Below, piece by piece: positions 1 to 64,000 of a stretch of 64,000 bases of DNA. Numbering within the stretch: position 1 is the stretch's first letter; each line of letters opens with the position of its first letter. This stretch comes from Sorangium aterium (GTDB lineage Bacteria > Myxococcota_A > Polyangia > Polyangiales > Polyangiaceae). A model generated the notes under the pieces. That model was not told the origin of the DNA and did not search any database. It saw nothing but the letters and a program-made list of their open reading frames with translations. The stretch lies in the NCBI RefSeq assembly GCF_028368935.1, contig NZ_JAQNDK010000002.1:1302001-1366000 (forward strand). The letters run 5' to 3'. The translations under genes and the position numbers were made by a program.

Positions 1-1773
<1,773 letters not shown>

Positions 1774-1777
<4 letters not shown>

Positions 1778-2766
1778 GTCGCTGCTCCGGTGGTCTGGGC
1801 TCCGCGGGGGGCGCCGGCGGAGACGGCCGCGGGGATGGCCTTCAGGTACTCTTCGTTGACCCGGTCGAGGTCCTGCTGGCCGATGCGCTGCCGGAGCAGC
1901 TCCTCGGCCGCGGCGACGGCGTTCTGCACCGCCTCCTGGAGGAGCATGGCGCGCGCCGCCTTGAGCTCCTGCTCGGCGCGGAACTCGGCGTCGCGCCGCA
2001 TCCGGACGCGCCGCTGCTCCGCCTCGGCGAGCACGTGGGCCTTCTCGACCTCCGCCTGCGCCGCGTGCTCGGCCTTGAGCTCCGCGAGCGTCTCCTCGAG
2101 CCGCGTGAGCTTGTCCTCGTAGTCCTCGAGCCGCTGCTCGGCCTCCTGCTTGAGGCGCGACGCGTTGTCGAGCTCCTGCGTGATCGTCTGCTTGCGCTTC
2201 TTGAGCGCCTCCGCGATGGGCTTCCTCCCGAAGCGGACGACGATGAACGCGAGCAGCCCGAAGTTCAGGACCGACGCGAGGAACGGCGGCGGCTCGTTCT
2301 TCGGATCGCAGGGGTTCTGCTCGTTGTTGTAGCGCCAGAGCAGCGCGTTGACGCCGCCCTTCGCGGCCGCCTCGTTGTTCACGCCGATGAGGCCGTGCCA
2401 CCAGTTGACGTGCGGCGGCGGATCCGTCGGGCCGTGCCCGGGGCAGTGCTCCTCCCCGTGGGACGCCGGCTCGGGCGCCGGCGGCGGCGTGGGGCGCCCG
2501 CGGCCGGGCAGGATGCCCGGCTGACGGACCCCGTGGCCCGACGGGAGCTGGCGGCCGCCCGGCCCGAGCGGCCGGCCGGGCTGCATGTCGCGCGGGCGCT
2601 GCGGCATCTGCTGCGAGCCCGGCTGCCCTTCGGCAGGCGACGGGATGGGCGGGTGCCCGGGGGGCAGCGCCGGCTCGGAGCCCGGCTGTTGCGCGAGCGC
2701 GGTGCCGGCGGCGAGCGCCGTGGCCAGGCCGAGCGCGAGCGAGGAGCGGAGGAGCGGCTTCTTCAC
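1774..2766 (-). CDS. atpF: ATP synthase F0 subunit b with secreted-type N-terminal extension
   Basis: A 330-residue b-type peripheral-stalk subunit, about twice the usual length (about 160). Residues 1-25 look like a cleavable signal peptide ([21 protein letters not shown], with an ALA/Q junction near 25). Residues 26-130 are rich in Pro, Gly and His with no recognisable domain. A hydrophobic segment lies at about 161-178, followed by the charged coiled coil (about 190-300) typical of b subunits. Both ends overlap neighbours by 4 nt (2763-2766 with b', 1774-1777 with delta), which fixes the gene in the operon. The order of hydrophobic segments suggests that the Pro-rich part lies outside the cytoplasmic membrane; that is inference. 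Confidence 0.9.
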
Positions 2767-3245
2767 TGGCGCACCTCGCGGCCGAGCATGCTGGCGGCGA
2801 TCTCCGCGGCGAGCGCGGGCTGGGCGGCGGCGAGCTCGCCGCGCATGCGGGCGACCTCGGCCGCGATCTTCGCCTTGCTGTCCTCGAGGATCCGCGCCGT
2901 CTCCGCGCGGGCCTCGGCCATGATCTGCGCCTCGATCTTCGCGGTCTCGGCGCGGAGCCGCTCTCGCTCGATCCCGGCCTCGCGCCGGACCTTCTCGATC
3001 TCGGCCTCGTAGCGGGTGAGCAGCTCGCCGGCGCGCTCGTCCATCTCGCGCGCTTCCCGCTTGGCGCCGTCGGTGCGCCGCTCGCGCTCCTCGAAGACGC
3101 GGAGCAGCGGATCGAACAGGAGCGGCTTGAGCACGACGACGAACGTCGAGAACAGGACGACCTGCGCCAGGAACGTCAGATCGAAGTCGACGGCGATGGG
3201 GCTGGCGCCGGACGCGAGGAGTGGGTGCATTGCGTTCGGGTTCAC
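2763..3245 (-). CDS. ATP synthase F0 subunit b' (second b-type subunit)
   Basis: A 160-residue b/b' subunit with one N-terminal membrane segment (about residues 21-45, around [19 protein letters not shown]) and a long alanine- and glutamate-rich coiled coil. It starts at GTG 3245; an in-frame ATG at 3230 is an alternative, and neither has a clear ribosome binding site. The stop overlaps the start of atpF by 4 nt. Paired b and b' genes imply a heterodimeric stalk, as known in delta-proteobacteria, cyanobacteria and alpha-proteobacteria. No a (atpB) or c (atpE) subunit gene lies upstream, so the membrane rotor genes must be elsewhere. Confidence 0.9.
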
Positions 3246-3516
3246 GGGTGCTTGTTCGGCGACGAGGGCGGCGCAGCGCGAGCCGCTCGCTGCCCCACGC
3301 CCCTCGGGGGGGCGATTTCGCGAGCCGGCACTAGCACGTGTCAGTCAAAGCTGGAAGGGTTCTCGCAGGGCGGACGAGCCCCTCTTTAACATCACGTCTC
3401 CTGACGACGCGGCCGCGCGCCGCTCGCGGGTGACGGGCGCCACAGGCTCGTGATCGCACGCTTCGCTAACGGGTGACGGTCGCGCTCCAGGCGTGCGAGC
3501 GCGGGTGATGCTAGCG

Positions 3517-4971
3517 CTACAGGTCCGCGAGCGAGCGCATCATCTCTCCGAGGCCCGCCTCGAGATCGCCCTCGCTGGCGCGCGGCGCCGGCGCGCGCGC
3601 GCCGTCCTCGTCGCGGATGGCCTCGGCGGCGCGCGGATTGCGGAACCAGTCCTCGTCGAAGCGCTCGATCAGGCTGCGCCGATCGCGCGCTGCGAGGAGC
3701 GCCCCGGCGAGCCGGACCGCCGCGCCGGGATCGAGCGCCGGGATGACGCCGGCGAGCGCTCCCGGGATGGGCCCGCCGAGCGCGCGCGCGGTGGTCTCCT
3801 CGAAGCGGTCGCTCCGATCGCGCGAGGCCCGGAGCAGCACGTGCCCGCCTCCGCCCTGGCCGGCGCCGAACACGAGCGCCACGGTCGCGGCGTCGAGGCG
3901 CAGCGAGAGGAGGAGGCTGCGCGCGGTGGCGCGCGCCTGATCGAGCGCGCGGCCCTGGCCGAGCCCGAGCGCGCGGGCGCAGAAGACGGGATCGGCGACG
4001 AGGCCGCCGAACAGCGCGGCGCGGCGCGCCTGCCGGAGATCGAACGGCGCGCGGGAGAGCGCGAACGGCCCGCGCGCTCCACCACCACGCGCGAGCGCCG
4101 CGCCGAAGCGGGCGAGCGCGCGCGCGAACGACGCCGCGCCGAGCGGCCGCGGCAGCGGTCCGAGATCGATCGCGACGCCGTCGGTCAGCTTCGTCGCGCG
4201 GAACAGCTCCTCGATCCACCGCGGGCCGAGCCGCGCTGGCCACCCCGACGCCGCGTCGCGGCCGACGGCGCGCCCGAGCGCGGCGTGCCAGGTCGGCTCG
4301 AGCTCGATCACCGACTCGGTCCGGCGCAGCAGCGCGTCCGCGGCGCCGATCGCCGCGCCGGGAGGGTCGCAGGGGAGCTCGATCGCGCGGAGGCCCTCCT
4401 CCGCGAGCCGCCGCGCCGCCTCGTGCCTCCGCTCGACGAGGACGCGGGCGGCGTCGGCGACCGCGCCGGATCCTCGGGCGAGCGCCTCGGCGAAGATCTG
4501 CCGCCCGGCGCTCGTCGGGTCGGCGAGCAGCCTGAGGCGCGCCTCGTGGGGCGACATCCGCGCCGGCTCGGGCAGGTCGATCGTGACCAGCGGCGCGTGC
4601 CAGGCCGCGGCGAGCCGGACGCGGTCGGCCCAGACGACGCGCTCCAGCGTGAGCGCGCAGACCCAGTCGGCGAGGGGGGCCGCGAGGCCGGTCGGGTCCG
4701 GCGCGGCGGACGGCGTCGGGCTCGCGAGCCCGAGCTCCGCGCCGAGGCCGGGGGTCTTGCCGGTGAGCTCGAGGTAGGTCGTCCGCGAGCTGACGCGCCG
4801 GAAGGGATCGAGCGGGTTCTCGAGCCTGGCCCTCGCCTCGGCGGCGCTCGGGCCGTCCTCGTCGGTGCCGGGCGGCGCCGGACCGCGCCTGACGAGGTCG
4901 CCGAGCGCCGCGCGCCACGCACGCTCCGCGCGGGCGACGTCCCGGTCGAGGCGGATCAGATCGATCTCCAT
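3517..4971 (-). CDS. Unrecognised protein, about 484 residues
   Basis: A long alanine-rich, mostly soluble protein I cannot place in a family. It has no signal peptide, no convincing membrane helix and no metal-binding cluster. Coding is supported by strong third-position GC bias in this frame and by non-repetitive sequence with scattered Trp, His and Phe (WADRVRLAAAWHAPLVTIDL, FDEDWFRNP near the C-terminus). The ATG at 4971 has AGGTG about 5 nt upstream and is preferred over the GTG at 4977. It reads in the same direction as the MiaE-like gene just upstream, 33 nt away, so the two may be co-transcribed. Nothing in the sequence gives a function. Confidence 0.7.
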   Translation of the reverse strand: MEIDLIRLDRDVARAERAWRAALGDLVRRGPAPPGTDEDGPSAAEARARLENPLDPFRRVSSRTTYLELTGKTPGLGAELGLASPTPSAAPDPTGLAAPLADWVCALTLERVVWADRVRLAAAWHAPLVTIDLPEPARMSPHEARLRLLADPTSAGRQIFAEALARGSGAVADAARVLVERRHEAARRLAEEGLRAIELPCDPPGAAIGAADALLRRTESVIELEPTWHAALGRAVGRDAASGWPARLGPRWIEELFRATKLTDGVAIDLGPLPRPLGAASFARALARFGAALARGGGARGPFALSRAPFDLRQARRAALFGGLVADPVFCARALGLGQGRALDQARATARSLLLSLRLDAATVALVFGAGQGGGGHVLLRASRDRSDRFEETTARALGGPIPGALAGVIPALDPGAAVRLAGALLAARDRRSLIERFDEDWFRNPRAAEAIRDEDGARAPAPRASEGDLEAGLGEMMRSLADL

Positions 4972-4978
4972 GTTCACC

Positions 4979-5005
4979 TACGCACGTTACGCACGTTCCG
5001 CATGT
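4979..5005. repeat. Three 9-bp tandem repeats between two genes
   Basis: TACGCACGT, TACGCACGT and TCCGCATGT follow each other directly between the MiaE-like stop and the next gene's start. With only three short units this may be chance or a slippage site; no function is implied. Confidence 0.6.
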
Positions 5006-5601
5006 TACCCGTGCACCGCCGGTGCCGTCCCGAGCCGCCCGGCGATCTCGCCCTCGGCGCGCGCGAGGTCGGCCAGCCGGCTCCGGGCGGCGCCCTCGTC
5101 GCCGGCGACCTCGACGGCGAGGTCGACGAGGGTCCGGTAGTGCCGGGCCTCCGACGCGAAGAGCTCCTCGTAGAGAGGCGCGAGCTCGTGGTCGCGCGCC
5201 GCCAGCCCGTCGGCGAGCAGCCTGAAGCGTTCGCAGGAGCGGGCCTCGATGATCGCGCCGACGAGCAGCCGATCGATGAGCGCTGCCTTCGCGTTGCGCG
5301 CGCAGGTGCTCGTGGCCGCCTTGCGCAGCTCGCTCGCGTAGACGTCGGTCTCCGGCTTGCCGAGCGCGAGGCCGCGCTGCTCGATCACGTCGAGCAGCGC
5401 GCGGAAGTGCCGGAGCTCCTCTTCGGCGAGGTCGACGAGCGCCCGCGCGAGGCGCGGGAGCGACGGCCAGCGCGCGGCGAGGGACAGGGCGTTCGACGCC
5501 GCCTTCATCTCGCAGTGCGCGTGGTCGGTCAGGAGCGCCGGCAGATCGGCGAGCGCCACGTCAGCCCAGCGTGGATCGGTCGGTAGGGTCAGGCACAGCA
5601 C
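5005..5601 (-). CDS. miaE: MiaE-like tRNA-(ms2io6A) hydroxylase
   Basis: A ferritin-like di-iron protein of 198 residues. MiaE hydroxylates the isopentenyl side chain of ms2i6A37 in tRNAs reading UNN codons. The four iron-ligand blocks are visible in order: CEMKA, EEELRHF, IEARSCERF and ASEARHY, giving the E...ExxH...E...ExxH pattern. The start is GTG 5601. A 233-bp gap containing a large inverted repeat separates it from the upstream outer-membrane gene, so it probably has its own promoter. Family assignment is good; the exact hydroxylation target is inferred from the family. Confidence 0.85.
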   Translation of the reverse strand: MLCLTLPTDPRWADVALADLPALLTDHAHCEMKAASNALSLAARWPSLPRLARALVDLAEEELRHFRALLDVIEQRGLALGKPETDVYASELRKAATSTCARNAKAALIDRLLVGAIIEARSCERFRLLADGLAARDHELAPLYEELFASEARHYRTLVDLAVEVAGDEGAARSRLADLARAEGEIAGRLGTAPAVHG

Positions 5602-5710
5602 GCAGGGCCGACCTAGAGCAGGCGCGCCGCGGCGAGAAGGGGGAGCCGGCCCCCGAGGTCGGCGCAGGCGCGCCGATCGGCCGTCGAAGCTCGCTCCGGA
5701 CGCGTCGCAG

Positions 5711-5834
5711 AGCGGCGGTCACCCGCACAGGAGACGGGCCCAGATCGGCGTTTTCGGCGCGCAAGCGCACTCCGGTGCGCTTGCGCACCGAAAACGTCGA
5801 GATGGGCCCGTATCCGAAGCGGGTGACCGCCGCT
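5711..5834. repeat. 124-bp near-palindrome (long hairpin/cruciform)
   Basis: Outer arms are 16 nt and perfect: AGCGGCGGTCACCCGC at 5711-5726 and its reverse complement at 5819-5834. GGGCCC blocks match in the middle of the arms. The inner arms are GTTTTCGG (5750-5757) and GCAAGCGCAC (5761-5770), matched by GTGCGCTTGC (5775-5784) and CCGAAAAC (5788-5795) around a 4-nt loop, TCCG. It starts right after the stop codon (TAG, 5835-5837) of the leftward outer-membrane gene, so it would form at the very end of that transcript. It could be a transcript terminator/stabiliser or a member of a dispersed palindromic repeat family. Confidence 0.9.
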
Positions 5835-6911
5835 CTAGAAGCTGTCGGACGAGCCGCGGGTCAGCCCGCTCGACTCGAGGTGGTACGCGAGCCCGACCAC
5901 GAACGTGGTGGGTCCTCCGCTGGCGAGGGCCCGCCGCACGGTGCCCTCGACGGAGAACTGGGTCCCCACGTAGGCGAGGCCGAGCGACAGCGCGTGCTGG
6001 TCGGCGCCCTGGTCGAAGCGGTAGCCGGCGCGGAGCGGGAAGTGATCGGCGACGAGGTACTCGCCGCCGGCCATGAAGCGGAAGGTGGTGTCGCGGTAAG
6101 AGTTGAGGTCGGCGAGCCCGTCGACCTCGATCGAGAAGTCGGCGGTGCCGAACCCGACGCCGCCGCCGACCGTCGTGGGCAGCAGCCCGTGGTCGGGGTA
6201 GGTGAGGTTCTGTCCGACGACCGCGATGTGCAGGCTGTCGGTCGCCTTGACGGTGAGCCCGGCGTCGAACGTGAACGTGTCGACGAAGGAGTGCCGACCG
6301 ACGAGCTTCCCGTTCTCCCACTCGCGCAGCCCGCCCGAGACGGGGCTGTCGCCGAGGCCGCCTTCACGCAGCGTCCCGTCCTGCGTGATCTTGGCGTAGC
6401 GGCCGGTGAGCCCGGCGAAGACGCGGTCGGTCAAGGGGTAGGCGAGGCCTGCCCGCGCGTCGAGGTACGAGCGCTCGATGCCGCCGTCCATGTCGACGAA
6501 GCCGCCCACGAAGGAGAGCGCCCCGGCGAGCTTGCCGGTGACCGAGTCGACGACGACGCCGCCATAGGCGTGCCGGCCGGCCTCGGGGCTCCCCTGGAAG
6601 AGCCCCTGGAGGTGATAGACGCGGGTCTCCACCATGGCGGACGGGTTGAGGAAGACGGCCGACGTCCCGTTCCCGAGGGCGCGCAGCGCACCCCCGAAGG
6701 CCGCGGCGCGGGGCGTCTCATTCTCGCCGTAGCCATAGGCGAGCTGCGGCGGCAGCTCGTCGGCCGCCGCCGGCCCTGCGGCCGACGCCATCAGGAGCGC
6801 GCCTGCCGCCGAGAGGGCCCTGGCCCGCCCGGCGGCCGCCGCCCGGCGCGACGCCCGCTCCGACCGCTGCGCCAGGAGTGCCCCCCTTGTCAACCGGATC
6901 CCCGACGACAT
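5835..6911 (-). CDS. Outer-membrane beta-barrel protein (FadL/PorV-like)
   Basis: About 358 residues. An N-terminal hydrophobic signal-like stretch (about residues 30-50, ending ASAAGPAAADE) is followed by alternating polar/hydrophobic strands rich in Gly and Tyr. The block NPSAMVETRVYHLQGLF resembles the start of FadL/PorV-type barrels, where an NPA/NPS motif follows the first strand. It ends in Phe, as expected for a BamA-inserted barrel. The start is uncertain: ATG 6911 and GTG 6929 are both possible, and the segment before the signal peptide is unusually Arg-rich. It is monocistronic as far as seen, divergent from dnaA. Substrate unknown. Confidence 0.75.
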   Translation of the reverse strand: MSSGIRLTRGALLAQRSERASRRAAAAGRARALSAAGALLMASAAGPAAADELPPQLAYGYGENETPRAAAFGGALRALGNGTSAVFLNPSAMVETRVYHLQGLFQGSPEAGRHAYGGVVVDSVTGKLAGALSFVGGFVDMDGGIERSYLDARAGLAYPLTDRVFAGLTGRYAKITQDGTLREGGLGDSPVSGGLREWENGKLVGRHSFVDTFTFDAGLTVKATDSLHIAVVGQNLTYPDHGLLPTTVGGGVGFGTADFSIEVDGLADLNSYRDTTFRFMAGGEYLVADHFPLRAGYRFDQGADQHALSLGLAYVGTQFSVEGTVRRALASGGPTTFVVGLAYHLESSGLTRGSSDSF

Positions 6912-7712
6912 CGCCTCGCCATACCGCACACCTGGACCCTGGGGGCAAATTCTTGGCTCCTGAAAACCGGCGCACCTCGGTCGCTCTGTACTGGACGAAC
7001 TCCGCCTTCCTCAGAAAGCTGGAAAAGCCGCCACGTCGAGCCTCTTGACGACGAAATGAGCGGGTTTTGCTCTGCAATCGTGAGCGCGTCGTAAAAATCA
7101 CCGCCCCGCGTCGGGAGTTTTGGCGCCTCGTGTCCGGCAGCCAGAGCTCGGTCGACGCGAAGCCGGCTTCGCAGTGTGTCAGGGACTGAATTTATAACAA
7201 TACTATCGGATACTTGAGCCAAGTTTCGCAGTTGGGGATAGACGCCCGGACTCACCCGGTGCTACCTCCGATTCGTCCTCGGGGCGGTTCCGTGCCGCAC
7301 CGGGTCCTCCAAAGGGTGGCCTCGAAAGGGGCGCTGCGAGTTACCGAGCTCTGTGAGGCGGTACGGGGGACGGCTGTGCCGATCTGTCTTTCAATGCGAT
7401 GGACCTCGACGCGACGGCTGTACCCCCACCTCGATCGACGTGCTCGGCTGCGGCCGGGCCGGGTCCCGGTACAGGAGGGCTGTACTGTCCGCCCGCATTT
7501 TGCGGGGGCATGCGGATGATTCCCCGAGGACGAAGCGGCCGTGGGCGGACTGTTGAAAAGTCGACACGCCCTTCGATTACATTCAGAATAACATAGAGAT
7601 CTCCAGGAGTTAGAGGCGAGTCCTCGCTGTGAGACCTGTGGATAAGTTGGGGGCGACGGTTCTTTCGGTCGCCCCCGAAACCTATTTTCGTGGAGCGGAC
7701 TTCAGAGCAGCG
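6912..7712. other. About 800-bp non-coding region between a divergent gene pair
   Basis: I see no credible gene here. Two short stretches are AT-rich compared with the rest of the window (about 7185-7215 and 7575-7605). A perfect DnaA box lies at 7637-7645. The region should hold the dnaA promoter and the promoter of the outer-membrane gene. It could also be part of a replication origin, but only one perfect DnaA box is visible. Confidence 0.6.
7637..7645 (-). promoter_or_regulatory. DnaA box (TTATCCACA)
   Basis: TGTGGATAA on the plus strand is the exact reverse complement of the consensus DnaA box TTATCCACA. It lies 68 bp upstream of the preferred dnaA ATG, a classic position for autoregulation of dnaA. 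If the GTG at 7629 were the true start the box would be inside the coding sequence. Confidence 0.75.
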
Positions 7713-9128
7713 ATGACGATTCCGAAACACGAGCCGCGCGAGGTCTTCGATCGGGCGATCGAGCATACGCGGGCGCTTTCCCCGGCCACTTTCGATCAGT
7801 GGTTCGGGGGAGTTCAGTTCGATGATCTGACCGACGGCGTGCTGACGCTGCGTGTCCAGAACGAGTTCGTCCTCGAGTGGGTCAGGGACAATTTCCTGCC
7901 GGCGCTCACGGACAAGATCCGAGAGCTCACCGGCTGGTCGGTCCAGGTCGCGTGGACGGTGGATCAGAACCTCGTCTCGCCCATCGCGCAGCGCGTGGAG
8001 CTCACCCCGGTGCGTCCGCGGGCGCTCGTGGTGCGGCCGACCAGCGCGGCGCCGGCGCCGGCGCCCCGCCCCGAGCCGACGCTCCGGCGCGTCCCGTCGA
8101 TGCCGGACGACCTCAACCCGAAGCACACCTTCGCGAGCTTCGTCGTGGGCCCCTCGAACCAGCTGGCGCACGCGGCCGCGATCGCGGCCGCGGGCGGCGG
8201 GGGACGCCGCTACAACCCGCTCTTCATCTGCGGCGGCACGGGGCTCGGCAAGACCCACCTCATGCACGCGATCGCGCACCGCGTCTTCGAGGGCAGGCCG
8301 GACGCGCGGATCATCTACGTCTCGGCCGAGAAGTTCACGAACGACTTCATCACGGCCATCCAGCACCACCGGATGGACGAGTTCCGCACGCGGTACAGGT
8401 CGAGCTGCGACGTGCTGCTCGTCGACGACATCCAGTTCCTGGCCGGACGTGAGCAGACGCAGGAGGAGTTCTTCCACACCTTCAACGCGCTCCACACGCT
8501 CGACCGGCAGATCGTCGTGACGAGCGACAAGTACCCCCAGAACCTCGAGCGCATGGAAGAGCGGCTCGTCTCGCGGTTCTCCTGGGGGCTCGTCGCCGAC
8601 ATCCAGGTGCCGGAGCTCGAGACGCGCGTCGCGATCGTGCGGAACAAGGCGGCGCTCGAGGGTATCGCGCTCACGGACGACGTGGCGCTCTACCTCGCGC
8701 AGATGGTCCGCTCCAACGTCCGCGAGCTCGAGGGGACGCTGATCCGGCTGGCGGCCAAGAGCTCGCTCACGGGCCGCCCCGTCGACCTCCCGTTCGCGCG
8801 CGCCGAGATCACGGCCACGTCGCCGCCGCGCGCGCAGATGATGAGCGTCGAGGACATCCAGCGCGCCGTGTGCCACCACTTCCACCTGCGCTCGATCGAC
8901 CTCACCTCGAAGGACCGCCACAAGAGCGTGGCCTTCGCGCGCCACGTGGCGATGTACCTCTGCAAGCAGCGGCTGAAGTGCAGCTTCCCGGAGATCGGGC
9001 GGGCCTTCGGCAACCGCGATCACACGACGGTGATGAGCGCCGTCCGCAAGATCGAGGCGCAGCGGGACTCGGATCCGCAGGTCCGCGCCCACCTCGAGGC
9101 GCTCGAGAAGAAGCTCGCCGACGAGTGA
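7713..9128 (+). CDS. dnaA: Chromosomal replication initiator DnaA
   Basis: A 471-residue DnaA. Domain I is at about residues 8-90 (LSPATFDQWFGG), then a short Ala/Pro linker (about 108-125). The AAA+ domain carries Walker A GGTGLGKT (about 174-181) and Walker B LLVDDIQFLAG (about 235-245). C-terminal domain IV carries the DNA-binding signature GNRDHTTVMSAVRKIE. The ATG at 7713 places the first residues where domain I normally begins; a GTG 84 nt upstream in frame would add a tail encoding the DnaA box and is less likely. The gene converges on the kinase gene; dnaN is not in this window. Confidence 0.97.
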   Translation: MTIPKHEPREVFDRAIEHTRALSPATFDQWFGGVQFDDLTDGVLTLRVQNEFVLEWVRDNFLPALTDKIRELTGWSVQVAWTVDQNLVSPIAQRVELTPVRPRALVVRPTSAAPAPAPRPEPTLRRVPSMPDDLNPKHTFASFVVGPSNQLAHAAAIAAAGGGGRRYNPLFICGGTGLGKTHLMHAIAHRVFEGRPDARIIYVSAEKFTNDFITAIQHHRMDEFRTRYRSSCDVLLVDDIQFLAGREQTQEEFFHTFNALHTLDRQIVVTSDKYPQNLERMEERLVSRFSWGLVADIQVPELETRVAIVRNKAALEGIALTDDVALYLAQMVRSNVRELEGTLIRLAAKSSLTGRPVDLPFARAEITATSPPRAQMMSVEDIQRAVCHHFHLRSIDLTSKDRHKSVAFARHVAMYLCKQRLKCSFPEIGRAFGNRDHTTVMSAVRKIEAQRDSDPQVRAHLEALEKKLADE

Positions 9129-9209
9129 CCCCCGCGCGCGCGACGCGGAAGGCGCGCGCGGCACGAGAGCGACCTGCCGGCTGACGGGCCCTCTGTCCGC
9201 CGGCGGGCC

Positions 9210-9239
9210 GCTCGTCGCGTGGATCGCCGCGCGACGAGC
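9210..9239. terminator. Hairpin between convergent dnaA and kinase genes
   Basis: GCTCGTCGCG (9210-9219) and CGCGACGAGC (9230-9239) form a perfect 10-bp stem with a 10-nt loop, in the gap between two converging genes. There is no U-tract, so it is at best a factor-independent pause or a bidirectional transcript-end structure. Confidence 0.4.
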
Positions 9240-9254
9240 GACGAGCGCGAGGGG

Positions 9255-12200
9255 TCAGAGCTCGGACAGCGCCGAGCGCGCGTCGTCCGCGACGAGCTTG
9301 TTGCCGTACGCGGACGCGAGATCGAGCACCTCGGCGAGCTCGCGCCGCGCCTCCTTGACCAGGCCCCGCTGCTTCAGGAGCGCGCCGAGCAGGTACCGGC
9401 TCTCGAGGGCGTCGGTGCGGTAGGAGCGCGCGTCGGCGTAGCGCGCGAGCTCGCGCAGGAGCTCGCCGGCGCCGGCCGCGCCGCTCAGCCCGTCCAGGTA
9501 GGCGAGGTGCGCGCGGTTGATGGAGGCGAGGCGCTCGTGGCCGCTCTCCTCGGCGAGCTCCTTCGACTCGGTGAGCGACGCGTAGGCGCGCGGCAGATCG
9601 CCGAGCCGCCGGCTCGCGTCGCCGAGGTTGTGCAGCGCGGCGGCGGTCTCGAAGCGCAGGCCCGCGGACCGGGCGAGGTCGACGGCGCGGGCGGAGCTCT
9701 TCACCGCCGCGTCGAAGTCGCGCAGGAACACGTGCACGAGGACGCGCTGCTTCTCGCGCTCGCTCGCCGCCGCGAGGTCGCCCGGATCGCCGAGCGCCTC
9801 CGCCCGATCGAGGGCGCGGAGCGCCGCCGCGATGTCGCCCGTCGCCGCGCGCGTCTGGGAGATCGCGAGCAAGAGCCTCGGATCGTCGATCGCGCCCGTC
9901 GCCTCGAGCTGCTCGACGGCGCGCTCCGCGCGCGCGAAGTCGCCCGTCCGGACGCCGATCTCCGTCTCGCACGCGAGCGCCTTGCGGCGGAGGTCCTCCC
10001 GATCGCCGGCGAGGGCGTAGGCCTCCTCGAGCCTCGCGTACGCGTCCGCGAAGAGATCCACCGCGCCGAGGGCGCGCGCCAGGTCGACGCGGGCCGAGAG
10101 CTTCTGCTCCGGCGTGCCGGCCTCGTCGACGCGCCTCAGCGTGCGGGCGGCGACGTCGGCGAGATCGGGCGCGGAGCGCACGCGCACGACGACGTCCGCG
10201 AGCGCGCCGAGCCACGCGGAGAGCTCCGCCGGCGAGCGGTGGGCGTGGTCGCCGAGATCGAGCGCCTGGAAGATGAGCCGGAGCGCCGGATCGAGCTGGC
10301 TCGCGCGGATCTTGTGGAGCGCCGCCCGCGCGTAGAACGTGGCGGCGCGGTCGCGATCGCCGGCCTGGTAGAAGTGCTGCCCGATGCGCTCGGCGTGCTC
10401 GGCGCTCTCCTCGCCGACGACCGCGACGTACGCCGCCGCGGCCGCGGCGTGCAGCTCCCGGCGGAGCTCCGGCGGGATCGCGTCGAGGACGATCTCCCCG
10501 TGCATGGGCGACGCGAAGCTCGCCTGCGCGGGGCCCTTGAGCCGCAGCAGATCGCGGGTCGCGAGCCCGGAGATCGCGCGGTTCACCACCGAGAGCTTCT
10601 GCTGGAGGAGCGCCGCGAGGACCTCGGTCGGCACCGGATCGCCGAGGATGGCCGCCGCCTGGAGCACGGCGCGGTCGCTCGGGTCGAGCCGCCGCACCCG
10701 GGTCGCGATGAGCGTGCGCAGCGAGCGCGGCACCGCCGACGCGCCGTCGAGCCGCGCCTTCACGACGCCGCCGGCGACGCTGAGCGCGCCGGAGTCGAGG
10801 AGCTCCTTGATGAGCTCCTCGAGGAAGAGCGGGTGGCCGCCGGCGCGCTCGCGGCAGAAGGCGACGACGTCGGGCGGCAGGAAGGTCGCGCCGATGCGCG
10901 CCGACATGAGGCGCGCGCTGTCGCTGTCCGAGAGCTCCCCGACCTTGAGCCGGTAGAAGTGGGGGTGCGCCTCGAGCAGCGGCGGCGGGTCGCTGCGCGT
11001 CGCCAGCATCAGCACGGCGCGGAGCCCGCCGGCGCGGCCCGCGGTGGCGAGCAGGGTCTCGGCGGTGAGCTGGTCCATCGCCTGCGCGTCGTCCCACGCG
11101 AAGCAGTGGAGGCGATCCTCGCAGAGGCTCTGCACCATGCGCGGGAACGCCGTGCGCAGGATCGCGGTCGTCCCCTGCGGCGCCCGCCGCTCGGCGAGCG
11201 CCGCGCCGAGCTGACCCAGGACGGCCGCGGACTCGTCCTCGCGCAGGCCGAGCGCCCGCAGCCGCGGCAGCACCGCGCGGATGCGCTCCTCGTCGTCGCC
11301 CTCCTGGATGCCGCAGAGCACCTGGAGCATCGCGGTGAGGCCGCTCCACGGGACGTCGGCGCCGTTGTGCGGGCACGAGGCGACGTAGACACCGACGTTG
11401 TAGTCGCCCTTGGAGAGCCGCCGCTCCATCTCGGCGAGCAGCCGCGTCTTGCCGATGCCGCGCTCGCCCTGGATGACGACGATCTGCGCGCGCTTCCTCG
11501 TGGCGGCGGCCAGGATGTCGCCGAGCTGCTTGAGCTCGTCGCGGCGGCCGATGAAGCGGCCGTACGCGCCGTCCGGGGGCTGCGCGGAGGTGACGACGCG
11601 CCCCCCCTCGGGCGCCGTCCGGCCCGCGCCGGGCAGCTCCTCGGTCGTGAACGCGTTGCGGAGGACGCGCCCGGTGAGGTTCGACACGGCGACCTGGGAC
11701 TCGGTCGCGCGGGCGAGCGCCTGGGCCGAGGCGATGAGCGAGGTGAGCCGCTCGTCGCGGATCGGGGCGCCGGCGCTGTCGACGAGGATGCGGGCGAGGT
11801 GGATGCCGGCGGAGACGGCGGCGCCCCCGCCGCGCGAGCGCAGGATCACGAGGGCGGCGCGCACCGCGGCCTCCGTGTCGCGGCCGTCGGCGTCGCCGAG
11901 CCCGAAGACGGCGACGAGCTGCGACGCCTCCTGCTCGAGCAGCAGCGCGCCGTAGCGGGCCAGCACATCGCGGGCCCGCGCCATGCGCCTCGCCGCGTCG
12001 TCCTCGGATCCCGTGAAGATGAGCACGAGCGCCGTGACCTCGCGCCGCTCGCCGAGCCCGCGCGCGGCCGGGCCGCTGTCGGGCTTCTCGAGCAGCTGGA
12101 GGAGCCCCGACGCCGAGCGGCTGCGCGTGCTCGTCGTGTGCGGCACCTCGACGGGCGTGCGCTCGTTGGCCCCGTTCGGCTCCTCCTGGAGCACGGCGCC

Positions 12201-13172
12201 CGCCTGGATCTCGGCGCTCTTCTCCTCGTGGAACGGCTCCAGGAACTCGGCCAGGTCGTTCGCCCCGAACCGCTCGGCCGTCGCATAGAAGAAGCCGAGG
12301 AGCGCCTCGTGCAGCCGCCCGGCGTCGGGGAACCGATCCTCCGGGTTCTTCGCGAGCATCGTGCTCACGACGTCGACGAGCGACCGGGGCACGTCGGGGC
12401 GCACGAGCGCGAGCGGCGGATACTCGCTCGCCTGCAGCCGCCGCATGATCTCGAACGCCGTCGGCGCCGCGAACGGGTTCGACCCGGCGAGCATCTCGTA
12501 GAGCACCGTGCCGAGCGAGAAGAGATCGCTCCTGCCGTCGATCGCGCCGGCGCGCGACTGCTCCGGGCTCATGTAGGCGAGCTTCCCGCGGATCCTCCCT
12601 GCGCGGTTCTCGCCGACCTCCTCGTCGGTCATCGATTGCGTCGCCTTCGCGATGCCGAAGTCGGTGACCTTCACCTCGCCCTCCCAGGAGAGCAGGATGT
12701 TCTGCGGAGAGATGTCGCGGTGGACGATGCCGAGGGGGCGCGACTGCTCGTCGCGCCGCCGGTGCGCGTGATCGAGCGCCTTCGCGATCTCGGCCGTCAT
12801 GAAGACAGCCATGGCGAGGGGGATCGGCCTCTTCGCCCTCCGGCAGCGGGCCAGGAGCGTCGCCAGGTCGAGCCCTGGGACGTACTCCATCGCGATGAAG
12901 TAGCTCGTCGGATCGCCGTTCGGATGGTCGACGCGGCCGAGGTCGAACACCTGCACGATGTTCGCGTGCGAGAGGCGCACGGCGAGCTTGGCCTCGTGCA
13001 CGAACATGTCCACGAAGCGCCCCTGCTCGGCCAGCTTGGGGAGGATGCGCTTGATGACGAGGACCTTCTCGAACCCCTCGACGCCGAAGCTCTTCGCCTT
13101 GAAGACCTCGGCCATGCCGCCTTCGCCCAGGCGCTCGAGCAAGCGATACCGCCCGAAGGTCTCGCTCAGCAT
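9255..13172 (-). CDS. Ser/Thr kinase with cyclase-like, STAND ATPase and TPR regions
   Basis: A 1305-residue signalling protein. A Hanks kinase domain covers about residues 8-290: glycine loop GEGGMAEV, ATP-binding lysine in VLVIKRI (about K41), catalytic loop HRDISPQN (about 151) and DFG (about 171). Residues about 374-500 resemble a degenerate class III nucleotide cyclase domain (GERREVTALVLIFTG, as in PknK/AAA-cyclase proteins). A P-loop ATPase of the STAND/MalT type follows with Walker A GERGIGKT (about 569-576), then a long helical TPR-like C-terminal half. The kinase looks active although the catalytic loop has Ile-Ser where most have Leu-Lys. It lies 120 bp downstream of dnaK on the same strand, suggesting co-expression with grpE-dnaK. 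Ligand and substrates are unknown. Confidence 0.9.
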   Translation of the reverse strand: MLSETFGRYRLLERLGEGGMAEVFKAKSFGVEGFEKVLVIKRILPKLAEQGRFVDMFVHEAKLAVRLSHANIVQVFDLGRVDHPNGDPTSYFIAMEYVPGLDLATLLARCRRAKRPIPLAMAVFMTAEIAKALDHAHRRRDEQSRPLGIVHRDISPQNILLSWEGEVKVTDFGIAKATQSMTDEEVGENRAGRIRGKLAYMSPEQSRAGAIDGRSDLFSLGTVLYEMLAGSNPFAAPTAFEIMRRLQASEYPPLALVRPDVPRSLVDVVSTMLAKNPEDRFPDAGRLHEALLGFFYATAERFGANDLAEFLEPFHEEKSAEIQAGAVLQEEPNGANERTPVEVPHTTSTRSRSASGLLQLLEKPDSGPAARGLGERREVTALVLIFTGSEDDAARRMARARDVLARYGALLLEQEASQLVAVFGLGDADGRDTEAAVRAALVILRSRGGGAAVSAGIHLARILVDSAGAPIRDERLTSLIASAQALARATESQVAVSNLTGRVLRNAFTTEELPGAGRTAPEGGRVVTSAQPPDGAYGRFIGRRDELKQLGDILAAATRKRAQIVVIQGERGIGKTRLLAEMERRLSKGDYNVGVYVASCPHNGADVPWSGLTAMLQVLCGIQEGDDEERIRAVLPRLRALGLREDESAAVLGQLGAALAERRAPQGTTAILRTAFPRMVQSLCEDRLHCFAWDDAQAMDQLTAETLLATAGRAGGLRAVLMLATRSDPPPLLEAHPHFYRLKVGELSDSDSARLMSARIGATFLPPDVVAFCRERAGGHPLFLEELIKELLDSGALSVAGGVVKARLDGASAVPRSLRTLIATRVRRLDPSDRAVLQAAAILGDPVPTEVLAALLQQKLSVVNRAISGLATRDLLRLKGPAQASFASPMHGEIVLDAIPPELRRELHAAAAAAYVAVVGEESAEHAERIGQHFYQAGDRDRAATFYARAALHKIRASQLDPALRLIFQALDLGDHAHRSPAELSAWLGALADVVVRVRSAPDLADVAARTLRRVDEAGTPEQKLSARVDLARALGAVDLFADAYARLEEAYALAGDREDLRRKALACETEIGVRTGDFARAERAVEQLEATGAIDDPRLLLAISQTRAATGDIAAALRALDRAEALGDPGDLAAASEREKQRVLVHVFLRDFDAAVKSSARAVDLARSAGLRFETAAALHNLGDASRRLGDLPRAYASLTESKELAEESGHERLASINRAHLAYLDGLSGAAGAGELLRELARYADARSYRTDALESRYLLGALLKQRGLVKEARRELAEVLDLASAYGNKLVADDARSALSEL

Positions 13173-13292
13173 CGCCCCGCCTGCGCGCCACGCAGCCTCG
13201 CGCCTCTGGCGCGCGCGGCGCTCCGGAGGGGACGGCCCGCGATCGGCGCGCGAGCCGGCGCCGTCGCCCCGGCCGCGTCGCCTAGCCGCGCG

Positions 13293-15155
13293 TCATGTCT
13301 CGACGGCCTTGTTCGCGCCGGCGTCATCGTCCCCTCCATACATCGACTCCGCGATCCGGAACGCCGCCCCCTCGAGGCGCGCGTACGCGTCCCGGAGCGC
13401 GTCGAGGTCGCCGCCGCCTTCGAGCAGCTTCCGCAGCGCCGCGCACTCGGCGTGGACCTCGCCGAGGAGCTCGGCGTCGAGCAGATCGCCGTAGCCTTCG
13501 AGGGCCTGCTCGGTCGTGTAGACGAGGGTCTCTGCCTGGTTGCGGAGCTCGGCGAGATCGCGCCGGAGCGCGTCGGTCTCCTTGAACCGCTCGCCCTCCG
13601 AGACGAGCCGATCGACCTCGTCCGGCGTGAGGCCGCTCGTGGGGGTCACCCGGATCTCCTGCACCCGCCCCGTCCCGAGATCCCGCGCCTCGACGCGGAC
13701 GATCCCGTTCTCGTCGATGCGGAAGGTGACCTGGATCTTGGGCAGCCCGCGCGGCGCCGGAGGGATGCCGGTGAGCTCGAAGCGGGCGAGGCTCCGGCAG
13801 TCCGCGGCCATCTCGCGCTCGCCCTGGAGCACGTGCACGGGGACGAAGCTCTGGTTGTCGACGCTCGTCGTGAAGATCTCGCTCCGCTCGGTGGGGATGG
13901 TCGTGTTCCGCGGGATGAGCTTGAAGCTCACGCCGCCGCCGGTCTCGACGCCGAGCGACAGCGGCGTCACGTCGAGGAGCAGCACCTCGTCCACCTGTCC
14001 GGAGAGCGCGGCGCCCTGCAGCGCGGCCCCGACCGCGACGACCTCGTCGGGGTTCACGCCCTTGTTCGGCTCCCGGCCGAAGAACTCGCGCACCGCCGCC
14101 TGCACCGCGGGCATCCGGGTCATGCCGCCGACGAGGACCACCGTGTTGACGGCGGAGACGGGGAGCTTGGCGTCCCCGAGCGTCGCGCGGCAGACGTCGA
14201 TGGTCCGCCGGATGAGGCCCTCGCAGAGCATCTCGAGCTCGTTGCGCCGCATCGTCCGCTCGAGGTGGAGCGGCCCGCCGCCCGGGCCGACGGCGATGAA
14301 GGGGATGTTGATCTCGGTCTCGAGCGACGACGAGAGCTCGTGCTTCGCCTTCTCGGCCGCCTCCTTGAGCCGCTGCAGCGCCATGCGGTCCCGGCGCAGA
14401 TCGATGCGGCTCTTCCCCTCGAACTCGTCGGCGAGCAGGTCGATGATCCGCTGGTCGAAGTCCTCGCCGCCGAGGTGCGTGTCGCCGCCGGTCGCCTTGA
14501 CGCTGAAGACCCCGCTCGCGATCTCGAGGATCGAGATATCGAACGTGCCTCCGCCGAGATCGTAGACCGCGATCGTCTCGGCCTTCACCTTGTCGAGGCC
14601 GTAGGCGAGCGCCGCGGCGGTCGGCTCGTTGATGATCCGGCGCACGTCCAGCCCGGCGATCCGCCCTGCGTCCTTCGTCGCCTGCCGCTGGGCGTCGTCG
14701 AAGTAGGCGGGGACGGTGACCACCGCCTCCGTCACGGGCTCGCCGAGGAACCGCTCGGCGACCTGCTTCATCTGGCCGAGGATCACCGCCGAGATCTCGG
14801 GGGGCGAGTAGTTGCGCCCCTTGACCTCGACCCACGCGTCGCTGTTCGGCGCCTCGACGATCTTGTAGGGCGCGAGGCTGATCTGCTTGCTGACCTCGGG
14901 CGCGGTGAACTTGCGGCCCATCAGCCGCTTCACCGCATAGATGGTGTTCTGCGGGTTCGTGACCGCCTGGCGGCGCGCGACCTGCCCGACCAGGCGCTCG
15001 CCGCTCGCGGGGAAGCCGACCACGGAAGGCGTGGTGCGCGCGCCCTCGGCGTTCGGGATCACCCGAACATCGCTCGCCGAGGCGACGCCTGCCCCTTCGA
15101 CGACAGCCACGCACGAGTTCGTCGTCCCGAGATCGATGCCGATCACCTTCCCCAT
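13293..15155 (-). CDS. dnaK: Hsp70 chaperone DnaK
   Basis: A 620-residue Hsp70. The ATPase domain starts [17 protein letters not shown] and has [34 protein letters not shown] and [13 protein letters not shown]. The substrate-binding domain starts after [11 protein letters not shown]. The C-terminal lid is shorter than E. coli DnaK, lacks the Gly-rich tail and ends in AVET rather than EEVD-like or GGK-type sequence. The ATG at 15155 is the only sensible start. It lies 187 bp downstream of grpE and 120 bp upstream of the kinase gene; dnaJ is not adjacent. Lineages of this type often have several DnaK paralogues, so whether this is the housekeeping copy is open; linkage to grpE supports that. 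Confidence 0.95.
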
Positions 15156-15342
15156 ATGCGGCGAAAGATACTACAGGCCTGGATGCTCGCCGGGTGGGGA
15201 GACGACCTGGGCGCCCGCGATATTTGGGGAGATCGTGCGGTGAGGTAGCGGGGCACGGCAGATCCCGGACAGGATCACCGCCAGGATGCGCACCGTGCCG
15301 GAGGTGTGCGCCGAGGGAGCCGGCGCGACGCCGCGCGGAGGC

Positions 15343-15927
15343 TCAGTTCGCTGCGGGCGCCGGCTCGACGGGCGAGCCCTTCGAGACGACGACCATGGCC
15401 GCGCGGATCAGGTAATCGCCCAGCATGTATCCCGGCTGGACCTCCGCGATCACGACGCCGGCGGGGTGCTCGGTCGAGTCGAGCTGCTGGATGGCCTCGT
15501 GCACGCTGGGATCGAAGGGCTTGCCGACCGCGGCGATGCGCTTGATGCCCATGCGCTCCAGCGTGTCGACGAACTGCTTCGTCACGATCCGGACGCCCTC
15601 GGCGACCGACTTCACGTCCGGCGCGCTCTCGGCGTGGCTGGCCGCGCGCTCGAGGTTGTCGAAGACCGGGAGCAGATCCTTCAGGATCGCCTCGCGGCCG
15701 CGGCGCTGCGCCTCTTCGACCTCGCGCCGGGAGCGCTTACGGAAGTTGTCGAAATCCGCGGCGGTGCGCAGCAGCTGCTCGCGCATCCGCGCGGCCTCCG
15801 CCTGCACCTCGCCTAGCTTGTCTTCGGGGGCGGGGGCCTGCTGCTCCGCAGGCTCTGCGCGCTCAGCCTGCGCCTCCGCCGTCTCCCCCGTGTTCTGGTT
15901 CGACCCATTTTGTTCCGAATCGCTCAT
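15343..15927 (-). CDS. grpE: Nucleotide exchange factor GrpE
   Basis: A 194-residue GrpE, the nucleotide exchange factor for DnaK. The N-terminal 40 residues are low-complexity and charged. A coiled coil follows containing the family block [20 protein letters not shown], and the C-terminal beta domain carries [14 protein letters not shown] and [20 protein letters not shown]. It is the first gene of the grpE-dnaK-kinase set. A good sigma-70-like promoter lies only about 12 nt before the ATG, and no Shine-Dalgarno sequence precedes the ATG, so the transcript may be leaderless or nearly so. Confidence 0.95.
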
Positions 15928-15938
15928 AGGACGGCGGC

Positions 15939-15966
15939 ACTATAACCAGCCGCGATCCGCTGGCAA
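15939..15966 (-). promoter_or_regulatory. Predicted sigma-70-type promoter of grpE
   Basis: On the minus strand TTGCCA (15966-15961) and TATAGT (15944-15939) are separated by 16 bp. Transcription would start near 15932, only about 5 nt before the grpE ATG. I found no CIRCE element (TTAGCACTC-N9-GAGTGCTAA) around it. Confidence 0.5.
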
Positions 15967-16066
15967 TCGCCACGCCCATGGTCGGCAGGAGGCGAGCGCC
16001 GGCGCCCGAGCGCGCCGGCGCGTGCCGCCGCCCCGGCCCAGGACGCCCGCGTGGGTCGGCGCCCGG

Positions 16067-16110
16067 GCGCTCCGGACGCGCTCCAGAGGCGCTCCGGAGG
16101 CGCTCCGGAC
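16067..16110. repeat. Four imperfect 10-bp direct repeats
   Basis: GCGCTCCGGA occurs at 16067, 16090 and 16101, and GCGCTCCAGA at 16078, giving a spacing of 11-12 bp. They lie in the divergent gap between grpE and the aminotransferase gene. A roughly helical-turn spacing could suit a protein binding array; it could also be simple slippage. Confidence 0.6.
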
Positions 16111-16198
16111 GCATGGTTTGCCCGGGTCTCCACGATCCGCTGCGGGCGCCGCATCGACCGTTTGCTCCGAGGCCCCGCCCGGCGTTAGATCGCCATCC

Positions 16199-17461
16199 AT
16201 GAGCATCGCCACAAGCCGCGCCGCCGAACCCCCTCCGGCGAACGCCTCGACGCCCGCCAGCGCGCCGCTCCTCGCGGCGCAGAAGCACCTCCTCGGCAAC
16301 TACCGCCAGCCGCCGTTCGTCCTCGACCGCGGCAGGGGTTGCGAGCTCTTCGACACGGAGGGGCGCCGGTACCTGGACATGTGCGCCGGGGTGGCTGTGG
16401 CTTCGCTCGGGCACGCTCACCCGCGGCTCGTGGCGACCATCTCGGAGCAGGCGGGCCGCCTGATGCACGTCTCCAACTATTTCTTCAACGCGGAGAACCT
16501 CCGCCTCGCCGAGGAGCTCTGCGAGAAGACCGGCTTCGATCGCGCCTTCTTCTGCAACTCGGGCGCGGAGGCGAACGAGGCGATGCTCAAGCTCGCGCGC
16601 CGCCATTTCTTCAACCGGGGCGAGGAGGGGCGCTACCGGATCATCGCGTTCGACAACGCGTTTCACGGCCGCACCCTCGGCGCGGTCGCCCTGACCGGGA
16701 CGCCGAAGTACCGCGAGGGCTTCGGCCCCTCGCTCGACGGCGTCACGCACGTGCCTTACGGGGATGTGGCCGCGGTGCGCGCCGCCATGGGCCCGGACGT
16801 CGCGGGGATCCTCGTGGAGCCGGTGCAAGGGGAGGGCGGCGTGCTGCCGGCCCCGGCGGGGTTCCTCGCCGAGCTGCGGCGCATCGCCGACGAGCACGGC
16901 GCGCTGCTGCTCGTCGACGAGGTGCAGACCGGCATCGGGCGCACGGGGCACTGGCTCGGCGCGGCGTACGACGGCGTCCAGAGCGACGCCGCGGCGCTCG
17001 CGAAGGGGCTCGGCGGCGGGTTCCCGGTCGGCGCGCTGGTGCTGCGGGAGCGGCTCAACGGCGCGCTGCCCCCGGGCTCGCACGGCTCGACCTATGGCGG
17101 CAACGCGCTCGCCTCCGCCACGGCGCGCACGGTGCTCGCGGTCATCGAGGAAGAGAAGCTGTGCGAGGCCGCCCTGAAGCGCGGCGAGCGGCTCGGCCGC
17201 GGCCTCGCCGCGATCGCCGCGCGGCTGCCGGGCGTGTGCCTCGGCGAGCGCGGGCGCGGGTTGCTCCGCGGGCTCATCCTCGCGCCGACCGTCGACGCGC
17301 GCGCCGCCCTCGGCCGCGTGCGCGATCGCGGCGTGCTGCTCACGATCGCGGGCAACAGCGTGCTCCGGTTCACGCCGCCCCTGATCGTGAGCGAGGCGCA
17401 GATCGACGAGGCGCTGGCCGAGGTCGAGGCCGCGCTCGCCGAGACGCCGGCTGCGGGTTGA
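16199..17461 (+). CDS. argD: Acetylornithine-type aminotransferase (class III, PLP)
   Basis: A 420-residue fold-type I aminotransferase. Visible motifs are CNSGAEANEAMLKLARRHF (phosphate-binding region), AFHGRTLGAVALTGTPKY, PVQGEGGVLPA, DEVQTGIGRTG (PLP-pyridine Asp), the Schiff-base lysine block AALAKGLGGGFPVGA, and GSHGSTYGGNALA. These match ArgD, which makes N-acetylornithine in arginine synthesis; related ornithine or succinylornithine aminotransferases cannot be excluded. The ATG at 16199 precedes about 25 variable residues. The P-type ATPase gene begins 1 nt after the stop, so the two are probably co-transcribed, a pairing with no obvious metabolic logic. Confidence 0.87.
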   Translation: MSIATSRAAEPPPANASTPASAPLLAAQKHLLGNYRQPPFVLDRGRGCELFDTEGRRYLDMCAGVAVASLGHAHPRLVATISEQAGRLMHVSNYFFNAENLRLAEELCEKTGFDRAFFCNSGAEANEAMLKLARRHFFNRGEEGRYRIIAFDNAFHGRTLGAVALTGTPKYREGFGPSLDGVTHVPYGDVAAVRAAMGPDVAGILVEPVQGEGGVLPAPAGFLAELRRIADEHGALLLVDEVQTGIGRTGHWLGAAYDGVQSDAAALAKGLGGGFPVGALVLRERLNGALPPGSHGSTYGGNALASATARTVLAVIEEEKLCEAALKRGERLGRGLAAIAARLPGVCLGERGRGLLRGLILAPTVDARAALGRVRDRGVLLTIAGNSVLRFTPPLIVSEAQIDEALAEVEAALAETPAAG

Positions 17462-17462
17462 G

Positions 17463-19901
17463 GTGGTCGCCTCGCGCGCCGCGGGTCCCGCCGCCGCCCC
17501 CGTCCCGTGCTCGGGCTGCAGCAAGCTGATCGATCCGCTGCGCGCGGGGCAGGTGGCGATCTTCGATCAGCGCTTCCATTACTTCTGCAACGCGCGGTGC
17601 CGCCACGCCTTCCTCGGTGAAGCGGCGCCTGCGCCGGGCGACGGCCGGCCTGCTGGCCTCGCGGCGTCGGGCGCGCCCTTCGCCGGCGCTCCTCCCCGGG
17701 GGCTCCCGTCGGGCGCGCCGCCCGGCGCCGGCGGGCACCACGCCTCCGCGGCGCGCGCCGAGCCCGCGCGGGCGAGCGCCGACGAGGGCGCGGCGCGCGT
17801 CGCGGACCTCGACGCGCCGATCGTCGACGCGTTCCCGCCCGTGTCGCTCGACGAGAAGCTCCCGGACCTGCCCGTCCTCGACGACGATCGCGCGCTGCTC
17901 GAGCCCATCGGGAACACCATCCTGAGCGAGGAGCCGCAGCGCTACGATGCGGTCGAGGCGCGGGACATCGGCGCGCTCCTGCTCGTGCTCGCGATCATCG
18001 CTGGGACGCTGGCCGTCGCGCTCACCCTCGCCGGGGACGCGAAGCTCGTCATCGGCGCGCGCATCGTGCTCGCCACGGTGAGCGCCGGGATGCTCCTCGG
18101 CCGCGCCGCCACGACCGCGCGCGACGCCACCGATCCGCACCCGGCGCCGATGCTCGCGCCCGTCCTGGGTGGGCTCGTGGCCGCCGTCTGGGCCCTCTTC
18201 GGTCAGGACCGCGCCCTCGCGGCCGAGGCCGCGTCGCTCGCCGGCGTGATCGCCACCGCCAGCGCGATCAGCGCGTGGCTCATCGAGAGCGCCCGACATC
18301 GCGTGTTCGCGGAGCGGGCGTGGATCGGATCCGTGCTCTCGACGCCGGCGCGCCGGCCGCCTGGCGCGTGGGCGCAGGGTCAGGCGCCTGCCGACCGCGC
18401 CTCGCAGCGCGGCAGCGACGGCGGCTCTCTCGAGGGCGCCGGGGATGAGCTCTACGAGCTGCGACCGGGCGAGGGCGTCCAGGTCGACGCGGGGGAGGTC
18501 GTCCCCGTCGACCTCGTCGTCACGGGCGGCGATGTCGAGGTCCTCCCCTGGATCGGCGCGACCACGCCGACCCGCCGCCGCGACGGCGACCCGGTCGTCG
18601 CCGGGGCCACCGTGGTCCGGGGTCGCCTCGTCGGCGCGTGCACCTTCTCCGGCGGCGATCGCGCGGTCGCGCGCGTCCTGCTCGACGCCCGCCGGCGCGC
18701 GGACGCCCTCGCGCCCATCGCGCAGGCCTCCCGCGCCCTGACCGAGCGCTGGGCGATCGGCGCCGCGGCGATCGGCGCGCTCTCCGCCTTCGTCGCCGGG
18801 CGCGCTCCGGTCGAGATCGCGATGACCGCGGCCGCCGTGCTCGCCGCGCTGTCCACGGCGATCACGGCATCCATCGCGTCGGTGCACGTCGCGCGGGGCA
18901 TCTTGCTCGGGCTCCGCCGGGGCATCGTCTACAAGAGCGCCGACGCCTGGGATCGCGCAGGGAAGACCTCGGTCGCCGTGTTCTGCGCCCGCGGCACGCT
19001 GCTGCTCGGCGAGCCCGAGCTCGCGGAGCTGGAGGCGACCGGGCAGAAGCTCAAGCCGAGCGACGTGCTGGCGCTCGCGGCCGGGGCGGAGCGCACCGAG
19101 GAGCACCCCGTCGCGACGGCGATCGTCCGCGCCGCGCGCGCCCGCGGCTTGCGGCCCGACGGCGTGCGCAACCCCAACTTCCACCCCGGCCTCGGCGTGA
19201 CGGCCGTCACCTCGTCCGGCGAGGACCTCTGCGTCGGCAACCGCGCGCTCATGCTCGAGCAGCGGATCTCGATCGCCGCGGCCGAGAGCCGCGTCGCCGA
19301 GCTCGAGGCGCTCGGGCGCACGGTGGTCCTCGTCGCGGTCGGCGCTCGCCTCGTCGGCATCATCGGCCTGCAGGACGGGCTGCGCCCCGGGGCGCGGGCC
19401 GCCATCCAGCACCTGCTCGACGCGCAGATCGAGCCCGTGCTGATGTCGGGCGACGCGCGCGAGACGTGCGAGGCGATCGGCCGCTCGCTCGACATCGATC
19501 ACATCCGCCCCGAGATCCTCCCCGCGGATCGCGGCGCGGAGGTGCGTCGCCTGATCGACGCGGGCACGAGCGTCGCCGTCCTCGGCCACGCGGGCGTCGA
19601 CGACGCCGCGCTCGGCGCCGCCGACGTCTCCGTGGCGCTCGGCGCCGCCGGCTCGGCGCCCGCCGACTTCTCCACGGTCCTCGCGTCGGACGACGTCCGC
19701 GACGCCGCGCTCTCCCTCGCGCTCGCGCACCGCACGCGCCTCGAGGCGCGCGTCGGGCTCGCGCTCAGCGTCGCCCCGGCGCTCGTCGGCGCCGCGGTCA
19801 TCGCCGCGTTCGTGCTCCCGCCGGCCTACGCGCCCATCGCCTCGCTGCTCGGCGGCGTCATGGCGGTCGTCCACGCCCGCGCGCTCGACGCGAAGAGCTG
19901 A
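17463..19901 (+). CDS. Degenerate P1B-type ATPase homologue with TRASH-like metal finger
   Basis: An 812-residue membrane protein with the layout of a heavy-metal P-type ATPase but without its catalytic residues. The N-terminus has C16-x2-C19 and C42-x3-C46 (around FHYFCNARC), a TRASH/YHS-like metal-binding finger, then an Ala/Pro-rich linker. Membrane helices follow from about residue 175, but no CPC motif is seen. The phosphorylation motif DKTGT is replaced by CARGT (Cys508, codon 18984-18986). The TGE loop and the GDGxND hinge (here GHAGVDD) are also altered. The nucleotide-binding HP motif (TEEHPVATAIV) and a GDARET segment remain. The frame is intact over 2.4 kb, so this is a maintained gene, perhaps a metal sensor or regulator rather than a pump. 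GTG 17463 starts 1 nt after argD. Confidence 0.85.
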   Translation: MVASRAAGPAAAPVPCSGCSKLIDPLRAGQVAIFDQRFHYFCNARCRHAFLGEAAPAPGDGRPAGLAASGAPFAGAPPRGLPSGAPPGAGGHHASAARAEPARASADEGAARVADLDAPIVDAFPPVSLDEKLPDLPVLDDDRALLEPIGNTILSEEPQRYDAVEARDIGALLLVLAIIAGTLAVALTLAGDAKLVIGARIVLATVSAGMLLGRAATTARDATDPHPAPMLAPVLGGLVAAVWALFGQDRALAAEAASLAGVIATASAISAWLIESARHRVFAERAWIGSVLSTPARRPPGAWAQGQAPADRASQRGSDGGSLEGAGDELYELRPGEGVQVDAGEVVPVDLVVTGGDVEVLPWIGATTPTRRRDGDPVVAGATVVRGRLVGACTFSGGDRAVARVLLDARRRADALAPIAQASRALTERWAIGAAAIGALSAFVAGRAPVEIAMTAAAVLAALSTAITASIASVHVARGILLGLRRGIVYKSADAWDRAGKTSVAVFCARGTLLLGEPELAELEATGQKLKPSDVLALAAGAERTEEHPVATAIVRAARARGLRPDGVRNPNFHPGLGVTAVTSSGEDLCVGNRALMLEQRISIAAAESRVAELEALGRTVVLVAVGARLVGIIGLQDGLRPGARAAIQHLLDAQIEPVLMSGDARETCEAIGRSLDIDHIRPEILPADRGAEVRRLIDAGTSVAVLGHAGVDDAALGAADVSVALGAAGSAPADFSTVLASDDVRDAALSLALAHRTRLEARVGLALSVAPALVGAAVIAAFVLPPAYAPIASLLGGVMAVVHARALDAKS

Positions 19902-19950
19902 GCGCCGGGCGCGGTCGCCGGCGCGGGGCTCCTCGCCGCGCCGCGGCGGG

Positions 19951-20463
19951 CTACGAGACGTCGGGCGTGGTGTCCTTGCCGTCGCGGCAGTCCGCGCAGA
20001 CGCCGTACATCTCGTGCTTGTGCCAGGTCACCTCGAAGCCGTACTTCGCGGCGATCTCTTCCTGGAGCGCCTCGATCCGCGGCTCCTCGAACTCGATGAT
20101 CTTCCCGCAGTTGACGCAGATCAGGTGGTCGTGGTGCGCGCTGGCGTCGTCCGCCAGCTCGTAGCGGCTAAGGCCATCCCCGAACCGGCGCTCGGAGGCC
20201 ACGCCGCACTCCGCGAGCAGCTTGAGCGTGCGGTACACCGTCGCGTACCCGATGCCTCGGTCGTGCGCGCGCACCTCCGCGAGCAGGTCCTCGATGGTCA
20301 TGTGCGGGGCGCCGGAGAAGAACGTGTCGACGATCAGCCGGCGCTGCGCCGTCGATCTCAGCCCCTTCTTGGCCATGTACGCCTGGAGGCGAGCGCGTAG
20401 CCGGTCGAGGGCAACTTGGTCGACGTGGCTGGCGCTGCTCCCCTCTCTCTCCATGACGGCCAT
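19951..20463 (-). CDS. fur: Fur-family metal-responsive regulator
   Basis: A 170-residue Fur-type repressor. The N-terminal winged helix includes RSTAQRRLIVDTFF and IGYATVYRTLKLLAECG. The C-terminal dimer/metal domain has the HHDHLICVNCGKIIEFEE block and a second Cys pair (CADC). Both structural-zinc Cys pairs are present, as in iron-sensing Fur; Zur or PerR roles cannot be excluded from sequence alone. It converges with the P-type ATPase homologue, 49 bp away. The extended N-terminus (about 28 residues before the first helix) may be shorter if ATG at 20454 is used. Confidence 0.9.
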   Translation of the reverse strand: MAVMEREGSSASHVDQVALDRLRARLQAYMAKKGLRSTAQRRLIVDTFFSGAPHMTIEDLLAEVRAHDRGIGYATVYRTLKLLAECGVASERRFGDGLSRYELADDASAHHDHLICVNCGKIIEFEEPRIEALQEEIAAKYGFEVTWHKHEMYGVCADCRDGKDTTPDVS

Positions 20464-20562
20464 GGCAAGTTTATCCCGTTCGCGGCGAACCGCGTCAAGG
20501 CCGGCGACCGAGCCCCCGTGGCGTGATCTCGCCGACGCTGTCCGTGCCCCCGCGCGCCGGCG

Positions 20563-21636
20563 CTACTCGCCGACCTGCGCCATGTAGCTGACCTGAGCGG
20601 CCGGCCCCCCGAGGGGGCTGAGCAGCGTGATGGGAGGCGCGACCAGGCCGGCCGCCGCCGTGTTGTCGACGACGACGTAGTAGAGGCCCGGGCGCAGCGC
20701 GTAGCGGCGCGTCTCGATGATCCCGGGCTGGAGAGGGCCGCCTGCCTGCACCGGGCCTGGCGGGGGGCCGAGCGGCTTGCCGGTCTGGTACGCCTCGCGC
20801 CACGCGTCGCCGGTGGGCTTGTCGACGATCATGAGGTCCACGGGCGCGCCCTGCGCGCTGACCTTGAGGTAGAGCGCCTGGTCCGAGTCGGCGATCTCGA
20901 ACGGCCCGAGGTAGTCGCGCTGGTGCGCGTGCACCTCGATGGTCTCGTTCGCGAAGGTGTACCGCTCCTCGTCCTCGGCCTCGAACGGGTGGTGCGGTCG
21001 CTGGGGCGGCGTGAGGATCCCCAGCGTGAAATCCTTCCCGGTCTCCTCGTTGTAGAGGACGGTGAACCCGCGGGTCAGCTCGCCCGCGACGATCTGGTTG
21101 CCGAGCAGGTTGGCGAGCCCTCCGAACGGCGGGACGTTGGCCATCACGTCGATGACGGGGTTCTCGACGTAGCCCAGCTGGAAGCTCGGGCCTTGCACGA
21201 TCCGGTTCAGCCGTCCCCACACGTAGACGTTGTCGTCCGCGAGCTGGAAGTCGGGTCGGTACTCGACGGACGTCGTGAGCGAGAAGCCCACCCGCTTGGC
21301 CGGCTGCATGTAGCCGTACCCCGTGCCGGCGATGTGGACGGTGATCGTCTGGGCCGCGTCGTTGACGTCGTACGAGCACTGCATCGGGAAGAACCGCCCG
21401 ATGGACGCCGATCTGTCCTGCAGGCGCAGCGAGACCCCGCTCTTCAGCATCTCGGGGCAGATCTTGCTGGCCCCGAAGTTCGAGAACAGGAACCAGCGGA
21501 GGCCAGGGCTCGCGTTCACGGGGCCGCTGACGCAGGGGCAGCCGACGAACGTGAACGACAGCGCGACAGCGGCGAGCGCCAGCGCGGCGGACGCGCGGGA
21601 GAGCGGGGGTCTTCGTGCGGGCACGCGGGCTAACAT
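20563..21636 (-). CDS. Putative lipoprotein, unknown function
   Basis: 357 residues starting with an Arg-rich tract and a hydrophobic signal segment ending FTFVGC, an imperfect lipobox, so the mature protein may be lipid-anchored at Cys33. The rest is beta-rich with many Tyr and Gly residues and no recognisable domain. It mentions no catalytic motif I can identify. The ATG at 21636 is chosen because the signal sequence follows directly. It reads in the same direction as the M15-like gene 65 nt upstream, and both encode exported proteins. I cannot assign a function. Confidence 0.7.
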   Translation of the reverse strand: MLARVPARRPPLSRASAALALAAVALSFTFVGCPCVSGPVNASPGLRWFLFSNFGASKICPEMLKSGVSLRLQDRSASIGRFFPMQCSYDVNDAAQTITVHIAGTGYGYMQPAKRVGFSLTTSVEYRPDFQLADDNVYVWGRLNRIVQGPSFQLGYVENPVIDVMANVPPFGGLANLLGNQIVAGELTRGFTVLYNEETGKDFTLGILTPPQRPHHPFEAEDEERYTFANETIEVHAHQRDYLGPFEIADSDQALYLKVSAQGAPVDLMIVDKPTGDAWREAYQTGKPLGPPPGPVQAGGPLQPGIIETRRYALRPGLYYVVVDNTAAAGLVAPPITLLSPLGGPAAQVSYMAQVGE

Positions 21637-21701
21637 AGCGGGTCGACCTCGGAGGGAGAGCGGGTTTGCGCGCGGGAGGACGGACGACGTCCCGTCCCGG
21701 A

Positions 21702-22496
21702 TCAGCGCACGAGATGCCATTGGACGCCGGGGGTCACCTCGAGATGCAGGTGATTTTTGTGCGCCCGATCGTAGTTGGGCGTGAGGATCGACGTGAAGAT
21801 GTGCTGATCCACGGCCTCGCACACGATGGATCGCAGCTCTCGCGCCGCCGCGTCCGCTGGAGGGCCGCTGCCCGCCCCCTTGCCGGCCCCGCGGGGCCTC
21901 CCCGCCGGGCCTGCGCTCTCGCCGCAGACCGGCGCGCCGCGCCTGCCGACGAAGTCGCGCTCCACGTCGAGCCAATCCTCCGCGAACCCGCCGCCGACGG
22001 GCTCCTTGATGAGCCTGTAGAGGTCGATCGCGAGCCCGCCCGGGTGCCGCGTGGCGAGCCTGCCCTCGGGCCACATCCTGGACGGAGGCCGCCAGGCCGA
22101 GAACATCAGCGCCTCGTCGATGTCGTGCGCGCGGAGGATCCGGCTGAAGTCCGAGAGCGCGAGCGCGAGGCGGCAGTCGAAGACGTCGTACGGGTTGTCC
22201 GCGCGTTGATGCGCCGGCAGCGCCGTCCGGTAGAGGACCCCGCCGACCCCCTGCATCAGCCGCACCGGAGCGAGCACGCCCGGCGCGCGCGGCACCGGCT
22301 CGAACGCGATCTTCCGCTGCGTGAGCGCCGCGCGGCACTGCGCCGCGCTCATGGCCGCGTAGCGCGCCGACGGGTGCTTCGCCCAGTCCTGGTGGTACCT
22401 GACCTTCGGCTTGCCCTGCGCGCTCGGCGCGGCGGCGAGGGGGCCGAGCGCGAGGGCGAGCGCGCAGGCAGCGGCGGCATGGCGTGCGGGCGGCAT
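21702..22496 (-). CDS. Extensin-like / M15-type peptidase fold protein, exported
   Basis: 264 residues with a signal peptide (MPPARHAAAACALALALGPL, then AAAPSAQG). The body resembles the extensin-like C-terminal family, which shares the D-Ala-D-Ala carboxypeptidase (M15) fold. Visible are CRAALTQRKIAFEPV, the FDCRLALALSDF block, the putative zinc-ligand motif RHPGGLAIDL (HxxxxxxD) and HKNHLHLEV near the C-terminus. A cell-wall role is likely. A Gly/Pro/Ala-rich insertion of about 20 residues sits between the two ligand blocks. The ATG at 22496 is preferred over upstream in-frame starts because the signal peptide starts there. Confidence 0.75.
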   Translation of the reverse strand: MPPARHAAAACALALALGPLAAAPSAQGKPKVRYHQDWAKHPSARYAAMSAAQCRAALTQRKIAFEPVPRAPGVLAPVRLMQGVGGVLYRTALPAHQRADNPYDVFDCRLALALSDFSRILRAHDIDEALMFSAWRPPSRMWPEGRLATRHPGGLAIDLYRLIKEPVGGGFAEDWLDVERDFVGRRGAPVCGESAGPAGRPRGAGKGAGSGPPADAAARELRSIVCEAVDQHIFTSILTPNYDRAHKNHLHLEVTPGVQWHLVR

Positions 22497-22828
22497 CGTT
22501 GCGGTACATCCCTCGTGCGAAGCAAGGCAGGCAGGCCCTCTCGGGGCCTCTCGGGGGGCCGAGCGACCACGTGCCACGTGGCCGATCGCGCCGCCATCCC
22601 ACGGAGCGGGGCCCCGTGCGCGGGGTGGCTACTCGCCGATCCTACCGCGACATTTGACCGGGCCGCGCGATCGCCTCAAAATGGGTCGCATGCGCGTCCG
22701 TGGGTCGAGCGCCCGCACGCGCAGCTTGACGTACGGGAGCGAAGGTCCGGCCCGCATGGCTTCCCGGTCCGGGCGGTCCCTGGTCCAGGTAGCCACGGCG
22801 GCGCGCTTGTGCGCTGCATGCAGCTGAC
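22497..22828. other. 332-bp divergent intergenic region before hrcA
   Basis: Holds the promoters for hrcA (rightward) and the M15-like gene (leftward). I see no CIRCE inverted repeat, no convincing -35/-10 pair and no RNA gene. Confidence 0.5.
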
Positions 22829-23872
22829 ATGAGTGATCTTTCCAATCGATCTCGGAAGATCCTTTTCGCCGCGGTCACCGAGTTCATCGCAACGGGCGAC
22901 CCAGTTGGCAGCAGGACGCTCGCCCGGAAGTACGGGCTGGATCTCTCGGCTGCTTCGATCCGCAACGTGCTCGCCGACCTCGAGGAGGCCGGGTACCTCC
23001 ACCAGCCGCACACCTCTGCCGGGCGGATCCCGACCGATCGCGCGCTCCGGCTGTTCATCGACGCGCTCGTCGAGCTCCGGTCGCTGTCTCCCGAGCAGCA
23101 GGCCGAGCTGAGCGCCAGGTTCACCGAGATCTACGCGGGGGCGAGCGATCCGCTCCGCGAGACCGGGCGCTACCTCTCGGAGCTGTCCGGCGCCGCGGCG
23201 GTCGTGGCGGCGCCGCGGGCGGAGCTCCGCGCCCTCGCCCAGCTGCGCTTCATCCCGACCAAGCCCGGGCAGCTGCTCGCGGTGCTCGTCTTCGCCGACG
23301 GCTCGGTCGCGAACCGCTTCATCTCGGCCGACGAGGCGATCAACGAGGGCGAGCTCACCCGGATCCACAACCTGCTCGCCGACGTCATCGAGGGGCGCAC
23401 GCTGGGCGAGATCCGGGACCTGTTCGCCCGCCGCCTCGCGGACGAGCGCCTCCAGATCGACGCGCTGAGGCGCCGCGCCTTCGAGCTCGGCAGCAAGGCG
23501 ACGGCCGACGTGACCCGGCGGAGCGAGGTCGTCATCGAGGGGCAGAACCGCCTGATCGATCTGCCCGAGTACGCCGATGTCGATCGGCTCAAGAAGCTGA
23601 TGAAGGCGCTCGAGGAGCGCGAGGAGCTCGTCGATCTGCTCGACCGGACGCTCGCCGCCGGCGCGGGTGAGGTCACCGTGTTCGTCGGCAGCGAGGCGGG
23701 CGATCTTGGCGGAGGCCAGCTCAGCCTCGTCGCCGCGCCGTACATGGAAAACGGCCGCGTCGCCGGGACCGTCGGCGTGCTCGGCCCGACGCGGATGGAC
23801 TACGCGAAGGTCATGCCGCTGGTCGACGCCACGGCCGCGGCGATGACCGAGGTCCGCGGCAAGGTCAAGTAG
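22829..23872 (+). CDS. hrcA: Heat-inducible transcription repressor HrcA
   Basis: A 347-residue HrcA. The N-terminal winged helix has the family block TGDPVGSRTLARKYGLDLS and SIRNVLADLEEAGYLHQPH, then TSAGRIPTDRALRLFID. The GAF-like middle and the C-terminal GRVAGTVGVLGPTRMDYAKV block are intact. HrcA represses chaperone genes by binding CIRCE with GroEL as co-repressor. Here it is 7 kb from grpE-dnaK, in the opposite orientation, and no CIRCE site is visible near either. The 3' end overlaps the convergent pseudouridine synthase gene by 8 nt. Confidence 0.95.
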   Translation: MSDLSNRSRKILFAAVTEFIATGDPVGSRTLARKYGLDLSAASIRNVLADLEEAGYLHQPHTSAGRIPTDRALRLFIDALVELRSLSPEQQAELSARFTEIYAGASDPLRETGRYLSELSGAAAVVAAPRAELRALAQLRFIPTKPGQLLAVLVFADGSVANRFISADEAINEGELTRIHNLLADVIEGRTLGEIRDLFARRLADERLQIDALRRRAFELGSKATADVTRRSEVVIEGQNRLIDLPEYADVDRLKKLMKALEEREELVDLLDRTLAAGAGEVTVFVGSEAGDLGGGQLSLVAAPYMENGRVAGTVGVLGPTRMDYAKVMPLVDATAAAMTEVRGKVK

Positions 23873-24935
23873 CGCCCTTCCGCTGCGGCTCGCGGAGCCG
23901 ATCGAGCACGTCGTCGAAGTCCGGGGGCGGCGGCGCCTGGAAGCGCATCGGCCGGTCGTCGGCCGGGTGGTCGAAGCCGAGCTCGGCCGCGTGGAGCATC
24001 AGCCGCGCGGCCGGGATCCTCGCCCCGCGGTAGTCCCGCACGTAGACCGTCTCGCCGACGAGCGGGTGCCCGGCCTCCGCGAGGTGGATGCGGATCTGGT
24101 GCGTCCGTCCCGTCTCGAGCCGGCACGCGACGAGCGTCACGCCGCCGGCGCCGGCCCCCTCCTGCGGCCCTCGGAGCACCTCGATCGGCTCCACGTGCGT
24201 CACCGCGAGCTGCCCCTCGCGCCGCCCCTCTCGCGCCGAGCCGCGCAGCCCGTCGCCCCGATCCTCGACGAGGTAGCTGCGGTAGGTGCCGCGCGGGACG
24301 GCGCCGTGCGCGAGCGCCAGGTACTGCCGGTGCATCGCGCGGACGCGGAGCTGCTGCGCGAGGTGCTTCTTCGCGGCGAGCGTCCGCGCGAAGACCAGCA
24401 GCCCGCTCGTCCCCTTGTCGAGGCGCTGCACCACGCCGAGCGGCGCGCGCCCGCGCAGGCGGTCGCGCCTGGCCAGCACCTCGCGCACCAGCGCGTCGAG
24501 GGTCGCGGCCTGCTCCGCGGGATCCTCGTCGCCGTACGGGATGGTGCTCACCCCGGCGGGCTTGTTCACCACGACGACGCTCGCGTCCGCGTAGACCACG
24601 AGCTCGCCCTCGAGCTTGCGCCGCCGCACGGTCTCGGGCCTCGGCGCGTGCAAGCGGACCTCGATCTGCTCCCCGCTGAGCACCCGCCGGCGGGCGCTCG
24701 TCGCCACCGCGCTCCCGACCAGCACCTTGCCGGTCTCGATCAAGCGGCGCGCGTCGGACCACGAGACCGCGGCCAGCGCACGGACGGCCCCGTCCAGCGG
24801 GCGTCGATCCAGCTCGGCTGGCACCGTCCAGCGGCCATCCTGCGGAGGTCGCACCTGGGCGGCCGGGCGGACGCCGGTCGTTTCGGCGGCTTTGTCTTCC
24901 TGGCTCGGCGGAGTGGCGGGTCGGAGCGGACGCAT
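23865..24935 (-). CDS. RluA/RluD-family pseudouridine synthase
   Basis: 356 residues. A short N-terminal tail is followed by an S4-like segment (residues about 50-95) and the RluA catalytic domain. The catalytic aspartate lies in VVQRLDKGTSGLLVFART. The RTHQIRIHLAEAGHPLVGE block and a start-of-domain VNKPAGVSTIPYG are conserved. The typical H of HRLD is Gln here, which is tolerated in the family. The substrate (23S rRNA or tRNA position) cannot be read from the sequence. The ATG at 24935 is chosen over the GTG at 24947. A 177-bp gap to the divergent response-regulator gene holds the promoter. Confidence 0.87.
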   Translation of the reverse strand: MRPLRPATPPSQEDKAAETTGVRPAAQVRPPQDGRWTVPAELDRRPLDGAVRALAAVSWSDARRLIETGKVLVGSAVATSARRRVLSGEQIEVRLHAPRPETVRRRKLEGELVVYADASVVVVNKPAGVSTIPYGDEDPAEQAATLDALVREVLARRDRLRGRAPLGVVQRLDKGTSGLLVFARTLAAKKHLAQQLRVRAMHRQYLALAHGAVPRGTYRSYLVEDRGDGLRGSAREGRREGQLAVTHVEPIEVLRGPQEGAGAGGVTLVACRLETGRTHQIRIHLAEAGHPLVGETVYVRDYRGARIPAARLMLHAAELGFDHPADDRPMRFQAPPPPDFDDVLDRLREPQRKGAT

Positions 24936-25125
24936 GTACAAGCTCACCGGGGGGCGCCTCGGCTCCGCCCACCAGCGTGGGACCGGGCTCTACCGGCGCG
25001 AAAAACGCACATCCGCGGGGCCCGCGGGGGCGAAATACACCGCGAATGTTGACACATCGCGCGACCGGAGCCGAAGATATCCAGAGCCGTCATCGCTTTC
25101 TCGCCATCTGAGAGGAGACCCGTTC

Positions 25126-26004
25126 GTGGCCAGCACCCTTCTCGCCGTAGACGACAGCGTGACCATGCGCAAAGTGCTCGAAATCACCTTTGCGGGTCAG
25201 GATTTCCGCGTCGTGACGGCGAGCAGCGCCGACGCTGCGCTGCAGAAGCTCAAGAGCGATAAACCCGACCTGGTGATCGCCGACGTCACGCTCGAGCCGA
25301 AGAACGGCTACGAGCTGTGCAAGGCGATCAAGCAGGCCTCACCGGCGACGCCCGTCCTGATCCTGTCGTCCAAGCAGAACCCGTTCGACCCCGCGAAGGG
25401 ATCGGGCGCGCAAGCGGACGATCACATGGACAAGCCGTTCGACACGCAGCAGATGATCGACAAGGTCAAGAAGCTGCTGGCGTCGCGCGGCGAAGCGAAG
25501 CCCGCCGCCGCAGCGGCCCCCGCTGCCGCGGCGCCTGCGCCCGCGCGCTCTCCTGCGGCGCAGCCCGCCGCCGCGCAGCCCGCGGCCGCCGCGCAGCCGG
25601 CAGCCGCCGCGCAGCCGGCGGCAGCGAGCCCGCTCCAGCGCGCGAAGACCCTCATCTACACGCCCAACGCGCCGGCCACGAGCGCTGCGCCGGCCCAGGC
25701 CTCCGTCAAGACGGCGCCCGGTGGCCCGGCGAACGTGCCGGTCACGACGACGATGGCCTTCTCGCCGACGCCGGTGTCCGGCGTGCCGAAGACCGCGACG
25801 GGGCCTGCCGCCGTCGCCGCGACCGCCTCCGCGCAGGTCAACGGCCAGATGGCGAGCAAGCTCGAGGGCCTCGGCCTCACCTCCGAGCAGGTGGAGGCCG
25901 TGATGGCGCTGTCCCGCGACGTCGTGGAGCGCGTCGTGTGGGAGGTCGTGCCGGTGCTCGCCGAGACGATCATCAAGGAAGAGATCGCGCGCCTGACGAA
26001 GTAG
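25126..26004 (+). CDS. CheY-like receiver with Ala/Pro linker and conserved C-terminal helix
   Basis: 292 residues. A receiver domain (1-120) has the acidic pair D9-D10, phosphoacceptor D53 (IADVTLEPKNG) and switch lysine K103 (DHMDKPFD). A linker of about 100 residues rich in Ala, Pro and Gln follows, with repeats of the type AAQPAA. The C-terminal 40 residues form an amphipathic segment, DVVERVVWEVVPVLAETIIK, a motif I associate with delta-proteobacterial receiver proteins. There is no DNA-binding or output enzyme domain, so output is probably by protein contact. The GTG at 25126 has AGGAG 8 nt upstream. No histidine kinase gene is adjacent. Confidence 0.88.
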   Translation: MASTLLAVDDSVTMRKVLEITFAGQDFRVVTASSADAALQKLKSDKPDLVIADVTLEPKNGYELCKAIKQASPATPVLILSSKQNPFDPAKGSGAQADDHMDKPFDTQQMIDKVKKLLASRGEAKPAAAAAPAAAAPAPARSPAAQPAAAQPAAAAQPAAAAQPAAASPLQRAKTLIYTPNAPATSAAPAQASVKTAPGGPANVPVTTTMAFSPTPVSGVPKTATGPAAVAATASAQVNGQMASKLEGLGLTSEQVEAVMALSRDVVERVVWEVVPVLAETIIKEEIARLTK

Positions 26005-26264
26005 GCGGTGGCCGCGGCCTGGCCGTGGCCGTCGACCCGCCCCTGTTCCTGTCGCGCCCGCGAGACGCACGAACGGGGCGGGGCGCCTTCGTGGGCGCGT
26101 GAGGCCCATCGATCCAAGTACGTAGGGGCGCTCCTTGCGCCGCGACGTCGCTCGCGGAGCGCGCGCGTTCGGGAGCGCAGCGCAGGCGCATGCGACCGCT
26201 GCTTTGCCCGGCGACCTGGAGTTGCTACGCCAGGGCCGCGCCTCGTTCCGCGGTTGGCGCAGCC

Positions 26265-29087
26265 ATGAACGACACACACGACAAACGCAGCGGTGCGCCC
26301 GCGGACGCCCGCGACGGGACGGCCGCGGGCGATCTGGAGAGCCCCAGCGCACCTGAGCCGCGCGCGCCTTCCCCTGACGACCGGGCTGCGGGGGGCGACG
26401 GCACGGTCGGGATGGACGGGGCCGCGGGCGACGCCGAGGAGGCTCGCCTCGTGCCGCAGGGCAACCCGCTCCGCTGGCGTGGCGCTGCCGTGTCCGCCGC
26501 GGGCGCCCTCCTCACGTTCGTCGTGATGGCGCTCGCGCCCCAGCTGCGCTGGGGTGTCCCGATCGGCGCGCTCGGCGTCGCCATCGCGGCGATCGGTCTG
26601 CTCGATCTGCTCGGCACGTTCGACGATCGGCCCGAGCGCGTCGCCACGCGCGTCGCGATCCGCGACCTCCTCGGCCCGCTCGCGCTGCTCGGGGGCGGGC
26701 TCGTCGCGCTCTTCGCCCTGATCGCGTTGAGCGTCGCTGGCTTCTTCTCGCCGAGCCCTCTCTCGTCGGACGGCGCGCCGACGCTGCTCTCGCTGGCGGT
26801 GCCCGCGGTCGCCGTCCCTGTCGCGTTTCTCACGGCGGTCATCGGCGCGTTCCGGTTCGGCGAGCGCCTCGGTCCCTGCCGCGTCGACGAGGCGGGAGCG
26901 CCGCGCCCTCTCGGCCGGCGGCACGGCTTCTGGCTCGTCGCCCTCGTCACGCTGCTCTACCTGCCCATGCTCGGGAGCCACTCGCTCACCGATCCCTGGG
27001 AGACGCACTACGGCGAGGTCGCGCGCGAGATCCTCGCCAGGAACGACTGGATCTCCCTGTGGTGGGCGCAGGACGGCTGGTTCTGGTCGAAGCCGGTGCT
27101 CGACTTCTGGATGCAGGCGCTCGCGATGGCCGCGTTCGGCGTCCGCTACCGGTCGGGCGAGATGCTCTCGGCGGCCGCCGAGGGGCGCACCCCGTGGCCC
27201 GAGTGGGCCGTCAGGCTCCCCGTCTTCGCGCTGACGCTCGTCGCCGTTTACCTCCTCTACAAGGCCGTCTCGCGCATCTTCAGCCGCCGCGCCGGGCTGC
27301 TTGCGGGGCTCGTCCTCGCCACGATGCCGCAGTGGTTCCTGGTCTCCCACCAGACCATGACCGACATGCCCTTCGTCGCGACGATGGCCGCGGCGATGGC
27401 GCTCCTCCTGCTCGGCATCCACACCGACGACGCGGAGGAGGCGCGCGTCTACGAGGTGGATCTCGGCCCGCTCAAGGTGGGCCTCTCGGCCTATCACCTC
27501 GTGCTGGGGGCGATCCTCGCCTGCGCGCTGCCGCAGATCCTCTACCTGCTCTCGCGTCACGTCGAGATCGGCCTCTCGCCCTTCGGCCTCCACTTCCGCG
27601 GCGACGTCTTCAGCTCGGGCTCACCGGGCAACTGCGGTCTCCCCGGCAACGAGGCCTGCCGGTCGGTGCTGCCCGTGCTCCCCGGCCTTCAGCCTGCGCT
27701 CCAGGCGCTCGTCTGGGCGCAGACGCTCGCGATCGTCCTGTACGCCAGCTGGGGCGAGCGGCGCGTCCAGCGGCTCCTCTTCCTCGCGGCGTGGTTCTTC
27801 GCTGCCCTGTCCACGATGGCCAAGGGGCCGGCGGGCTTCGGGCTCCCGGTGCTCTGCGCGCTCGGCTACGTCGTCGTTTCCCGCCGGTACCGCGACCTGC
27901 TCAAGATGGAGATCCCCGTCGGGCTGCTCGTGCTCGCGTGCGTCGCGCTGCCGTGGTTCGTGGCGATGTACGCGCGGCATGGCCAGCCGTTCACCGACAG
28001 GCTCCTGTTCCACGACATGTTCAAGCGCGCCTTCACCCACGTCCACGACACGAACGAGGGCGACGACGTGAGCTTCCGCTATTACGTGTGGCAGCTCGGC
28101 TACGCGATGTTCCCGTGGACCGGGCTCGTGCCCGCGTCGCTCGTGTGGTGGCTCAGGCGGCGCGAGGGCGCGGCGCCGGGGGAGCGCGGCTCGGCCGACG
28201 TCCGCCAGGGCGACGCCTCGGTGTTCCTGGCGATATGGTTCCTCTTCGGCTTCGCGCTGTTCTCCCTGATGCTGACGAAGTTCCATCACTACATCCTGCC
28301 GGCCGTCCCGCCGGCGGCGATGCTCACGGGGATCCTGCTCGACGACATGCTGCGCCTCGATGGCCGCGTGGGAGGGCTCGCGCGCCGCTCGAGCGGCGCC
28401 TCCTCGCCGGCGCAATCGGCGCGCTCCGCCGCGGTGGTCAGCTACGAGCGCGCGATGCTCGGCGCCATCGCGCTCGGCGCTGCGCTCCTCGTGTTCCTCG
28501 TCGGGCGCGATCTCGCGACGGTGCGCGAGGGACAGCCGAGCCAGGCCAGGCTGCTGCACCTGTTCACGTACAATTACAAGCGCCCCTGGCCGCAGTCGCT
28601 CGACTTCTCGGCGGCCCTGTGGGCCTTCACCGCCGCCGCGGCTGCCCTGTGCTTGCTGCTGATGGTCGCGCGCTGGCGCCGCCAGGTCGTCTACGCGCTC
28701 CTGGCGCTCGCCGTCGTGTTCACGGCGTGGGGCATCGACGTGTACTTCGTGCGGACGTCGCCGCACTGGGGGCAACGCGAGACGCTGCTCGCCTACGTGC
28801 GCGCGAATCAGCAGATCCCAGGGCCGCTCGTCGCTTACCAGCTGAACTGGAAGGGCGAGAACTTCTATGCCGGCAACCGGCTGGCGGCCTTCGTGTCGAG
28901 CGGAAAGAAGTTCCAGGACTACATCAATGAGCAGAAGAAGAAGGGCTTGAAGACCTTCTACTTCGTCACCGAACACGGGCGCACGGGCTCTTTGTCGAAC
29001 GAGCTCGGCAGCCCTCGCATCTTCGAGAAGCTCACTTCCATCGAGCTCAACAACAAGTTCGTCGTGGTGCGAGCGACGTTCGAGTGA
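26265..29087 (+). CDS. GT39/ArnT-like membrane glycosyltransferase
   Basis: 940 residues with about a dozen predicted membrane helices. The first extracytoplasmic loop carries the family signature HSLTDPWETHYGEVAREIL, with the catalytic acidic residues of PMT/ArnT enzymes, and DGWFWSKPVLDFWMQ follows. A later block, LMLTKFHHYILPAVPPAAML, is also typical. These enzymes transfer sugars from a polyprenyl phosphate donor to lipid A or protein. At 940 residues it is much longer than ArnT (about 550). The extra parts are an Ala/Asp-rich tail (1-80), inserted loops and a C-terminal soluble region after the last helices. The ATG at 26265 is supported by the start of the charged N-terminal tail. Acceptor unknown. 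Confidence 0.82.
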   Translation: MNDTHDKRSGAPADARDGTAAGDLESPSAPEPRAPSPDDRAAGGDGTVGMDGAAGDAEEARLVPQGNPLRWRGAAVSAAGALLTFVVMALAPQLRWGVPIGALGVAIAAIGLLDLLGTFDDRPERVATRVAIRDLLGPLALLGGGLVALFALIALSVAGFFSPSPLSSDGAPTLLSLAVPAVAVPVAFLTAVIGAFRFGERLGPCRVDEAGAPRPLGRRHGFWLVALVTLLYLPMLGSHSLTDPWETHYGEVAREILARNDWISLWWAQDGWFWSKPVLDFWMQALAMAAFGVRYRSGEMLSAAAEGRTPWPEWAVRLPVFALTLVAVYLLYKAVSRIFSRRAGLLAGLVLATMPQWFLVSHQTMTDMPFVATMAAAMALLLLGIHTDDAEEARVYEVDLGPLKVGLSAYHLVLGAILACALPQILYLLSRHVEIGLSPFGLHFRGDVFSSGSPGNCGLPGNEACRSVLPVLPGLQPALQALVWAQTLAIVLYASWGERRVQRLLFLAAWFFAALSTMAKGPAGFGLPVLCALGYVVVSRRYRDLLKMEIPVGLLVLACVALPWFVAMYARHGQPFTDRLLFHDMFKRAFTHVHDTNEGDDVSFRYYVWQLGYAMFPWTGLVPASLVWWLRRREGAAPGERGSADVRQGDASVFLAIWFLFGFALFSLMLTKFHHYILPAVPPAAMLTGILLDDMLRLDGRVGGLARRSSGASSPAQSARSAAVVSYERAMLGAIALGAALLVFLVGRDLATVREGQPSQARLLHLFTYNYKRPWPQSLDFSAALWAFTAAAAALCLLLMVARWRRQVVYALLALAVVFTAWGIDVYFVRTSPHWGQRETLLAYVRANQQIPGPLVAYQLNWKGENFYAGNRLAAFVSSGKKFQDYINEQKKKGLKTFYFVTEHGRTGSLSNELGSPRIFEKLTSIELNNKFVVVRATFE

Positions 29088-29418
29088 GCCGAACGGCACC
29101 GGAAGGCGCTCATCTCACCAGCGCTGTCCGGCTGTGACGCTGTACGCCTGCTCCGGCCCCGGGGAATGCCGCTGTCGATGTTCGACGGTAATGCTGAATC
29201 AGGAGCGTCCTTGCATCTCTGTCGCCGTGGCCGCGCAGCAGCGCAAGGAGGCTCCTGCCAGGACGTCCTAAGTGCCTGAAGCGACTTGAAGAAGTCGTGG
29301 GCACGCGCCCTGCTCTCACGTGGGATCGAGCGTCGCGGCGGAGACCTTTCCCCCCCAGGTCCGCTGCGACGCTCTCTTTATTTCCGCAGGTGCGCTGGTC
29401 GCACATCGTGCGACCAGC
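29088..29418. other. 331-bp convergent intergenic region
   Basis: Lies between the stop codons of the GT39 gene and the SUMT/HemD gene. It is less GC-rich than its surroundings. I see no gene, no RNA and no strong hairpin. Confidence 0.5.
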
Positions 29419-31116
29419 TCATCCGCTCCTGGCGCTCCCAGGGGCAGCTTGCAATGCAGTGAAATGTCGATCCAGCGCGTCCAGGAGACCTGCTGTGGTG
29501 CTCACCTCGGCGGTCACGCCGACCCGGAGCCCCCGCTTCTCGGCGGTCGCGGTCGTGATCGGCCCGATGCTCGCGAGGAGAACGCGGTCGAGGCGCGCTG
29601 CGGCGCCCTCGCCGAGGAGATCGCAGAGGCTGTCGACGGTGCTGCTCGAGGTGAGCAGCACGACGTCGATCTCGCCCGCCGAGAGCGCCCGGAGCAGCTC
29701 TTCGCGGCGACCGGCCGACGCAGGGCGGGTCTCGTAGACAGGCACGACATCGACCTCGCAACCGGCGGCGCGGAGGCGCTCGGGGAGCACCTCGCGGGCG
29801 ACAAGCGCGCGCGCGAGGAGCACGCGGACTCGAGGGGACGCCGCCCGGCGTTCGGCCAGCGCGGGGTCGGCGAGGATGGCCTCCGCGAGCTCCTCGCCGC
29901 GGAATTCCCGCGGGACGATGTCGGCGCGGACGCCGCGCGCGGCGAGCGCGGCGGCGGTCCCGACGCCGATCGCGGCGAGGCGCGCAGGGCCGAAGGCGCG
30001 CGCGTCCAGGCCGAGCCGCTCGAACTCCTTGAAGAAGCAGGCCACCCCGTTCTCGCTCGTGAAGACGACGGCGTGGTAACCGGAGAGGCTGCGGACAGCC
30101 TCGGTGACCCGCGCGGGGTCGGGGGGCGGGTGGATCTCGATGGTCGGCAGCTCCACCGCCTCGCCGCCGCGGAGGCGCACCAGCCTCGACGTCGAGCGCG
30201 CCTGGTGACGCGGCCGGGTCACGAGCACCCGCTTGCCGAAGAGCGGCTTCCGATCGAACCAGCGGAGCGTGTCGCGCAGGCCCGTGACGGCGCCCACGAC
30301 GATGACCGCGGGGCTCTCGATCCCTGCCTCCCCCACGCGGCGAGGCAGCTCGTCGAGGCGGCTCGAGACGACGCGCTGGTCGGCCCGCGTACCCCACTGG
30401 ATCGCCGCCGCCGGCGTCGCGGGATCGCGGCGCCCCGGCCCCATCAGCCCCGCGACCACCGCGTCGAGGGCCTGCATGCCCATCAGGACGCAGATGGTCC
30501 CGCGGACCGAGGCGAGCTCGCTCCAGTCGAAGGATCTGCCAGCCCGGGTGACGCCGCTGACGATCATCACGCTGGAGGCGATGTGCCTGTGCGTCAGCGA
30601 GATGCCGGCGTAGGCCGTCGCGCCGAGCGGAGAGCAGACGCCCGGAACCACCTCGAACGGCACCCCGGCCCGCGCGAGCGCCTCCGCTTCCTCCGAGCCA
30701 CGCCCGAAGAGGAACGGATCGCCGCCCTTCAAGCGAACGACGCTGCGGCCCGCGAGGCCGAGCGCGACGAGCTCTGCGTCGATCTCCGCCTGCTTCGCGT
30801 CCTTCACCACCCGATCGCCGCCGCGCTTGCCGACCGAGCGCACGTCGGCGCCCTCCCGCACGCGGTCGAGCAGCGCGGTGTGGACGAGCTCGTCGTGCAG
30901 CACGACGTCGGCCGTGGCGAGGAGCTCCGCGCCGCGCAGCGTGAGGAGCCCCGGATCCCCCGGGCCGGCGCCGACCAGGTACACGATGCCTGGCCTGGCC
31001 GCGCCCGGCGCTCCGTCGTTCATCGCCCCCGCGGCCGCCGCGCCGGGGCTCTCCTCGGAAGGATCGTTACGCCTCGGAAACACAGTCAAACTCCCGTCAT
31101 TCTCTCGTTGATGCAT
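29419..31116 (-). CDS. cobA-hemD: Fused uroporphyrinogen-III methyltransferase and synthase
   Basis: A 565-residue fusion of two tetrapyrrole enzymes. Residues about 40-280 are the SAM-dependent uroporphyrinogen-III C-methyltransferase (SUMT/CobA). It shows the start motif YLVGAGPGDPGLLTLRGAEL, VVRLKGGDPFLFGRGSEEAE and VPGVCSPLGATAYAGISLTH. Residues about 292-560 are uroporphyrinogen-III synthase (HemD), which cyclises hydroxymethylbilane (LVTRPRHQARSTSRLV, VVFTSENGV and LLTSSSTVDSL). The fusion makes both uroporphyrinogen-III and precorrin-2, feeding heme and siroheme/cobalamin branches. hemB lies 0.7 kb away on the other strand. ATG 31116 precedes a 40-residue non-conserved tail, so ATG at 31023 is an alternative start. 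Confidence 0.92.
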   Translation of the reverse strand: MHQRENDGSLTVFPRRNDPSEESPGAAAAGAMNDGAPGAARPGIVYLVGAGPGDPGLLTLRGAELLATADVVLHDELVHTALLDRVREGADVRSVGKRGGDRVVKDAKQAEIDAELVALGLAGRSVVRLKGGDPFLFGRGSEEAEALARAGVPFEVVPGVCSPLGATAYAGISLTHRHIASSVMIVSGVTRAGRSFDWSELASVRGTICVLMGMQALDAVVAGLMGPGRRDPATPAAAIQWGTRADQRVVSSRLDELPRRVGEAGIESPAVIVVGAVTGLRDTLRWFDRKPLFGKRVLVTRPRHQARSTSRLVRLRGGEAVELPTIEIHPPPDPARVTEAVRSLSGYHAVVFTSENGVACFFKEFERLGLDARAFGPARLAAIGVGTAAALAARGVRADIVPREFRGEELAEAILADPALAERRAASPRVRVLLARALVAREVLPERLRAAGCEVDVVPVYETRPASAGRREELLRALSAGEIDVVLLTSSSTVDSLCDLLGEGAAARLDRVLLASIGPITTATAEKRGLRVGVTAEVSTTAGLLDALDRHFTALQAAPGSARSG

Positions 31117-31153
31117 GGCAGACGTTGATTGTCATAGCGATTCTGCAGTGATG

Positions 31154-31181
31154 TTGACCCGGTGCGTTATGCGATTAGAAT
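31154..31181 (+). promoter_or_regulatory. Predicted sigma-70-type promoter of the GYF_2 gene
   Basis: TTGACC (31154-31159) and TAGAAT (31176-31181) are separated by 16 bp, 45 nt upstream of the ATG at 31227. The surrounding DNA is relatively AT-rich. Confidence 0.55.
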
Positions 31182-31226
31182 CGCACCCGGTCGATTCAAC
31201 GTCCGGCGGTTTCTGGAGTCCATTCG

Positions 31227-31604
31227 ATGAGATCTGTGAAACTGGTCGAGGAGCTGCTGAGCTCGGAGCGCGGCTTTCCGGACCGATGGTACGTCACCAA
31301 CGGGGAGCGCTCGGTCGGGCCGGTCAAGCTCGACCAGCTCGCGCGCGGAATCGAGAGCGGAGTGGTCCCCCTCGATAGCTTCGTCCGCAATGAGGCATGG
31401 ACCGTGTGGTGCCCGCTGTCCGACATTGCAACGGTCACGGTCGCCGCCACGGCGACGCCTGCGGAACAGCCGGAGGACGGCTCGGAAGCGGATGAGGACG
31501 ACGACACGCTGCCACTTTCGTCCCAGCAGACTCCCCAGCCGATGACGTCGCGTCCCGGCCCGGCGGCGCGCTCGGCCGCGCGCTCTGGAGCGGCCCACCG
31601 CTGA
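31227..31604 (+). CDS. Small GYF_2-domain protein
   Basis: 125 residues. The N-terminal half matches the GYF_2 (DUF4339) pattern: WYVTNGERSVGPVKLDQLAR, then VPLDSFVRNEAWTVWCPLSD. Such domains are thought to bind proline-rich peptides or act as small adaptor modules. The C-terminal half is acidic and then Arg/Pro/Ala-rich, probably disordered. The ATG has GGAG 9 nt upstream and a good promoter. It lies between two tetrapyrrole genes, but there is no evidence of a role in that pathway. Confidence 0.8.
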   Translation: MRSVKLVEELLSSERGFPDRWYVTNGERSVGPVKLDQLARGIESGVVPLDSFVRNEAWTVWCPLSDIATVTVAATATPAEQPEDGSEADEDDDTLPLSSQQTPQPMTSRPGPAARSAARSGAAHR

Positions 31605-31610
31605 GCGACG

Positions 31611-31653
31611 GCCGCGCGCGCGGACCGCGCCCGGCGCGAGCGCCGCGCGCGGC
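31611..31653 (+). terminator. GC-rich hairpin after the GYF_2 gene
   Basis: GCCGCGCGCG (31611-31620) and CGCGCGCGGC (31644-31653) form a perfect 10-bp stem just after the stop codon. No U-tract follows, so termination is uncertain. Confidence 0.35.
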
Positions 31654-31820
31654 GGGGCGAGCGCGGCCGGAAAACGGGAACGGGAAGTGGAGGGCCGTTC
31701 TCATGCTGGCGGTTTCGGGCGAACACTAACCGATTCGCAGCGCCCACGCGATCCACGGATCGCGCGCTCCTCTGGACCGGAGCGGCTCACGCGGGCGCAG
31801 GGCTGCTATGCTCCGCCGCC

Positions 31821-32804
31821 GTGTTCCCCACGAAGAGACCGCGCCGGCTCCGTCGCTCGCCCGCCCTCCGCGCCCTGGTGCGCGAGACGACCCTCCATCC
31901 GGGAGATTTCATCCTCCCCCTCTTCTTCAACGAGGCGCTCGACGCGCCTCGGCCGGTCGGGACGATGCCGGGCGTCTCGCAGCTTCCCGTGAGCGCCGCG
32001 GCAGCGCAGGCGCGGCTCTGCAAGGAGCTCGGCATCGGCGGGACGATCCTGTTCGGGCTCCCGCGCATCAAGGATGCGTCGGGCACGAGCGCTTACGATC
32101 CGGACGGGCCCGTGCCGCGCGCCGTGAAGGCGATGAAGGAGGCCGTGCCGGAGCTGCTCGTGATCACCGACGTGTGCGTGGACGAGTACACCGATCACGG
32201 CCACTGCGGCCTGCTCCGGCAGGACGCGTCCGGGGCGGTGGACGTCGACAACGACGCGACGCTGGAGGTGCTCGCGCGGGCGGCGGTGGTCCACGCCAAG
32301 GCGGGGGCCGACGTGGTCGCGCCGAGCGACATGATGGACGGCCGCGTCGCCGCGATCCGGCGCGCCCTCGACGCCGAGTCGCTGACGGGGACGGCGATCC
32401 TCTCCTACGCCGTGAAGTACGCGTCCGGCTTTTACGGGCCGTTCCGCGAGGCGGCCGACTGTGCGCCCAAGTTCGGCGACCGGGCGGGCTACCAGATGGA
32501 CCCCGGGAACGCCCGCGAAGGCCTGCGCGAGGCGGCGCTCGACGAGGAAGAGGGGGCCGACATGCTCATGGTCAAGCCCGCGCTCGCGTACCTCGACGTC
32601 ATCGCGCGCGTGCGCGAGGTGACGACGCTCCCGCTCGGCGCGTACAACGTCAGCGGCGAGTACGCGATGATCAAGGCGGCCGCGGAGCGCGGCATGATCG
32701 ACGAGAAGCGCGCCGTGATCGAGCTGCTGACGTCGATCCGGCGCGCCGGGGCGGACTTCATCCTCACCTACCACGCGCTCGACGCCGCGCGCTGGCTCGG
32801 CTGA
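31821..32804 (+). CDS. hemB: Delta-aminolevulinic acid dehydratase (porphobilinogen synthase)
   Basis: A 327-residue HemB condensing two 5-aminolevulinate molecules into porphobilinogen. The two active-site lysines are in ILSYAVKYASGFYGPF and MLMVKPALAYLDVI. The active-site metal loop reads DVCVDEYTDHGHCG, with Cys119, Asp121 and Cys129. The middle position is Asp rather than the Cys of zinc-dependent enzymes such as E. coli HemB, giving a mixed ligand set. The start is GTG 31821. A small lipoprotein gene follows 4 nt later. Heme precursors flow from here to the SUMT/HemD fusion encoded nearby. Confidence 0.95.
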   Translation: MFPTKRPRRLRRSPALRALVRETTLHPGDFILPLFFNEALDAPRPVGTMPGVSQLPVSAAAAQARLCKELGIGGTILFGLPRIKDASGTSAYDPDGPVPRAVKAMKEAVPELLVITDVCVDEYTDHGHCGLLRQDASGAVDVDNDATLEVLARAAVVHAKAGADVVAPSDMMDGRVAAIRRALDAESLTGTAILSYAVKYASGFYGPFREAADCAPKFGDRAGYQMDPGNAREGLREAALDEEEGADMLMVKPALAYLDVIARVREVTTLPLGAYNVSGEYAMIKAAAERGMIDEKRAVIELLTSIRRAGADFILTYHALDAARWLG

Positions 32805-32807
32805 GCG

Positions 32808-33383
32808 ATGCGGAGCCAGGGCGCAGGCGGGAGCGCCGCGCAGCGCTTGAGATGGGCCGCCACCTGGGCGGTGGGCGCGTCGGCGGCGTTCGCGGCGGGG
32901 TGCGCGCCGAACAGGTGCGACAGGTCCGAGGAATCGAACCCGCCGATCGAGTTCGTCGAGGCCACCCCGGAGGGGGGCATCTACGAGACCTCGGCGCCGG
33001 ACGGCGATCTCCTCTACTTCCCGGGCGGCATGCGGTACGCGCTCAAGCATCACCTCGGCGCGCGCCCGCGGTGGTGGCAGGTGTACCTGTCGTTCGAGCG
33101 CGACGGTACGAAGAGCGGCGGGACGCTGGCGCAGGCGGCCGGCAACCAGGCCGAGGTGACCTGCGTGGACGACCAGCACCTGATCATCGTCAATGGCAGC
33201 TGCTCCGAGTACTGGCTGCGGGTGGTCGCCGGGGGCGCGATCGGCGCCGATGACGGCGCGACCGGTGCCGCAGGAGGCGCGGCCGGCGCCGACGGCGATG
33301 GGATGGGAGCCGCCGGGGGCACCGGCGTCAGCAGGTGCTACGGCGCCGACGCCGATCCCGGCGGAGGGAGCGCGGAGCCCTAG
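32808..33383 (+). CDS. Small putative lipoprotein
   Basis: 191 residues. A signal peptide ends in FAAGC, a good lipobox with Cys32 as the lipidated residue. The mature part holds five or more further Cys residues, possibly disulphide bonded, and a Gly/Ala/Asp-rich low-complexity tail (about residues 145-170). It starts 4 nt after the hemB stop, so it is likely co-transcribed, but no function is visible. It converges with the ABC exporter genes. Confidence 0.7.
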   Translation: MRSQGAGGSAAQRLRWAATWAVGASAAFAAGCAPNRCDRSEESNPPIEFVEATPEGGIYETSAPDGDLLYFPGGMRYALKHHLGARPRWWQVYLSFERDGTKSGGTLAQAAGNQAEVTCVDDQHLIIVNGSCSEYWLRVVAGGAIGADDGATGAAGGAAGADGDGMGAAGGTGVSRCYGADADPGGGSAEP

Positions 33384-33394
33384 GACCCGCGCTC

Positions 33395-35353
33395 CTAGGC
33401 GTTCGTCGCTGCCTGCCGGGCGAACTGCAGCCGGTACAGCTTGCTGTAGACGCCGCCCGCGGCGAGCAGGTCCTCGTGCGTGCCCTGCTCGACGACGCAG
33501 CCCTTGTGGAAGACGACGATGCGATCGACGGCGCGGATCGTCGAGAGGCGGTGCGCGATGATCAACGCGGTGCGCCCCTCCATGGCTCCCTCGAGGGCGC
33601 GCTGGAGGCGCGCCTCGGTGTCGCTGTCGACGTTGGCCGTGGCCTCGTCCAGGATGAGGAGCGGCGGGTCGCGGTAGAGCGCCCGGGCGAAGGCGATCAG
33701 CTGGCGCTCGCCAGCGCTGAAATTGCTGCCGCGCTCGAGCACGGGGGCGTCGAGCCCGCCCTCGCGCCGCTCGAAGAGGTCGAGGGCGCCGATGCGGTTC
33801 AGCGCGTTCACCACCTTGGCCCGATCGGGGATCGCGTCGCCGGCCGCGACGTTGGTGAGCACCGTGCCCGGGAACAGGAACACGTCCTGGGGGACGACGG
33901 CGAACTGGCGGCGCAGCTCGTCGCGAGCGTACGCGCTGACGTCGCGGCCGAAGACACGCACGACGCCCTCATCGACGTCGTAGAGGCGGAGCAGCAGCGA
34001 CGCCACGGTGCTCTTGCCGGCGCCGGTCGCGCCGACCAGCGCGACCTTCTCGCCGCGCCTCGCCGCGATCGACACGTGCCGCAGCACGGGCACGCCTGGC
34101 TTGTAGCCGAAGCCGACGTTGTCGAGCTCGAACGCGACGCCCTCGTCCGCTGGCCTCGTCGCGTCGCCGCCGCTCGTCGCCGCCGCCGCCGTCGCGTCCT
34201 CGTCCTTGTTGTCCAGCAGCTCGAAGACGCGCTCCGCGCCGGCCATCGCGGACTGCAGGAGCGTGTACCGAGCCGAGAGATCGCGGATCGGGACGAAGAA
34301 CATGTCGATGTAGGCGACGAAGGCGAACAAGGTCCCGAACGAGATCTCGTCCTTCAGGCTGTTCACGCCGGCGTACCAGAGCACCGCTGCGATGCAGACG
34401 CTCGAGACCATCTCGATGGCGGCGTCGAGCGTCGCGTCGAGCACGATCGAGCGGTTGTTCGCGTTGCGGTACGCCGCGTTGATCTCGTCGAACTCCTCGG
34501 CCGAGCGCTCCTCCCTGGCGTAGGCCTGCACGACGGCCATCCCGGACACCTGCTCGTTGAGGTACGCGTTCATCCTGGCCGTCTTCGCCCGCACCTCCCG
34601 GAACGCGTCGCGCATCCGCCGCCGCGTCCAGTTGACGCCGAGGGCGACCGGGGGGACCGCCGCGAAGGCGAGCAACGACATGCGCCAGTCGAGCGACACC
34701 ATCACCGCGACGATGACGAAGAGCCGGAGGAGATCGCCGAACGCGTTGAGCGCGCCGGACGCGAACATCTCGCCGATCGCGTCCACGTCGTTCGTCACGC
34801 GCGTGACGAGCCGGCCGACCGGCGTGCGATCGAAGAACCCGAGGCGGCGGGTGTGCAGGAAGCCGAAGACGCGCACGCGCAGGTCGGCCATCGCGCGCGC
34901 GCCGGCCAGCTGCATCAGGTAGAGCTGCGGGAAGGCGAGCGACTGCTCCAGGAGCATGATGCCCGTGAGCAACAGGCCGCTGCGCGTGAGGTGATCGAGC
35001 CCGCCGGGCGTGTCGAACGCGTCGAGCGCGTCGCGCATGATGAGCGGGCGCAGGAGCGCCAGCAGCGCCGTGACGACGAGCAGCGCCAGCGACACCGCGA
35101 GGTGCTTGCCCTGCGGGCGCACGAACGGCCACAGCCTCAGCAGCATGCGCGCGTCGTACGCCTCGCCGAGCCGTGTCTCCTCGTGGAACCGGCTCAGCAC
35201 GTCCTCGGTGCGGCTCGCCTTCGTCGCCCCGCGGCCCTTGGCCGTCGCCGCCTGCGCCGGCCGCCGCGGGCCCGCGCCCGCCTCGCCCGCGGCCGAGACG
35301 CTGCCAGATTTCGACCGCATCGTCGGGCTGTCTCCGTGTGCCGGTTGCGTCAC
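33395..35353 (-). CDS. ABC exporter half-transporter, catalytically competent subunit
   Basis: 652 residues: a 70-residue variable Ala/Arg-rich tail, six membrane helices, then an ATPase domain. Walker A is GATGAGKST, Walker B LLILDEATANVD with the catalytic Glu, and the H-loop LIIAHRLSTI. The signature is FSAGERQ rather than LSGGQ. Its start overlaps the stop of the partner gene (35350-35353, ATGA). By analogy with YheI/YheH (BmrCD) and TM287/288 the two form a heterodimer. This partner supplies the active Walker site and the degenerate signature. Substrate unknown; drug, peptide or lipid export are possible. Confidence 0.9.
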   Translation of the reverse strand: MTQPAHGDSPTMRSKSGSVSAAGEAGAGPRRPAQAATAKGRGATKASRTEDVLSRFHEETRLGEAYDARMLLRLWPFVRPQGKHLAVSLALLVVTALLALLRPLIMRDALDAFDTPGGLDHLTRSGLLLTGIMLLEQSLAFPQLYLMQLAGARAMADLRVRVFGFLHTRRLGFFDRTPVGRLVTRVTNDVDAIGEMFASGALNAFGDLLRLFVIVAVMVSLDWRMSLLAFAAVPPVALGVNWTRRRMRDAFREVRAKTARMNAYLNEQVSGMAVVQAYAREERSAEEFDEINAAYRNANNRSIVLDATLDAAIEMVSSVCIAAVLWYAGVNSLKDEISFGTLFAFVAYIDMFFVPIRDLSARYTLLQSAMAGAERVFELLDNKDEDATAAAATSGGDATRPADEGVAFELDNVGFGYKPGVPVLRHVSIAARRGEKVALVGATGAGKSTVASLLLRLYDVDEGVVRVFGRDVSAYARDELRRQFAVVPQDVFLFPGTVLTNVAAGDAIPDRAKVVNALNRIGALDLFERREGGLDAPVLERGSNFSAGERQLIAFARALYRDPPLLILDEATANVDSDTEARLQRALEGAMEGRTALIIAHRLSTIRAVDRIVVFHKGCVVEQGTHEDLLAAGGVYSKLYRLQFARQAATNA

Positions 35354-37146
35354 GAGAGCCCCACCGGCTGTGAGGGCGGCGACGCATCGAAGGTCGCGAG
35401 ATCCTCTTCGAGCTGCTGCTCCTCGGCGAACGACGCGTAGATCCCGCCCGCGCGGACGAGCTCGTCGTGCGTGCCGCGCTCGACGACCCGACCCTGCTCC
35501 AGCACGACGATCGCGTCACACCGCCGCGCGGCCGCGACCCTGTGGGTGATCAGGATGACGGTCCGTCGCGCGGCCTGCCGCTCGATCGCGGCGAGGATGG
35601 CCTGCTCGGTCTTCGCGTCGACGGCGGAGAGCGGATCGTCGAGGACGAGGACGTTCGGCTCGCGCACGAGCGCGCGGGCGAGCGCGACGCGCTGGCGCTG
35701 TCCGCCGGACAGCTGCACGCCACGCTCCCCGACCACGGTGTCGAAGCCGTCAGGCAGCGAGAGCACCTCGTTCAGCACCTCGGCCTCGGCGGCGGCCGCG
35801 CGGATCGTCTCGAACGCGGCGGGCGAGTCCGGATCGTCGAGGGAGTAGCCGATGTTGCGCGCCACGGTCGTCGAGAAGAGGAACGCATCCTGCTGCGCGT
35901 AGCCGATGCTCGCGCGCACGGTGTCGAGCGGCAGGTCGCAGATGTCGACGCCGTCCAGGAGCACAGCGCCGCGCGGCGTGGGCATGAGCCTGGCGAGCAG
36001 CGTGGCGATGGTGCTCTTGCCCGAGCCGGTGCGCCCGACGATGGCGAGCGATCTGCCCGCTTCGACCTCGAAGCTCACGCCGTCGACCACCTTCCTCGCG
36101 CCGTGGGAGAACGTCAGCTCCTTGACGGAGATGGCGCCGCGGACGACATCGGGGGAGGGCATCGGGCCGCTCACGACCTCGGGGATGGCCTCGAAGATCG
36201 CCTTGAGCCGGACGTAGCCGGCGCGACCGCGCTGGACGATGGCGGCGACGAAGCCGAGGGCGAGCATCGGCCAGGTCAGCCGCAAGAGCGCGAGCCAGAA
36301 GGAGACGAAGTCCCCCCTCGTCATCTGCTGCTCCAGCACGAGCCGCCCGCCGTACCAGAAGACGATGAGCACGCCGACCGAGCTGATGGCCCCCATGAGC
36401 GGCCCCATGGAGCCGCGCAGCCTGGCGAGCGCGAGGCTCTTCTCGAGGTAGCCCTGGTTCGTGCTCGTGAACGCGGCCATCTCGGACGCCTCGAGCGCGA
36501 ACGAGCGGACGACCCTGACCCCCGCGAGGCTCGCGAGGACGCGGTCGCTCATGGCGCCGATCGCCTCCTGGTTGTCGCGGGTGCGGGCGAAGAGCTTGGT
36601 CGAGAACGACCGGGTGACGAGCATGAGCGCGGGCATCGTCAGGAGCGCCGCGAGCGTGAGCCTCTTCGAGATGTGGAGCATCACGTACAGGGCGCTCGTG
36701 AACGCGAAGATCGAGCCGACGACGTTCAGCAGGCCGAAGCCGAGGAGGAGGCGAACCTGCGTCAGATCGTTCGTCGCCCGGCTCATGATGTCGCCGGTCG
36801 CCATCTTGCGGAAGAAGGACGGCCCGAGCTTGTGCAGGCGCGCGAGCAGGATCGCCCGGAGCTCGTACTCGACGTTGCGGCCCGCCGTGAAGATGGTGAC
36901 CCGCGAGAACACGCGCATGATCGCGGCGCCCACGCTGACCGCGAGCATGACGAGCGCCGCCTGCGCGGCCTCGCTCGACTGCGCCTTCACGGCGGCGTCG
37001 ACGGCGTCCTTGACCAGGAAATCTCGCCTGGCCATGAGGAACTGCTGCGCAGCGAGCAGCGCCGCGCCCGTCAGGTAGAGCGGAAGCTTGCTGCGGAACT
37101 GTGCGCCGAGGCCGACAGGGTAGGTTGATGGATCGCGCTTGACCAT
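35350..37146 (-). CDS. ABC exporter half-transporter with degenerate catalytic site
   Basis: 598 residues: six membrane helices and an ATPase domain with Walker A GRTGSGKST, canonical signature LSGGQRQRVALARAL and H-loop ILITHRV. Walker B reads VLVLDDPLSAVD, with Asp in place of the catalytic Glu, the hallmark of the non-hydrolysing site in heterodimeric exporters. It is followed by its partner with a 4-nt overlap and preceded by the KOW-domain gene 26 nt upstream, so a three-gene operon is likely. Confidence 0.9.
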   Translation of the reverse strand: MVKRDPSTYPVGLGAQFRSKLPLYLTGAALLAAQQFLMARRDFLVKDAVDAAVKAQSSEAAQAALVMLAVSVGAAIMRVFSRVTIFTAGRNVEYELRAILLARLHKLGPSFFRKMATGDIMSRATNDLTQVRLLLGFGLLNVVGSIFAFTSALYVMLHISKRLTLAALLTMPALMLVTRSFSTKLFARTRDNQEAIGAMSDRVLASLAGVRVVRSFALEASEMAAFTSTNQGYLEKSLALARLRGSMGPLMGAISSVGVLIVFWYGGRLVLEQQMTRGDFVSFWLALLRLTWPMLALGFVAAIVQRGRAGYVRLKAIFEAIPEVVSGPMPSPDVVRGAISVKELTFSHGARKVVDGVSFEVEAGRSLAIVGRTGSGKSTIATLLARLMPTPRGAVLLDGVDICDLPLDTVRASIGYAQQDAFLFSTTVARNIGYSLDDPDSPAAFETIRAAAAEAEVLNEVLSLPDGFDTVVGERGVQLSGGQRQRVALARALVREPNVLVLDDPLSAVDAKTEQAILAAIERQAARRTVILITHRVAAARRCDAIVVLEQGRVVERGTHDELVRAGGIYASFAEEQQLEEDLATFDASPPSQPVGLS

Positions 37147-37172
37147 TGCGTGGGGGGGCTGCGCGGCGACGC

Positions 37173-38594
37173 TCAGCGCGCCTTGCGCGGCGTCGGTGCG
37201 AGCGGCTTGCGGTGCGACGTCGAGAGCGCGGGCCGATCTCTTCCATCGACCACGAGCTCGAGATCGTCGAGCTCGAGCCTCGTCGAGAGCAGGCCGAGCA
37301 GGACGCGCGCGCCTCCGCGCCCGTCGAGCTCGCTCACCACGCCGATCTTGTCGCCGAACGGGCCTCGTCGCACGCGGACCCGGCTGCCCTTCTCCAGCAC
37401 GCCGCCCTTCGCGGGCTCCGGGGCGACCTTCGCTGCAGCGTCTGGCTCGCCGGACGGACCACGCTGCGCTCGCGGCGCGTGATCGGCCGAGGGCTTCTGC
37501 GGAGCCTCGACCTTCGCTTGCTGCTCCGCTTCGCCCTGCGGCGCTCGCCGGGCGGGGGTGACGCCCTCTCCGACGCGCTTCAGCGAGGGCCGCGGCTCTC
37601 CGCCGCGGCCAGCGCCAGCGCCAGCGTTGTTCGGCGACTTGAACAGCGTCGCCAGGGTCGGTCGGCGGGCGGGCAGGGCGGCCTCGACGCGCTCATCGCC
37701 GCGCGCTCGCGCCTGCTCCATCGAGCGCTCTCGCGCTTTGGCCTGCTCGGAGCGCCATCGCTCGTTCTCGGCCTCGATCTCGGCGTGGGCGCGCGCTCGC
37801 TCCTGCTCGATGCCCTCGAGCTTGCGGTCGAGCGCGATGCGGTCGTTCTCGCGCGACCACGCGACGAGCCGGTAGATCGGGGCGAGCGCGACGAGCGCGT
37901 CCTCGAGCTGCTCGTCGAGGATGTCGGCGTGCTCGACCGCCGTCTCGCGCGGGACCGCCCAGCCGATCCAGAGCGGCACCTGGCCGTCGGCGGCGCGGCG
38001 GAGCATCTCGGCGATCGCGTCCGGGGTGGCCGCGCTGCAGGCCACGCGATCGCCGCCGGCGGCGCCGAACGAGAACTGCTCCGGGAGCGCGTGGAGCGCG
38101 CTCGTGAGCTCCGCGGAGAGCGGCGAGGCCGGCGCGCCCGTCGCCTCCTCGGTCGCCGAGAGGCGAGCCCGGAGGTTGTCGACGTCCACCTTCGCGTCCG
38201 GGTGGACCGCGAAGCACACCTGCACCTCGCTCTCCGAGATGCGCAGCGCGAGGAACGCGTGCCGCGTGAAGGGGCTCGGATCGTCGATCGCGTCGGAGAT
38301 CGAGCGGCCGCGGTCGAGGAGGCGATCGAGCTCATCGCGCGCCGCCTGATCGCGCCAGAAGAAGACCCACTGGCAGTCGGCCCGGTGCTTGTTGCGGATC
38401 GAGGGGTGCTCGTCCGAGCCATGGACGTCGACCGAGATGCCGAGCTCGGCGAGCCGGGCGACGACGCCGCGCGCCCAGGCGAGCGCGCGCTGCTTCACCT
38501 CGAGGCGGGGGCGTGAGTAGGCCTTCGAGGTCGCTTTTTCGGCGGCGTACGCGTCGAAGTCACGAGCGGTGAGGTGCAGGGAGGGATGGCTCAT
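37173..38594 (-). CDS. Unrecognised protein with C-terminal KOW motif
   Basis: 473 residues in three parts. Residues 1-270 form an unrecognised globular region (ALAWARGVVARLAELGISVD, then QWVFFWRDQAARDELDRLL). A charged helical stretch follows (about 270-310) with a low-complexity Pro/Ala linker to about 390. The C-terminal 60 residues contain a KOW-like motif (KGSRVRVRRGPFGDKIGVVS, then TRLELDDLELV), the fold used by NusG and some ribosomal proteins to bind RNA or RNA polymerase. It lies 26 nt upstream of the ABC exporter genes on the same strand. Function unknown; an RNA- or transcription-linked role is a guess from KOW alone. Confidence 0.8.
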   Translation of the reverse strand: MSHPSLHLTARDFDAYAAEKATSKAYSRPRLEVKQRALAWARGVVARLAELGISVDVHGSDEHPSIRNKHRADCQWVFFWRDQAARDELDRLLDRGRSISDAIDDPSPFTRHAFLALRISESEVQVCFAVHPDAKVDVDNLRARLSATEEATGAPASPLSAELTSALHALPEQFSFGAAGGDRVACSAATPDAIAEMLRRAADGQVPLWIGWAVPRETAVEHADILDEQLEDALVALAPIYRLVAWSRENDRIALDRKLEGIEQERARAHAEIEAENERWRSEQAKARERSMEQARARGDERVEAALPARRPTLATLFKSPNNAGAGAGRGGEPRPSLKRVGEGVTPARRAPQGEAEQQAKVEAPQKPSADHAPRAQRGPSGEPDAAAKVAPEPAKGGVLEKGSRVRVRRGPFGDKIGVVSELDGRGGARVLLGLLSTRLELDDLELVVDGRDRPALSTSHRKPLAPTPRKAR

Positions 38595-38961
38595 TGCTTC
38601 GACTGGTTGCGATGCGCGGCGTGGGCAGATGCGGCTCGTGGTCCGTCACGGGAGGAGCTGCGCTCCTCGTGAAAGTCGCGCGGATGGTATCGTGAGGAGC
38701 TTCGAAATCAAAGCTCCGCGCCGCGCGATCGATCCTGGCGTTGCGTGGAGGCGGCACGCTTGACCGCCCTGACAAGCATGTCACCGTAGGCACTCCCGTG
38801 CCCCATCAAGAGGGCGATCCCACCGATATCACGTAGAACCCCGCGTAAATCGCGCTTCTCCAGCGCAGCGGGGCAGCTCCGGGCGCTCCAGTCACCCGAG
38901 TCATCCGAGTCACCCGAGCCCGTGAGCCTGCGAGGCCCGTCGGCCTGACGAAAGAGGAATC
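38595..38961. other. 367-bp divergent intergenic region
   Basis: Promoter region for the KOW gene (leftward) and the zinc-ribbon gene (rightward). It contains three imperfect 10-bp repeats of the type GTCACCCGAG near 38891-38920. No gene or RNA is seen; a good ribosome binding site (AGAGGAAT) precedes 38962. Confidence 0.5.
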
Positions 38962-39564
38962 ATGGAACAGCATCGAGACGAGCACATTGTCTGCGCGAGC
39001 TGCGGCACGTCGTTCCTATTCTCGGCTGCGGAAGCTGCCGTCTACGCCGAACGGAAGCTCGCGGCTCCGCCCAAGCGGTGCCGGACTTGCCGCCGTGCGC
39101 GCAAGGACAATCGAGGGGAGAGCGGATCGCCGGCTCGCGCAGCGGAGCGCCAGCGCCCTGGTCCGGCCCGAGGTGCCGGGGGGCATCGCGGCCTGGCGCG
39201 CGGCGACGGCCAGCCTCGGAAGCCCCGCTACACGGGAGACGTGAACGAGTACCGCAGCCCGATGCAGGACGCGTACTCGGGGCTGACGCCCACCTGGGCG
39301 GTGCCGAGTCACTACCCGAATCGTCCGCGCGGCGGCGCGCCCTTCCGAGATGATGGCAACTACCGCGCCCCCTCGTTCGCCGGTGAGCGCCGCGCTGCTG
39401 CGCCGAGCCGCGGCCCGGCGCAGCAGCCCCGCGCGCCGCGTACTCGTCCGACGTTCTCGATCACCTGCAAGTCGTGCGGCTCCGAGGGCGAGGTCCCGTT
39501 CAAGCCCGTCGAGGGCCGCGACGTGTTCTGTCAGGCGTGCTACCGCGCGCGCAAGCCTTCCTGA
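38962..39564 (+). CDS. Double zinc-ribbon protein
   Basis: 200 residues with a Cys4 zinc ribbon at each end. The N-terminal one (IVCASCGTSFLFSAAEAAVY, then CRTCRRARK) matches the probable zinc-ribbon 'zf-trcl' pattern. The C-terminal one (FSITCKSCGSEGEVPFKP, then FCQACYRARKPS) matches the CxxC...CxxC ribbon found beside it in other proteins. The middle 110 residues are Arg/Pro/Gly-rich and disordered-looking. Proteins with this layout are suspected of nucleic-acid binding, but no function is established from sequence. The ATG has GAGGAA 8 nt upstream. Confidence 0.85.
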   Translation: MEQHRDEHIVCASCGTSFLFSAAEAAVYAERKLAAPPKRCRTCRRARKDNRGESGSPARAAERQRPGPARGAGGHRGLARGDGQPRKPRYTGDVNEYRSPMQDAYSGLTPTWAVPSHYPNRPRGGAPFRDDGNYRAPSFAGERRAAAPSRGPAQQPRAPRTRPTFSITCKSCGSEGEVPFKPVEGRDVFCQACYRARKPS

Positions 39565-39621
39565 GAGACGCCTCCAGCGACGCGCAGCCATCGCGCTGCG
39601 GCACATCCCCGAGCACCGGCC

Positions 39622-39708
39622 GCTCCTGGTGCGGCCGGCGCGGCGCGGCCGCTCCTGGTGCGGCCGGCGCGGCGCGGCCGCTCCTCGTGCGGCCGGCGCG
39701 GCGCGGCC
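39622..39708. repeat. Three tandem 29-bp repeats
   Basis: Copies at 39622-39650, 39651-39679 and 39680-39708 differ at one position (CTGG versus CTCG). Each unit holds GGCCGGCGCGGCGCGGCC, rich in inverted GGCC/GCGC blocks, so it can fold strongly. The array sits between the stop codons of the zinc-ribbon gene and the kinase gene, a convergent gap. Confidence 0.9.
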
Positions 39709-39837
39709 GCGAAGCGGACGCCGGGGTGCGGAGCGGGGCGGAGCCCCGAGGAAACGAGGCCAGGGCCGCCGGCGCGAGGTCGCCGCGAAGCGGCGCCGAA
39801 GTCCCGCCATCTCTGGCCGGACTTCGGGCGGGCGGAG

Positions 39838-41721
<1,884 letters not shown>

Positions 41722-41903
41722 CTGCTGCCGCTGGCGGGCGAGGGACCAACGTCATGGTCCCCGAGAACACGCGTCCCTGTAAAGGGTTGGGAGGCACGCC
41801 CCTCCCGAAAGCCGATCCTATTCCGTCGGTGCGTGCTGCGGCTAGGTTACCTGCGTCAGGTGTGGGGCGGATCGCAGCGCGAAGTGACTTGCGCGCGGCA
41901 AGA

Positions 41904-42758
41904 TCACGGTTCGGGTGCATTCTTCCGCAGTTCGGCGATCTTCTGGGCGATCTCCCCGAACCCGCGGCCCATGGGGAGGGACGCCACGAACTGCGGCGGC
42001 ACGGACAGCTTGCCGAGGTGGGCGCGCACGTTGGCCACCCCGAAGGTCAGCACGAATGCGGCGAAGGCGACGCCGTCGTTGCCGCTGTCGCCGACGAACG
42101 CGTAGCGGTGCCGCGCCCGGGTGGGGTCCTCACCGAACCGAGCGGCGAGCAGGCGCACAATCCCCGTGGCCTTGTCCGACGGGTCGCGCGTGAGGTGGAG
42201 GTGGACGCTCGAGAGCAGCGTCCTCACCCCCCGCTCGCGCAGCTCCGCGCGCATCTTCTGCACGTCCTCGGGCGGGACATGCCGATGCTCCCCGATGTCG
42301 ATGGTAACGTCGGTCACCCTCTGGTCGTTGTCGTCGGCGAGCGCCGCCGCCGGAAAACGACGCACGATGTCATTGGCGAGCCCGACGAGCTCGGCCCGAC
42401 GGGCTCTCCGCGCTTCGCGGTCCAGGTCGTCGAGCGTGACGACGCGGCTTGCGCCGGCGCGCTGGGCGTGCCTTTCCCGATGGCCGGAGACGTCGCCTTC
42501 CTGCTCACGGACCAGCGCGACGGCTCCGTTTTCGACGATCGTCGCGTCGATCGGCCACTGCCGCTGGAGCACCTCGCCCCAGCCGGCGGGCCTGCCGGTG
42601 CAGGCGATCAGCGCGAGCCCCGTCTCGCGTAGACGGAAGAGCGCCGCGTACGCCGCCTCGGTGAGGGCGCCGTGATCCAGCACGGTGTCGTCGAGATCGA
42701 AGATCACCCCGGCGAGGGCGCGCGCGGCGTCGGGAGGCACAAGGGAGAGCGGCTTCAT
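41904..42758 (-). CDS. HAD-superfamily phosphatase (class IIB type)
   Basis: 284 residues. The HAD nucleophile motif FDLDDTVLDHG starts at about residue 20. Motif II is in LIACTGRP, a lysine lies in SDKATGIVRLL, and the last acidic motif is FVGDSGNDGVAFAAF. The cap and motif spacing resemble sucrose-phosphate or mannosyl-3-phosphoglycerate phosphatases (Cof/SPP type), so a phosphorylated sugar is a likely substrate. It starts 10 nt downstream of the RlmI-type gene on the same strand and is probably co-transcribed. Confidence 0.85.
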   Translation of the reverse strand: MKPLSLVPPDAARALAGVIFDLDDTVLDHGALTEAAYAALFRLRETGLALIACTGRPAGWGEVLQRQWPIDATIVENGAVALVREQEGDVSGHRERHAQRAGASRVVTLDDLDREARRARRAELVGLANDIVRRFPAAALADDNDQRVTDVTIDIGEHRHVPPEDVQKMRAELRERGVRTLLSSVHLHLTRDPSDKATGIVRLLAARFGEDPTRARHRYAFVGDSGNDGVAFAAFVLTFGVANVRAHLGKLSVPPQFVASLPMGRGFGEIAQKIAELRKNAPEP

Positions 42759-42768
42759 CGGGCGAGCG

Positions 42769-43968
42769 TCAGAGGGCGTCGATGCGCGCGATGAGGCTCT
42801 TCAGGTAGAGCCCCTCGGGGAAGGCGGCGGGGACGGGGTGATCCCCTCCCTGGAAGTGCCGGTCGAACACCGCGGCCTGCATGCGCGCGTCGCGCGCGCC
42901 GAGCGCGAGCACCCGGGTCAGATCGTCGAGGCTCACGGCGCTGGAGCAGGAGCAGAGCACGAGGACGCCGCCCGGGCGCGTGGCGCGGCACGCCCCGGCC
43001 GCGAGGCGCCGGTACGCCGTGAGCGCGGTGTCCTTGGAGGCGCGCGTGCCCGCGAGCTTCGGGGGGTCGCAGATGACGAGATCGTAGCCTTCCTGCCTCG
43101 ACGCGTTCTGCAGCGCCTTGCGGGCGTCGTCGCGCGTGAACTTGATCCGGTCGAGCAGCCCGTTCTCCCGCGCGCACTCCGCGCCGACCTCGATCGCCGT
43201 CGCGCTCTCGTCGATCGCGAGGACCTCGCTCGCCCCGCCGCGGGCCGCTGCCATCGCGAACGTGCCGACGAAGCAGAACGCATCGAGCACGCGCCGGTTG
43301 TGGGCGAGCTGCTCGACGCGGGTCCGCAGCGTCCGCTGGTCCAGGTAGAACCCGGTCTTGTGGCCGAGCGCGAGCGGGATCGTGTACCGCAGCCCTCGCT
43401 CGACGAACCGGAGCTGATCGAGCCCGGGATCGCCGCGCACCACGCCCGCGTCGGCGGTGAACCCCTCGAGCTTCGCGAGGGATTCCGGGGTCCTGTCCAC
43501 GATCGCGCGGGGCGAGAGCGCCGCCTGGAGGGCGTCGAAGATCACCCCTTCGCGGCGCTTGATCCCGATCGTCCCGAGCTGCACGACCACCACGTCGCCG
43601 AACAGATCGACGATGAGCCCGGGCAGGCCGTCCCCCTCGGCGTGGATCAGCCGGAAGGCGTCGGTCTCGTGGCCAGGCGCCCGCGCGGGCAGGCCGAGCT
43701 CGCGGCGGTGCGCGATGGCGCGCTCGATCCGGTGCCGGAACAGGGCCGCGTCGATCGGCCTGTCCTCGCGCGTGTACATGCGCACCGGGATGGCCGAGCG
43801 CGGGGTGTAGAGCCCGCGCCCGAGCACGCTGCCGTAGGGGTCGGTGACGACGACCTCGTCCCCGGCCACCGCGCCGCCCTCGATGCGCGCGACCGCCTGA
43901 GCGAACACCCAGGGATGCCCCGACCACACCGGCCGAACGTGACCCTGCTTCAACGTAACCGTAGGCAT
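42769..43968 (-). CDS. rlmI: RlmI-type 23S rRNA cytosine methyltransferase
   Basis: A 399-residue class I SAM methyltransferase. An N-terminal PUA-like domain is visible (HVRPVWSGHPWVFAQAVARI). The catalytic domain has the block GHKTGFYLDQR, the SAM motif VLDAFCFVGTFAMAAARGG and DLVICDPPKLAG. These fit RlmI, which makes m5C1962 in E. coli 23S rRNA; RlmK-like specificity is possible. The ATG at 43968 lies in a 236-bp divergent gap shared with the outer-membrane gene. Confidence 0.9.
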   Translation of the reverse strand: MPTVTLKQGHVRPVWSGHPWVFAQAVARIEGGAVAGDEVVVTDPYGSVLGRGLYTPRSAIPVRMYTREDRPIDAALFRHRIERAIAHRRELGLPARAPGHETDAFRLIHAEGDGLPGLIVDLFGDVVVVQLGTIGIKRREGVIFDALQAALSPRAIVDRTPESLAKLEGFTADAGVVRGDPGLDQLRFVERGLRYTIPLALGHKTGFYLDQRTLRTRVEQLAHNRRVLDAFCFVGTFAMAAARGGASEVLAIDESATAIEVGAECARENGLLDRIKFTRDDARKALQNASRQEGYDLVICDPPKLAGTRASKDTALTAYRRLAAGACRATRPGGVLVLCSCSSAVSLDDLTRVLALGARDARMQAAVFDRHFQGGDHPVPAAFPEGLYLKSLIARIDAL

Positions 43969-44204
43969 GATGGAATCCGATCGGTCTCGATGTTGGCAGG
44001 GTTCCCGACGGGGGCGACCGCGCCGTGACGTCTGCCGTGGGAGCTAGTACCCTGCGGAACGGCGCGCGTGTGAACCTTCCGCCACAGCGCGCCGTGGCGG
44101 CCGATGCACGCCGGCGTGCTGCGTGGCCATGGTGACGACGATCCCGCAAGATGGTCGATGGCATCCCGGTTGCTAACTTCCCTGCACCGAAGAGGAGTCG
44201 CCCG

Positions 44205-45113
44205 ATGCGCCGTTGCTTGACCCATGCCCTTGTTGCGGTGGCGATGACCGCGCCGATGAGCGCGTTCGCGCAGGAGGACAGCAACTGTCCTCCCGGCGCG
44301 TGGTTCTGCGAGGAAGTGGAGCCGCCTCGCGATCCCGCCGCAGAACCTCCGCCCGCCGCTCCTGCCGAGGCCGCGCCTGCCGAGGCGCCGCCGCCCCCGC
44401 CGGCCAGAGGAGCCCGTCCCGCCCCGCCGGTCGTCGTCTACGAGACCTCGCCGTCGGGCCCGCCTCCTCAGGTGATCGTCGTGACGCCTGGGGCGGCCCC
44501 TCCGCCGCGCGTGATCGTGCGCCGCGTGGCGCCCCCGGCGCCGCCTCCGCCGGTGAAGCGGCGCTGGCGGCGCCACTGGGGGATCAACCTCCGCATGGAG
44601 GGCGTCATGCTGGGGCGCGAGCACGGCGGCGCGGAGGACGCTGGCATGGGAGGCGTCGGGATCAGCCTGCGCTACCGGCCCGTCCCGGCGTTTGCGATCG
44701 ATGCAGGCGCCGACTTCCTCGCGGGCACGGACTACAACGGCGACCAGCGGACCGAGGTGCCGCTCTCGCTGAGCGGGATGCTGTTCGTCAACCCGCGCAG
44801 CCGCACCCAGTTCTACTTCATGGGCGGCCTGAACATCGCGCACGCCGAGGTCGATCGCTCCTCGAGCGAGGCCGCGGCTGGCAGCACCGAGTTCGTTCCG
44901 AATACGGAGTACGACTATTTCGGTGCGCACGGCGGCATCGGCCTCGAGTTCCGGCTTTCCCCTCGCATCGCCTTGAACGTCGATGCGCTCGGCTTCGTGC
45001 GCAGCCGTACGGACGGTGGGCTCGTTCCCGAGTTCACGGATCCAGACACCGGCCGCACGACCAACACATCGGGCGGCGGGCTCTTCCGCGGCGGGCTCAG
45101 CATCTACTGGTGA
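44205..45113 (+). CDS. Outer-membrane barrel protein with Pro-rich N-terminal linker
   Basis: 302 residues. A signal peptide (RCLTHALVAVAMTAPMSAFA, cleavage before QED) is followed by a Pro/Ala-rich stretch of about 90 residues. From about residue 120 come amphipathic strands (WGINLRMEGVMLGRE, GVGISLRYRPVPAFAIDAGA) ending in SIYW, an aromatic C-terminus typical of small beta-barrels. The ATG at 44205 has AGGAG 8 nt upstream and starts directly at the signal peptide, which decides against the upstream ATG at 44151. Function unknown; the Pro-rich part may span or bind the cell wall. Confidence 0.8.
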   Translation: MRRCLTHALVAVAMTAPMSAFAQEDSNCPPGAWFCEEVEPPRDPAAEPPPAAPAEAAPAEAPPPPPARGARPAPPVVVYETSPSGPPPQVIVVTPGAAPPPRVIVRRVAPPAPPPPVKRRWRRHWGINLRMEGVMLGREHGGAEDAGMGGVGISLRYRPVPAFAIDAGADFLAGTDYNGDQRTEVPLSLSGMLFVNPRSRTQFYFMGGLNIAHAEVDRSSSEAAAGSTEFVPNTEYDYFGAHGGIGLEFRLSPRIALNVDALGFVRSRTDGGLVPEFTDPDTGRTTNTSGGGLFRGGLSIYW

Positions 45114-45249
45114 GCGGCTCGTCATAGCCTCCTGTCCGCCCTGACCGTGCGGTGCGCGTCCGTCCTGCGCTCGGCCAGGCCGTCGTCGCGGTCGCGGTCC
45201 GGACCGTCTCCACGCGGTATAACGCCGCATCGTGCCCCAGGCCTCGATC

Positions 45250-47007
45250 ATGCGCGCGCTCCGTGGCCGCGCCCCGCTGTTCCTTTCGCTCGCTGGCGGC
45301 GCGACGTTCGCCCTCACGGCGCCGCCCACGGATCTGGTCCCCGCCGTCATCGTTGGCCTCGCCCTGCTGGCGGCCGCCGTCCACGACGCCCCGACGGTCT
45401 GGCGCGCCTTCGGGCGCGGCGCTGTGTGGGGAACGGCGGCGGGCATCGTGGGCCTGCGCTTCGTGCCAGAGGTCATCCAGCGGTTCACACCTCTCGGCGC
45501 GGCCGCCTCGTACCTCGCGCTGGTGCTGCTCGCGGCCGCTCAGTCGCTGGTCTGGGCGGTCTGCGGCGGCATCACGAGCGCGCTCATCCGGCGGCTGCGC
45601 GCTCCCCTCGAGCTCGCGTTTGCGACCGGCGTGTTCGCCGCCGTGGCCATCCCGACCGTCTTCGGCTGGACTCCTGCCGGTCTCATGAGCCCCTGGCCGG
45701 CGCTCGTGCAGCTCGCCGACCTCATCGGCGAGCGGGGCGTCTCCGTGCTGTTCGCCGTCGGGGCGGCCTTGCTCACCCGCGCCGGTCTGGCCGCCTCGGG
45801 GAGAGCGCCGGGCGGGCGGCCGCTCGAGAGCGCGCTCGCTCAGGAATCGCGGCCCGTCCGCCTTCGGTTGCCCCGAGCGATCCTCTACCCGGCGCTCTCG
45901 AGCGTCGCGCTGTTCGGGTTGCTCGCGGTCCACGGTGCGCTGCGGATGGCCGCGGTCGAGCGCGCCAGCGCCGGCCTGCCGACGGCGCGGGTCGCGCTCG
46001 TCAACCAGGCGGTCGGGCCGCATGAGCGCTGGCAAGCGAAGAACCACCCGCGGATCCTGCGGACCCTGCACGAGCTCACCCGGGAGGCCGAGGCCGGCGG
46101 CGCAGAGCTCACCCTCTGGCCCGAGGCGGCGTATCCTTACCCCCTCTCGCACAGCGCCCGGCAGGCGCCGCGCGGCGGTCGAGCGATCCTGGGGCCCGAC
46201 ATCCGCGGCCCCATCCTCGCGGGGCTCATCACCCAGGCGCCGCCCGTGAAGGCCGCCGACGGCGTCGAGGAACGGAACAGCTACAACTCCGCGACCCTCG
46301 TGCTCCCTGATGGGAGCATGCAGCCGACGCAGGACAAGCTGCAGCTGCTCTGGTTCGGCGAGACGGTCCCGGGCGGCGCTTACCTGCCCTGGCTGCGGCG
46401 CATCTTCCAGAAAAGCGGCGGGCTCATCCCGGGCGCAGAGCCGCGCGCCCTCACGTTGCCCCGAGAGCACGGGCCCGCGCTCCGGATCGGGGTGCTCAAC
46501 TGTTACGAGGACACGCTCACCGGGGTGGGGCGGCGGATCACCGGGACGCTCGCCCCGAGCCTCCTCGTCAACATCACGAACGACGCCTGGTTCACCGGGA
46601 GCGCCGAGCCCGAGCTGCACGCGAGGCTCGCGGTCATGCGTGCCATCGAGCTGCGCCGGGATCTCGTGCGCGCCGTGAACCTCGGCGTCGTGTCGTGGAT
46701 CGACGCCCGAGGCGTGGTGCGCAGCCGCGACGAGAGCGCAGCGCCGGGGGTGACCTTTGCGACCCCCTCGATCAGGGACACGCCGCTGACGCTCTACACC
46801 CGGCTGGGCGACGCCCCGATGGCGACGCTGCTCGCCCTCGCGAGCATCGGCTGTGCGCTCCGGGCGCGACGCTCCACAGCGAAGGCCCCGCAACGAGCCC
46901 GGGGCGTCAGCTCGGGGGCGCGACCGCCTGCGGGGCCCCCGGAGCTCGCGCCGCCCGATGCGGCGACGCAAGCTGCGGCCACGGACGCGCCGCTCAGCCG
47001 TCCTTGA
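45250..47007 (+). CDS. lnt: Apolipoprotein N-acyltransferase
   Basis: 585 residues (591 from a GTG at 45232). Several N-terminal membrane helices are followed by a carbon-nitrogen hydrolase domain. The Glu-Lys-Cys triad is visible as LWPEAAYPY, QDKLQLLWFGE and LNCYEDTL. INDAWF-type sequence follows (LLVNITNDAWFTGS) with AELHARL-like spacing. Lnt adds the third acyl chain to lipoproteins in the inner membrane, fitting a genome with many lipoproteins. A Pro/Ala-rich tail of about 45 residues follows the last helix. The stop overlaps the convergent HU gene by 14 nt. TATAAC lies 10-30 nt before either start. Confidence 0.9.
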   Translation: MRALRGRAPLFLSLAGGATFALTAPPTDLVPAVIVGLALLAAAVHDAPTVWRAFGRGAVWGTAAGIVGLRFVPEVIQRFTPLGAAASYLALVLLAAAQSLVWAVCGGITSALIRRLRAPLELAFATGVFAAVAIPTVFGWTPAGLMSPWPALVQLADLIGERGVSVLFAVGAALLTRAGLAASGRAPGGRPLESALAQESRPVRLRLPRAILYPALSSVALFGLLAVHGALRMAAVERASAGLPTARVALVNQAVGPHERWQAKNHPRILRTLHELTREAEAGGAELTLWPEAAYPYPLSHSARQAPRGGRAILGPDIRGPILAGLITQAPPVKAADGVEERNSYNSATLVLPDGSMQPTQDKLQLLWFGETVPGGAYLPWLRRIFQKSGGLIPGAEPRALTLPREHGPALRIGVLNCYEDTLTGVGRRITGTLAPSLLVNITNDAWFTGSAEPELHARLAVMRAIELRRDLVRAVNLGVVSWIDARGVVRSRDESAAPGVTFATPSIRDTPLTLYTRLGDAPMATLLALASIGCALRARRSTAKAPQRARGVSSGARPPAGPPELAPPDAATQAAATDAPLSRP

Positions 47008-47302
47008 GCGCCTTGACGGGCGCCGCGCGGAGCTTGCGGCTCGCCGGCTTGCCCTTGATGGTCATCGGCTGCTTCGTGAACGGATTGACGCCTTCCCGGT
47101 CCTGCGTGGCCGGGATCTCCTTCGCCTTGATCTTCACGAGGCCCGGAACCGTGACCTCGCCCGGCCCCTCCGGACCGAGCTCTTTCTTCACCAGCTCGCC
47201 GAGCGCATCGAGCACGCTGGCCACGGACTTCTTGTCGAGGTGGGTGGCCTCGGCAAGACCGACGATCATCTGCGCCTTGGTCAGCTTGTTCGAACCGGGC
47301 AT
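46994..47302 (-). CDS. HU-family DNA-binding protein
   Basis: 102 residues: LTKAQMIVGLAEATHLDKKS helices, a beta arm region (VPGLVKIKAKEIPATQDREG) and GVNPFTKQPMTIKGKPASRK, then a basic C-terminus. The usual GRNPxTG motif is GVNPFTK. HU proteins bend and compact DNA. The ATG at 47302 has GGAGGAG close upstream, one of the strongest ribosome binding sites in the window, fitting an abundant protein. It overlaps the end of lnt, which runs the other way. Confidence 0.92.
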   Translation of the reverse strand: MPGSNKLTKAQMIVGLAEATHLDKKSVASVLDALGELVKKELGPEGPGEVTVPGLVKIKAKEIPATQDREGVNPFTKQPMTIKGKPASRKLRAAPVKALKDG

Positions 47303-47366
47303 GTCTCCTCCAAGTCGAAAGGGGGCGTCCGTTTAACAAGCGAGGTTTCGCATCGCAAGCGATAAC

Positions 47367-48023
47367 TCATCGCGCCCCCGTCTTCTTTGGCGTCGCGTTT
47401 GGCGTCGCGGTGCTGCGATGTGGTTTGATTACAGTGGTGCTGTTGCTTCGAGACGCCGCCGCGACCTCGAGCTCACGGGTCAAATCCGTCATTTCCCGCT
47501 CTTCTGCGTCGGTCTTGTGGTCATAGCCGAGCAGGTGGAGCAGGCCGTGCCCGAGCAGCATCGTGATCTCGTCGAGCAGCGGGCGATCTCGCTCGGCGGC
47601 CTGCCGCGCGGCCGTGTCGATCGAGACGATCACGTCGCCGAGAAGACCGCGCCACACCGACGGATCCACGGGACCTCGCCGGCCGCGCCTGCGCGAGTTG
47701 GCTCCGTTCTGGTCGAGCAGCGGGAAGGCGAGGACGTCGGTCGGCTTGTCCTTGCGCCGGTAGCTGCGGTTGAGCTCGTGGATGGCCTCATCGTTCACCA
47801 GGGCGACGGAGAGCTCCACGCCCTCCAACGCGAGGTGGGCGAGCATCTTGCTCGCCCGCCGGCGCACGACCGCTGTCGACACCCCCTTGAAGGGCCCTCC
47901 CTGCGTCGTGACGGACACGACCGCGGGGGCCGCCGGGCGGCTCCCGCGGCGCTTCGTCCCCGAGCTCTCCTTGCGCTTCTCGGCCACGGGATCGCTATAC
48001 CAGCTCGGGGATCTTCTTCGCAT
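47367..48023 (-). CDS. ybeY: rRNA maturation endoribonuclease YbeY
   Basis: 218 residues (206 from GTG 47987). The zinc site [11 protein letters not shown] is intact (H-x3-H-x5-H). Other YbeY blocks are [28 protein letters not shown] and [12 protein letters not shown]. It acts in 16S rRNA maturation and ribosome quality control. The N-terminus is uncertain: ATG 48023 would overlap the aldolase gene by 29 nt, GTG 47987 would not overlap. An insertion of Arg-rich sequence (SRRRGRRG) splits the usual FPL...GD region, and the C-terminal 35 residues are low-complexity. Confidence 0.92.
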
Positions 48024-48645
48024 CTGCCAAGAACTGCGCGAGCCCGACGTCGGTGAGCGGGTGCTTGATCAGCTGCTTGATGACCTTGAGCGGCATCGTC
48101 GCGGCGTGCGAGCCGATCATGGCGGCCTGCACGAAGTGGACGGGGTGCCGTACGCTCGCGGTGAGCACCTGCGTCGAGAGGCCGTAGTTCCTGAAGATGG
48201 TCACGACCTGCAGGACGAGATCCATCCCGTCTCCCGCGGCGTCGTCGACGCGCCCGACGAACGGCGACACGAACGTGGCCCCAGCCTTGGCCGCGAGCAG
48301 CGCCTGGGCGGCCGAGAAGCAGAGGGTCACGTTCGTCTTGATGCCCTCGGAAGCGAAGATGCGGACGGCCTTGAGCCCCTCGTCGATGAGCGGCACCTTG
48401 ACCACCACGTTCCGGTGAATCTTCGCGAGCTCGCGACCCTCGCGGAGGATCGCGTCCTTCTCGACCGCCACCACCTCGGCCGAGATGGGGCCGTCGACCA
48501 CCTCGCAGATCTCGGCGATCGCCCGCTTCGTCGGCTTGCCGGCCTTGGCGAGGAGCGACGGGTTGGTCGTGACGCCGTCGATGACCCCCATCGACTGCGC
48601 TTCCCTGATTTCCGCGATATCCCCTGAATCGATGAACACCTTCAT
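47995..48645 (-). CDS. Transaldolase / fructose-6-phosphate aldolase (TalC/FSA type)
   Basis: 216 residues, the short TalC/FSA subfamily. Visible are [31 protein letters not shown], the Schiff-base lysine in [15 protein letters not shown], and [14 protein letters not shown]. These enzymes split or make C-C bonds on dihydroxyacetone-type donors; phylogenetic calls between transaldolase and FSA are not reliable by eye. ATG 48645 has GGAGG about 8 nt upstream. It reads in the same direction as ybeY downstream (overlap depends on the ybeY start) and secA upstream (137-bp gap). Confidence 0.92.
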
Positions 48646-48782
48646 GATGCTGCCTCCGGGAACCGATGGATCGGTCCTCAGGCGGTGTTCATGCGGGGGT
48701 GAGATGCCGAGGAGCAAGGGCCTGGCAGGGGCCCTCGCTGCCTCGTTCTAGCTATCAGGCGGAGCGGGCAGGAAGCGCCGGC

Positions 48783-51818
<3,036 letters not shown>

Positions 51819-52159
51819 CTTTACGTGCCTTGGCTCCGCGGCGGTCAGGTGGGAGGAGAGGGTCCGGCCGAGGAACGCGAACGTAGTCGCGCCGCGGGCG
51901 TCGCGCAATTCCGGGACCGCGCGCGCGGTCGACGACGCCGCCGAGGCGATCCGCTGGAGGCCGCCGGAGGCCGTCCGAGGCTCCGCGGCCCGGGCCCCAT
52001 CACGCGTTCGTCCTCAAATCCGCGCGCGGCCCGACGACGAACGCTCGTCCCCGCGCCGCGCGCCCAGCGGACCACGACCGTCCCGGGCTACCCGGCGGAG
52101 GCGCCCCGGGGCGGCGCGTCACGCCGCGAGCTGGTCGAGTCCTCCAGGCGCCAAGCCGT
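51819..52159. other. 341-bp region between secA and tRNA-Leu
   Basis: Contains the secA promoter and the 3' flank of the tRNA gene. I see no gene; ORFs crossing it are frame shadows. Confidence 0.5.
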
Positions 52160-52244
52160 GGTGCACGAGGGGGGACTCGAACCCCCAAGCCTAGCGGCGC
52201 CGGAACCTAAAACCGGTGCGTATACCAATTCCGCCACTCGTGCG
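52160..52244 (-). tRNA. tRNA-Leu (anticodon UAG)
   Basis: Reads GCACGAGTGGCGGAATTGG from 52244 leftward. The acceptor stem GCACGAG pairs with CTCGTGC (52170-52164). The anticodon loop TTTAGGT (52212-52206) has anticodon UAG at 52210-52208. A long variable arm (class II) follows, and the T arm is GGGGG-TTCGAGT-CCCCC. The discriminator A and CCA are encoded (52163-52160). Position 31:39 is a T:T mismatch closing the anticodon loop; the corresponding pair in the E. coli isoacceptor is A:T. Confidence 0.95.
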
Positions 52245-52787
52245 CGCGGACGCTTGTGGCACCCCACGCCAGCCTCATCAAGCGGGAAAATCAGTTTGCT
52301 GCGTTGCGCCGAACGCGTCAGGTCGGGGCAGCGCGAGCGGTCCGGACATGTGGCCCGCGGTACGTCGAGCCTGGAGCAACCGGCGGATCGGCGGACCGCG
52401 CCGCCCTGGAGGGGCCGCAAACCTGGGCTGGCCCGTGCGCACGAACCGCCCACCGACGGCCAAGGACGCGGTGGGCAAGCCGACAGGGTGGGGGGGCGCT
52501 CTTCGTCGGGGCGGAGAGGCGCTGCGGAGGGAGCGCGAAATGGGCACAGCGGCGGCCCCGGGGTCGGCGGGGCAGCCTCACCGGCAGCGACGCTCGAACG
52601 ACCGGGTTGCCGCCGAGAACAGGGGAAACGAGGCCCGGGCGGCGGCGGCGCCTCCCCCTCGGCACGTGCGTTGCGAAGGGGGGACCGTCCGCGGACGCGG
52701 ATGCTGCCGCTGAACGACGGAGGGGGCGCGCTCGTCGCCGTCCTCGTCGATGCGGGGCAATTCGACTGCAAGCCGCAGGGATACCCG
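52245..52787. other. 543-bp region without a recognisable gene
   Basis: Very GC-rich and open in several frames, but none has a domain, a start with a ribosome binding site, or unbiased amino-acid composition. It probably holds the tRNA promoter (leftward) and the receiver gene promoter (rightward). Confidence 0.5.
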
Positions 52788-53408
52788 ATGACGTACCAAC
52801 CGAACGTTCTCCTCCTCGATCAGGACCATGTCCTCCGGAGGGCCACGGCGCTCCTCCTCTGCAACCGCGGCGCGCTCGTCAGCCCGGCCGCGACCTTGGA
52901 GGAAGCGATCTCCCTCTCCCGCGAGCGCGTCTACGACGTCGCGCTGATCGATCTCGCCCCCGGAACGAAAGGCGCCCGGGAGATCCTGGGCCGCCTGCGG
53001 CGCGAGGGCACGATGCCCCGGCGGGTTATCTTCTGTGCCGACGAGCCGGCCTCGTGCGACGGCACGGACGACGTCAGCGAGGTCCTGCTCAAGCCGTACG
53101 CCTTCGGTCGGCTGCTCAGCACGATCTTCGTCGACCTCCGCGCCCGGGAATCCACGCAGTCCGGGATCTTTCCTCGCCTCCGTCTGGTCCAGGGCGAGAT
53201 CGGCGAGCTGGAGGGGAGCCGCCCGAGCGCGCCTGGCGCTGCGGCGGGCGTGGAAGGCGCGGGAGGCCGCCCCGCAGAGCGGCGCACCTTCATCGAGCCG
53301 AACGGCGCCGCGGTGTACCGGCTCCAGCGCAGGCCGCGCAGCGGCCCCTCCGGGCGGACGCTCAGGCCGTCGCGGCGTGCGCCTCGAGGTGCTCGCCATC
53401 CCGGATGA
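52788..53408 (+). CDS. Orphan receiver-domain protein
   Basis: 206 residues. A receiver-like domain (1-120) has LLLDQDHVLRR with acidic residues D11/D13, phosphoacceptor D55 in VALIDLAPGTKG, and switch lysine in LLKPYAFGRLL. The rest is Arg/Pro/Gly-rich with no output domain. GCAGGGAT lies about 8 nt before the ATG. It converges on the Crp/Fnr gene with a 47-nt overlap of coding 3' ends. No partner kinase is adjacent. The first acidic pair is DQD rather than DD, still compatible with phosphorylation. Confidence 0.78.
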   Translation: MTYQPNVLLLDQDHVLRRATALLLCNRGALVSPAATLEEAISLSRERVYDVALIDLAPGTKGAREILGRLRREGTMPRRVIFCADEPASCDGTDDVSEVLLKPYAFGRLLSTIFVDLRARESTQSGIFPRLRLVQGEIGELEGSRPSAPGAAAGVEGAGGRPAERRTFIEPNGAAVYRLQRRPRSGPSGRTLRPSRRAPRGARHPG

Positions 53409-54120
53409 CGATCCGCCGCCGGTCGAACGCGATCAGGCCGGCGCGCTTCAGCTTGCCCAGCAGCAGGGTGACCGTCTCGCGGGTGGACCCGATCAGCAGC
53501 GCGATGTCCGCGTGCGTGAACGGCGCCGACACCAGCTGTCCAGCGGTGTGGGGCTGCCCCCAGCGCCGCGCAGCGGCGCGGAGGAACTCGATCAGGCGCG
53601 CTTCGACCGTGCAGAGGAGCAGCGAGCCGAGGCGCGCCTCGGTCTCGAGCTTGCGCGCCACGAGCGCCGCGGCGAGCGCGCCGCGGAGCGCCGCGTCGGA
53701 CGCGAGCTGCCGCTCGAGACCGGCGAGCGGCACCACGAGCGCGTCCCCCTCGTCGAGCACCGTCGCGCTCTCGGAGGAGACCGTCGCGCCCGCGAGGGCG
53801 CCCTCGCCGACGAGGTCGCCGGGCCCGCGGTGCCCGAGCGGAACCACCCGACCGTCGGCGACGCGCTCGACCTTCACGCGACCCGCCCCGATCAGGAACA
53901 GGTGCCTCGGCGGCGCATCCTGCTGGCAAACGCACTGCCTGCGCGTGAGCCGCTCGACCCTGCCGAGCTCGAACAGCGCACGCCGGCTCGGCGAGGCCAG
54001 CGACGCGAGGGGCGAGCGAGACAGGATCCGCTCCTTCTCGACATCCGGCGACGACGCCCCGCCGCGCACGCCCTCCATCCCGTGCCCGCGCGTAGGTCCG
54101 CGCACCTTCGGCTTTCCCAT
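53362..54120 (-). CDS. Crp/Fnr-family transcription regulator
   Basis: 252 residues. A cyclic-nucleotide-binding-like domain (about 45-160) includes RRHLFLIGAGRVKVERVADG-type strands and GDLVGEGALAG. A C-terminal winged helix has the recognition block FTHADIALLIGSTRETVTLL and GKLKRAGLI. The cAMP-binding residues of E. coli CRP (RxSS) are not obvious, and no Fe-S cysteine cluster of the FNR type is seen; Cys residues in RRQCVCQQD are close together and could be redox-sensitive. ATG 54120 with GAAGG upstream is preferred over the TTG at 54135. Confidence 0.88.
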   Translation of the reverse strand: MGKPKVRGPTRGHGMEGVRGGASSPDVEKERILSRSPLASLASPSRRALFELGRVERLTRRQCVCQQDAPPRHLFLIGAGRVKVERVADGRVVPLGHRGPGDLVGEGALAGATVSSESATVLDEGDALVVPLAGLERQLASDAALRGALAAALVARKLETEARLGSLLLCTVEARLIEFLRAAARRWGQPHTAGQLVSAPFTHADIALLIGSTRETVTLLLGKLKRAGLIAFDRRRIVIRDGEHLEAHAATA

Positions 54121-54463
54121 CGCGCCTTCGCCCAACCTTTCGGGATTTCAAGCCTCCCGATCGGCGGCCGATAGTGCAACGATCGGCAGATGGGGGCCAA
54201 TCCGAACTGGCTGCGGGCAGAGCTCCGCGCGGGGCGAAAAATCTACCGCGGCGAAGGCTGAAACCATGTTCAGCGGTGTAGGATGCAAGCCCTGCGCTAT
54301 TTTTTGGTGCAGACGTGAAAGCAAGACCCGGGCCGCTGCCCCGTTCGATGCTACGTTGGGGGTGAGGCCACCAATGAGACACTCGATGGCACGAACCTCG
54401 CGCAATGCCCCGGCCCCCGTTCGGCGGGTGGCGCTGGCGGCGAACTGAGAGAAGGAGCTCCTC
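54121..54463. other. 343-bp divergent intergenic region before rpoN
   Basis: Shared promoter region of the Crp/Fnr gene and rpoN. A ribosome binding site (AAGGAG) precedes rpoN. No gene or RNA seen. Confidence 0.5.
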
Positions 54464-55984
54464 ATGGGCATGGAGATGAAGCTCCAGTTCAAGCTGTCGC
54501 AGCAGCTTGTGATGACCCCGCAGCTGGTGCAGGCCATCCGGCTGCTGCAGCTCTCACGGCTCGAGCTGGTCGACGAGATCAGGAAGGAGCTGGACGGCAA
54601 CCCTGTCCTCGCGGACGACATGACCGACCCGAAGGCGCGGGACGGCGACAAGGCGGATCAGCGGGGGAGGAACGCCGACCTGCCCACGGAGCAGCGGCTC
54701 GAGAACGGCGAGCGGTTCGACCGAGACACCGACATCGCGGCGCGCGAGACGGAGAAGCGGGTCAAGGAGGTGGACTGGGAGCAATTCCTGGAAAACAGGC
54801 AGCTCCAGCAGGCCATGCCCGCGCACCGGGGCGGCTTCGAAGAGCTGCCGCCGATCGACCAGAACCTGACGAAGCCGTCGAACCTGCGCGACCACCTGCT
54901 CTGGCAGCTCCAGATGAGCGATTTCGTCGAGAACGAGCGGCAGTTCGCGCTGCTCGTCATCGGCAACCTCGACGAGAAGGGGTACCTCGACCTCAAGGGG
55001 GGCGAACGTCCGGACGGCACGAAGGGGCCCGACATCAGCCTCGTGGACCTGGCGCGGGAGGCGGAGCTCCACCCCGAGGACGCCGAGGAGGTGCTGTCGA
55101 TGATCCAGCGCTTCGATCCGGTCGGGGTCGCGGCCCGCGACCTGTCGGAGTGCCTGCGGGTGCAGGCGGAGGTGCTGGGCTTCGACGACATCGAGATGGC
55201 CATCATCAAGGACCACCTCCACAACGTGGAGCGGCGCAACTTCCCCGCGATCGCGAAGGCGCTGAAGATCCCGCTGGAGGACGTCTACGACGCGGTCCAG
55301 GAGATCCAGAAGCTGGAGAGCGTGCCGGCGCGCAACTTCGCCGAGGTCGACGAGAAGACCATCGCCATCACCCCGGACGTGTACGTCATCAAGGACGGCA
55401 CCCAGTTCGTCGTCACCGACAACGACAAGGGGCTCCAGCGGCTCTACATCAACGAGAACCTCGCCCAGCGGATGCTCCGGGACCCGAAGGCGAAGGAGTT
55501 CATCAGCGAGAAGCTCCGGAGCGCGCAGTGGCTGATCCGGGCCATCGAGCAGCGGCGGCGCACGATCATCAAGGTGACCGAGTGCATCGTCGAGAAGCAG
55601 CGCGAGTTCCTCGAGCGCGGCGTGGGCTACCTGAAGCCCATGATCCTCAGGGACGTCGCCGAGTCGGTGGGCATGCACGAGTCGACCATCTCCCGCGTGA
55701 CGTCGAACAAGTACGTGCACACGCCCCAGGGGCTCTTCGAGCTGAAGTACTTCTTCAACTCATCCATCCACAGGGTCGCCGACGAAGACATCGCCTCGGA
55801 GAGCGTCAAGCAGGCGATCAAGAAGATCATCGTGGCCGAGGACAAGTCGAACCCCTACAGCGACCAGGCGATCGTCAAGATCCTCGAGGAGACGGACGGC
55901 ATCAAGATCGCCCGCCGCACCGTGGCCAAGTACCGCGAGATGCTCGGCATCCTGAGCTCGTCGAAGCGCAAGAAGATGTTCTGA
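54464..55984 (+). CDS. rpoN: RNA polymerase sigma-54 factor
   Basis: A 506-residue sigma-54. Region I is at the N-terminus (LQFKLSQQLVMTPQLVQAI, then RLLQLSRLEL). An acidic region II follows, then the core-binding and HTH domains. The C-terminal RpoN box, ARRTVAKYRE, is intact. Sigma-54 needs AAA+ enhancer-binding proteins, which are numerous in myxobacteria where it governs development. None lies in this window. The ATG at 54464 has AAGGAG 10 nt upstream. Confidence 0.97.
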   Translation: MGMEMKLQFKLSQQLVMTPQLVQAIRLLQLSRLELVDEIRKELDGNPVLADDMTDPKARDGDKADQRGRNADLPTEQRLENGERFDRDTDIAARETEKRVKEVDWEQFLENRQLQQAMPAHRGGFEELPPIDQNLTKPSNLRDHLLWQLQMSDFVENERQFALLVIGNLDEKGYLDLKGGERPDGTKGPDISLVDLAREAELHPEDAEEVLSMIQRFDPVGVAARDLSECLRVQAEVLGFDDIEMAIIKDHLHNVERRNFPAIAKALKIPLEDVYDAVQEIQKLESVPARNFAEVDEKTIAITPDVYVIKDGTQFVVTDNDKGLQRLYINENLAQRMLRDPKAKEFISEKLRSAQWLIRAIEQRRRTIIKVTECIVEKQREFLERGVGYLKPMILRDVAESVGMHESTISRVTSNKYVHTPQGLFELKYFFNSSIHRVADEDIASESVKQAIKKIIVAEDKSNPYSDQAIVKILEETDGIKIARRTVAKYREMLGILSSSKRKKMF

Positions 55985-55985
55985 G

Positions 55986-56004
55986 CCGCGGCGGCCGGCC
56001 GCGG
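55986..56004 (+). terminator. Short GC hairpin after rpoN
   Basis: CCGCGGC (55986-55992) and GCCGCGG (55998-56004) form a 7-bp stem two nt after the stop codon. No U-tract follows; weak support. Confidence 0.3.
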
Positions 56005-56045
56005 TCGCCCGCCCCTCGCCACGCCCACCCTCACGGCCCCGAGCC

Positions 56046-57019
56046 ATGCCCGCCGAACCGATCACGGCTGCCCAGATCTTCGAGCGCTTCTTCGCGCCGC
56101 ACTACCCGCCCGACGCGCTCGCCGACCTGGCAGGCGTGCGCTCCGCGGACGCGAACCCGGCGGGAAACCCGTCGATCCTGGCCCAGATCGACCACGCAGC
56201 GGAGGTGTTCGCCCGCCTCGCGCCCGCGGCGTTCGGCGCGCCCGACCTCGGGCTCGACTTCTCCGATGCGTCGGTCCACCGGCTGGGCGCGGCGCTGACG
56301 CGCGAGCGACGCGACGCCTGGCTCGCGCCCGCAGGCGAATCCAGCGGCGCGCCGGCGGCGAGCGGGGGCGGAGATGCTCCCATGCTCGTCACCCTCGTGA
56401 CGCACGGGGCGCTCTACGTCGGGGCGTGCGTCGTGAAGAACCACGGCGGGAAGTGGCAGGTCCGGAGCCCCTGTGGGAGTCGCTGGTCCGGCTCGAGTCG
56501 CGCGCAGGGACGGGCGATCTCGCGATCTTCCAGTGGTGGCTCAAGGCGCTCAGCGACGAGGAGATCGGCCGCGGCAGGCTCGTGGATCGCTACCGCACCC
56601 ACGTGGAGGTGCCGACGTTCGACGCGGACCGGCTGCCGATCATCGCCGCGGGCGACCGACGGATCCCGAAGCTCGCGAAGGTCCGCTACGACACGCTCTA
56701 CAAGCACCTCCGCGCGCACGTGCCGGAGCTCAGGTCCGTGGGCGACGACTTCCCGTCCCCGGAGCGCTTCGAGGAGATGGGCTTCAAGGGCCTGGAGTTC
56801 GCGCTGCTCGGCGGCGGGCGGATGCTCCTCATGCATGGGGCGACAGCGGACGGGGTGCACCTGCTCTGGCTCGACGCGAACGGCTTCGTGAAGTCGCTTT
56901 ACTACCCGGCGGACAGCTTCCCCGCCCACGTGGTCCAGATCGAGGGCCAGAAGATCCGGGTGATCGTGCCCGTCCGCGGCGAGAGCCAGGTGCACGAGAT
57001 GCTCTGGTGGGGGGCGTAG
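56046..57019 (+). pseudogene. Unknown gene with apparent one-base deletion (frameshift)
   Basis: Two halves of one protein in different frames. The first frame (from ATG 56046) encodes about 140 sensible residues up to GACVVKNHGGKWQVR and then turns into Ser/Arg junk. The second, one base back, carries a sensible continuation, PLWESLVRLESRAGTGDLA, to the stop at 57019. Joined, they give about 323 residues. The break lies around CCCC at 56468-56471 (GTCCGGAGCCCCTGTGGG). It may be a sequencing error in a C-run, a real mutation or, less likely, programmed frameshifting. No domain recognised. The second half is well conserved in style, with Trp and Phe spread evenly. Confidence 0.7.
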
Positions 57020-57110
57020 CCGTGCGCCGCCAGGCGGCGCTCGCGCCGGGCTGACGACGCGCTCCGGGGTGGCGCTCGCGCACGGAGCGCGCCGGCGGTA
57101 GGCTCGCCCC

Positions 57111-58109
57111 GTGCTCTCGCCCGACGTCCGCTTCGAGGGGTTCACCGCGACCGACTGGGTTCGCGTGCTGTCGTTGTTCCGGCCCAGGCGCACGGGCATC
57201 GACGAGCGCGAGGTCGGCCGGCCGCGCGGCGGCGTCGTCGCGGTCCACGCGGGCGGCAAGCTCAGAAAGCTCGTGCACACGGACGCGGGCCGGCTCCGGA
57301 TCGACGACGCGCAGCGCGCCGTCCCGCTCTCCGCGGAGGAGCTCGCCGCCAGCCACCACGCGAGCTGGGCCGCCGTGCTCGAGGCGGGCGTCCTCGAGGC
57401 CATCGTGGAGCGGTTCGGCGCGCGGGTGCGGCGCGGCGACGACCTCATCGCCCAGTCGCTCCTGCTGCTGCAGCTCGCCCGCGAGGAGCTCCTCGTGGGG
57501 AGGATCGATCTCTGGCCGGCGAGGCTGCGCGGCGTGCCGATCCCCTCGGCGGGCGTCGTGCGCGGCACGCTGGAGTCGCTCGCCGGGATCGGCAAGACGG
57601 TGGTGATCGGCCTGTTCGAGGGCGGGGAGCTCTGGACGAGCGTCGCGCTCCGCCGCGACGCCCGCGGGATCAACCTGATCCTCGGGCCGGACGAGGTGCG
57701 GGAGGACATGGGGCTGCTCGCGGGCGACTGGCGCCGCGACTACCGGCACCTCTCGCGCGCCATCGAGGAGCGGGCAGGGGAGCTCTCGCTCGGCTGCTTC
57801 GCGGAGGCGGAGACCATCCGGCAGCTCGAGGTCGACCCGAGCCCGGGCGCCTGGGCCAGGGCGGTGGCGGTGCGCGACGTGATCCTCGCGCCGGTGCCGG
57901 CGGCCCTCGCCATCCCGCTCGGGATCGACGCGGGGCGCGCGGCGCTCAGCGCGCTCCGCGCGCTCGTGGAGCGGATCGACCCGATGGGCATCGTAGCGCC
58001 GGCGGTGCGGGCGGTGCTCGAGCGGGCCGGGACCGACAGCGACATGGCCGCGATGCTGCCGTTCCACCCGCTGGAGCTCCTCCGCAAGCTGATCAGCCGG
58101 GATCGCTGA
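57111..58109 (+). CDS. Unrecognised protein, 332 residues
   Basis: A soluble-looking protein without signal peptide or membrane helices. It shows mixed alpha/beta composition (GIGKTVVIGLFEGGELW, INLILGPDEVREDMG). The GIGKT segment is not a credible P-loop because no other ATPase motif follows. It starts at GTG 57111 with no clear ribosome binding site. It follows the frameshifted gene by 91 nt on the same strand and converges on the PFK-2 gene. Function not assignable. Confidence 0.7.
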   Translation: MLSPDVRFEGFTATDWVRVLSLFRPRRTGIDEREVGRPRGGVVAVHAGGKLRKLVHTDAGRLRIDDAQRAVPLSAEELAASHHASWAAVLEAGVLEAIVERFGARVRRGDDLIAQSLLLLQLAREELLVGRIDLWPARLRGVPIPSAGVVRGTLESLAGIGKTVVIGLFEGGELWTSVALRRDARGINLILGPDEVREDMGLLAGDWRRDYRHLSRAIEERAGELSLGCFAEAETIRQLEVDPSPGAWARAVAVRDVILAPVPAALAIPLGIDAGRAALSALRALVERIDPMGIVAPAVRAVLERAGTDSDMAAMLPFHPLELLRKLISRDR

Positions 58110-58130
58110 GCCGGCGCGGCCGCGCCGCAG

Positions 58131-58190
58131 CCCGCGCTCCAGCGCGGCCGCGCGCGCTCCAGCGCGGCCGCGCGCGCTCCAGCGCGGCCG
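58131..58190. repeat. Three tandem 20-bp repeats
   Basis: Unit CGCGCGCTCCAGCGCGGCCG at 58131-58150 (first two bases differ), 58151-58170 and 58171-58190. It lies in the convergent gap before the PFK-2 gene's stop codon. Each unit is partly self-complementary. Confidence 0.85.
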
Positions 58191-58201
58191 CGTGGCCTGG
58201 C

Positions 58202-59464
58202 TCAGGGGTGCGCGGTGCTCGAGTCGCCGCCCTGGACGGCGGGCGCGAGCTGGAAGCGGCGCTCCTCGCAGGCATACGCCGTCGGGGTCAGCTCGATGAC
58301 TGTGTGCAGCGGGATCGGCAGCGTCGGACACGAGGGCGCCGGGCGATCCACGAGGTAGGCGTAGAGCGCGCGCAGCACCGCCTGGTGGCCGATCACGAGC
58401 ACGGGAGAGCGCTGGCGCTCGAGCTGGATGATGAGCGGGTCGAGGCGCTGGATGACGTCCTCGTAGGACTCGCCGCGCGGGTAGCGGTAGCGGAACTTGT
58501 CGGCCGCGCGCGCGTTGAAGACCTCGGGCATCTGCTGGCGGATCTCTTCGTACGTCATGCCCTCGCAGACGCCCGCGTCGATCTCGTCGAGGGCGCGCCA
58601 GGCGACGTGGTTCTGCGTCATGGGGCGCGCGGTCTGGATGGTGCGGCGCAGCGTGCTCGTCCAGACGTTGACGTGCTCGTCGCCGGCCCGCTCGCGGATG
58701 AACGCGGAGAGGTTCTTCGCGTACTCGTCGCCGCGCGCGCTGAGATCGGAGTCGCCGCCGAGCAGCCCCTTCTCGTTGAACACGCTCTCCCCGTGGCGCG
58801 TCAGCCAGATCGGGTGCGGCGTGAGGTGCATGTTCATCAAGAGCGGGACGAGGCGCGCCGGCAGGTAGCCGTGGATGCGGTTCAGCACGACCTGGCGGCC
58901 GACGTCGATGATCTTGATGTAGCTCCGCTCGGGCTCGCCGAGCGGCTCGTACGCGCGGGCGTAGTGCGCGATGCGCGCGCGGAAGTCGCGCAGCGCCGCC
59001 TCCGGGTCGACGCCCTGGTAGTCCGGCGAGCGGAGCTTCGTCTCGCGGACGTTGGTCTCGATGATCGACTCGTCGTTGCAGATCGACTCGATGAAGACGA
59101 CCGGGAAGCCGTGCGCCTGGCAGCGCTCGGTGACGAGGTTCCGGCGAGCGCGCGTGCTGTTCGTGGCGTCGTAGATCGCCACCTCCCCGCCGGAGCTGAG
59201 CCAGCCGATGAGGTCGTCGAGGGCGGTCATCGCCATGCCGAGGAGCGCCTGGCGTCCCTCGGTGTTGTTGGGGTCGAAGAACTGGTGCGGCTGCGCGGTG
59301 CCGAGGTGCGCGCGGCGGTAGTTGCCCACGTTGAAGAGCCGCGTGGGGTGGCCGAGCCACGACAGGTACCGCGCGATCTTGCGGGCGATGGACGTCTTCC
59401 CGCGGGCGGGCAGGCCCACCATGGCGAGCACGATCGGCGAGGAGTCGCGCGCGAGCGAGACCAT
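58202..59464 (-). CDS. Bifunctional 6-phosphofructo-2-kinase / fructose-2,6-bisphosphatase
   Basis: 420 residues with both domains of the eukaryotic PFKFB enzymes. The N-terminal kinase domain has Walker A GLPARGKT (17-24), LFNVGNYRR, and DATNSTRARRN. The C-terminal phosphatase domain has the phospho-His motif TRHGES (His224), the acid block DEIDAGVCEGMTYEEI (Glu301) and GHQAVLRALYAYL (His360). Such enzymes make and degrade fructose-2,6-bisphosphate, a glycolysis regulator classically eukaryotic and rare in bacteria. The ATG at 59464 starts 9 nt downstream of the YfiH-type gene, so the two are probably co-transcribed. Confidence 0.9.
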   Translation of the reverse strand: MVSLARDSSPIVLAMVGLPARGKTSIARKIARYLSWLGHPTRLFNVGNYRRAHLGTAQPHQFFDPNNTEGRQALLGMAMTALDDLIGWLSSGGEVAIYDATNSTRARRNLVTERCQAHGFPVVFIESICNDESIIETNVRETKLRSPDYQGVDPEAALRDFRARIAHYARAYEPLGEPERSYIKIIDVGRQVVLNRIHGYLPARLVPLLMNMHLTPHPIWLTRHGESVFNEKGLLGGDSDLSARGDEYAKNLSAFIRERAGDEHVNVWTSTLRRTIQTARPMTQNHVAWRALDEIDAGVCEGMTYEEIRQQMPEVFNARAADKFRYRYPRGESYEDVIQRLDPLIIQLERQRSPVLVIGHQAVLRALYAYLVDRPAPSCPTLPIPLHTVIELTPTAYACEERRFQLAPAVQGGDSSTAHP

Positions 59465-59473
59465 GGGAGCGTT

Positions 59474-60286
59474 CTAGCCGATGACGGTACGGCCGGCGAC
59501 GATGACGGAGAGCAGGCGGCCGCTGCGCTGTCCGTCGCGCCGGTACGAGAAGAAGCGGGCGGGGTCACACGCCGTGCAGCCAGGGACGTCCTCGACCGAG
59601 GTTGCGTCCAGGCCGACCTCGGTGAGCTGGGCCTTGAGGATGCGGCGGACGTCGACGTGCGGGCGCGCGCCGGGCGCCCCGCGGACGACGGCGGCGGCGC
59701 CCGCGCTGGAGCACGCGGCGAGATCGGCGGCGACGTCGTCGCCGACCTCGAAGCAGCAGGCCTCGATGTGCGGGCCGATGGCCGCGACGAGCTCCGCGCC
59801 GGGGCCGGCGAGCGAGCGGAGCGCGCGGGCCGCCTCGACCACGACCCGGCGGACGGTCCCACGCCAGCCGCTGTGGACCGCGGCGACGGCGCCGGTCCGG
59901 CGATCGGCGAGGAGGATCGGGGCGCAGTCGGCGCTGCGGACACCGCAGCCGACGCCGGGCACGTGCGAGAGGGTCACGTCCCCGACCTCGCGGACGACGT
60001 CGTCGCGATCCTCCTCACCGGTGAGGACCCGCGCCTCGACGCCGTGGACCTGGCTGAGGAAATAGAGCCGGGCCGCCGGGATGCCGAGGCGCCGCGCGGC
60101 GCGCTCCAGGTTCTCCCGGACGGCGGCGGGATCGTCGCCGAGGGCGATGGCGAAGCTCAGGGTGTCCCACGGGGGGGCGCTGACGCCGCCGCGCCGGGTG
60201 AAGAAGGCGTGCGAGAAGCCGGCGGCGGCGAGGAGCGGGCTCTCGAGCGCCTCGGCGGTCCCGGGGGCGTCAATTTTTACGGTCAT
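59474..60286 (-). CDS. YfiH/PgeF family purine nucleoside phosphorylase / editing factor
   Basis: 270 residues. Family motifs are present: FFTRRGGVSAPPWDTL, FLSQVHGVEARVL, GVRSADCAPILLADRRTGAV, AAVHSGWRGTV and IGPHIEACCFEVGDDV. The His-Cys-His metal ligands are thus intact. Members act as copper-type multi-substrate enzymes: polyphenol oxidase, adenosine/inosine phosphorylase, or peptidoglycan editing (PgeF). The nearby class A penicillin-binding protein is compatible with the last. The ATG at 60286 is preferred over longer upstream reading; the 86-bp gap to the divergent kinase gene holds both promoters. Confidence 0.9.
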   Translation of the reverse strand: MTVKIDAPGTAEALESPLLAAAGFSHAFFTRRGGVSAPPWDTLSFAIALGDDPAAVRENLERAARRLGIPAARLYFLSQVHGVEARVLTGEEDRDDVVREVGDVTLSHVPGVGCGVRSADCAPILLADRRTGAVAAVHSGWRGTVRRVVVEAARALRSLAGPGAELVAAIGPHIEACCFEVGDDVAADLAACSSAGAAAVVRGAPGARPHVDVRRILKAQLTEVGLDATSVEDVPGCTACDPARFFSYRRDGQRSGRLLSVIVAGRTVIG

Positions 60287-60372
60287 TTTGGCTCCACGGT
60301 GGGATCCGATGCGTCCGCTGCTTCGGTCATAGACGATACGGGTGGGTTGCGTGGTATTTTCCGGCTCCACGC

Positions 60373-61578
<1,206 letters not shown>

Positions 61579-61698
61579 TCCTCCGCGAGCGCGCCCCGGA
61601 TCGAGGCGAGCCTCCGCGGGCGTGCTAGCGTCGCCGCGCCGGCGCGACGGGCGCTCTGGATGCGCATCGCCTGCGCCAGCGTTCACGGGGACGGCGTC

Positions 61699-64000
61699 AT
61701 GGCCTCGGAGCAATCACGGAACTCAGCGGGAAACGGGGACGATCCGGTCAGGAAGACCGATGCGCCGGATCAGGCGTCGGATCCGGTGCGTCAAGCATCG
61801 GATCCGCTGCGTCAGGCGTCGGACCCGCTGCGTCAGGCGTCGGACCCGCTGCGTCAGGCGTCGGATCCGCTGCGCCGAGCGTCGGATCCGCTGCGTCAGG
61901 CGTCGGACTCGCTGCGTCAGGCGTCGGATCCGCTGCGCCGAGCGTCGGATCCGCTGCGTCAGGCATCGGATCCGCTGCGTCAGGCGTCAGAGCCACCCGC
62001 GCGGCGGTCGGGGCCGCCGGGGCGAGGGAGCGAGCCGCCTGAGCGCATCAGCGGCGCAACGCGGCCGTCGAGCGCGCCGCACCTCGAGGGCGCGCAGCGC
62101 CCGCCCAGCCAGCCGGAAGGCGCGCCCCCGCAGGAGAGAGGCCCCGGGATCGCGACGTGGGCGAAGCGCATCGGGATCGCGCTCGCGGCGCTGCTCGTGC
62201 TCGCCGCCGCCACGATCGCGCTCGTCATCCGGCACTACGAGGCGGATCTCCCCTCGACCCATGAGCTCAAGGACTACCGGCCCCCGCAGGTGACGCGCAT
62301 CCTCGCGCGCGACGGGACGCGCCTCGGCGAGGTCTTCACCGAGCGGCGCACCGTGGTGCGCATCGGCGAGATCCCGAGCCAGGTGAAGCTGGCCGCGCTC
62401 GCCGCCGAGGACGCGGGCTTCTACGAGCACGCGGGGCTGAACTACCTCGGCATGCTCCGCGCCCTCGCGGTGAACCTCCGCTCGACCCGGGCCCGGCAGG
62501 GCGCGAGCACCATCACGCAGCAGGTCGTGAAGAACGTCCTGCTCACGCCGGACCGGACCTTCAACCGCAAGGCGCGCGAGATCATCCTCGCCCGGAAGAT
62601 CGAGCAGGAGCTCACCAAGGACGAGATCCTGGAGCTCTACCTCAACAAGATCTACTTCGGCCACGGCCGCTACGGGGTCGAGGAGGCGAGCCGCTACTAC
62701 TTCGGGAAGAGCGTGCGCGACGTGACGCTCGCCGAGGCCGCGCTGCTCGTCGCCGTCGTGAAGGGGCCGTCGGTGTACTCGCCGCGGGTGAACCTCGAGC
62801 GCGCCGTGGCGCGGCGGGACTTCGTGCTCGATCAGATGCAGCGCAAGGCCTTCGCGGACGAGATCCAGGTGGCGCAAGCGAAGCAGGAGCCGGTCGTGCT
62901 CGCCGTCGAGACCGAATCGCTCGCCGAGCTCGCGCCCGAGGTGGTCGCCGAGGCGCAGCGCCTGCTGCGCGAGCTCGTCGGGCCCGCCGCGCAGCAGGGC
63001 GGCTACACGATCTCGACCACGATCGATCCGGCGATGCAGGCGGCGGCGCGCGCGTCCGTCCGCAAGAACCTCGACGCCTACGCGAAGCGGCACAAGCTGC
63101 TCGGCCCGCTCGCGCGGAGCAAGAAAGAGCCGCCCGCCTTCGAGGGGACGCCCGCCGGACACAAGGTCTTCCGGGGAGTCGTGACGGGCGCCGACGACGC
63201 CCGAGGGACGCTCTCGATGCGCGTGGGCACGCTGGAAGGCACGGTCACGCTCCGCGGCGCGCAGCGGTACAACCCGAACGGGCTCCCGCCGAGCAAGTTT
63301 GCCGACGTCGACAAGGTCGTGCGCGTCAGCCTGATCGGCCCCGCGCCGGAGCCGGTCGTCGAAGCGGCCGCCGCAGGCCAGGAAGAGGACGAGGACGCCG
63401 CCGGAGAGGCAGGGCGCGCCGCGCCCGCGGGCAAACCGGGGAAGCCCGCGGCCCCGGCGCCGCTGCGGCTCGAGCTCGGACCCGAGGGGGCGCTCGTCGC
63501 GATCGACGTGCGGACGCGAGAGATCGTCGCGCTCGTCGGCGGCTACGAGGCGGTGCGCGGCGGGCTCGACCGGGCGACGTTCGCGCGGCGGCAGCCTGGG
63601 TCGACGTTCAAGGCGTTCGTCTACGGCTACGGCATCCACGCGCGCACGCTGACGCCGGCGACGATCCTCGACACCGATCCGCTGGCCATCGCCGGGTACA
63701 AGCCGCAGAACTACGATGAGAGCGAGGGGGAGTCGCCGGCGCGGCTCCGGGAGGCCGTGGCGCACAGCGTGAACGTGGCCGCGGTGTCGGCGCTGTCGCG
63801 CGTCGGCGCCTCGAACGTGGTCGCCTTCGCCGGCGCGCTCGGCGTCCAGTCGAAGCTCGGCGCAGACCTGTCGCTCGCCCTCGGCGCCTACGAGGTCACG
63901 CCGCGCGAGATGGCCGCCGCGTACGCGAGCATCGCCGCGGGCGGCGTCCACGAGCAGCCGGTCCTGATCACGAAGATCGTCGGGCCCGGCGGGGTGGAGA
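61699..64000 (+). CDS. Class A penicillin-binding protein (PBP1a type), 3' end outside window
   Basis: About 767 residues are visible. Residues 25-94 are ten copies of a 7-residue repeat (QASDPLR), then a Pro/Ser/Arg-rich stretch, a membrane helix at about 158-178, and the GT51 glycosyltransferase domain. That domain has catalytic Glu237-Asp238 in ALAAEDAGFYEH, RQGASTITQQVVKN, and LYLNKIYFGHGRYGVEEASR. The transpeptidase domain shows the SxxK motif STFK (Ser635) and SxN in HSVNVA (Ser690); the KTG motif lies beyond the edge. It builds and cross-links peptidoglycan. The helix position makes the repeats cytoplasmic. No ribosome binding site of note precedes ATG 61699. Confidence 0.95.
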   Translation, partial: MASEQSRNSAGNGDDPVRKTDAPDQASDPVRQASDPLRQASDPLRQASDPLRQASDPLRRASDPLRQASDSLRQASDPLRRASDPLRQASDPLRQASEPPARRSGPPGRGSEPPERISGATRPSSAPHLEGAQRPPSQPEGAPPQERGPGIATWAKRIGIALAALLVLAAATIALVIRHYEADLPSTHELKDYRPPQVTRILARDGTRLGEVFTERRTVVRIGEIPSQVKLAALAAEDAGFYEHAGLNYLGMLRALAVNLRSTRARQGASTITQQVVKNVLLTPDRTFNRKAREIILARKIEQELTKDEILELYLNKIYFGHGRYGVEEASRYYFGKSVRDVTLAEAALLVAVVKGPSVYSPRVNLERAVARRDFVLDQMQRKAFADEIQVAQAKQEPVVLAVETESLAELAPEVVAEAQRLLRELVGPAAQQGGYTISTTIDPAMQAAARASVRKNLDAYAKRHKLLGPLARSKKEPPAFEGTPAGHKVFRGVVTGADDARGTLSMRVGTLEGTVTLRGAQRYNPNGLPPSKFADVDKVVRVSLIGPAPEPVVEAAAAGQEEDEDAAGEAGRAAPAGKPGKPAAPAPLRLELGPEGALVAIDVRTREIVALVGGYEAVRGGLDRATFARRQPGSTFKAFVYGYGIHARTLTPATILDTDPLAIAGYKPQNYDESEGESPARLREAVAHSVNVAAVSALSRVGASNVVAFAGALGVQSKLGADLSLALGAYEVTPREMAAAYASIAAGGVHEQPVLITKIVGPGGVE
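61771..61980 (+). repeat. Ten in-frame 21-bp tandem repeats
   Basis: Ten uninterrupted units of the type CAGGCGTCGGATCCGCTGCG+T inside the PBP1a gene, encoding QASDPLR with minor changes (RASDPLR at units 6 and 9, QASDSLR at 7, QASDPVR at 1). Length is constant at 21 bp, so copy-number change keeps frame. Confidence 0.95.

Follow-up and report, generated by a model that had tools for sequence, protein, structure and literature searches.

The phosphorylated aspartate is a defining feature of P-type ATPases. A gene of Sorangium aterium encodes a protein laid out like a metal pump of the P1B type in which this aspartate is replaced by cysteine, which raises the question of whether it is one decayed copy or a member of a conserved pseudoenzyme family and, in the latter case, what such a protein might do. 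The window analyzed here is a stretch of 64,000 nucleotides, and the positions of the gene, its parts and its neighbors within it are listed in Table 1.

Table 1. Features of the pseudo-P1B-ATPase locus in the window
Feature	Position	Strand	Remarks
dnaK	13293..15155	-	context gene
grpE	15343..15927	-	divergent from argD; context gene
argD, acetylornithine aminotransferase	16199..17461	+	TIGR00707, 433.7 bits (cut-off 410.05)
Pseudo-P1B-ATPase gene	17463..19901	+	812 aa; GTG start at 17463, stop ending at 19901; orthologues, dN/dS
N-terminal TRASH-type finger, residues 14-50	17502..17612	+	C16, C19, C42 and C46 (codons starting at 17508, 17517, 17586 and 17598); the four Cys and R27 invariant in 28/28 members
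Linker, residues 51-165	17613..17957	+	poorly conserved; mean pairwise identity 0.19 over 49 scored columns of 115, none invariant; dN/dS 0.39-0.98 among Sorangium orthologues (residues 51-160)
TM helices 1-4 (MA, MB, M1 and M2 positions), residues 169-285	17967..18317	+	predicted model
A domain, residues 330-415	18450..18707	+	PF00122 match 330-466; TGE replaced by I364-G365-A366 at 18552-18560
TM helices 5-6 (M3 and M4 positions), residues 418-485	18714..18917	+	no CPC; alignment, model
Former phosphorylation site, residues 508-512	18984..18998	+	DKTGT replaced by CARGT; alignment
N domain, residues 529-625	19047..19337	+	HP (548-549) and GxG (576-578) retained in the window protein
P domain second half, residues 626-745	19338..19697	+	SGD 662-664; GHAGVDD 708-714 at 19584-19604
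TM helices 7-8 (M5 and M6 positions), residues 752-811	19716..19895	+	predicted model
Fur-family regulator gene	19951..20463	-	PF01475, 121.1 bits; convergent with the pseudo-ATPase gene

Domain architecture and loss of catalytic motifs

An initial annotation had recognized a full-length P1B-ATPase layout, and both Pfam matches and a structure model bear this out, with A, P and N domains and eight membrane helices. E1-E2_ATPase and Hydrolase (HAD) matched the window protein at 41.1 and 52.8 bits, respectively (cut-offs of 28.1 and 26.4), and PF00122 and PF00702 were matched in all 28 members of the family alignment at E ≤ 0.1. The heavy-metal P-type ATPase model TIGR01525 aligned with residues 331-805 at 213.2 bits, which is under its cut-off of 346.25.

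Against this background, the motifs on which pumping depends were largely lost. In the window protein, the aspartate of DKTGT is Cys508, the TGE loop of the A domain reads I-G-A and is variable across the 28 members, and the CPC region reads ALSTAI; no C-P-C motif was present in the 28-member alignment, in which residues 461-471 are variable. Only the last aspartate of GDGxND stays in place in the window protein, and G708 and D713 alone are invariant in this region across the family, in which motifs III and IV are also eroded. In the N domain, the histidine of HP was retained in 17 of the 28 members, the proline in 27, and G576 and G578 in 27 each. Because that histidine is kept in just 17 members, CopA-style nucleotide binding cannot be family-wide.

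The phosphorylated aspartate was found in none of 32 aligned family members, as against all 24 canonical relatives, and six further aligned members likewise lacked it. Thus, the situation expected of a single decayed copy, with orthologues that all keep the aspartate, was not what we observed. The former aspartate position holds C (18 members), S (5), A (3), N (1) or Q (1) in the 28-member alignment and L, V or P elsewhere in the family, and such a free mixture of residues disfavors a replacement nucleophile. The losses noted at the outset (aspartate to cysteine, TGE, CPC and GDGxND) were all found and are common to family members, so that the catalytically dead pseudoenzyme proposed there appears to be both real and conserved. 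Judging from these alignments, the protein descends from P1B-ATPases but does not belong to the pump family in function, and it is almost certainly a pseudoenzyme that does not pump by way of phosphorylation.

Structure prediction, which the initial annotation had named as a further step, gave a finger composed of a hairpin and a helix, followed by eight membrane helices, one of them broken, in a full-length model based on the alignment of profile A1 (see below) with a mean pLDDT of just 57.5. As this model was poor in the P/N domain, the latter was folded alone, which raised the mean pLDDT to 75.9, with the last ∼35 residues below 50. The best PDB fold matches of this second model were CopA and other P1B headpieces at moderate TM-scores (∼0.5-0.6), which suggests that a CopA-like P/N fold is retained.

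Distribution and origin of the family

A first scan of species genomes yielded 14 related loci with 44 to 95% identity in the best segment, including loci of Sorangium, Minicystis, Byssovorax and Polyangiaceae. We then built a profile (A1) from 12 orthologues and searched it against 377 genomes of the phylum, among which the order of S. aterium was sampled by 71 genomes (35 of family f1 and 36 others; taxonomic families are given by our own labels). Matches at E ≤ 1e-50 occurred in 71 genomes; 60 of them belong to this order and 11 do not. Ten of the latter were read (G184 was left out), and all ten were canonical pumps with DKTGT, TGE, CPC and GDGxND and without such a finger. By use of a finger-only profile, the finger could be identified in all 60 order genomes matched by A1, although in three of them (G196, G295 and G337) it lay on a different contig from the body, which was cut at a contig end. 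With the same profile, six more genomes of the order were recovered (G022, G289, G328, G345, G361 and G376); in two of these (G289 and G328), a contig end truncates the gene ahead of the catalytic site. A finger-bearing relative was thus present in 66 of the 71 sampled genomes of the order.

Neither profile found a member in the other five (G027, G041, G080, G144 and G226); since no more than two candidates per genome were scored with A1 and 19 with the finger profile, these absences are provisional. A finger-like match in G226 was rejected as a family member because it belongs to a canonical YHS-like pump. Two genomes of family f14, in the same class, carry a more degenerate form of 682 residues. 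Interrupted copies were seen in three drafts: one split in two frames (L009), one with a single TGA (L046) and a same-genus draft (G378) with a single TGA in what is probably this gene.

In a 56-row tree, the family formed one clade (support 100/100) among CopA-type rows, and rows that we took to be CcoI-like and KdpB-like by their motifs were placed apart from it. Removal of the motif columns did not dissolve the clade, which had an SH-aLRT of 99 in a quick tree. It should be noted that L110 and L119 have long branches and that the class-level members (f14) were left out of the tree; the 28-row alignment (A2) leaves out members closely related to others and members truncated at a contig end. 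Origin from a CcoI-type pump was also considered and rejected, since the CcoI-like rows scored 60-72 bits on the family profile and fell into separate clades with 100/100 support. These data suggest a single origin of the pseudoenzyme from a metal pump of the CopA type, predating the diversification of the order and perhaps of part of the class. Canonical pumps with an N-terminal YHS domain occur here, for example, L139, a canonical relative within the order with a PF04945 match of 48.9 bits at its start; therefore, a likely parent of the family would be a CopA that begins with a YHS or TRASH domain.

Selection and regional constraint

The open frame of more than 2.4 kb had been taken as an argument for selection. 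This does not hold here, because the antisense strand of the gene is likewise open, for 834 aa. Better evidence comes from the set of orthologues and from pairwise dN/dS, which was 0.23-0.24 against three Sorangium orthologues, with the relaxed linker (0.39-0.98) as a contrast inside the same protein; values against L014 and L016 (0.38 and 0.54) were not used, as saturation and GC bias may have raised them. For L011 and L012, the former catalytic loop gave a dN/dS value of 1.5, which comes from 25 codons with very few changes and is left uninterpreted.

Constraint differed considerably among regions. Across the 28 members, mean identity was 0.27 in the TM helices, in which none of 207 columns was invariant, but 0.45 in the headpiece (18 of 334 columns invariant) and 0.46 in the finger (5 of 37). 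The second half of the P domain was the segment of highest identity (0.50), with nine invariant columns. By comparison, 30 canonical P1B-ATPases had identities of 0.52 in the TM helices and 0.48 in the head, where 26 of 148 and 60 of 352 columns, respectively, were conserved at ≥95%; TM limits were taken from the model in one set and from hydropathy in the other. The contrast between TM and head was weaker within f2, f5, f7 and f8 (0.44 vs 0.55). Moreover, dN/dS among Sorangium orthologues was 0.06-0.10 in TM helices 1-4, which shows that some constraint still acts on the membrane part over short spans. A membrane anchor would allow such values, yet they also favor a transporter. Our reading of the whole pattern is that the protein gave up membrane transport and retained a cytosolic function.

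N-terminal four-cysteine finger

The finger follows the pattern C-x2-C then C-x3-C, with one extra residue in the second cysteine pair of 2 of the 28 members (L016 and L084), and has a DPLRA signature of its own. The zf-FCS model scored 14.4 bits on the window protein, under its cut-off of 22.4, and weak Pfam matches at E ≤ 0.1 among the 28 members were to DUF7576 (12), TRASH_HVO_1752_C (2, best E 0.0088) and zf-FCS (2). The best PDB sequence match of the finger profile was ribosomal eL24, at an insignificant E of 0.077. With regard to the TRASH-like label given earlier, the four cysteines are as in TRASH, but the weakness of the Pfam matches leaves the relationship unproved. The cysteine pattern is common to TRASH, YHS and eL24; the four cysteines of eL24 are reported to bind Cd2+, and an adenylyl cyclase is reported to carry a YHS domain, related to TRASH, that probably senses copper (PMC4626032). 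There is a good chance that the finger of the family also binds metal, with zinc or copper as the most likely ligand. Other families of the class have a HEAT-repeat protein that begins with a similar finger.

Association with arginine biosynthesis genes

Examination of the flanking genes revealed an unexpected feature, absent from the initial annotation: a gene for arginine biosynthesis adjoins the family gene in 49 of the 64 genomes in which at least one flank could be tested (G196 and G337 were dropped from the count because of contig ends). In the window, a single base separates the TGA stop of argD (17459-17461) from the GTG start of the pseudo-ATPase gene. The arrangement depends on the taxonomic family, with argD or argF upstream in one and argH in five others. 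In f1, argD or argF lies directly upstream on the same strand in 27 of the 29 genomes whose upstream flank is long enough (exceptions, G276 and G357). In f2 (14/14), f7 (2/2) and f8 (1/1), argH lies directly downstream on the same strand, followed by lysA in 14 of these 17 genomes, the contig ending first in G017, G258 and G374. In f5, a divergent argH is found beside the family gene in two of four genomes. No arginine neighbor was seen in the flanks of the six f4 genomes, which have mutT or frr downstream instead, or in the two f6 genomes, each viewed from one side only. Among the genomes added by the finger profile, argD-argF is upstream in G289 (f1) and argH-lysA downstream in G361 (f2) and G022 (f3), and G345, G376 and G328 (upstream flank only) had no arginine neighbor.

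These comparisons were targeted, because unsupervised clustering of neighboring frames was too noisy in such GC-rich sequence with overlapping frames. One representative of each gene served to verify the enzyme names: argD, argF, argH, lysA, mutT, frr, dnaK, grpE and hrcA passed the NCBIfam cut-off and Fur that of Pfam. The genes beyond argD in f1 vary (grpE-dnaK, a gene that we presume to be HAD-like, and others), and the pair of argD and family gene is constant. A Fur gene lies directly downstream on the same strand in 13 other f1 genomes and at L111. A promoter/terminator scan gave one promoter-like site, on the minus strand at 15966-15939, and no terminator-like sites.

The adjacency may go back to one ancestral cluster or to two separate events. 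Considering that f4, f6 and half of f5 have no arginine neighbor, the link does not hold throughout and might reflect a gene order passed on by descent rather than a function. A functional link to arginine synthesis is thus suggested only tentatively by the gene order.

Possible functions

As relatives throughout the order keep the gene, usually beside arginine genes, a new, non-pumping job is probable. The explanation that we consider best is a pump-derived, membrane-anchored pseudoenzyme that acts as a metal-responsive regulator or scaffold and is expressed with arginine genes; taken as a whole, its chances are about even, and the part on which it centers, a regulator or scaffold anchored in the membrane, is slightly favored. 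The finger would bind a transition metal, most likely zinc or copper; the membrane helices would now serve as an anchor only; and the headpiece, whose nucleotide pocket is partly kept in many members, could be a scaffold or regulator that responds to metal and perhaps to nucleotide. A role as metal sensor, already put forward in the initial annotation, is plausible. Gene order suggests co-expression with argD, argF or argH, and the pseudoenzyme would then probably act on, or report to, the arginine pathway. In the most specific form, which we regard as doubtful, the family would across the order be a metal-responsive regulator or assembly platform for arginine biosynthesis, in which the finger reads metal, the inactive headpiece retains ArgD, ArgF or ArgH or controls it, and the membrane part is a mere anchor.

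Several other explanations start from the same observations. The pseudoenzyme could be as described but carry a structural or protein-binding zinc finger that senses nothing, its arginine neighbors being mere inherited order. In its favor, a plant FCS-like zinc finger is reported as a protein-protein interaction module (PMC4047054), a similar finger stands on the HEAT-repeat protein mentioned above, and f4 and f6 do without arginine neighbors; on the other hand, the adjacency comes in two arrangements and with three enzymes, while the genes beyond change, and we hold this alternative to be rather unlikely. Less likely still is a transporter that works without phosphorylation, that is, a channel or facilitative carrier for metal, arginine, ornithine or polyamine. 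All eight membrane helices remain in the model, TM helices 1-4 are constrained among Sorangium orthologues and the gene stands beside amino-acid biosynthesis genes, but across families the membrane part is less conserved than the finger and headpiece, without one invariant column in 28 members, and the CPC region is variable, whereas membrane conservation is strong in canonical P1B-ATPases.

The initial annotation also considered a partner of another ATPase, and a regulatory subunit of an active P1B-ATPase in the same cell would be in keeping with the finding of canonical P1B-ATPases at E ≤ 1e-85 in 62 of 71 order genomes (a different draw from the 71 of the A1 search). Yet five of the nine genomes without such a match are known carriers of the family gene (G111, G120, G343, G172 and G182; the other four were outside this check). 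Four of these carriers have P-type ATPase matches besides the family gene, but in G120, a 98% complete draft, no P-type ATPase match other than the family gene itself was obtained at E ≤ 1e-8. This makes an obligate partner pump unlikely and leaves the idea unsupported as a general role, and we consider it improbable overall. An active enzyme that uses Cys508 as another nucleophile, or another phospho-acceptor on the HAD fold, could point to cysteine as the commonest residue at the site; the diversity of the other residues found there and the erosion of motifs III and IV make it very improbable. Finally, the three interrupted draft copies and the five order genomes without a member found would suit a decaying gene or a sequencing artefact, but this is hard to reconcile with relatives in 66 of 71 genomes that form one clade and with the low dN/dS, and hardly deserves credence.

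A clade that lacks the aspartate throughout but retains the headpiece, with a finger whose four cysteines never vary, would represent a pseudoenzyme branch within the P-type superfamily and offers a natural separation of the headpiece from pumping. The recurrent place beside argD, argF or argH makes a link from metal to arginine testable.

Comparison with known systems

CopA-type P1B-ATPases (TIGR01525/TIGR01511) have the same eight TM helices and A/P/N fold and were closest in both the tree and the PDB fold search; the family differs from them in the lost aspartate, TGE, CPC and most of GDGxND, in its score under the TIGR01525 cut-off and in the loss of cross-family TM constraint. From TRASH and YHS domains, it is set apart by the DPLRA signature and by Pfam TRASH and FCS matches that are weak or under cut-off. 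P1B-ATPases that we take to be CcoI/FixI likewise have an N-terminal cysteine region (CxxC...CCxGC) ahead of the P1B core, the motif being present in four of six such loci, but these loci keep DKTGT, score low on the family profile and lie elsewhere in the tree.

No P-type ATPase pseudoenzyme branch of this kind was seen among the open-licence papers examined. A 2023 review of P-type ATPases treats DKTGT as their signature and anticipates that further prokaryotic families will be found (PMC10654040). Of the published proteins found, ERMA (TMEM94) is the nearest relative with eroded motifs, and the available passages on it mention no such finger (PMC13322241). Like the family described here, it has a P-type fold in which TGES and the GDGxND motif (GDGVND) are lost; in contrast with the family, ERMA has ten TM helices and keeps the aspartate (DKQGI), and its D427N mutation is reported to abolish Mg2+ uptake (PMC13322241).

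Genomic context and integrity of the pseudo-ATPase gene

The grouping of dnaK, grpE and hrcA with argD, the pseudo-ATPase gene and fur (Table) was kept in Sorangium. A same-strand gene, which we labelled SH3lp532 and which may encode a lipoprotein, was located directly 5' of the pseudo-ATPase gene in several genomes of families f2 and f8 (order Polyangiales) and near it in family f5; its upstream position could be seen at loci L093, L100, L105, L107 and L109.

Three copies in draft genomes were interrupted: that at L046 was broken by one TGA, that at L009 had a split frame, and a probable copy in genome G378 (C367:3165-4601) contained one TGA. These single interruptions represent either assembly errors or rare decay. 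The long antisense frame opposite the gene is the expected outcome of GC-rich codon use.

Finger-containing proteins and degenerate relatives

In other families of the same class, the N-terminus of another protein carried a similar finger; the finger is a module common to unrelated proteins. More degenerate pseudo-ATPase relatives were found outside the order, within the same class (L178 and L179). Pfam analysis of the L178 protein gave a PF00702 (Hydrolase) score slightly below the cut-off and no match to PF00122 (E1-E2_ATPase).

Table. Locations of the features discussed
Feature	Location	Strand	Size	Remarks
dnaK, grpE, hrcA, argD, pseudo-ATPase, fur region	window 13293-23872
Antisense open frame	window 17370-19874	-	834 residues
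Other finger-headed protein	L184:4079-5527			HEAT repeats confirmed by Pfam
Other finger-headed protein	L187:2749-3975			HEAT repeats confirmed by Pfam
Other finger-headed protein	L195:4901-7093			HEAT repeats appear present
Degenerate pseudo-ATPase relative	L178:5050-7095		682 aa	Finger intact, DKTG absent
Degenerate pseudo-ATPase relative	L179:4690-6732		681 aa	Finger intact, DKTG absent
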